Shown here piece by piece: positions 1 to 23,717 of a DNA stretch of 23,717 nt (within the stretch, counting starts at the first letter, position 1; each line of letters starts with the position of its first letter). Source of the stretch: a virus; IMG/VR virus record IMGVR_UViG_3300032236_000576, positions 1 through 23,717 of that record. The stretch is one strand, 5' to 3'. The notes beneath the pieces were generated by a model. It searched no databases. It saw only the letters and a list, made by a program, of their open reading frames with translations, and was not told where the DNA came from. The translations under genes and the position numbers were made by a program.

Positions 1-8
1 CAGCGAAA

Positions 9-188
9 CTAAAGTTCGACATCATCCTGAAACTGTTTCTGCGCCCAACCGTAACCCAAAATCATTGCAGCAATCACAGTCAAACAAGCCAACACGGAAC
101 CGACAACAATCAACCAAAGACTGCTTGCTTCAGCGACCAACGCAAAAATTACAAACGCGACCGCCAAAACAATCAAGAAACGAATCAT
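9..188 (-). CDS. Small two-helix membrane protein
   Basis: This is a 59-residue ORF read directly from the sequence. Its ATG overlaps the stop of the SSB-like gene as TAATG, the coupling seen at many junctions here. It is strongly hydrophobic: residues 2-19 and about 24-45 look like two membrane-spanning helices, followed by a short polar tail ending in DDVEL. It is the last gene of the leftward early unit and stops 8 bases from the window edge. I do not recognise a family. A holin-like or membrane-anchor role is possible, but its place after replication genes gives no direct support for that. Confidence 0.6.
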   Translation of the reverse strand: MIRFLIVLAVAFVIFALVAEASSLWLIVVGSVLACLTVIAAMILGYGWAQKQFQDDVEL

Positions 189-538
189 TAGAACGGCGCA
201 CCGTATTTGCGTAAGTCATCCTCGTCAACAATACGAGGAGTTACAGCCTCAGCTCGTGGCCCGAACGACTTCTCAACAATCACAGTCGAAGCTGAAACGT
301 GCAAATTGTAACGAGTCTGCCCCTGGTATTCCTCAGCAACAGTTTTCTGTGTGCCAACAACAGTGATCAGGTCACCCTCAGCCGGTAACGCCTGGTCACC
401 AACCCAAACAGTAAAGAACGTGCGGCCAACAGTCTGCCAGTCACCGTTCTCATCCTTCTTGGAGTGGCGTTCAACAACCTTGACACCCTTGCTGCCTAGA
501 ACACGCTCGACGATACCTTTTAGTTTTACTTCAGCCAT
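188..538 (-). CDS. SSB-like OB-fold single-stranded DNA-binding protein
   Basis: This 116-residue protein probably coats single-stranded DNA during phage replication and recombination. Residues 40-48 (TFFTVWVGD) and 54-88 (GDLITVVGTQ, then a tyrosine-bearing hairpin and a VSASTVIV strand) follow the order of strands in bacterial SSB OB-folds. The C-terminus has an acidic stretch (VDEDD) and ends in GAPF, recalling the acidic partner-binding tip that ends in PF in bacterial SSB. It is shorter than cellular SSBs, which often exceed 150 residues. The start has a clear GAGAGGA ribosome site at about 548-554, and the gene follows the helicase block. The SSB call is by pattern, not search. Confidence 0.75.
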   Translation of the reverse strand: MAEVKLKGIVERVLGSKGVKVVERHSKKDENGDWQTVGRTFFTVWVGDQALPAEGDLITVVGTQKTVAEEYQGQTRYNLHVSASTVIVEKSFGPRAEAVTPRIVDEDDLRKYGAPF

Positions 539-568
539 TTGTTGGCTCCTCTCAGTTTGTTCATCAGT

Positions 569-841
569 TTATTCCAACCCTGCGACATTTCGAACGATAT
601 GGTCAACGCGCACGCAATCAGTGTGAGCGCACAAACGATAACCAGGAAGATACAAAACCCCGTCAAGAACAGGATTATCCTTTTCGTCAAAGTCACCACC
701 CCACGCCAAACATTCCTCAGAGCCATACTTTATCCGTTCAGTCCTTGTAGCTTTACAACCATCGCAACGAATCTGTTTATTGCGTTTCCCTGCGATCTCC
801 CAACGGAAACCACACCTCGGACATTCTGCATAAACATACAC
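569..841 (-). CDS. Zinc-finger protein with degenerate HNH-like CxHxxCVRVxH motif
   Basis: This is a 90-residue protein with a GTG start, and the preceding in-frame codon is a stop. Visible metal ligands are CPRC at 8-11, CDGC at 26-29 and the cluster CAHTDCVRVDHI at about 71-82. It is clearly a paralogue of the protein at 3129..3527: both share CxxCG, CxxC, a Y-x-E-x-C segment, FD-x-x-D-x-P, and C-x-H-x-DCVRV-x-H in the same order. The C-terminal cluster resembles the CxNPxCVNPxHL zinc site of His-Me/HNH nucleases, with the usual NP replaced by RV. A DNA- or RNA-binding role is inferred. No strong ribosome site is visible. Confidence 0.65.
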   Translation of the reverse strand: MYVYAECPRCGFRWEIAGKRNKQIRCDGCKATRTERIKYGSEECLAWGGDFDEKDNPVLDGVLYLPGYRLCAHTDCVRVDHIVRNVAGLE

Positions 842-882
842 TCACTAAGGCTAGTTTGATTTTTCTGCATCGGCAAACAGGT

Positions 883-2115
883 TTATTTGATTCTTGAGTA
901 ATGGCCTTCGAAACCAAACTGCAAAACATCAGTCTGGCCGTGACGATTCTTAGCTACATTCATCGTCAAAACATTCGGCTGATCCTTGTCACGGTGCAAC
1001 AAAATCACAACATCCGCATCCTGCTCAATCGAACCCGAGTCACGCAAGTCACTCATTTTCGGCATCGCCTCTTTACTGCCCTCGACGTTACGGTTCAGCT
1101 GCGCCAACACAATCACCGGCACACCCAAATCCTTAGCCAACACCTTCAACGCACCAGTCACCATAGTCATCGCCTCATAACGATTCCGACCCAACTGCAC
1201 GTCAGCAATCAAACCCAAATAGTCAACAACCAAAGCCTTCAACGGAACACCCTGGCGTTTGATAGACCGCGCAAAGTTGCGAATCGAAGCCAACGACTGA
1301 TTACCACGGTCGTTTATTGTTAGTAGGTTTTGCAGCTCACTCGCCCGAGCATCAATGCGGTTTTTCTCAACAGTTCCAATCAGGCCACGATCTAACGAAT
1401 CCATCGGAATCGACAACACCTGGCTAACCAAACGGTTCATTAGTTCACGCTTAGACATTTCAAGCGAATAAAACGCAACAGCCCCAGACTCCTCACCCTT
1501 CGGCAAAACGTTTGCGTGACGAGCCAACCCAAAAGCCAACTGCAAACCCACCACAGTCTTACCAACACCAGGTCGCGCCCCGATAACGTAAAGCCCACCC
1601 TTACGGAACCCATTCAGCAAGTGGTCAAGTTTCCCGATACCGCTAGAAGGGTTTATTACATACTCGTCAAGGCTCGCCCGATACGTTCTCAAGCTCGACG
1701 GCAAATACTCCACCTCGTCAGCCACAGTAGTCAGTTGCAACAAATCCAACTGCCGATAAGCCGACTCCAAAACCTCATCACCCGACAAGTCCGATACGGC
1801 CTCCTCAACCAACATCGTGCCAGTCTGCTGCAAACGACGTTTCAGCGCGGCCTCACGAACCTTGCTGGCATAAAAAACGGCAGTCGAAACAGTCGGACAC
1901 TGGCTAGTGCATTTAGCCAGGTAATCGGTAGGGAATTTATCACCCATCGAAATTAGGTCAATCGGATCACCAGCACCGGCGCGTTTAGCAAACTCAGTCC
2001 AAACCTTCTCAGCCATAGGTTCAAAGAAATCCGCAGCTGAAAGTTCAACCTCGTCAAAAGTGCGAGACCCACCCAAAAGGACAGCACCAATAAGTGCCTG
2101 TTCGATACTCACCAC
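883..2115 (-). CDS. dnaB: DnaB-type replicative DNA helicase
   Basis: This 410-residue protein unwinds the replication fork as an ATP-driven ring. The RecA-like core shows Walker A GARPGVGKT at 179-187, SLEM with the catalytic glutamate at 217-220, Walker B ALVVDYLGL around 294-301 with D298, the AQLNR sensor at 338-342 and VAKNRHG near 387-393. The N-terminal about 130 residues correspond to the shortened DnaB N-domain and linker, so the protein is slightly smaller than cellular DnaB (about 450-470). It starts at GTG (2115) or the adjacent GTG (2112) and overlaps the stop of the initiator gene, implying translational coupling. The phage has no visible polymerase here, so it probably loads the host replisome. 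Confidence 0.95.
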   Translation of the reverse strand: MVSIEQALIGAVLLGGSRTFDEVELSAADFFEPMAEKVWTEFAKRAGAGDPIDLISMGDKFPTDYLAKCTSQCPTVSTAVFYASKVREAALKRRLQQTGTMLVEEAVSDLSGDEVLESAYRQLDLLQLTTVADEVEYLPSSLRTYRASLDEYVINPSSGIGKLDHLLNGFRKGGLYVIGARPGVGKTVVGLQLAFGLARHANVLPKGEESGAVAFYSLEMSKRELMNRLVSQVLSIPMDSLDRGLIGTVEKNRIDARASELQNLLTINDRGNQSLASIRNFARSIKRQGVPLKALVVDYLGLIADVQLGRNRYEAMTMVTGALKVLAKDLGVPVIVLAQLNRNVEGSKEAMPKMSDLRDSGSIEQDADVVILLHRDKDQPNVLTMNVAKNRHGQTDVLQFGFEGHYSRIK

Positions 2116-2780
2116 TGCACCCGATTCTCAGGCTTGACAAACCATTCATCCATAACACGAGTCGAATAAGCACCCTTGTTGAATTTGTCAGCGTTAGCCA
2201 TCCAGGTGCGGAACCTGGCAGCCATATCCTTGACAGACTTTTCTTTGCCGTTCGCAATCAAGTAATCAATCATCAAAGCAAGTTCAGCATCGAGGTTTGC
2301 GTTAGGGTATTGAGCTTGAAGTTTTGTTCGCTGATCGTCAGGCAAAGACCAATCATTTTTGAAGCCTTTTTCACTTTTTGCGCTTAAAGGTTCTTTAATG
2401 GTTAATATTATGTTTTGCGAGACACCTGTTGTCTCCCCTGTTTTACCTGAGTTGTCTCCCCTGACTACCTGAGTTGTCTCCCCTGGCAGATTATTTACCC
2501 AATCTGTCTCCCCTGAAACAAGCACCCAATACCGGTTCGCTTTGTATTGAGAATCGCCTGGTGCAGCGTTCAATTCGACACGCAACTCACCTAGCTCGAC
2601 AAGGGTTTGGATATCGCGTTGCACTGAGCGTTCAGAAGCGTTCGCGTAACGAGCCAGAGTCGCTTTAGACGGCCAAGCACCTTGATCGCCTTGATGGTTT
2701 GCAATGCCGAGCAGGACAAGTTTGGCCCTACCGGTTGCTTTGGAGTTGTTCAGAACGGCTGAAATAATTTCTATCGACAT
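2109..2780 (-). CDS. Winged-helix replication initiator / helicase-loader-like protein
   Basis: This 223-residue protein probably binds the phage origin and delivers the helicase encoded directly downstream. Residues 30-68 (GAWPSKATLARYANASERSV and on to the LVELGEL wing) form a typical winged helix-turn-helix. A flexible Gly/Thr/Glu-rich linker at about 90-125 follows, then a helical C-terminal domain ending RVMDEWFVKPENRVQW. This layout (N-terminal wHTH, linker encoding repeats, C-terminal partner-binding domain, helicase next door) matches lambda O or DnaD-type initiators, but I cannot name a family. The linker DNA contains iteron-like repeats. The start codon overlaps the preceding stop as TAATG. 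Confidence 0.75.
   Translation of the reverse strand: MSIEIISAVLNNSKATGRAKLVLLGIANHQGDQGAWPSKATLARYANASERSVQRDIQTLVELGELRVELNAAPGDSQYKANRYWVLVSGETDWVNNLPGETTQVVRGDNSGKTGETTGVSQNIILTIKEPLSAKSEKGFKNDWSLPDDQRTKLQAQYPNANLDAELALMIDYLIANGKEKSVKDMAARFRTWMANADKFNKGAYSTRVMDEWFVKPENRVQW
2351..2515. other. Candidate phage replication origin (iterons plus AT-rich segment)
   Basis: The four iterons at 2430-2515 sit beside an AT-rich stretch at about 2351-2418. The part at 2391-2415 is almost entirely A and T. Iterons next to an unwinding region, inside the initiator gene and upstream of the helicase gene, is the arrangement of the lambda origin within gene O. The assignment is inference: the binding protein and unwinding have not been shown. 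Confidence 0.5.
2430..2515 (-). repeat. Four iteron-like direct repeats inside the initiator gene
   Basis: The plus-strand 11-mer TGTCTCCCCTG occurs exactly at 2430-2440, 2453-2463, 2475-2485 and 2505-2515, starting 23, 22 and 30 bases apart. The two middle copies extend to ACCTGAGTTGTCTCCCCTG. Read on the minus strand, three copies encode GGG GAG ACA (GET), while the copy at 2453 is in another frame (AGG GGA GAC AAC). The conservation is therefore in the DNA, not the peptide. Confidence 0.9.
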
Positions 2781-3040
2781 TAGAACGTGCCAGGTTCCAA
2801 GTAGCCGTAACGCTCAAGCTGTATCAGCGCAGACTCAAGGACGGCCTGCGGATCACTAAACTTTGTGCCATTCGTGGCGTAAAAGTCTGCTGCCAAAGCC
2901 GTTATGTTGTTGAACGCGGTCGCTTTGACAAGAATCCCCAGCTCGACGAGGGAGAGTCGTTCATCCATAATCCACGCAAAAGGGATTTGTGCGGTCTCAT
3001 TTTTTTGCGGTTTTACAATACTCAATTTACTGCCTTTCAT
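2780..3040 (-). CDS. Small winged-helix-like replication-module protein
   Basis: This 86-residue protein has a layout often seen in N-terminal domains of phage replisome organisers: residues 22-45 (AWIMDERLSLVELGILVKAT) followed by a helix and an ending of LESALIQLERYGYL, which looks like the wing-side helix of a winged helix-turn-helix. It may be a DNA-binding partner or autoregulator of the initiator that follows it through a TAATG overlap. No good Shine-Dalgarno precedes the ATG at 3040. Instead the ATG lies in the loop of a hairpin, and an AAAGG lies seven bases before an in-frame TTG (residue 6), which is an alternative start. Function is inferred from fold pattern and position only. Confidence 0.6.
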   Translation of the reverse strand: MKGSKLSIVKPQKNETAQIPFAWIMDERLSLVELGILVKATAFNNITALAADFYATNGTKFSDPQAVLESALIQLERYGYLEPGTF

Positions 3041-3067
3041 TGGTGAAGGCAGTAAACTTATACTGCC
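3026..3067 (-). promoter_or_regulatory. Leader with two mutually exclusive hairpins over a start codon
   Basis: In minus-strand sense the order is arm A GGCAGTA (3067-3061), arm B TTTACTGCCTT (3056-3046) and arm C AAGGCAGTAAA (3036-3026). B can pair perfectly with C over 11 bases, leaving the start codon of the 86-residue gene in a 9-base loop. B can also pair over 7 bases with A. The same three TACTGCC half-sites could instead be a protein operator. Confidence 0.55.
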
Positions 3068-3088
3068 AACAGGTCGTTTGTTGGTTTT

Positions 3089-3125
3089 GCGGTCAGGTCA
3101 TTTCGGTGGCCTGGCCGCTTTTTTT
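3089..3125 (+). terminator. Intrinsic terminator facing against the surrounding genes
   Basis: The plus strand has GCGGTCAGGTCA (3089-3100), a 6-base loop, TGGCCTGGCCGC (3107-3118) and seven T's. All 12 positions pair if two G-U pairs are allowed. Those pairs become A-C mismatches on the minus strand, and no T run follows in that direction. It is therefore a plus-strand terminator, though every gene around it is on the minus strand. Confidence 0.75.
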
Positions 3126-3128
3126 ATC

Positions 3129-3527
3129 TTATACCCGCTTGACTCGGGAGTTGTATTCCTGAGCTTCCGCTAACGCCATAATAAGCCCATAATCTGAAAC
3201 CGTTGCATTTCGTTTCTTCGGCGTTTTGTAAACCGGCATCACAAAAGAAACAGCAGCCGGTTCGGTGTGGTGAACGACTCGAACACAGTCACGGTGCTTA
3301 CAAATCGACTCATCCAAGTAAAGCCGTTGGCCCCACTCATCAATCGGGTAATCGTCGGCATCAAAAAACCCCTGGTGTGGCACACAGTAATCTTCCGCGT
3401 ATTGCACACGAAACAGTTGCCTTGCCTGGCAGTCTCGACACAGAGGCGTTTTGCCACGATCTAAAGACTTCCGGTAACCATCCTCAGACAAGCAGGTTCG
3501 GCCACAACGGTCGCAATCGTAAAGCAT
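3129..3527 (-). CDS. Zinc-finger protein, paralogue of the 569..841 protein
   Basis: This is a 132-residue protein if translation starts at the ATG at 3527, which has GAGAGGA eight bases upstream. A longer frame reaching 3575 would overlap the HNH gene and lacks such a site. It carries CDRC at 5-8, CRDC near 31-34 and CKHRDCVRVVHH around 79-90. The order of motifs with its paralogue is CxxCG, CxxC, Y-x-E-x-C, FD-x-x-D-x-P and C-x-H-x-DCVRV-x-H. It adds a basic C-terminal tail that contains PVYKTPKKRN. The last cluster recalls zinc sites of HNH-family nucleases, but no obvious catalytic histidine module is present. It probably binds nucleic acid; function is unknown. Confidence 0.7.
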   Translation of the reverse strand: MLYDCDRCGRTCLSEDGYRKSLDRGKTPLCRDCQARQLFRVQYAEDYCVPHQGFFDADDYPIDEWGQRLYLDESICKHRDCVRVVHHTEPAAVSFVMPVYKTPKKRNATVSDYGLIMALAEAQEYNSRVKRV

Positions 3528-3547
3528 AAAAGTTCCTCTCAAAAAAC

Positions 3548-3877
3548 TTATTTCTCTACGAGGATACGCCCCCACTTGTTATCAAGCAAATACCACCTGT
3601 TTGTCGGGTAATGGTAGACCGGTGTTGTTTCGGGAACCGCGCCACGGTCACACTTCCAACCAGCCAGCCGCGCCGACTCAGCAGCTCGCGACGAGGCTTC
3701 CATTTCAAAGTTCACGAACCAACACAACAGAATCAGGTTCGCAGGGTTATCGCGCCTGTTAGACCCACCCATACCCCGATTGACACGGTGTTGGACAGTA
3801 ATGTTTTCGGTCGTGCCACAATGCCAACAAACTTCTTCGTCGCGCAAAACAAGTTTCTTACGATCAGCCGGCTTCAA
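3548..3877 (-). CDS. HNH endonuclease-like protein, second zinc knuckle lost
   Basis: This 109-residue protein shows CWHCG at 17-21, the histidine segment VQHRVNRGMGGSN at 28-40 and NPANLILLC at 44-52, which is the standard first half of an HNH nuclease. The usual second CxxC/CH is not intact: C52 is followed by W-F-V55-N, then E58-M-E60 where Cys and His are expected. Phage HNH proteins usually nick or cut DNA and often help terminases cut at cos sites, but those tend to lie beside the terminase, unlike here. The TTG start overlaps the preceding stop as TTGA. The degenerate metal site leaves activity uncertain. Confidence 0.75.
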   Translation of the reverse strand: MKPADRKKLVLRDEEVCWHCGTTENITVQHRVNRGMGGSNRRDNPANLILLCWFVNFEMEASSRAAESARLAGWKCDRGAVPETTPVYHYPTNRWYLLDNKWGRILVEK

Positions 3878-4224
3878 CGCCCAACCCCCGAAGTCTTATA
3901 CGTCAACTCAACCATCCTGGCTTGCGACTGCACGTTCGTTTGAACATCCTGCAAATGGCGCAGTTTCGCCTTCACACGGTTCAGTTTTGCTTTAGCCAAA
4001 TCCAACTCAAACTTTACTTCCGCGGCAGCCAACGTCGCCAAAGCCTGACGATCCAACGCGGTTCCTTGCGAATCCAAGACAGCCTGTGCCTGAGTTCTGG
4101 AATACTCAAAATCCAGACGAGCCACCTCACTCTCGCACTCAAATAACGCATCCACGCCCTTAGCGGCCTCAGCGCGAACCGAAGCCAGTTCATTGATTAT
4201 CGTGTCGGGTGTTTGAAACTCCAT
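3874..4224 (-). CDS. Coiled-coil protein of unknown function
   Basis: This 116-residue, almost wholly helical protein is rich in Ala, Glu, Leu and Lys from about residue 10 to 100, with heptad-like spacing that predicts a coiled coil, then a short polar tail ending TSGVGR. No catalytic or metal motif is visible. The start is well supported by GAGAGG at 4232-4237, eight bases upstream. It overlaps the HNH gene downstream by four bases and lies two genes after the recombination pair. An accessory role in recombination or replication is possible from position alone. Confidence 0.7.
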   Translation of the reverse strand: MEFQTPDTIINELASVRAEAAKGVDALFECESEVARLDFEYSRTQAQAVLDSQGTALDRQALATLAAAEVKFELDLAKAKLNRVKAKLRHLQDVQTNVQSQARMVELTYKTSGVGR

Positions 4225-4366
4225 TTTTTAGCCTCTCAGACAAACGAAAAACCTCAACCTTAGCCAACTCGGCAATCTCAAACTGGCCAACAGCCAACGC
4301 CAACTCACGCAACTCATTTTGTTGCTTTATTGCCGCCCACAGAATCGCCCGTGTCCTTGAATCCAT
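4190..4366 (-). CDS. Small helical protein bridging two genes
   Basis: This 58-residue ORF fills the 89-base gap between the annealing-protein gene and the coiled-coil gene and overlaps both (53 and 35 bases). The ATG has AAGGA eight bases upstream. The product is predicted to be helical over residues 3-48 and contains the Q-N-E-L-R-E-L-A-L pattern, with no Cys or membrane segment. I do not recognise it. The ribosome site of the next gene lies within it. Without this gene the region would be an unusual gap in a tightly packed operon, which together with the ribosome site is the main argument that it is real. Confidence 0.5.
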   Translation of the reverse strand: MDSRTRAILWAAIKQQNELRELALAVGQFEIAELAKVEVFRLSERLKNGVSNTRHDNQ

Positions 4367-4844
4367 CAGCTCGTTCCTTGATAACCGTCAAAACATTTTC
4401 AGCCGCACCAGCCTGGCGAGCCTCTTGCCATAACATTCTTAGTTTATCTACATCGACGAGCTTGGCAGCCTCAGTGATCCAGTCACGGTTGTCCAGGCTT
4501 CGAGCAACCTTTTGCATTTCCTCACGGCTCGGGCCACGAGACCCACCCAAAGCCCAACGAAGCGCACGACCCAAAGCCGACGTGTTCGCGTTCTCCAAAG
4601 CCGACGTTTTGTTAGCCATACCTTGACCGTCAATTTCAAACGCCCACTCAGTAGCCTTCGGCAAATCATTCGCCTGGTCATCAGCCGACAAATACACTCG
4701 CGCCTCAACAACCCACACACCCTTCTCACGATCCTCCGGTGTCGAATGGTTCAGCAACACACAACGCAAGTCAGGGAACGCCTCAATCGCTCGCGCGTGA
4801 CGTTGCTCCACAGTCTCGTAACTGTTCAAATCAAAATTAGCCAT
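4314..4844 (-). CDS. Putative single-strand annealing (Erf/Sak-like) recombination protein
   Basis: This 176-residue protein probably anneals the single strands made by the exonuclease encoded just upstream. The visible family signal is NKTSALENANTSALGRALRW around residues 78-97, which resembles the ENAETSAIGRAL motif of Erf-like and related phage annealing proteins. The N-terminus (YETVEQRHARAIEAFPD) followed by a VVEARVYL strand is also familiar from actinophage proteins found beside YqaJ or RecB-type nucleases. The start overlaps the exonuclease stop as TAATG and has AAAGGA upstream. The annealing role is inferred from motif and partner; an accessory role in replication is the alternative. 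Confidence 0.65.
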   Translation of the reverse strand: MANFDLNSYETVEQRHARAIEAFPDLRCVLLNHSTPEDREKGVWVVEARVYLSADDQANDLPKATEWAFEIDGQGMANKTSALENANTSALGRALRWALGGSRGPSREEMQKVARSLDNRDWITEAAKLVDVDKLRMLWQEARQAGAAENVLTVIKERADGFKDTGDSVGGNKATK

Positions 4845-5776
4845 TATTTGTTTCCTTTCTTAGCGACAAGAAACGGTGCTGCACCGTTCCGACCAGCCTG
4901 GCGAGTAACAATCACGTCACCGTCAAGCAATCCCTTCTTAGCATCCCCCATTTTGTCCAACACTTGCGACTTCAAAGCAAACAAACCAGCCTCAGCCTGA
5001 GCCGCAGCTTGTTGAGCGTTCAAAAACTCAACACCCAAATCAGCCAACTCCACAGCCTCGTCGCTAATATCAGGATTCAAAGCCCTAACAGTCTCGTAAG
5101 TGTTCGCCGAACCATCCCAATCAGGCCGTTCACCCGACTCGAGAGACCCCAAAAACTTGATCACCAGGTCACGGTCAACGCTTTGTTGAAACTCGTCAGC
5201 CTCAATCAAATATTCGCGATACTTGTTGCCGGTAAACAACGCACAAACAATGGCTTCTTTGAACCCGAAAACACGCAAATAGTGTTGCACTTGTGTCCGG
5301 TAGTAGCGTGGAACACCCTCAGAACGCCCCAGAACGCCGTGTGTGCCAATTTCCCAATCGTCAGGGTAGGCAGCCGTTTTGATTTCAATAATGCCGTATG
5401 AGCCATCCTCGCGCTTGTAAATGCCGTCAGGGTTTGCGTGCGCCCATTCATCGACGGTGTTGTGCCAGGTTCCGCAATCCTTCCAAACTTCCAACTCAGG
5501 GTGCGACTCCTCAAACTTGTCCAAAATGACAGCCTCGAGACGTGACCCCCACTCCATCGGTTCCGACTGCGGAATAATCGACGAAATTTTGCCCGACTTC
5601 TTAGCCCACAAAGTAAACGCAGACTCCCAACGATTCAAGCCACAAATCGTTCCAACCTCAGAACCACCAATACCGGTGCTTCGAGCTGCGTGCCACTCTG
5701 GTGATCCGTTCACAAACAGGCCATCAAACTTCGCCGAACCCAACTCTGTCGGCAGGTTTACACTTGAATAAGACAT
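4844..5776 (-). CDS. YqaJ/lambda-exonuclease-family recombination exonuclease
   Basis: This 310-residue protein belongs to the PD-(D/E)xK phage exonuclease group that resects double-stranded ends for recombination. Counting from the upstream ATG at 5779, visible motifs are WHAARSTGIGGSE at 29-41, WGSRLE at 77-82, ANPDGI at 115-120 with D118 and IIEIKTA at 130-136 with E132 and K134, followed by a QVQHYL helix. All expected metal ligands are present. Two ATGs are adjacent. The second, at 5776, is better spaced (seven bases) from AGAGG, so I chose it. It is the first gene of the leftward early unit and is coupled to the putative annealing partner. Confidence 0.92.
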   Translation of the reverse strand: MSYSSVNLPTELGSAKFDGLFVNGSPEWHAARSTGIGGSEVGTICGLNRWESAFTLWAKKSGKISSIIPQSEPMEWGSRLEAVILDKFEESHPELEVWKDCGTWHNTVDEWAHANPDGIYKREDGSYGIIEIKTAAYPDDWEIGTHGVLGRSEGVPRYYRTQVQHYLRVFGFKEAIVCALFTGNKYREYLIEADEFQQSVDRDLVIKFLGSLESGERPDWDGSANTYETVRALNPDISDEAVELADLGVEFLNAQQAAAQAEAGLFALKSQVLDKMGDAKKGLLDGDVIVTRQAGRNGAAPFLVAKKGNK

Positions 5777-5800
5777 CATTATTCCTCTCTGGTGTCAGGG

Positions 5801-5831
5801 AAACGCGCCGTTGAGTAAATCCGGTGCGTTT
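5801..5831. promoter_or_regulatory. Inverted repeat in the divergent intergenic region
   Basis: AAACGCGCC (5801-5809) and GGTGCGTTT (5823-5831) are complementary with one G-T pair, separated by 13 bases. The site lies in the about 100-base gap between the leftward exonuclease gene and the rightward gene pair, where both early promoters should be. It could be an operator or a leader hairpin. A possible plus-strand promoter, TTGAGT (5811-5816), 19 bases, TTTAAT (5836-5841), overlaps it but is weak. Confidence 0.4.
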
Positions 5832-5877
5832 TTCCTTTAATGTGTATTAGTATTCAAACACCAAGAGAGGACATTTT

Positions 5878-6054
5878 ATGGTGAAGAAAAACCCCGACGG
5901 AACGTTTGACGTTATTTGTGAGACTTGCAACGGCAAACTCAGCGACTATTTACTGCCGCACAAGTATTTGGTCAACACGGCCGACAAAGCCAGCGAACTT
6001 GCCTGGTCAAACGGTTTTAACACAACACTGACGAGGTGCAGTTATTGTGTCTAA
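5878..6054 (+). CDS. Small zinc-ribbon protein, first gene of the rightward pair
   Basis: This 58-residue protein is on the plus strand. Two CxxC pairs, CETC at 14-17 and CSYC near 54-57, form a probable zinc ribbon that brackets a helical middle. The start is well supported by AGAGAGGA at about 5864-5871 ahead of the ATG. The downstream WhiB-like gene begins eight bases before its stop, so the two are made together. The family is not recognised. A DNA- or RNA polymerase-binding accessory to the WhiB-like regulator is a position-based guess. Confidence 0.7.
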   Translation: MVKKNPDGTFDVICETCNGKLSDYLLPHKYLVNTADKASELAWSNGFNTTLTRCSYCV

Positions 6055-6325
6055 AGCAAACCACCTCTACACCGAGCTGATCAAAGCAATCCAATCCGTT
6101 CACAACGACATTCCCTGCAAATCAGACCCAGCCAGTTGGGAAGATGACAACAACGGTCGAGACCACATCCAAAACCGAAATCAAATCGCCTACGCCAAAC
6201 TGCTATGCAACGAGTGTCCAATAATGGTTTTGTGTGGCGAATACGCAATCACAGCAAAAGAACCAACCGGTGTGTGGGGAGGAATGTCCACCGTCGACCG
6301 CGAAAAACTGCTAACATCAACTTAG
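6047..6325 (+). CDS. WhiB-like Fe-S transcription regulator
   Basis: This 92-residue protein has the complete WhiB layout: a first cysteine in IPCKSD (C24), LCNECPIMVLC giving C54, C57 and C63 (CxxC-x5-C), the YA segment, and the turn GVWGGM at 75-80 before a short tail. These four cysteines hold a [4Fe-4S] cluster in the family, and the proteins bind the primary sigma factor region 4 to change promoter choice. Phage copies are known in mycobacteriophages, where one is linked to superinfection exclusion. It starts at GTG, with GAGG ten bases upstream, and overlaps the preceding gene. It places the host among Actinobacteria. Confidence 0.95.
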   Translation: MSKANHLYTELIKAIQSVHNDIPCKSDPASWEDDNNGRDHIQNRNQIAYAKLLCNECPIMVLCGEYAITAKEPTGVWGGMSTVDREKLLTST

Positions 6326-6347
6326 CCAATCCCTCCTGGCTAAAAGA

Positions 6348-6384
6348 AAGCCCTCAGCATATTTCGGCTGAGGGTTTCTCTTTG
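6348..6384. terminator. Bidirectional terminator between converging units
   Basis: CCCTCAGC (6351-6358) pairs with GCTGAGGG (6367-6374) around an 8-base loop. T-rich DNA follows on the plus strand (TTTCTCTTT), and CTTTCTTTT follows the same stem on the minus strand. It lies between the end of the WhiB-like gene and the end of the 92-residue membrane protein gene, so it can stop both transcripts. Confidence 0.85.
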
Positions 6385-6391
6385 TTTGGAG

Positions 6392-6670
6392 TTACTTTTG
6401 CTTTTCGGCCTGAGCCTTTTGAACAGCATCCTTCACAGCGTTTTCAACAACAACCGTGTCAGCTTGTCCGGTAGTCGCAATCGCGTAACCAATAGCACCA
6501 ATAACACCAATCATCAAAGTTCCCCAAGCAATAATTACACCAGTGATCCAAGAGCCTGAAACAACAGCACCCACACCAGCAGAACCGCCAAGAATAAACA
6601 GGAACAAACCAAAACCGCGCCAAGCAAGCGCACCCAATACTGCCAAAATTTCAATGCCACGTTCTTTCAT
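6392..6670 (-). CDS. Holin candidate with two membrane helices
   Basis: This 92-residue protein has two long hydrophobic segments at about 8-38 and 44-66 and a charged C-terminal tail (VKDAVQKAQAEKQK). That is the size and layout of class II holins. It is the last gene of the late unit, three bases after the endolysin stop and just before the terminator. By position it is the leading holin candidate, which would open the cytoplasmic membrane to let the endolysin out. A second small membrane protein on the other side of the endolysin competes for this role. The ribosome site is weak, so translation may be coupled to the endolysin gene. Confidence 0.7.
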   Translation of the reverse strand: MKERGIEILAVLGALAWRGFGLFLFILGGSAGVGAVVSGSWITGVIIAWGTLMIGVIGAIGYAIATTGQADTVVVENAVKDAVQKAQAEKQK

Positions 6671-6673
6671 TTG

Positions 6674-7300
6674 CTATACCGCTTTCGTTACTTGAGTTGT
6701 TGTTGTCAAAGCAGCCAAAGTAATCGGTGCAGTTGAATCAGGAGGAGTCGCAATAGCCGAAGCACCAGAAATTGTGTGTGCCTCGCGTTGTCCAGGATGA
6801 ATCTCAGGAACCGTCGACACCGGTGCAGCAAAATTGACGAGTCGCGCATAACCAGCAACCCACTTCACGCTCACCGTGTTCATCGTCACAATGCCAGGAA
6901 TAACCTTGCCAGTGTCAGCCGAAACATAAGTGACAGTGTTCTTCTTCACATCAACAGACACGACCATACCAATGTGATCCGTGTTGACGTTGCGACCCGG
7001 CCACTTGCCAGTCTCCCAGTCAAACAAAACAGCATCACCAGGGATAACCTTTTTGATATCGAGGTTCCAAACCTTGTTTGCTTGCGCCAAATGTTTCACA
7101 GCAGTGCAGCTCACCTGGATAGGTCTGAGGCCCGAAAAGTAAGAGAACGCCAAAGCGCAATCGTAAAAACCTTTTACACGGTTAGGGAAATGGTCAGTTG
7201 TGCCATTCAGCCACGGCAATTCTGTGCGCGGCTTACCGAGAAACGACTGAAAATGTGCAATCGCGTGTTGCGCTGTTTGAGTGCTTGTTTGAATAGCCAT
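6674..7300 (-). CDS. Endolysin with CHAP/NlpC-P60-type cysteine peptidase domain
   Basis: This 208-residue protein is the probable cell-wall hydrolase for host lysis. The N-terminal 150 residues look like a CHAP or NlpC/P60 papain-like fold. FYDCALAFSYF carries the likely nucleophile C48, PGDAVLFDW is at 87-95, TDHIGMVVSVD carries the likely catalytic H109, and VTYVSADTG supplies the next strand. The C-terminal 50 residues are rich in Ala, Thr and Pro and show no recognisable wall-binding domain. There is no signal peptide, so release should depend on a holin. Holin candidates flank it on both sides. Amidase and endopeptidase activity cannot be told apart from sequence. Confidence 0.85.
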   Translation of the reverse strand: MAIQTSTQTAQHAIAHFQSFLGKPRTELPWLNGTTDHFPNRVKGFYDCALAFSYFSGLRPIQVSCTAVKHLAQANKVWNLDIKKVIPGDAVLFDWETGKWPGRNVNTDHIGMVVSVDVKKNTVTYVSADTGKVIPGIVTMNTVSVKWVAGYARLVNFAAPVSTVPEIHPGQREAHTISGASAIATPPDSTAPITLAALTTTTQVTKAV

Positions 7301-7309
7301 ACTCTAATT

Positions 7310-7474
7310 TTAGTCTTTGTTGCGCAACGGAAAAGATAGCACCCAAATCGCTATGACTCCAATAATCATCCAACCTACAACGGCCTTAGCTGATCCTTCG
7401 AGAACAATCCAAGCAACAAACATTCCCAACAGAGTCCACAACTGACTCAGCAAGTCTTTCAAAAAACGTTTCAT
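7310..7474 (-). CDS. Second small membrane protein, holin-like
   Basis: This 54-residue ORF was read from the sequence between the PA14 gene and the endolysin. Two hydrophobic helices (about 12-26 and 30-48) are joined by a short EGSAK turn, with a basic N-terminus (MKRFLKD) and a short charged end (RNKD). Its ATG overlaps the PA14 gene stop as TAATG. Location and shape fit a holin, an antiholin or a partner of the 92-residue protein after the endolysin. The family is not recognised. Confidence 0.7.
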   Translation of the reverse strand: MKRFLKDLLSQLWTLLGMFVAWIVLEGSAKAVVGWMIIGVIAIWVLSFPLRNKD

Positions 7475-8673
7475 TAGTTTCTCCTTCTAATCGTCGGTGC
7501 AGACAACGCGACAGCCGAAGTGACAGCGTTCACCGCAGCACCAGTAGCAACCACAGCAGCCACAATTTCTTTTTTTGCTTTAGTTCGGTGAGCAGGTGAC
7601 ATATCCGAACCAAGATTCCCTAACGCGTTTATAGCGTTCGTAATGCCCACAACGGTTGCACCCAAAACAGGCACGTTAGCCACAGCAGGATCAACAACAA
7701 TATCGTCGGCTTGTGCGGCCACATAAAGTTGCGCCAACGCCTGGTTGTATGCAGGTGAGTCCTCGACCGTTGTTGCCAAAGTTTGTTGCGCCGCAGTTTG
7801 AAGCTCGATTACCTGTGTCGAAGTCAAAGTTTGAGGGTCAATTTGTGCCGGTGCCAGGTCAACAATCGACGGTTTCGTTACAGGTGCTACAACAGGCGTA
7901 GGAGGCACGACAACGACAGGTGGTATAACCACAGGCTTAGGAGGTGCAACAGGCTCAGGCGGCGTTACAGGCGTTATTGGAGGTATTACAGGAATCACAG
8001 GCGGTTCAACGACGGGAGGAACGACCACTGGAGGCTCAATCGGCGGCACAACCACTGGCGGCTCGACAACCGGCGGCTCAACAGGAACAACAGGAGGCAC
8101 GACCACAGGATCAGGCACAGAAACCGAATAGAAGCTCGACGGCACAGTGGCCCAAGTTGCACCGTTATCAGGCGAATAAGTCAAAGTAACGTTAGCCCCA
8201 CCAGTAAACTCGTAATACCAGGCATCGAGCGCGTAAGAGTGTCCGCCAACAATCGGAACATCAGGATAAACGTTCCCCCAACGACCCTTCAAAACCCAGT
8301 CGTTCGAAATCACCGGCACACCATCAAGCGACAACCAAAAACCATCATCAGCCCAACCCTGAAAAGCGTAATTGCCCGAATCAGGAAACGTCACAAAACC
8401 TGTGTAATGAATCAACACAAACTCTTGCCGACACCCACCAACAACGCCCCCGTTATTGTCATCAAACATTTGGTCAATCAAATCAACGTGAGACCAAGCA
8501 CCCTCGCAAAGCGTATAAGGTTGACGATCAGGAGTTGTCACAGGGTCATAAGTGTAAACATCAACGTTCAGGCCCGACACAGTTTCGGCCTGAGCAACTG
8601 GCGTAGAAATCAGCGAAAACAAGCTCAAAAAAACTGCCGCCGATACAGCTGCGAATCTTCGCAGCACACCCAT
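7474..8673 (-). CDS. Secreted PA14-domain protein with Pro-Val stalk
   Basis: This is a 399-residue protein if started at the ATG at 8673, which overlaps the XhlA-like stop as TAATG. The longer frame to 8751 runs through that gene. Residues 1-29 form a signal peptide (MGVLRR, hydrophobic core, PVAQA cleavage site). Residues about 33-185 look like a PA14 carbohydrate-binding domain (HYTGFVTFPDSG, WADDGFWLSLDG, YYEFTGGANVTL). Residues 188-268 are a PPVV-type stalk. The rest is helical, ending in a hydrophobic Ala/Val segment and RRRN. A Sec signal on a phage late protein suggests a surface or extracellular role, such as host surface modification or adhesion. A virion minor tail protein is the alternative. 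Confidence 0.75.
   Translation of the reverse strand: MGVLRRFAAVSAAVFLSLFSLISTPVAQAETVSGLNVDVYTYDPVTTPDRQPYTLCEGAWSHVDLIDQMFDDNNGGVVGGCRQEFVLIHYTGFVTFPDSGNYAFQGWADDGFWLSLDGVPVISNDWVLKGRWGNVYPDVPIVGGHSYALDAWYYEFTGGANVTLTYSPDNGATWATVPSSFYSVSVPDPVVVPPVVPVEPPVVEPPVVVPPIEPPVVVPPVVEPPVIPVIPPITPVTPPEPVAPPKPVVIPPVVVVPPTPVVAPVTKPSIVDLAPAQIDPQTLTSTQVIELQTAAQQTLATTVEDSPAYNQALAQLYVAAQADDIVVDPAVANVPVLGATVVGITNAINALGNLGSDMSPAHRTKAKKEIVAAVVATGAAVNAVTSAVALSAPTIRRRN
7870..8112 (-). repeat. Low-complexity Pro-Val repeat coding segment
   Basis: This part of the PA14 gene encodes about 80 residues of irregular PPVV, EPPV and VVPP units. The DNA is correspondingly repetitive and produces long Arg-rich shadow frames on the plus strand. 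It probably forms an extended rigid stalk between the PA14 domain and the C-terminal region. Confidence 0.85.
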
Positions 8674-8894
8674 TATTTTCCTGTTATCCCTTTGATAATT
8701 ACGAACACAATTACAGCCGACAAAGCCGAAGAAGCAATCGAAGTAATCCAAGCCGACTTATACCTGGCACGTTCCAACTCGCGCAACCTGTCCTCGTGAT
8801 CGGCAATCTGGTCAATCTTTGACTCGATGACGGCAAGTTTGCGGTCGATACGGTTTAGCAGTTCCGAGTTCGTCGGCTGTTTTTCTTCAGGCAT
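8673..8894 (-). CDS. XhlA-like coiled-coil membrane protein
   Basis: This 73-residue protein has an amphipathic helix with heptad spacing (LLNRIDRKLAVIESKIDQIA, residues 12-31, continuing to about 44) followed by one membrane helix at about 49-68 and a short KGITGK tail. That is the layout of the haemolysin XhlA family, which acts with small holins in lysis of Bacillus prophages. It overlaps both neighbours as TAATG. The lysis link is from the family and from the nearby endolysin; a tail-associated membrane function is possible. Confidence 0.75.
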   Translation of the reverse strand: MPEEKQPTNSELLNRIDRKLAVIESKIDQIADHEDRLRELERARYKSAWITSIASSALSAVIVFVIIKGITGK

Positions 8895-9022
8895 TATGCA
8901 GCAACCTTGTCAGTAATTTCGTGTCCGCACGGCCCACAAATAACTTTTTCACCAATTTCGGCAAAAGAAATAGGGATATCTTTGTTTACACAACCGTCAG
9001 TTTTACAAGTAACAATAGTCAT
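8894..9022 (-). CDS. Tiny zinc-ribbon protein
   Basis: This 42-residue ORF was read directly from the sequence. CKTDGC at 6-11 and CGPCGHEI at 29-36 form two metal knuckles joined by a short linker, a minimal zinc ribbon. Its start overlaps the stop of the lectin-like tail gene as TAATG, and its stop overlaps the XhlA-like start the same way, so it is locked into the late operon. The function is unknown. Similar tiny ribbons are commonly present downstream of minor tail genes in actinophages, from general recollection. Confidence 0.75.
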   Translation of the reverse strand: MTIVTCKTDGCVNKDIPISFAEIGEKVICGPCGHEITDKVAA

Positions 9023-9522
9023 TAGCCGTTTCCTGAGCTCGAGATGCTTTGAGTAGCAATCCAGTTGATAGGGATAGTCGCTGCAACGTTTGCATAAATG
9101 CTTGCGCGTAGAGTAAATCCGGTGCTTGATACACCTGAAACTTGAGTCACAATAGCGTTAGAGCTTGAAAAGTTTGGAGTAACAACAACGACAGGGGTTT
9201 GAGTGAAACGACCGGAAGTAAAAGTTACAGTTGTTGTTCCAGTAGACCAAGTGGCTGTTGCGGTAGTTGTTACCGAGGCGTTCGACCCATCATTCTGATA
9301 AGTAAACGGCGTGTTAGGTTTCCAAGCCGATCCTGTGTAAGTGTAAGTGCGGCCTTCATCAGACTGATAGTAAGTCATTCCTTGAGTAGGTGCAGCAATC
9401 GCCGAAGCACGAGCCGCAGCAGTCGCAAAAACCATAACGGTTTGTTGCATAAGGTAGGTGTTTACATCAGACGCACCAAGAATGTCGCCCGAGTTAAATG
9501 TTTTGAAACCTGCACCAGCCAT
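9022..9522 (-). CDS. Tail fibre / H-type-lectin-like receptor-binding protein
   Basis: This 166-residue protein begins with a segment that looks like a tail-attachment region (FKTFNSGDILGASDVNTYLM, then an Ala-rich helix and GMTYYQSDEGRTYTYTGSAW). Residues about 80-160 form repeated beta strands with TVTFTSGRFTQTPVVVVTPN and the ending PINWIATQ, which recalls H-type lectin domains used for host recognition. It follows the large minor tail protein. The receptor-binding role is inferred from fold pattern and position; the exact family is not certain. Confidence 0.75.
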   Translation of the reverse strand: MAGAGFKTFNSGDILGASDVNTYLMQQTVMVFATAAARASAIAAPTQGMTYYQSDEGRTYTYTGSAWKPNTPFTYQNDGSNASVTTTATATWSTGTTTVTFTSGRFTQTPVVVVTPNFSSSNAIVTQVSGVSSTGFTLRASIYANVAATIPINWIATQSISSSGNG

Positions 9523-9541
9523 AGTCCTATTTTACCTTGTC

Positions 9542-11317
9542 CTAATATCCGAGAATGTTCGTGTTCAAAATGCCGTAAGTTGCCGAATCCAGTCGGAACC
9601 TGTTACCAAATTCTGCCAGGTTCAAAGTTACCTTATGAGAGTCCGGCGTGATCGTGTGGTTTACACCCACAACTCTTTGATAAGCAGTAATCGCAGACCC
9701 CAAAGCCGACGGCGTATAAGTCATAGACACAGCCGTATAAATTTCCGAATTCAAAACGCTCACCTGTTGAGCAGCCGACAAACCCGATAACCCAAAAGTT
9801 ACAGCCTCAAAACGCAACTGAGGGTTATCGTAAATGTCCAAATAATAATTAGCGAGTGCCTGGCCATTAGTTGTGTCAGCAACCAAAGACGGATCAATGG
9901 TCAAAGTGCGAATACCATACGCCGAACCGTTAGCCACGTTAGCTTGAGTGGCGTTCACCGTTCCAGCAACACCAATCGAAGTGTTCGTGTAAAGCGTTTC
10001 TGAAGCATAAATAACTTGAACATCCTCATAAGGGATAGCCGTTCCACCGTTATCGCCAACAACCAAACCGTTAGGTGTCGAAGGTGAATACGCGGTCACA
10101 ACAGTCAACGTCGAAGCCGAGTTGTTCGTTGTTCCCTGCCAAGCGTTCGTGTAAGTAATGCTTGCCGTGTTCGCAGGTTTCGAAGTGCCATCAAAATAAA
10201 CGTTCAGGTAAGGCGAAGCCTCGATTAGCACAGCATCAACAAACACAGTCGTTCCGGCACCTGGCACATTTATTGACAAGTTACCCGAAGCTGTGTTTGA
10301 AGTAGGTGTGGCCGTAACACTCATACGAGTCCACGTGTTTGCTGCCAAAGAAACCGTCGAATAGGAAGCATCTATTTTGGCAGGTGCAGAAGTCCTCTTG
10401 AAACCAGCAGACAAAGTGGCAGTCTGCGCCACCGTCGAGTAAACGTAGCAACTAAACGTGTAAGCCGTGTTTGAAGCAAAAGTCGTAGCCGAATCCGCAT
10501 ACTTCAAACCGTTCAAAGTATCGCCACCAACAGGAGGCAAAACATCCCACTGAGTAAACGTTGATCCCTGCAACGAATAAGTGCCAACATAAGCCTGAGT
10601 TGAAACCCTCGTCGCACCCGAATAACCTGTGGTGTTTGTTTCAGCCGAAGGATTCAAACATAAGTTGTAACGGTAAGCGGTTGCCGAAGTAGGAACCAAC
10701 GAAGCCGACTGGCCCTTGAACGCAACATCACCAGTGCCGGTAACAAAACACGCCCCACCCTCAGACTGAGCAACCTGTTGCAAATAATCCCAAGCCGACG
10801 TGCCATCCGAAACAGTATCCGCACCCAACGTTAGCGAACCCAACGAAATTTGCCTCTGACCAGCAGGCCACGCAACCTCGGCACGGTTCAAAACGTTCGT
10901 TGCACGAGTGCTAGACAGTTCAGAAGTCCACGTAATTGCAGGCAAACTTGCACGAGAAATACGCCCAGTCGCATCCGAAGCCGTAATCGTGGCCGTAGCA
11001 TCAGCCACAATCGCATAATCAAACGACCAGTTATCAACAAAACCTGTAAACACAACAACGTTGCCAACAGTCACGCGAACAGCAGCCTGTGGTTTCACCT
11101 GCCCATAAAACGGACTCGACGAATACGAAGGATCAAACGCGCGTTGGTTGTTATCTAAAACAATCGAACAAGTGCCAGCCTGGTAAGCGTCAGTCTCACG
11201 CGAAACACCGCGACTAATACTCGCCGAACGAACATAAGAAGTTATGTCGAGGTAAGTGTAAACACCTGGCGAGCTTTGCGTGAATCCAAACTCAACCTTT
11301 TGGACAGGCACAGTCAT
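9542..11317 (-). CDS. Minor tail protein with embedded carbohydrate-binding module
   Basis: This 591-residue protein probably belongs to the tail tip. The first about 120 residues (DITSYVRSASISRGVSRETD, then a FTGFVDNWSFDY strand) resemble the base of actinophage minor tail proteins. Residues 218-385 start NLCLNPSAETNTTGY and run through repeated strands to YLNVYFDGTSKP, which is the pattern of CBM4/9-like sugar-binding modules. The C-terminal part returns to tail-base type sequence. It follows the tape measure gene by a TAATG overlap. A role in recognising cell-surface glycans is likely. Confidence 0.85.
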   Translation of the reverse strand: MTVPVQKVEFGFTQSSPGVYTYLDITSYVRSASISRGVSRETDAYQAGTCSIVLDNNQRAFDPSYSSSPFYGQVKPQAAVRVTVGNVVVFTGFVDNWSFDYAIVADATATITASDATGRISRASLPAITWTSELSSTRATNVLNRAEVAWPAGQRQISLGSLTLGADTVSDGTSAWDYLQQVAQSEGGACFVTGTGDVAFKGQSASLVPTSATAYRYNLCLNPSAETNTTGYSGATRVSTQAYVGTYSLQGSTFTQWDVLPPVGGDTLNGLKYADSATTFASNTAYTFSCYVYSTVAQTATLSAGFKRTSAPAKIDASYSTVSLAANTWTRMSVTATPTSNTASGNLSINVPGAGTTVFVDAVLIEASPYLNVYFDGTSKPANTASITYTNAWQGTTNNSASTLTVVTAYSPSTPNGLVVGDNGGTAIPYEDVQVIYASETLYTNTSIGVAGTVNATQANVANGSAYGIRTLTIDPSLVADTTNGQALANYYLDIYDNPQLRFEAVTFGLSGLSAAQQVSVLNSEIYTAVSMTYTPSALGSAITAYQRVVGVNHTITPDSHKVTLNLAEFGNRFRLDSATYGILNTNILGY

Positions 11318-12780
11318 TATCGACCCTTTTTAGTGACTATGTTTGTGCCGTTGATCTTGTCAAAAGTTGCCAAAAGTTTCACGAGTTGTTTAGCAGTCTC
11401 AGGCCCCGAAGTGCCAGGCTGAATATTCACATTAATAGTCGTTGTCTTGTTGCCGAAGTTGTTTGCATCAAAACCGCCAGCAGGCAAAGGTTTTAGATAA
11501 AGCCCTTGAGCCGAAGCAGCAGCAGCATCTCTTTGCATCTTCGCCTCTTTAGCAATTTGAGAAGCAGACTTTTTGGTTAGATCAGTAGAACCATTTAGCA
11601 AACTCAAAATGGCAGCCCCAATCGTGCCAGGTGCACCAAACTTTGTTCCGGCAGCAATCAAACCCACCGACCCAGTTGTTTGAGCATCAGCACCAAAAGC
11701 GTTAGCGACAGAACCAGCAATCAAACCACGCCCAGCAGCACCCAACAACTTGCCACCAACACTCTTTAGACCGGCACCCTTGCCACCTGCACCAGCAACA
11801 ATAGGCGTAGTGCCACCGCCGCCACCAGTTCCACGGATCAACGCAACAGCCTTCACCAAGTTACCAATAGCCGAACCAGCCGAAGACAAAAACATAATGC
11901 TTTTCAAAGCCAACAAAGCAGGCAATAAACGAATAATGACTCCAGCAATGTTAGCGAAACCCTTCATCGCATTACCGCCACCAAACAAAGCAAAGAAGTT
12001 TCGAACACCGTCGAACGTTGCCGCAACAGCCTTCTTGATATCGAGGAACGACTTGCCCACGTCAGTCTTAGGGTTAGCGACTTCATCAAAAAACCCTGAA
12101 ACGGCAGGCACAACAGTCGTAGTCAAATAATCAACAAACTTGCTAATCATAGGCAACAACAAATCGCCAAACTTAATTTTTAGCTCATCAACAGCAACCT
12201 GGAAGCGGTCAAAAGGGTTAGCCGAAGCAGCAGCCGCACCCTTCACAGACTTAGCAAACTCATCCAAACCACCCTTAGTTTTTTTCAACTGAGGTGCCAA
12301 ACGATACAGACCAGTCAACTGCCCATTCTGAGCCTTGATAAGAGCCTGCATAACCATATTTACCGGCTTACCCGAAGCAGCCGAACCGTCATACGCGATC
12401 TTCAAAAGTTTTTGAGCAGAAGCCAAAGACCCAGTGCCACGAACAGCGTTAGCCAAAGCCGGTCGCAACTCATTCTTAGTCTTACCAATCTGCAAAGACA
12501 ACGAATCCAAATACTTCTCAGAAGCCTTAACTTGCGCCTCAGTGGAATGAGTCGAGTTCTTTATCTGCAAATCCAACAATTTGCGAGAACGAATATCCTG
12601 AGCCGCCAACATAACCGACTCTTTAGCCAGGTCAAAAACCTCTTTGGCCCCCATAGCCAAACCAGCAAACTCAAGACCCTTTTTCAGCGACTCACCAAAA
12701 CCGCCAAGCTCGTGCTTAGCATCCTTCAAAGCCTTGCTGTTGAGCTTGAACGCAACAGGAATGTTAATACCAAAAGCCAT
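11317..12780 (-). CDS. Tape measure protein
   Basis: This 487-residue protein sets tail length and is injected with the DNA. It is helical and Ala/Lys-rich, with a long hydrophobic stretch at about 265-310 (FANIAGVIIRLLPALLALKS and beyond) and a Gly-rich segment (GTGGGGGTT). Its position after the tail chaperones and before minor tail proteins is diagnostic. It is short for a siphovirus tape measure (often 700-1500 residues), which by the usual 0.15 nm per residue rule predicts a tail of roughly 70 nm. No lytic transglycosylase or peptidase domain is visible. Confidence 0.9.
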   Translation of the reverse strand: MAFGINIPVAFKLNSKALKDAKHELGGFGESLKKGLEFAGLAMGAKEVFDLAKESVMLAAQDIRSRKLLDLQIKNSTHSTEAQVKASEKYLDSLSLQIGKTKNELRPALANAVRGTGSLASAQKLLKIAYDGSAASGKPVNMVMQALIKAQNGQLTGLYRLAPQLKKTKGGLDEFAKSVKGAAAASANPFDRFQVAVDELKIKFGDLLLPMISKFVDYLTTTVVPAVSGFFDEVANPKTDVGKSFLDIKKAVAATFDGVRNFFALFGGGNAMKGFANIAGVIIRLLPALLALKSIMFLSSAGSAIGNLVKAVALIRGTGGGGGTTPIVAGAGGKGAGLKSVGGKLLGAAGRGLIAGSVANAFGADAQTTGSVGLIAAGTKFGAPGTIGAAILSLLNGSTDLTKKSASQIAKEAKMQRDAAAASAQGLYLKPLPAGGFDANNFGNKTTTINVNIQPGTSGPETAKQLVKLLATFDKINGTNIVTKKGR

Positions 12781-12782
12781 TT

Positions 12783-13283
12783 TTACGCCCTAATGTTGAA
12801 TTGCTTGCAATACTCAGCAACTATATGTTCAATTTTACCTTCAACGGCAGGTAACGCCGTCTCAGCGGCAGGCCACGCATACCTCGACGGTTGCTTACCC
12901 AAATTACGAATCAAAGCAGCACCGCGCGGATCACGACCATTAGGGTTACGTTTACCAGCAATATCAATCATCGTCACAGCAGCCGAACCAACATTCACAG
13001 AAACCAACGACGTAATAATTCCAGCATTACGTCTCGAACCAGACCGGTAAACAATACGAACATCGTTAGGTTTCTTACCCTTATCAGGAGTCCAACCCAA
13101 ACGGCCACGGTTATTCAAACCCGACAACGGCGCAACAACAGGAATAGCAGACTTAACAGCAGACTGCACAGGTTTAGCAACCTCTTTGATATCGCGAACC
13201 AAAGCCTTCTTCAGACCCGAATCAATCTTGTTCAACTCGCGTTGCACAGCTACAACATCAGTGATCAGAACATTGTTAGGCAT
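12783..13283 (-). CDS. HK97 gp10-like head-tail or tail completion protein
   Basis: This 166-residue basic protein has a helical N-terminus (VQRELNKIDSGLKKALVRDI) and a central beta region around GRLGWTPDKG and VRIVYRSGSRRN, a layout resembling HK97 gp10-like proteins that help complete the head-tail joint or tail. Here it sits between the frameshifted chaperone pair and the tape measure gene rather than among the connectors. It stops two bases before the tape measure ATG. The ribosome site is weak, so coupling to the chaperone reading is likely. Family assignment is tentative. Confidence 0.6.
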   Translation of the reverse strand: MPNNVLITDVVAVQRELNKIDSGLKKALVRDIKEVAKPVQSAVKSAIPVVAPLSGLNNRGRLGWTPDKGKKPNDVRIVYRSGSRRNAGIITSLVSVNVGSAAVTMIDIAGKRNPNGRDPRGAALIRNLGKQPSRYAWPAAETALPAVEGKIEHIVAEYCKQFNIRA

Positions 13284-13292
13284 AAGACAATT

Positions 13293-13681
13293 CTACTTCT
13301 GCGTATTCTGCGACTGGAGAGCCATCATCATCGTGTAAAGCATACGATCAGACTCTTGCAACAACACGCTAGGCGCAATGCCGGTAGCAACAGCCAGGTT
13401 CGCAATGAACCAATGCTCAGAGTTTTCCCCTAAAGCTACGAACCTTTTGGGCCTTCAATAAACTCCACAAACTCCACAGTATTCAACCAGGTATCGAAGT
13501 CGGCAACAGTCAAACCAGTTCGGGTAGCAACACGCCAACCCAAAAAGCAAAGGTGTTCGTAAGACTCAAGTTTTTCGAGACTGACTTCAAACTTGCGTTC
13601 GAAAGCGATAATGTCCGGCGCGTTTACCGTCAAGTCTTTGGAAGTTGAGTCGGTGAACGTTATGCGTAGAAGTGGTCTCAT
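13293..13681 (-). CDS. Tail assembly chaperone, -1 frameshifted long form (G-T type)
   Basis: Translation begins as for the short chaperone. At CCC-AAA-A (13451-13445) ribosomes can slip back one base and read R-F-V-A-L-G-E-N-S through EHWFIANLAVATGIAP and VLLQESDRMLYTMMMAL to a TAG at 13293-13295, giving a 129-residue product. The extension has no start codon or ribosome site of its own, yet is an open, well-behaved protein frame. Tail chaperones of this type in siphoviruses bind the tape measure protein and recruit tail tube subunits, and the ratio of short to long form is set by slippage. Confidence 0.85.
13436..13681 (-). CDS. Tail assembly chaperone, short form (G type)
   Basis: This 81-residue protein starts at the ATG at 13681, two bases after the tail tube stop. 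An upstream in-frame ATG at 13723 would overlap the tube gene by 40 bases and is less likely. The sequence (LLRITFTDSTSKDLTV, then FERKFEVSLEKLES and an HLCFLGWRVATR segment) has the length and helical pattern expected of the first tail chaperone between tail tube and tape measure. It stops at the TAG at 13436, seven bases beyond the slippery heptamer. Confidence 0.85.
   Translation of the reverse strand: MRPLLRITFTDSTSKDLTVNAPDIIAFERKFEVSLEKLESYEHLCFLGWRVATRTGLTVADFDTWLNTVEFVEFIEGPKGS
13445..13451 (-). other. Programmed -1 ribosomal frameshift site CCCAAAA
   Basis: In minus-strand sense the heptamer is C CCA AAA in the zero frame (GGC CCA AAA GGT TCG TAG). This is a perfect X XXY YYZ slippery sequence, just before the zero-frame stop. 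The -1 frame then stays open to 13293. A stimulatory downstream structure was not established by eye. Confidence 0.85.
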
Positions 13682-13683
13682 TG

Positions 13684-14088
13684 TTACGCCGTAGCCCTTG
13701 AGACGGTTCCAGTGATAGGCCAAGTAACCGAAACGGTTGACAGGTCACCAATGTTACCCATAACGCCGTAAGCGTTGATCAGAACGGTTGCAGTGTAGGC
13801 AGGGTTCGTTGCTGAAACAGCAGTCGAAGTCGGGCTAACCACAATTGTTCCAACGGTTCCGATGAGCGGCCAAATGGTTGCATCAACCGCAGCAGCACCA
13901 AAGTCCTGGTTAAACTGTAGGTTCACAGTTCCAGTCTTTAGGCCGGCGATACGAGTGCGCCAAGTCTGTCCAAAAGTAGTGGTTTCAACGTCAGCAGTCT
14001 CAAACGCAAGCTCGGTGTGAGTCAACCAAGTGCTAATGTTTGTGCCGTTAAGCGTTGTCTTAAAGTCTTGCGCTATAAATACAGCCAC
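13684..14088 (-). CDS. Major tail tube protein
   Basis: This 134-residue protein is rich in Thr, Val and beta-strand pattern (TTTFGQTWRTRIAGLKTGTV, NLQFNQDFGAAAVDATIWPL, YTATVLINAYGV), matching small siphovirus tail tube subunits that stack as hexamers to form the tube. Its place between the tail terminator-like gene and the tail chaperones is standard. It starts at GTG with AAAGGA five bases upstream, a strong ribosome site as expected for an abundant protein. No added Ig-like domain is present. Confidence 0.85.
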   Translation of the reverse strand: MAVFIAQDFKTTLNGTNISTWLTHTELAFETADVETTTFGQTWRTRIAGLKTGTVNLQFNQDFGAAAVDATIWPLIGTVGTIVVSPTSTAVSATNPAYTATVLINAYGVMGNIGDLSTVSVTWPITGTVSRATA

Positions 14089-14100
14089 AATAATCCTTTT

Positions 14101-14511
14101 CTAGAGAGCGAATACCTGGACAGAAAATTCTGCACTCAGATAAGTTGTTTCACCAATAACAACACTACCATAAGCGTCGAGGCTGATCATTGTTGAATCC
14201 GCTGCCACACCGCCTAAAGTTCGGTCAGTGTTCAACGCCAAAGACACAGAATACGCGCCCTGAGAAGAAACATACTGATCGAGTTTGTTTTGAGCGTTAC
14301 GTTCCGACTGGCGCGAAACGATAACAGTAATCTTGAACAAATACTCAGTGAGACCTAAACCAAAAGCCTTCTGATAATTGATTTTATCCAAGTTGATTAT
14401 TGCCAACGGAGGGTTCACCTGGTCTGGCACAGTCGAAGCAACACGTAAACCGCTAATGGTTTGCAAGTTTGCAGCCAAACCATTACGCAGGTCTGTGACG
14501 GTAACAGTCAT
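14101..14511 (-). CDS. Tail terminator / neck protein
   Basis: This 136-residue protein has an N-terminal helix (VTDLRNGLAANLQTISGLRV), a strand after PDQVNPPLAIINLD, a strand pair at about 55-68 (LTEYLFKITVIVS) and a C-terminal VQVFAL. The pattern matches gpU-like or tail terminator proteins that cap the tail tube beneath the connector. It is coupled to the connector gene by TAATG and followed by the tail tube gene. Assignment is by pattern and gene order. Confidence 0.7.
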   Translation of the reverse strand: MTVTVTDLRNGLAANLQTISGLRVASTVPDQVNPPLAIINLDKINYQKAFGLGLTEYLFKITVIVSRQSERNAQNKLDQYVSSQGAYSVSLALNTDRTLGGVAADSTMISLDAYGSVVIGETTYLSAEFSVQVFAL

Positions 14512-15131
14512 TAGGCGTTTACTCTCAACGAACGGTAAGGATCAATGAGCTGCGCAACATCCCCATCAATGGCTCGACCGACACGCATAACACCAATGTC
14601 TGAAACGCCGGCAACACCCAGAGGCGATTCGAGACGTTTGAACAGTCGGCTTGCCTGAATAACGGTGGCCTGTTTAATAGTTTCCGGCACAGCAGCCCAA
14701 CCCCAACGACCTGTAACACGAATCAAAGAGTTGTCACCAAAGAACGGAAACAAGTAATGCCCTGTTGCTTTGATAGCGGTGTAAGGCGAGTAGTAACCGT
14801 TAGAGAGTTTGTTTGGTGGAGTGAGTTCGTAATCAGGGTAATCGCCCGAGTTCGACCAACGAATATCGAATTGGTTTTGCAACGTCGAGCTGGTGTCCAG
14901 GTAAACAAATTCTGCCAGGTCATCAATAACACACAAGAAAGCATCAGCCGTGTTGAAGAAGCGTTGCTCAGTGTTGGTTGCACCCAAGTAAAAGTATCGG
15001 TTGCAGTAACCGTCGATAAGTCTCGAAGCCGAGTTGATAGACATTTCCAACAAAGAATCGTCAATCGTGTCAGTGATCCGTAACGCTGACTTGACATCCG
15101 CCAAAGTGCAGTAACCGTTAGTAATAGCCAA
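14511..15131 (-). CDS. Head-tail connector (HK97 gp6-like) protein
   Basis: This 206-residue protein has the typical opening of phage connector adaptors: YCTLADVKSALRITDTIDDS followed by a helix with INSASRLIDGYCNRYF, then a beta-rich middle and a C-terminal helix (IKQATVIQASRLFKRLESP) ending PYRSLRVNA. It would form the ring that links portal to tail. The start is a TTG with AGGAG six bases upstream, which I trust over later starts. The WGW segment before the last helix is characteristic of the group. Confidence 0.85.
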   Translation of the reverse strand: MAITNGYCTLADVKSALRITDTIDDSLLEMSINSASRLIDGYCNRYFYLGATNTEQRFFNTADAFLCVIDDLAEFVYLDTSSTLQNQFDIRWSNSGDYPDYELTPPNKLSNGYYSPYTAIKATGHYLFPFFGDNSLIRVTGRWGWAAVPETIKQATVIQASRLFKRLESPLGVAGVSDIGVMRVGRAIDGDVAQLIDPYRSLRVNA

Positions 15132-15153
15132 AGTAAGCTCCTAAAATCTATTC

Positions 15154-16338
15154 CTATTTTACCGCACTCAGTAAACGCCCTAAGACAGGTTGCCATTGTT
15201 CCTTGAACACTTTATCCGAGTCATACTCCAAAGCCTTCTCACGAGCCGCCTGTGACCGATACTTGCCCTTCTGGTAGGCATCCTCCAACGCCAAAGCAAT
15301 CTCCATAACGTTAGGAGTGTTGAACCAAGACTTTTGTGGCGCATCCCACAAAGGTTGGCCCTGCACCTTCCAAGAATCATCAGACAACAATTCTGGTGTC
15401 GCCGCATAGTCCGAACCGATCACGCGAGTTCCACAAGCCTGAGCTTCAATCGTGGCCAAACCAAAGCCTTCACCCAACGAGGTTGCCAGGAGAACATCCA
15501 TACCGGTATACAACGCGGCCACAGTCTGCTGGTCGATACCATAACGGTAAGCCACAGGATCAACAAAAGAAACTTTATTCTTCGGCAAACCCACAGCCTC
15601 CAACAAGTCAAACAAGTTCACACCGCCCACAGACCCAAACGGTTCCGAATGAATGTAAAGCAAAACGTCATCGTGATTCTGAGCAAAAATGCTAAACGCC
15701 AACAGGTTCACATCCCAAGCCTTACGCATCGGATAAACACCCTTGTTCGCCGCATTGATACCCACAACAAACTTGTCCTTCGAATCCAAGTGTTCCTCGA
15801 TAGGTGTGCCGTCAGGCAGCTTGAACGTAGGCTTGAAAACTTTTCTTGTATCAATCGCGTGAGGAACATATTCAGCCTCTAACCCTGCGCGTTGCATTTG
15901 TTCCAAACCAAACTTGCTCATCGCAATCGGTGTCACGTTATCGCGGCGCAACCACTTCAAAACCTTTGCCGGAATAGGTGAGTGATCCACAGGAGTCCAC
16001 GAACCAATCCTGCCCAACTTGTCATAACCCAAACCCTCAAACACCCAAGCATCGTAAAGAGTAATCAGACACGAAGGCAAGTCAGGGTTCATATTCGCCC
16101 AGTGCTGTGCGTGTAGTGGAATCACGTCATTGCTGTAAGGGTCACTTCCCCTGGCATAGTGCGGAATCTTGCCAACAGGGGAATCCCAAACAGTGTTCAC
16201 ACCCTCAAGGCCATAATTGCTTATCGAAGCAACCTTGTAACCTGCACGTTTCGCCTGAATCAAAAATTCGGCAGTCTGTGTTCCGTAACCTGTCGGCGCG
16301 GTCGGACTGTTTGAAGCCCACGCAATAACACCACTCAT
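15154..16338 (-). CDS. GT-B glycosyltransferase (GT4-like) inside the head module
   Basis: This 394-residue protein transfers a sugar from an activated donor. The C-terminal half has the GT4 signature GEGFGLATIEAQACGTRVIG at 289-308 with E290 and E298 (E-x7-E), and a PELL segment after it. Around 187-235, KDKFVVGINAANKGVYP and LLYIHSEPFG follow the domain crossover. The N-terminus starts with a GYGTQTAEF loop that fits the nucleotide-sugar fold. It has its own GAGAGG site at 16345-16350 and lies after the terminator that follows the capsid gene. Position between capsid and connector suggests that the virion itself, rather than DNA, is the target. The acceptor is unknown. Confidence 0.85.
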   Translation of the reverse strand: MSGVIAWASNSPTAPTGYGTQTAEFLIQAKRAGYKVASISNYGLEGVNTVWDSPVGKIPHYARGSDPYSNDVIPLHAQHWANMNPDLPSCLITLYDAWVFEGLGYDKLGRIGSWTPVDHSPIPAKVLKWLRRDNVTPIAMSKFGLEQMQRAGLEAEYVPHAIDTRKVFKPTFKLPDGTPIEEHLDSKDKFVVGINAANKGVYPMRKAWDVNLLAFSIFAQNHDDVLLYIHSEPFGSVGGVNLFDLLEAVGLPKNKVSFVDPVAYRYGIDQQTVAALYTGMDVLLATSLGEGFGLATIEAQACGTRVIGSDYAATPELLSDDSWKVQGQPLWDAPQKSWFNTPNVMEIALALEDAYQKGKYRSQAAREKALEYDSDKVFKEQWQPVLGRLLSAVK

Positions 16339-16367
16339 TTAGTTCCTCTCGTGATAAAACAACCTTA

Positions 16368-16406
16368 GCAAAAGGAAACCCCCCGGTGTCTACGCACACC
16401 GAGGGG
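16368..16406 (-). terminator. Terminator after the major capsid gene
   Basis: In minus-strand sense CCCCTCGGTGT (16406-16396) pairs with ACACCGGGGGG (16389-16379) over 11 bases with one U-G pair and a 6-base loop, followed by TTTCCTTTT. It lies between the capsid stop and the glycosyltransferase start. It would favour abundant capsid transcript and limit downstream expression to readthrough or a separate promoter. Confidence 0.85.
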
Positions 16407-16425
16407 AATCCAGTCAAACGACAGA

Positions 16426-17592
16426 CTAGCTTGCAGCACCCTTGAAGAATTTGATGTGCGAGGTCTGAGGCAGGTTACCGTCAACGCGGAACGTGAAACG
16501 GAAGGTGGTTAGGTCAGAACCGAACGCGTAGTCGTCTGAACGGTCGAGGCGAACGCCACCGACTGAACGAACGTAATACGCTGACAGGTCACCGGCGATG
16601 ATGCTCTTAGCACCAACGGCAGGGTCTGCCATTGCAGGGTTCTCGAAGACCTGGTAGCCACCGATAAGGTCGCGCTTTTCGGCCGATAGGGCTGGATCGA
16701 AAAGGTAACGGCCGTAGTTGTCCTTGAGCTTACGAACAGCAGCAATCGACTTCGCATTCATCTGAAGACCGAAAGTGTTCTTCTGACGAAGTGCACCGTC
16801 TAGGCTGTAGATCAGGTCGAAGATGTTGTCTGCGGTGAAAGCACCAGAAACACCGGTTCCACCGAGGACGGCTGAACCTGCAACGTTGACAACACCAGTA
16901 GGCTGAACAGAACCCGTTCCCACCGTCAGTCCGGAGTTCACCGCATAACCTAACGCATTACCAACTTCGGTTGCGATGAAGCCCATAAGGTCAACACCTG
17001 CATCCGTCATAAGTTCACGAGCAACCGAGATAAGACCCGAATACTTGTAAGCCGACAGGGTAGTGAACGAGTTGAAAACAGGCTCGTTGGTGTCAATAGC
17101 AGCACCAGGTGCCTTCACAGTAGCAGCCGAGTAGCTACCAAGTGACGGAATCTGTAGAGGCTCACCAGAAGCAGTGTTCAACACGGTCGAGGTCTGCAAC
17201 ATTGGTCCGGTTAGACGAGCAAGCTCGATAACCTTGTTGTAGAACGAGGTAGGCACAGGTGAACCGGTGCTTGAAGGGGTAATGGCACGGAATTCGTGTC
17301 CGCCACCGTTGACAAGCGAACGAAGAATAGCCTCGTCGTTGTTGCTGGTTGCAGGAGTTGCAACGCGAGTCTGCGCAGCAGCAGCAGCTGCACGCTCTTC
17401 ACGCTCGGCGCGGCTACGAGCCTCGTCGATGAATTCGGCCTTCTTGTCGAGGTCAGCAGAAATAGCCTGGTATTTGGCTTCTTCTTCACCAGTAAGCGAA
17501 CGACCCTCGGCTTCAGCAACGTCAATAATTGCTTTCGCCTCGTGCCACATCTTCTGGCGTTCCTCAACCATACCGTTTAGAAATTCAGACAT
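16426..17592 (-). CDS. HK97-fold major capsid protein
   Basis: This 388-residue protein builds the icosahedral shell. Residues 1-75 are a charged coiled coil (VEERQKMWHEAKAIIDVAEA, then an Ala/Arg/Glu-rich helix), the delta or scaffolding domain normally removed by the prohead protease. From about 85 onwards the HK97 fold is visible: VPTSFYNKVIELARL, the E-loop region, YKYSGLISVARELMTDAGVD, then GYQVFENPAM and AYYVRSVGGVRL with a late strand RFTFRVDGNL. AAAGGA precedes the ATG. It follows the protease gene after a 107-base gap that probably holds a promoter, and is followed by a terminator. Confidence 0.95.
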   Translation of the reverse strand: MSEFLNGMVEERQKMWHEAKAIIDVAEAEGRSLTGEEEAKYQAISADLDKKAEFIDEARSRAEREERAAAAAAQTRVATPATSNNDEAILRSLVNGGGHEFRAITPSSTGSPVPTSFYNKVIELARLTGPMLQTSTVLNTASGEPLQIPSLGSYSAATVKAPGAAIDTNEPVFNSFTTLSAYKYSGLISVARELMTDAGVDLMGFIATEVGNALGYAVNSGLTVGTGSVQPTGVVNVAGSAVLGGTGVSGAFTADNIFDLIYSLDGALRQKNTFGLQMNAKSIAAVRKLKDNYGRYLFDPALSAEKRDLIGGYQVFENPAMADPAVGAKSIIAGDLSAYYVRSVGGVRLDRSDDYAFGSDLTTFRFTFRVDGNLPQTSHIKFFKGAAS

Positions 17593-17699
17593 AATAAATG
17601 TCCTTTCAGGTTTGATTTGAATTGAATAATGGAATTGCCTACGCTAACGCTGGCTATTGGTGCTAACACTCAATACTTCAATTTTAGTGCAAAAAAACA
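17593..17699 (-). promoter_or_regulatory. Untranslated leader upstream of the capsid gene
   Basis: This is the longest gap in the head module, in an operon where most genes overlap. In minus-strand sense it contains a short direct repeat GTTAGC around the middle and ends in AAAGGA before the capsid ATG. A capsid promoter is expected here, but I cannot pick a convincing -35/-10 pair. Confidence 0.35.
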
Positions 17700-19802
17700 C
17701 TACTTCTGAAGGTCGAGGCGTTTCCTTAGAAGTGACAAGTCGGCAGCCTTCTGTTCGGCCTGCTCACCTGATCGCATCGACGTTGTTCCAGCCGTTGACT
17801 CGTAAGCAGGGAACGCAACAATGGAAACCTCGTGCAGTCTCACCGAGTTTAATTCGCGCGTGTTGCCATCCTCACTCCAGTTGTCTCCGCCCTGCGGCAC
17901 AGAGAAACCAAAACTCATAGCGTTTACATCGCCGCGCTTGATAAGTTCGGCAGCATCGCGACCGGCCGAAGTGTTCGGCAGTTTCGCCGTAACCTTTAGG
18001 CCGCGCTCATCCTCAGACAACATTAGAGTTCCTGCCCGAGTTGAACCCAAAACCTGTCCGGTGTCGTGGTTCCACAACAGCTTGATATCGTTCCTAGCAC
18101 CAAGCGAACGCTTGAACGCACCTGGCTTGATAACTTCGGTGAACGGTAGTGGTTGGCTAGGTGAGTTGAATGTGGCAGCGTAACCGCTAAAAGTCATACC
18201 GTCACCTTCCTGCCGAAACTCAATGTTCTCAGTAACGGTTCTTTGTTCTAACAATTTCATTCCCGACTCTCGGTTCTCTTGAACAAATTTTGGATCAACG
18301 AAACGGCCCTCGACGGTTACAGGAATGTTCGTCGCACCCGAAGCATCAACACCTTCGTAATCGCCTGCTGCTGGTTCCATTTCGTCGGACGGCTGAACAG
18401 GGTCGTGGATTTCGCCCACTTCTTCAATCTCAACCGCGTAAGCGTTACGCAAGTCATCACCAATAACAGTGCCGAGTTGCCAATGCCACAACGAGAAACG
18501 GTCTTGCAGGTCAGCCAAGAAGTTGAAAATGCCCTGCTGGTTTAGTTCATTAGCACACTGTTGAGTCTCAACAATGTCAGACAGCAACATTTCGTTGGCC
18601 TTGTAAATCGCTAAAGACAACTGAACAGGGTCACCGCCGATAAACGTCGCATCAATTTCGGTGTCGGCAACAAAAGTTGGCAACATAAACGGCGCATCAA
18701 GGTCGAGCTTACGAATGTTCTCAGCCATAGGATCAATAGCCGAATCGTAATCCTCATAAATCTTCTGAAAAAACTTGTGGAATTGTGGGAACAGAACACC
18801 CTTGACATTCCAATGCGCACCGTGAGCCAAGAATTTAGCAGCAACCAAGTTGCCCAAAAGTTCCGACAACTCACCAGCCAGGTAAGCAGGGGTTTCCTCA
18901 GTGGCCTCAGCAGCAACAGGTTCAGGCATTTCATCCATTCCAGCATCACGTTGCGCCATAGCAGCCATAGCAGGCATTTTCGCAGGGTCATAAACGTTAG
19001 CGACACCGGCATCAGTGTAAGCGGCTCGGGCCTCAGGATTATTGTCAACGGCAAACGCAATGTTGTAACCATCCTCCATAAGAGAGGCAGCAGTGTCACC
19101 CTTGAATTGGTTAGGGTCACCGCCAGGGTTCATAATGAGTTGCTGGTATTGCACACCCAAGTTGTTGAGCTGTGCAATCGTCGACTCGCGATCAGTGGTC
19201 GGTCTGCCAGTAACCAAGTAAAGGTCAACCGGTTGGTGGTCAAGCCAGGCGTAGTAGTCTTGGTGAATTTTGCCTTCGACAATCAACGTATCGTCAATGT
19301 CGCTTATACCGATATTCATTCCGGCATCTCTTGTAGTCATTTTGCTTCCTAAACTATTAGCCCATTTTTGTCCGGCGTCGCCACCCCACGCATCCCAAGC
19401 CACACGCCCAGGAGTCGGAAAGTTTTTCTCACCGAAATTGAAACCTGTTGCTTTCTTATCGACCTCGTGTCGAGCGAAATAAGAACGCATCCTTGCAACA
19501 ACATCCTCCGAAACAGCCGAACCCGAAGCAAGTTGTTCTGCACGTCGACGGCCAACAGCCGTAAACCCAGACCCAGCAAGTCCTTTGTCAATCCATTCCA
19601 AAGCTCGTTTAGCCGCATCAGAAACGCCCTGTGGAGGTGTAAAACTTGCACGCATTTCGCCACCTGGAGTCAACTTCTCAGCCAAACTAACAGCAACCAT
19701 TTGGTCAATCGCACCCTGTTTTGTAGCGTGTGATCCGACAACAGTTCCGTCACTCTTAATTGTATTCCAGCCCTTCACGGCTTTCTTGATAAAGTAAGGC
19801 AT
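17700..19802 (-). CDS. Multidomain prohead protease with HAD phosphatase and Dps/ferritin domains
   Basis: Five segments make up 700 residues. Residues 5-40 resemble a DUF2188 strand-helix unit. Residues 52-150 (AAKRALEWIDKG, SYFARHEVDKKA, PGRVAWDAWGGDAG) match a conserved block I associate with phage head-maturation proteins. Residues 163-273 are a HAD-type phosphatase: D168-I-D170-D-T, VTGRP at 197-201, D253-N-N. Residues 305-455 are Dps/ferritin-like: AHWNVKG with H330, then H342, D357 and E361. Residues 515-668 are an S78 prohead protease with H579 (WNHD), S630 (AMSFGF) and E658 (LHEVSIVAFP). The last part should process the head; the HAD and Dps domains are unusual cargo. Its start overlaps the preceding stop as TGATG, and internal starts at M155 and M515 are possible. 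Confidence 0.92.
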   Translation of the reverse strand: MPYFIKKAVKGWNTIKSDGTVVGSHATKQGAIDQMVAVSLAEKLTPGGEMRASFTPPQGVSDAAKRALEWIDKGLAGSGFTAVGRRRAEQLASGSAVSEDVVARMRSYFARHEVDKKATGFNFGEKNFPTPGRVAWDAWGGDAGQKWANSLGSKMTTRDAGMNIGISDIDDTLIVEGKIHQDYYAWLDHQPVDLYLVTGRPTTDRESTIAQLNNLGVQYQQLIMNPGGDPNQFKGDTAASLMEDGYNIAFAVDNNPEARAAYTDAGVANVYDPAKMPAMAAMAQRDAGMDEMPEPVAAEATEETPAYLAGELSELLGNLVAAKFLAHGAHWNVKGVLFPQFHKFFQKIYEDYDSAIDPMAENIRKLDLDAPFMLPTFVADTEIDATFIGGDPVQLSLAIYKANEMLLSDIVETQQCANELNQQGIFNFLADLQDRFSLWHWQLGTVIGDDLRNAYAVEIEEVGEIHDPVQPSDEMEPAAGDYEGVDASGATNIPVTVEGRFVDPKFVQENRESGMKLLEQRTVTENIEFRQEGDGMTFSGYAATFNSPSQPLPFTEVIKPGAFKRSLGARNDIKLLWNHDTGQVLGSTRAGTLMLSEDERGLKVTAKLPNTSAGRDAAELIKRGDVNAMSFGFSVPQGGDNWSEDGNTRELNSVRLHEVSIVAFPAYESTAGTTSMRSGEQAEQKAADLSLLRKRLDLQK
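19338..19350 (-). promoter_or_regulatory. Internal ribosome site and start at M155 of the protease fusion
   Basis: In minus-strand sense TTTAGGAAGCAAAATG has AGGA (19350-19347) six bases before the in-frame ATG (19340-19338). This is a better ribosome site than that of the annotated start, and it lies exactly ahead of the HAD domain. A shorter product of 546 residues may be made as well as the full one. Confidence 0.5.
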
Positions 19803-20074
19803 CAGTCCTGCTTCTGAATCATTACGCCGAGCTGATAACTGCCGCCATCAGTAATGGCAAACAAGTTATCGCCAGGCCCCAAAGTCATTTGCAAATAAAC
19901 GGCAGGGTTTATTTCAACCGACTGGCCAGCAACCAAAGCACCGTTGCCAATGTAAATTTTGCGACCAGTTACATCTTCCAAATTGTGCAAAGTTACAAAC
20001 TGAGGTTGCGTATCAGGTGCAATAACTTGCACCGCAGCAGTTCCCACCGTGTAAGCGGTTTGCGTTATTGGCAT
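19802..20074 (-). CDS. Small beta-rich virion-associated protein
   Basis: This 90-residue protein is predicted to be mainly beta strand: VQVIAPDTQPQFVTLHNLED, RKIYIGNGALV, GQSVEINPAVYLQMTLGPGD, then LGVMIQKQD. It lacks Cys, membrane segments and enzymatic motifs. It is locked between portal (TAATG) and protease (TGATG). The location and fold pattern suggest a minor head protein or decoration-like subunit, but I do not recognise a family. Confidence 0.65.
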   Translation of the reverse strand: MPITQTAYTVGTAAVQVIAPDTQPQFVTLHNLEDVTGRKIYIGNGALVAGQSVEINPAVYLQMTLGPGDNLFAITDGGSYQLGVMIQKQD

Positions 20075-21477
20075 TACAAACCTTCTTGCGTAGGCGCAAC
20101 AATCGCTGAAGGTTCAGACTCGGTTCCAATGTCATAAGTCAAAGGGTTAGCAGGATCAACCAGTGAAGGGTTTTGCAACTGAGTTGACGGAATACCGGTG
20201 TGAGGAATTGGTGGCAAAGCCAACGCCGACAAAACATCTTCAGGCTTGAAACCAATGTTAATAAGTTTTTGAGCCATACCAATTTTGCTTTCCTGCTCAC
20301 CAAGCGAAGCGGAACCCAAGTTCACGTTAGCCAAAGGAACGCGGTTAGTGTCACCATCAGCAACAGGTTTGAAGTCCTCAATCTTACGAACCTCATTGAT
20401 CGTCATCCAACCAGCCTGTAACGCCGACGAGTAACCAGCAACACGAGTCGCAAAATCGCCTCGCAACAGTTCCGAAACGTTGAAATCAATGTAAGCCTTG
20501 TTAGGCAGCAAGGTCGAGAACGCATCTTCGAGCTTCACAATCCACGGCCTAAGAGTGTGAGTGACAAAAGAAATCGCGTTCTGCTCGTTCGAGTTGTAAG
20601 ACTGCGCACCCTTCTCAGCCAAACCAATCATATTCAACGGCACACGGTAAGCGCGAGCAATGTCCTCAACAGCCAAACGTCGCGAATCCAACATTTGAGC
20701 CTCGTCAGGATTAGCGGAAGTTTTCTGAAATTGCGCACCGCCAGACAAAACACCGGTGCGGTGAGCGCGTTTGAAACCCTTGTGTGCGCTGTCAAACGAA
20801 CGCGACAAGTTAGCGGCCTGTTCCTGAGTCAAAGTGCCAGGGTAAGTGATAACGCCCTGAGTGTGTGTTCCCTGCCCAAAGAAACGAGCTGCGAAACTTT
20901 CCAAAGCCGAAGCCAAACCCAAGTTCTCTTTCAACCTGTCAACAGGGCTAACAGCACGAACCTGCCCAGGCATCAACAACGAACCAGTGATATGGAGAAT
21001 CTGGTTAGAGTCCAACGACTTGCCTTCACCCTCATAAGTGAAACGCTTCTGGCCCACAGCCGTGCGGTTCACCGTAACCTTCATCGGGTCAAGAGTCATC
21101 AGGTTTAGAACATCACCAGTGTTCGGATCACGGAACACGCGAACAAAAGCGTTACCGTCGAGCAAAAGCGAAATGAGGCACTGCTGCCAAAACGCCGTCG
21201 AAGCAAGCTCAAAGTCTGGTTGAGTAACCCAAGTCGGTTTTGGTCGGTAAGGGAACGTCACACCGTCGCGTTTCACAAACGCATCAACAGGCAAAGTAGA
21301 AATCGTGTCAGCAATCAAAGTGATACAAGCCCACACAGCGTTTATAGCCGTCGCAGACTGCTGATCGATAAGAGTGTCGGCCTGTGTGCTAAAAGCCGTC
21401 AGGTCACCGCCAGAACCCCAAATTGACTGGAAGGAAATGGCGCGTTCTTCACCAGTCGGCAATAAACGGTTCAACAT
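20074..21477 (-). CDS. Portal protein (HK97 family)
   Basis: This 467-residue protein forms the dodecameric DNA gate at one vertex. The visible features are AINAVWACITLIADTISTLP at about 45-64, LISLLLDGNAFVRVFRD near 102-118, ILHITGSLLMPGQVRAVSP, and the C-terminal wing with LAVEDIARAYRVPLNMIG and a YNSNEQNAISFV helix. All are typical of HK97-like portals. Length is normal. The C-terminal about 60 residues are Pro-rich and variable. It begins by TAATG overlap with the tiny membrane protein gene and ends the same way with the next. Confidence 0.95.
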   Translation of the reverse strand: MLNRLLPTGEERAISFQSIWGSGGDLTAFSTQADTLIDQQSATAINAVWACITLIADTISTLPVDAFVKRDGVTFPYRPKPTWVTQPDFELASTAFWQQCLISLLLDGNAFVRVFRDPNTGDVLNLMTLDPMKVTVNRTAVGQKRFTYEGEGKSLDSNQILHITGSLLMPGQVRAVSPVDRLKENLGLASALESFAARFFGQGTHTQGVITYPGTLTQEQAANLSRSFDSAHKGFKRAHRTGVLSGGAQFQKTSANPDEAQMLDSRRLAVEDIARAYRVPLNMIGLAEKGAQSYNSNEQNAISFVTHTLRPWIVKLEDAFSTLLPNKAYIDFNVSELLRGDFATRVAGYSSALQAGWMTINEVRKIEDFKPVADGDTNRVPLANVNLGSASLGEQESKIGMAQKLINIGFKPEDVLSALALPPIPHTGIPSTQLQNPSLVDPANPLTYDIGTESEPSAIVAPTQEGL

Positions 21478-21614
21478 TATTTACTTCTTTCCGCGGCAAG
21501 GCCAAACAGGATAAGCCCTGCACCGGTAACAATGAAACCGGCAGGAACCCAAATCAAAAATGCGCCAACGGCAACCGATACCACACCAGCGACTTGCAGA
21601 ATGTTTGCGAGCAA
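21477..21614 (-). CDS. Tiny two-helix membrane protein with TTG start
   Basis: This 45-residue ORF was read directly between terminase and portal. The TTG start has GGGAG about five bases upstream and lies nine bases after the terminase stop. Its end overlaps the portal ATG as TAATG. It consists of two hydrophobic helices split at WVPAG, with a short AERSK tail. The family is unknown. A membrane protein at this location is odd; it might anchor head assembly to the membrane, or be a small toxin-like or exclusion protein. Confidence 0.55.
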   Translation of the reverse strand: MLANILQVAGVVSVAVGAFLIWVPAGFIVTGAGLILFGLAAERSK

Positions 21615-21623
21615 ACTAACTCC

Positions 21624-23153
21624 CTAGAATGAAAAAAACTCTGGCACAATGGCTTCTTCTATGTTACCAGCCCTCGTCGCACGGTCGAAGGCGATAATGA
21701 ACGCAATGGCGTTGTCAATTTTGCGTTTAGAAGTGTTTGATTCTTTGGTCACACGCACACCGCGAGCATCAGACTTGAGAACACAGTTGTCTAAGTGCCT
21801 GGCAAGTGCAGGATTACCGTCGTGAATAAGCTTCTTTTCAACCACAGCATCGAACACTTTTTGCGTTGCAGGGATCATATACTTCAAATAACCGGTGTTG
21901 TATTCAACAATCGGTAGACCTTGTTCCTGTAAAGCCTCCATAGTTCTCGCCCAACGGAACGGGTCGCAAGCAATTTCGCGAACCAACGGATACTTCTTCA
22001 CCCAATCGAACAGGGTTTGTTCAACATCCGCGATCGGCACACGCCAAGAATCGTCATCAACACCCCAGTTCTTCTCCCAAGTTGCAACCAGTTTTACCTT
22101 TGGCAGCTCGTCATCCTTCGGAATACTGACAGCGCAAATTGCGGTCGAGTCGCCCGAGAACGAACCATCGAAACCCAAAACATACTCGTCATCCTCAGAC
22201 CACTCAAAGTCTCCCTCAAGTTCACCCCAAACACCGTTAGGCAACCAAGCCGTCGTTGACGAAACCCACTGGTTCAACCGTTTAGTTCGAAACTCCGACT
22301 CAGGTGTTCGTTTCGCAGCCGAAGCAAAGTCAGCCTCAGACACCAAATCACCAAAGCCAGGGTTAGCCTCAGCCCAAGCCTTCGGATCAAGATGATTCCG
22401 GTCAGGGTTAGCCTCCCACCAAGCCATAAAAAATGAGGGATCAATGACTTCGCCCCTGGCAACCTTCTGGCCGTATTGGTAAAGCGTGTAAGCGATAGAG
22501 TCCGAACCGGTCGAATCGGACTTCTTGCCAGCCGTAGTAATCGCAACGAGCTGAGCAATCGAGCCACGGTTACCCATAGCCAAAGAGAACACGTCAAACA
22601 AGTCACGAGTCTGGTGTGCGTGCAACTCGTCGATGATGATACGGCTCGGGTTCGAGCCTTCCTTTGAGTAGGCTTCCGCCGAAACAACCTTCATCACCGA
22701 CTTGGAACCAGGCACATAAATTGAGTCTTTGTAAACCTGCACAATCTCAGACAACTCGCTCGACTCAATCATTCGCTTCGCCTCATTGAACACAATGCGA
22801 GCCTGTTCCTTCTCAGCGGCAGCCACAATGACCTCAGCACCCTCAACACCCTCAGCGATCAGGCTATAAAGCGCAAACGCCGCCGACGATAAAGCCGACT
22901 TGCCGTTCTTACGAGGCATCCCAATCAGGGCAGTAGAAGCCTTGTAACCACCGAAACCGTCTTGAGCGTAAACGTGGCGCAACAATTCACGCTGCCAATC
23001 ACGCAATTTCAAAGCATCGCCAGCCTTACCAGCAACACCATCCTTACCAATCGACCCAAACGACTCAGCAAACTCGGCAGCATAACGCCCATCAGAAACA
23101 GCAAGCGCAGCTTCATCAACAGGTGTCAACCAACGCGGCGGCCAACTACTCAC
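21624..23153 (-). CDS. terL: Terminase large subunit
   Basis: This 509-residue packaging motor pumps DNA into the prohead and cuts it. The ATPase domain has GMPRKNGKS at 79-87 as Walker A and RIIIDELHAH at 171-180 as Walker B with the DE pair. The nuclease domain has VLGFDGSFSGDSTAI (D329), REIACDPFRWA (D397) and KIDNAIAFIIAFD (D480), the three acidic metal ligands. All motor and nuclease residues are intact. The start is a GTG with GGAAGG six bases upstream, overlapping the small subunit stop. Confidence 0.96.
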   Translation of the reverse strand: MSSWPPRWLTPVDEAALAVSDGRYAAEFAESFGSIGKDGVAGKAGDALKLRDWQRELLRHVYAQDGFGGYKASTALIGMPRKNGKSALSSAAFALYSLIAEGVEGAEVIVAAAEKEQARIVFNEAKRMIESSELSEIVQVYKDSIYVPGSKSVMKVVSAEAYSKEGSNPSRIIIDELHAHQTRDLFDVFSLAMGNRGSIAQLVAITTAGKKSDSTGSDSIAYTLYQYGQKVARGEVIDPSFFMAWWEANPDRNHLDPKAWAEANPGFGDLVSEADFASAAKRTPESEFRTKRLNQWVSSTTAWLPNGVWGELEGDFEWSEDDEYVLGFDGSFSGDSTAICAVSIPKDDELPKVKLVATWEKNWGVDDDSWRVPIADVEQTLFDWVKKYPLVREIACDPFRWARTMEALQEQGLPIVEYNTGYLKYMIPATQKVFDAVVEKKLIHDGNPALARHLDNCVLKSDARGVRVTKESNTSKRKIDNAIAFIIAFDRATRAGNIEEAIVPEFFSF

Positions 23154-23586
23154 CTCGCGCCTTCCGTTCCAACAACTCTTGCAACTTACTCTTAGTCTTT
23201 ACCGACACAAGACCCAACCTGGTGCGGTCAGCAGGAGTAAACCCAAGCAACGACAAGTTAGCCGTGATCAGCCTCTCCAGGTCGTTCAACTGTTTGAACA
23301 TATGCCACTCTTCAGGCTTCTCAGCAATCAGCCTCTCGATAACAACCTTGCGGTCAAGTTGCTCACAAACCATTTGCAAAAGTTGTGTGTCAGTCTGAGA
23401 CGAAACCCACAGCTCGCCAGCGTTGAAAACAGAATCCCAAAGTTGCTTACCAGCCCATTCCAAAGGTCGCAACGGATCAACACGACCATAAGGCACCGGC
23501 TCGTATTCGTTAGATAACTTGATCTTGTTTTTGCCAGGGTTACCCTGCAACACCTTCAGTTCGGCAGGTTTAGGTGGATTAGCCAT
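23146..23586 (-). CDS. terS: Terminase small subunit (P27-like)
   Basis: This 146-residue protein recognises viral DNA and starts packaging. The opening PPKPAELKVLQGNPGKNKI is typical of P27-type small terminases. A helical body follows (WAGKQLWDSVFNAG, LQMVCEQLDRKVVIERLI), and the GFTPADRTRLGL segment near 120-131 is also characteristic of the family. I chose the ATG at 23586, which has GAGAGG nine bases upstream. The TTG three codons earlier would abut that site. It overlaps the large subunit by eight bases. Confidence 0.88.
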   Translation of the reverse strand: MANPPKPAELKVLQGNPGKNKIKLSNEYEPVPYGRVDPLRPLEWAGKQLWDSVFNAGELWVSSQTDTQLLQMVCEQLDRKVVIERLIAEKPEEWHMFKQLNDLERLITANLSLLGFTPADRTRLGLVSVKTKSKLQELLERKARGE

Positions 23587-23595
23587 AGTATTCAA

Positions 23596-23706
23596 CCTCT
23601 CATCAAAAGCCCTCAGCGAGCCTTGTGTGGCTTATTTGAACCATCACACGCCGAGCGTTTCAACTCTATACCAGAAACCTTTCAACTTCGGAGCGGTGCG
23701 AAAACT
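23596..23706 (-). promoter_or_regulatory. Leader before the terminase genes; possible late promoter and end site
   Basis: This is 111 bases without a gene. In minus-strand sense TGGTATAGA (23673-23665) resembles an extended -10 element. TTTCAACT occurs twice, at 23658-23665 and 23680-23687, 22 bases apart, as might terminase or regulator sites. Both readings are weak alone. Confidence 0.35.
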
Positions 23707-23717
23707 AGATCGGAAGA
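23707..23717. other. Illumina adapter remnant at the contig end
   Basis: The last 11 bases, AGATCGGAAGA, are identical to the beginning of the standard Illumina adapter (AGATCGGAAGAGC). They are almost certainly library sequence, not phage DNA. Confidence 0.93.

Follow-up and report, generated by a model that had tools for sequence, protein, structure and literature searches.

A candidate phage replication origin inside the gene of its own winged-helix initiator

Positions 2382–2515 of the viral DNA analysed here (the window, meaning the whole stretch of 23,717 nt) very probably act as a phage replication origin lying inside the gene of the phage's own initiator, a judgement based on sequence comparison and extending to the whole of the mechanism proposed below. 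The window thereby offers a putative intragenic origin of the lambda O and P22 gene 18 type. The locus has the features by which an intragenic iteron origin is recognised, namely a gene of initiator type, at least three phased internal repeats, selection at the DNA level, a flanking A/T-rich stretch, a helicase gene next door and a repeat word that travels with its DNA-binding domain; beyond this anatomy, the word is uniform within each locus. An earlier note, made from the letters of the window, had suggested a candidate origin at this place, and every prediction of that reading that sequence can test holds.

In the proposed mechanism, the N-terminal winged helix of the initiator (about residues 1–90) would bind four phased CAGGGGAGACA iterons, the iteron-bound array would open the adjoining A/T-rich stretch, and the C-terminal domain would deliver the phage's DnaB-like helicase, the product of the next gene, to the opened strand. 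The codons of the iterons would specify a flexible linker in which a wide range of sequences is acceptable, which would let the DNA word evolve together with the DNA-binding domain. Binding, opening, helicase loading and the start of replication at this place are inferred from the anatomy and from the precedents of lambda, P22, pSK41 and pPR9.

The initiator gene and its repeats in the window

Four exact copies of TGTCTCCCCTG, as the earlier note had stated, are present on the plus strand (Table 1), and there are none elsewhere in the window; after dinucleotide shuffling of the window, the mean is 0.01 copies. In gene-strand form (CAGGGGAGACA) they start at nt 266, 296, 318 and 341 of the 672-nt gene, that is, in steps of 30, 22 and 23 bp, which include the main spacings of 22–23 bases originally proposed. 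They form the sole direct-repeat cluster with more than two copies across the whole window, and no dyad symmetry in these direct 11-mers is obvious by eye. The copy at nt 318 is indeed in a different codon frame, reading AGG GGA GAC (RGD), and the remaining three read GGG GAG ACA (GET). When the protein was held fixed and codons were drawn from the window's own usage, none of 20,000 synonymous randomisations gave any 11-mer in four copies, and the synonymous probability of each copy taken singly is 0.0004–0.0012.

Table 1 Features of the candidate origin and its surroundings (window positions unless stated otherwise).
Feature	Position	Strand	Basis or remark
DnaB-like replicative helicase gene	883..2115	(-)	Overlaps the end of the initiator gene by a few bases
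HTH_36 winged-helix replication initiator gene, 223 aa	2109..2780	(-)	Pfam, PHROG, structure model
Replaced cassette (winged helix, iterons and A/T stretch)	2366..2780	(-)	Comparison with L004
A/T-rich stretch, three 11-bp units AACATAATATT AACCATTAAAG AACCTTTAAGC	2382..2414	(-)	Candidate unwinding element and second repeat array
Iteron 4, CAGGGGAGACA	2430..2440	(-)	Exact-match search
Iteron 3, CAGGGGAGACA, different codon frame	2453..2463	(-)	Exact-match search and frame reading
Iteron 2, CAGGGGAGACA	2475..2485	(-)	Exact-match search
Iteron 1, CAGGGGAGACA	2505..2515	(-)	Exact-match search
DnaA-box loci L099, L100, L102, L104, L105, L108, L111	gene nt 321–510		Mostly directly 5′ of the iterons

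The claim of a neighbouring 25-base stretch of almost pure A/T stands in part. Such a stretch does adjoin the repeats and contains the most A/T-rich of all 25-mers in the window, but this best 25-mer has 21 A/T of 25 (84%), short of almost pure; at the 60-bp scale the stretch ranks second in the window. GC skew does not change direction at 2.4 kb, but this is a weak test, as almost all genes point the same way.

The protein encoded by the gene matches Pfam HTH_36 (PF13730) with an E-value of 5e-10 and 39.5 bits (curated cut-off 25), as well as several PHROG 'replication initiation' families, among them replication initiation O-like (E 1.6e-20). A structure model, for which the input was the window and viral-locus sequences only, has a winged helix at residues 1–90 and a separate small helical C-terminal domain at residues 148–200, with residues 89–137 modelled at low confidence or as unstructured. 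The iterons are encoded at residues 89–117, which agrees with their earlier placement in the linker-coding part of a winged-helix initiator gene. A PDB sequence search with the family profile gave no meaningful match, and the fold search retrieved generic winged helices (Foldseek best E 0.02; VIA Z of about 9 for LexA); the fold is therefore not taken to indicate any specific function. Pfam DnaT weakly matches the C-terminal domain in four of 19 family members (best E 0.0014), the window protein not being among them. The adjoining helicase gene is identified by DnaB_C (E 5e-65), the DnaB N-terminal domain (E 2e-8) and the PHROG DnaB-like helicase family (E 1.3e-81).

An alternative is that the repeats serve as an operator by which the initiator, or some other repressor, controls its own operon: winged-helix proteins commonly act as repressors, and LexA and MarR proteins are among the solved structures closest in fold. 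We consider this improbable as a replacement for an origin, since the repeats are found some 265 bp into the gene and beside an A/T-rich stretch, the gene that contains them is classed as a replication initiator and adjoins a DnaB-like gene, and origins are known at this position in lambda, P22 and pSK41. Autoregulation could coexist with origin function.

Several other genes of the window could be assigned. The only clear rightward gene (6047–6325) is of WhiB type (E 3.8e-13), which suggests an actinobacterial host. Among cellular genomes, the closest relatives were loci of Arthrobacter, Microbacterium, Curtobacterium and kin; the hosts of the phage are probably aquatic actinobacteria. A glycosyltransferase group 1 gene (15154–16338; E 2.9e-10) is located amid the structural genes, and a PA14-domain protein with a long P/V-rich repeat stretch (7474–8751; E 1.3e-7) is possibly a sugar-binding virion or lysis protein.

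Repeats in relatives and the exchanged cassette

Two scans of viral contigs provided 92 sequences with the complete region, including the window (five were fetched twice, leaving 87 distinct). All 92 have three to five repeats at the same gene position, nearly all 21–23 bp apart; relatives that have retained the initiator have also retained the repeats, with position and phasing preserved. Two or more reading frames are used in 79 of the 92, eight of which use all three, and a single frame in 13. The frames of successive copies are most often 1,1,2,1 (n = 54), followed by 1,1,1,2,1 (n = 9), 1,2,1 (n = 8), 2,0,1,2 (n = 7) and 1,2,0,1 (n = 1). Together with the synonymous randomisation in the window, this bears out the earlier proposal that selection acts on the DNA.

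The repeat word varies by locus (GGGGAGACA, GGGGTGACA, GGGGTGTCA, AGGGTGGACA and others) and is near-uniform inside each, with a mean of 0.13 mismatches of nine within a locus versus 1.35 at the same position between loci; when copies were permuted among loci, the minimum was 0.88 mismatches. As the loci are related by descent, counts across them are not independent. The process is well illustrated by L022, the closest relative that shares the 30-22-23 layout, in which all four copies read GGGGTGACA versus GGGGAGACA in all four of the window. Relative to L022, A replaces T in 4/4 copies of the window, changing V to E in three and remaining silent in the fourth, which on sequence comparison is a concerted change of the DNA word, blind to reading frame. 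The helix-turn-helix also changes with the word: in L005 and L082, whose words end in TCA, S stands at the position of R in the NASERSV of the others, and members of the AGGGTGGACA group read MSERSVRRK in place of ASERSV(K/Q)RD. This covariation is suggestive only, because the loci are related by descent.

These data bear on an alternative in which the linker needs G-E/V-T motifs as protein and the DNA repeats merely follow. Three of the four window copies do share the GET frame, and some relatives keep all copies in frame at 21-bp steps, but one copy in the window and copies in the 79 multi-frame sequences are out of frame, yielding RGD, QGGQ or GWT instead. Moreover, codon choice as the cause is rejected by the synonymous randomisation, and the peptide varies between relatives while the DNA word within a locus stays uniform. 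On the frame data and the randomisation, a peptide-level repeat is rejected in the main, and we regard it as very unlikely to account for the array.

Iteron symmetry differs within the family. Terrestrial relatives (L099–L110) have dyad iterons of the GGGTGAC-N6-GTCACCC type and the aquatic clade has direct 11-mers, so that site symmetry seems, from these sequences, to have changed within one initiator family.

The link between the repeats and the DNA-binding domain is most evident in L004, a sister contig set apart from the 92 sequences, whose DNA is 95% identical to that of the window on both sides of a replaced cassette (Table 1). The breaks are at the start codon (window 2778) and just past the A/T stretch (about 2366–2370), and inside the cassette no similarity between L004 and the window is detectable. 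The L004 cassette (L004 3602–4294) encodes another HTH_36-like domain (E 0.0024) and has different, palindromic repeats, CGGAAAATCCG, CGGAAAAACCG (twice) and CGGATAATCCG, with its own A/T-rich stretch after them, and the C-terminal domain and the DnaB gene are retained. The earlier note had named related phages that keep the initiator and lack the repeats as evidence against an origin; in L004, the one relative found to lack these repeats, the winged-helix domain is gone as well. Judged from this comparison, the repeat word travels with the DNA-binding domain. L004 also has a Mom-type DNA-modification gene (L004 4291–4923; Pfam Mom E 2e-42) between its initiator and DnaB genes, which is absent from the window.

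Repeat clusters serve packaging, partition or recombination in some phages, but that the array is a site for a host or other phage factor in such a role is scarcely probable, since this does not predict the joint exchange of repeats and winged helix in L004 between neighbour genes that are 95% identical.

A second repeat array and DnaA boxes

The A/T-rich stretch of the window consists of three 11-bp units (Table 1) with 12 of 22 possible lag-11 matches, which 60 of 5000 synonymous randomisations equal or exceed; in the window alone, the case for a degenerate form of a second array is weak. Over 23 non-redundant relatives, lag-11 identity is 0.351 (z 5.4 versus synonymous shuffles and 7.1 versus base shuffles), with AAC[CAG] pairs peaking at 11 and 12 bp. 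Most terrestrial relatives have AACC units 11 bp apart directly after the last iteron, also in G+C-rich DNA.

A blind DNA scan of viral contigs for three AACCRTC units at 11-bp steps found 119 stretches (L117–L235), of which 84 are on the sense strand inside genes matching the profile of the window's initiator family, versus 0/14 inside such genes for a scrambled core at the same spacing. At neighbouring spacings, stretches inside initiator-family genes numbered 30 of 46 (10-bp steps), 44 among the 120 matches listed (12-bp steps) and 3 of 5 (13-bp steps). The first unit of the array is in frame 0, 1 or 2 in 49, 29 and 34 of 112 genes, respectively, and array-bearing contigs span 28–73% G+C. 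Matches to HTH_36 were obtained for 62 of 82 non-redundant array proteins, and matches to PHROG initiator families for 64. L004 keeps a C-terminal domain of the window type and has no array, indicating that the array belongs with the DNA-binding cassette, not with the C-terminal domain. The 11-bp AACC array was looked for in the lambda and P22 origins and was not found there. A separate pattern, TTATCCACAGGGGTG, was discarded, since about as many matches as were listed among viral contigs are, by estimate, to be expected by chance for a 15-mer in so large a collection.

Some terrestrial relatives have DnaA boxes as well as iterons. A perfect TTATCCACA is found inside the initiator gene in 7 of 16 loci from actinobacterial genomes (Table 1), in most cases immediately 5′ to the iterons, as in GAGTTATCCACAGGGGTGTCG. 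Nine boxes occur in 10.4 kb of these genes and none in the 83 kb of flanking DNA (binomial p 2.7e-9, the loci being related), and with the looser TTWTNCACA one flank site appears. This distribution suggests that some relatives join host DnaA to the phage origin within the gene. The window has no exact TTATCCACA, and its four one-mismatch sites (4444, 7676, 11031 and 15983) are at chance level.

A strand-opening or helicase-loading element is the natural guess for the role of the AACC array. Whether the observations extend to a common rule appears evenly balanced: HTH_36-type phage initiator genes would then share a second origin element 3′ of the iterons, AACC(A/G)TC every 10–12 bp, conserved as DNA across hosts and reading frames, as a code for strand opening or helicase loading that many phages use and that is degenerate in the window, to which some terrestrial relatives would add DnaA boxes before the iterons. 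Searches of the open-access literature turned up no account of the AACC array, nor one of DnaA boxes within the initiator gene of a phage, and both look new.

Relation to known origins

The plan is that of lambda gene O, as first proposed from the window. Within gene O, the annotated lambda iterons begin at nt 349, 369, 393 and 416, in steps of 20, 24 and 23 bp, and likewise occupy three frames (0, 2, 2 and 1), so that frame-independent iterons belong to the type specimen. In gene O, as in the window, four repeats are placed mid-gene with an A/T-rich 3′ side (ori-lambda; PMC7466680). The gene next to O encodes a helicase loader, P, and lambda has no DnaB of its own, whereas the corresponding gene of the window encodes a DnaB-like helicase. 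Lambda iterons are also 18 bp long with dyad symmetry, and because those of the window are 11-mers in direct orientation with no obvious dyad, the window initiator is not lambda O proper.

The nearest layout to the window is that of P22 gene 18 followed by gene 12, which encodes a DnaB-type helicase. Gene 18 of P22 and of phage L contains intragenic repeats with a word particular to each phage and precedes a phage DnaB-type helicase gene (PMC8022706), although the repeat words and initiator sequences differ from those of the window. Among staphylococcal plasmids, pSK41 (RepA_N) has its origin, with four Rep boxes, central in rep, where the coded part is dispensable as protein, and in pPR9 a domain plus origin cassette of about 500 bp with an HTH_36 domain (pfam13730) replaces that of pSK41 and supports replication (PMC5703833). 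This natural swap of an HTH_36 domain with its origin parallels the cassette swap in L004. The two plasmids differ from the window phage in their antisense-RNA copy control, in the primase-binding C-terminal domain of pSK41 and in that no DnaB-like gene of their own is described, while the phage has one.

In iteron plasmids with DnaA boxes, such as RK2, P1 and pSC101, the origin resembles the one proposed here in having phased initiator repeats next to an A/T-rich region of opening, but it usually lies outside the initiator gene. The terrestrial relatives listed in Table 1 share DnaA boxes with origins of this type, unlike the window, which is without an exact box.

If confirmed, the AACC array and the intragenic DnaA boxes would help to locate origins in many uncultured phages and would bear on how phage origins open. 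The candidate origin itself would extend the lambda-type plan, in which an origin lies inside the gene of its reader, to phages of aquatic actinobacteria. It would also provide a natural data set on a single DNA word that has changed several times along with its reader, across codon frames, so that the specificity between initiator and origin may be tested by sequence comparison.

Follow-up and report, generated by a model that had tools for sequence, protein, structure and literature searches.

The window, meaning the whole 23,717-base IMG/VR virus record IMGVR_UViG_3300032236_000576, carries its replication genes in a block of minus-strand genes at its left end. All plausible genes between 9 and 5779 in the open reading frame listing lie on the minus strand, and plus-strand genes, one of them WhiB-like, follow from 5878 on. 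In two relatives (L089 and L091) whose sequence reaches further to the left, nearly all of the longer open reading frames in the extension are also on the minus strand. The minus-strand early operon and the plus-strand WhiB-type genes diverge from an intergenic region at 5800-5880, where the early promoters are probably sited.

The features of the region are collected in Table 1. The 148-aa gene had no PHROG match, and no Pfam family was found for the 81-aa protein. By eye, the latter is like the N-terminal part of RepO-type initiators (IP..W..D.RLS...), and it is perhaps a split or auxiliary initiator. Synonymous-site conservation in its gene is mildly raised at both ends, an observation to which we give no weight as evidence. 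The direct repeats inside the O-like gene are likely, by analogy with lambda, to be the iterons of an intragenic origin.

Table 1. Genes and features in and around the replication operon of the window
Feature	Position	Strand	Details
DnaB-like replicative helicase	883-2115	minus	phrog_19 1.3e-81
Replication initiation O-like protein, helix-turn-helix HTH_36	2109-2780	minus	phrog_8540 1.6e-20; PF13730 5e-10
Four 20-bp direct repeats, candidate iterons/origin	2421-2515		inside O-like gene; spacing 22-30 bp
First replication-operon gene, 81 aa, TTG start	2780-3025	minus	
TACAAT, proposed -10 of antisense promoter	3014-3019	plus	not conserved
Three-hairpin antisense RNA element (predicted)	3022-3127	plus	covariance-model match, R1 114 bits, R2 99.6 bits
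Hairpin H1, 11 bp	3026-3056	plus	100% complementary arms; fold; pair counts
Shine-Dalgarno AAAGG of replication operon	3033-3037	minus	within 3' arm of sense H1 hairpin
Hairpin H2, 6-bp stem CCAACA/TGTTGG	3066-3084	plus	7-nt variable loop 3072-3078
Hairpin H3 and T-run, predicted intrinsic terminator	3089-3125	plus	complete form on plus strand only
148-aa protein	3129-3575	minus	stop codon 3129-3131
HNH nuclease	3548-3877	minus	
RecE-like exonuclease	4844-5779	minus	

A predicted terminator and two further hairpins at the start of the replication operon

A first-pass annotation of the window had drawn attention to a strong plus-strand terminator with no plus-strand gene before it. Both parts of this description are borne out by the sequence, the second through the gene orientations given above. 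H3 has a 13-bp stem (3089-3101/3106-3118), a TTCG loop and T7 at 3119-3125, and thus the GC-rich stem-loop directly before a U-rich tract that characterises rho-independent terminators. Its predicted fold of -23.9 kcal/mol compares with -9.7 +/- 2.3 for shuffled sequences (z -6.2; 0/200 shuffles as good), and it was the strongest of five terminator-like plus-strand sites in a scan of the window. The minus-strand version contains three C-A mismatches, folds to only -13.9 kcal/mol and lacks a T-run.

Together with H1 and H2, the predicted terminator forms an element of ~105 nt in antisense orientation to the start of the replication operon, where it covers the leader, the start codon and the Shine-Dalgarno site. 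A transcript of it would extend from about 3022 or 3026 to 3125. The minus-strand complement of H1 contains the Shine-Dalgarno site and adjoins the start codon. An ATG at 3040 was considered as the replication-gene start and rejected; it is ACG or TCG in L001-L003, and the TTG at 3025-3023 is aligned with an ATG in L010-L012. The real start is this TTG, which places AAAGG (3037-3033) in an arm of the hairpin at 3026-3056.

Collection of relatives

A protein search with the 81-aa gene yielded three contigs, and a profile search seven. The leader is present in five of the 81-aa-gene contigs (L006/L001, L007/L002, L003, L008 and L009), or six including the window. Between the window and these close relatives, all or nearly all 13 pairs of the terminator stem are kept through compensatory changes, and the G-U pairs of H3 in the close relatives would be C-A on the opposite strand. 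In four members of the 81-aa-protein family (L010, L011, L012 and L098), the three-hairpin leader gives way to a different, short one with a small hairpin; the element is therefore not essential, which counts against antisense control. In L010 and L011 the hairpin of the short leader holds the upstream stop codon in its loop, which suggests translational coupling instead.

An initiator-protein search led to 65 loci. A terminator scan of these, with folds inspected for 28, found the same three-hairpin layout with unrelated stem sequences. Covariance model R1, run against 76 sources, gave 30 matches at E<=1. All 25 matches at E<0.01 lay on the strand opposite the replication genes, while four weaker ones (E 0.27-0.49) were set aside as chance-level. 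A match in the Pontimonas phage phiPsal1 (E 0.069 and 0.021), obtained with R1 built without phiPsal1, sits in the gap ahead of RepO and reaches the RepO start codon. A second initiator search gave 73 loci, many of them already known, in which model R2 found 26 matches, one per locus; 26/26 were upstream of the initiator and on the strand opposite to it. The new loci from this search were L148/L153, L152, L156/L157, L160, L169 and L171 (E 4.5e-4 to 7e-9).

The H2 motif was also sought in viral contigs without regard to genes, and two such scans returned at least 239 loci. Strong R2 matches (E<1e-4) were found in 28/80, 27/80 and 20/79 of these, and weak matches were dropped (two at E 0.04-0.1, two at E 0.06 and three at E 0.002-0.07). 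The motif scans alone added at least 53 distinct copies, which are uninformative on H2 because its stem and 7-nt loop were required by the search pattern. When pooled, at least 105 hits collapsed to at least 82 distinct copies, where distinct means different in sequence without implying an independent lineage; 81 are in IMG/VR phage contigs, including the window, and one is in the sequenced phiPsal1.

Two protein-based scans of bacterial genome contigs found no relative. Among 11 sequenced phages with initiator homologues, ten (Decurro, Arielagos, Abidatro, Gingerbug, Cafasso, Renna12, Root, Ksquared, Mvi-Yong1342-1 and Penoan) had no element, and the sole match was phiPsal1, whose sequence had gone into the model applied to them. 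We infer aquatic actinobacteria as hosts on the basis of phiPsal1 and of the initiator relatives, which include Arthrobacter, Curtobacterium and similar phages. phiPsal1 is described in PMC6106888 as a lytic phage with a circular map, present at ~2% of host stoichiometry and lost from later preparations.

Some further observations were made on these contigs. Genes related to the O-like initiator encode repeated SGVT-type motifs, and phiPsal1 RepO carries CCACAGTGGAA repeats. Repeated runs of seven to nine G occur in L003 (~3790-4660) and, upstream of the O-like gene, in L022, L034 and L054. They lie in or beside a gene resembling a DNA methyltransferase by eye, and are possibly phase-variable tracts or assembly artefacts.

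Fixed position relative to initiator genes and ribosome-binding sites

A recognised O/RepO-like winged-helix initiator was found by tblastn within 2 kb downstream, on the sense side, in 73/82 copies. Five of the nine copies without a match had under 600 bases left. Three others (L220, L251 and L291) have, by eye, a diverged helix-turn-helix-like protein, that of L220 being PF13730, followed by a DnaB-type helicase; L292 had no initiator within 2 kb on the sense side. For the copies known from the motif scans alone, the same tblastn search on the sense side recognised an O/RepO-like gene within 2 kb in 44/53.

At the edge of the element, a Shine-Dalgarno-like triplet stands 4-10 nt before a start codon in 80/81 copies, against 35.6 expected from shuffles (L247 was left out, being too short downstream). 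The triplet is predicted to be mostly paired in 76/80 copies. Comparison of the copies places the element at the point where translation of the replication operon's first gene begins, and the ribosome-binding site in the sense counterpart of H1.

Just downstream of the element on the sense strand, L056 has a short GTG-started frame that ends on the O-like start codon, the stop and start overlapping as ATGA, and a reading frame of 13 codons or similar was noted by eye at the element in L056/L059. The GTG-started frame is a candidate leader peptide, and its overlap with the O start recalls the leader-peptide coupling of plasmid R1.

Covariation and the strand under selection

Covariation of the hairpins in relatives, which the first-pass annotation had put forward as a check, was evaluated in alignments of increasing size. 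In A7 (9 sequences), 97.7% of 262 cells were paired and two-sided changes were seen in 12/30 pairs. For the three alignments fitted to the model, which lean towards it, the corresponding values were 95.1% of 651 cells and 25 pairs in A8 (23 sequences), 94.7% of 809 cells and 26 pairs in A10 (29 distinct sequences), and 93.1% of 2262 cells and 27/30 pairs in A11 (81 of the 82 copies at E<0.001; L156 fell out). In each of the four, 0/500 shuffles were as good by covariation score, percentage paired or two-sided-change count. Further pair types in A7 were not above shuffles (347/500). Sliding the partner as a control lowered pairing to 33-51%. H1 looks misaligned in L039.

The wobble pairs of H3 indicate which strand is selected. 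Read on the antisense strand, the H3 cells of 29 copies comprise 288 Watson-Crick, 78 G-U, 1 C-A and 2 other; in 81 copies there are 806 Watson-Crick, 209 G-U and 2 C-A, and in the 58 copies outside model building 575, 147 and 1, respectively. With 209 G-U pairs against 2 C-A, selection on the terminator stem therefore acts on the antisense strand. The comparison as a whole shows a three-hairpin structure under selection, with the terminator stem selected specifically as antisense. The first-pass annotation had asked whether the stem-loop or T run is lost in relatives. The outcome favours its proposal: the stem is kept, as described, and the tail stays rich in T, which makes up 52-90% of the bases at every one of 9 positions across the 81 copies. 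The unbroken T7 is absent from the five close relatives, and this imperfect tail counts against control by an antisense RNA.

H2 was paired in 174/174 cells in 29 copies, all Watson-Crick. Its loop is 7 nt long in 28/29 copies (6 nt by eye in L156) and highly variable in sequence, and by analogy it is a candidate site of loop-loop recognition. H1 was less well paired, at 79-97% by segment in 81 copies. Its cells comprise 212 Watson-Crick, 14 G-U, 5 C-A and 35 other in 29 copies, and the G-U to C-A ratios of 14/5 there and 19/12 in 81 copies give no clear strand preference. Both properties of H1 count against antisense control.

The promoter presents a further difficulty. TACAAT had been suggested as a -10 with no good -35, and both observations hold in the window. 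Its counterparts in relatives are TACAAG, TACGAT and TACTAA, so the proposed -10 is without comparative support. Sigma-70 scans with background ranking found no conserved antisense promoter, which also counts against antisense control. The best sigma-70-like score upstream was modestly above background (mean background rank 0.24), at positions that differ between copies.

Interpretation and alternative explanations

We give a probability of roughly 0.6 to the reading that a plus-strand cis-antisense RNA of ~100 nt, folded into three hairpins, covers the leader and start of the replication operon and controls translation of the initiator. The plus strand would be transcribed into an RNA of about 100 nt ending at H3, and its 7-nt loop would make a kissing contact with the complementary loop of the replication mRNA while that mRNA is being synthesised. 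From there pairing would extend and mask the ribosome-binding site, either by itself or by shifting the mRNA towards the sense hairpin that sequesters the site. More phage copies would bring more antisense RNA and less initiator output, and a loop this variable would confine control to the individual phage lineage, in the manner of plasmid incompatibility. An antisense RNA here had been proposed in the first-pass annotation. Its orientation, ~100-nt extent and overlap with the replication leader stand, given the strand-specific covariation, the fixed geometry and the association with initiators, while its placement of the start codon does not. Antisense control of initiator translation is the most likely function, and the element is best read as a new phage RNA family absent from Rfam 15.

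The sense strand offers a different account, in which only the terminator acts on the antisense strand, where it ends stray transcription at the border of the replication operon, and H1 and H2 form a ribosome-binding-site switch in the mRNA with no dedicated small RNA. We consider this unlikely. In its favour are the decisive strand bias of H3 alone among the helices, the overlap of H1 with the Shine-Dalgarno site and the failure of the scans to find a conserved promoter. The predicted sense-strand fold hides the ribosome-binding site without an antisense RNA, which counts against antisense control. In the sense RNA, an alternative helix is possible between the H1 region and the 3' arm of H2 plus its flanking bases (mean 6.7 bp vs 5.3 shuffled), which lends a switch moderate support, but this helix is individually significant (p<0.05) in 9/29 copies and thus not in most. 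Inspection of a few copies by eye turned up neither a pseudoknot nor any cis pairing between the H2 loop and the sense leader. The close spacing of H2 and H3 is left unexplained by a terminator and switch, as is an H2 loop of constant length and variable sequence, which is typical of RNA-RNA recognition loops.

It is improbable that antisense transcription itself matters, through interference with the replication genes or origin activation, and that the RNA is a by-product. The geometry is similar to that of lambda, where a short antisense transcript lies beside gene O, ends upstream of it and accompanies origin repeats in O, and the window has iteron-like repeats inside its O-like gene. In lambda, as reported in PMC3985674, pO affects replication mainly through transcription rather than through oop RNA, which was without effect on O-P mRNA stability. 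Covariation in H1 and H2 and a 7-nt loop of fixed length would, however, not be retained in a by-product, and that no promoter was found weighs against this account as well. Single-stranded DNA hairpins serving replication as priming or strand-conversion sites are very improbable; replication genes and origin-like repeats are close by and G-T pairs are tolerated in DNA too, but the T-rich tail, the fixed position at a ribosome-binding site and the DnaB-type theta replication genes would be left unexplained.

If the antisense RNA reading holds, a new structured RNA family with strong comparative support occupies the point at which aquatic viruses that are abundant but little cultivated control their DNA replication, and antisense control of rep leaders extends from plasmids to phage O-type initiators. 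More tentatively, aquatic actinophage-like viruses might share a widespread plasmid-style antisense brake on replication, whose lineage-specific kissing loops act as a copy-number and incompatibility system, so that a resident phage could stop a co-infecting phage from replicating if the two had identical loops. The antisense reading, if true, would allow loop-specific incompatibility between phages to be tested concretely and would be a source of orthogonal natural antisense pairs.

Comparison with known systems

Against Rfam 15 there were 0 matches at the gathering score, and the best sub-threshold match, Chlorobi-RRM RF01697 (23.3 bits vs 45), was chance-level. No description of a three-hairpin element was found in the searched literature, which had few subscription papers and included accounts of phage small RNAs (PMC12197685) and of structured-RNA mining (PMC8040213).

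In geometry the element is like lambda OOP, and in logic like plasmid CopA/RNAI. It shares with the pO-oop-tO unit a short antisense RNA by a phage initiator gene, with its own terminator and with origin repeats inside that gene. OOP is described as a 77-nt RNA antisense to cII (PMC3349717), and from what is reported it targets the 3' end of that upstream gene, whereas the element described here lies opposite the replication operon's own ribosome-binding site and folds into three conserved hairpins, with a variable 7-nt loop. The putative RNA ends at 3125, before the stop codon of the neighbouring 148-aa gene, and so does not overlap, as OOP does, the 3' end of a cII-like gene; it is therefore not a member of the OOP family. 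Extrachromosomal mycobacteriophage prophages are described as having RNA-based origins beside parABS, with no RepA and with an RNA implicated in initiation (PMC7157519). Both cases tie a noncoding RNA to the replication of actinobacterial phages; the element, unlike the origins so described, precedes a protein initiator.

Plasmid replication antisense RNAs are known from R1 (CopA), ColE2 (RNAI) and the pT181/pIP501 type. The element resembles them in being antisense to an initiator leader, in its stable stem-loops and in its terminal terminator. It is complementary to the leader and translation start of a replication gene in the window and in 80/81 copies, and its conserved stem-loops include a variable loop through which the partner would be recognised. 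It differs in being found in phage contigs by O-like winged-helix initiators, in its structure and in having no Rfam match. The YUNR U-turn motif, common in kissing antisense RNAs, is also not enriched (43/81 copies, or 53%, vs 56% expected from column composition), which counts against antisense control. YUNR is not a strict requirement, since pMV158 RNAII, treated with the rules for plasmid antisense RNAs in PMC4485353, is also described there as lacking it. The resemblance to plasmid antisense control suggested in the first-pass annotation is thus strengthened by the strand-specific covariation, the fixed geometry and the association with replication initiators.
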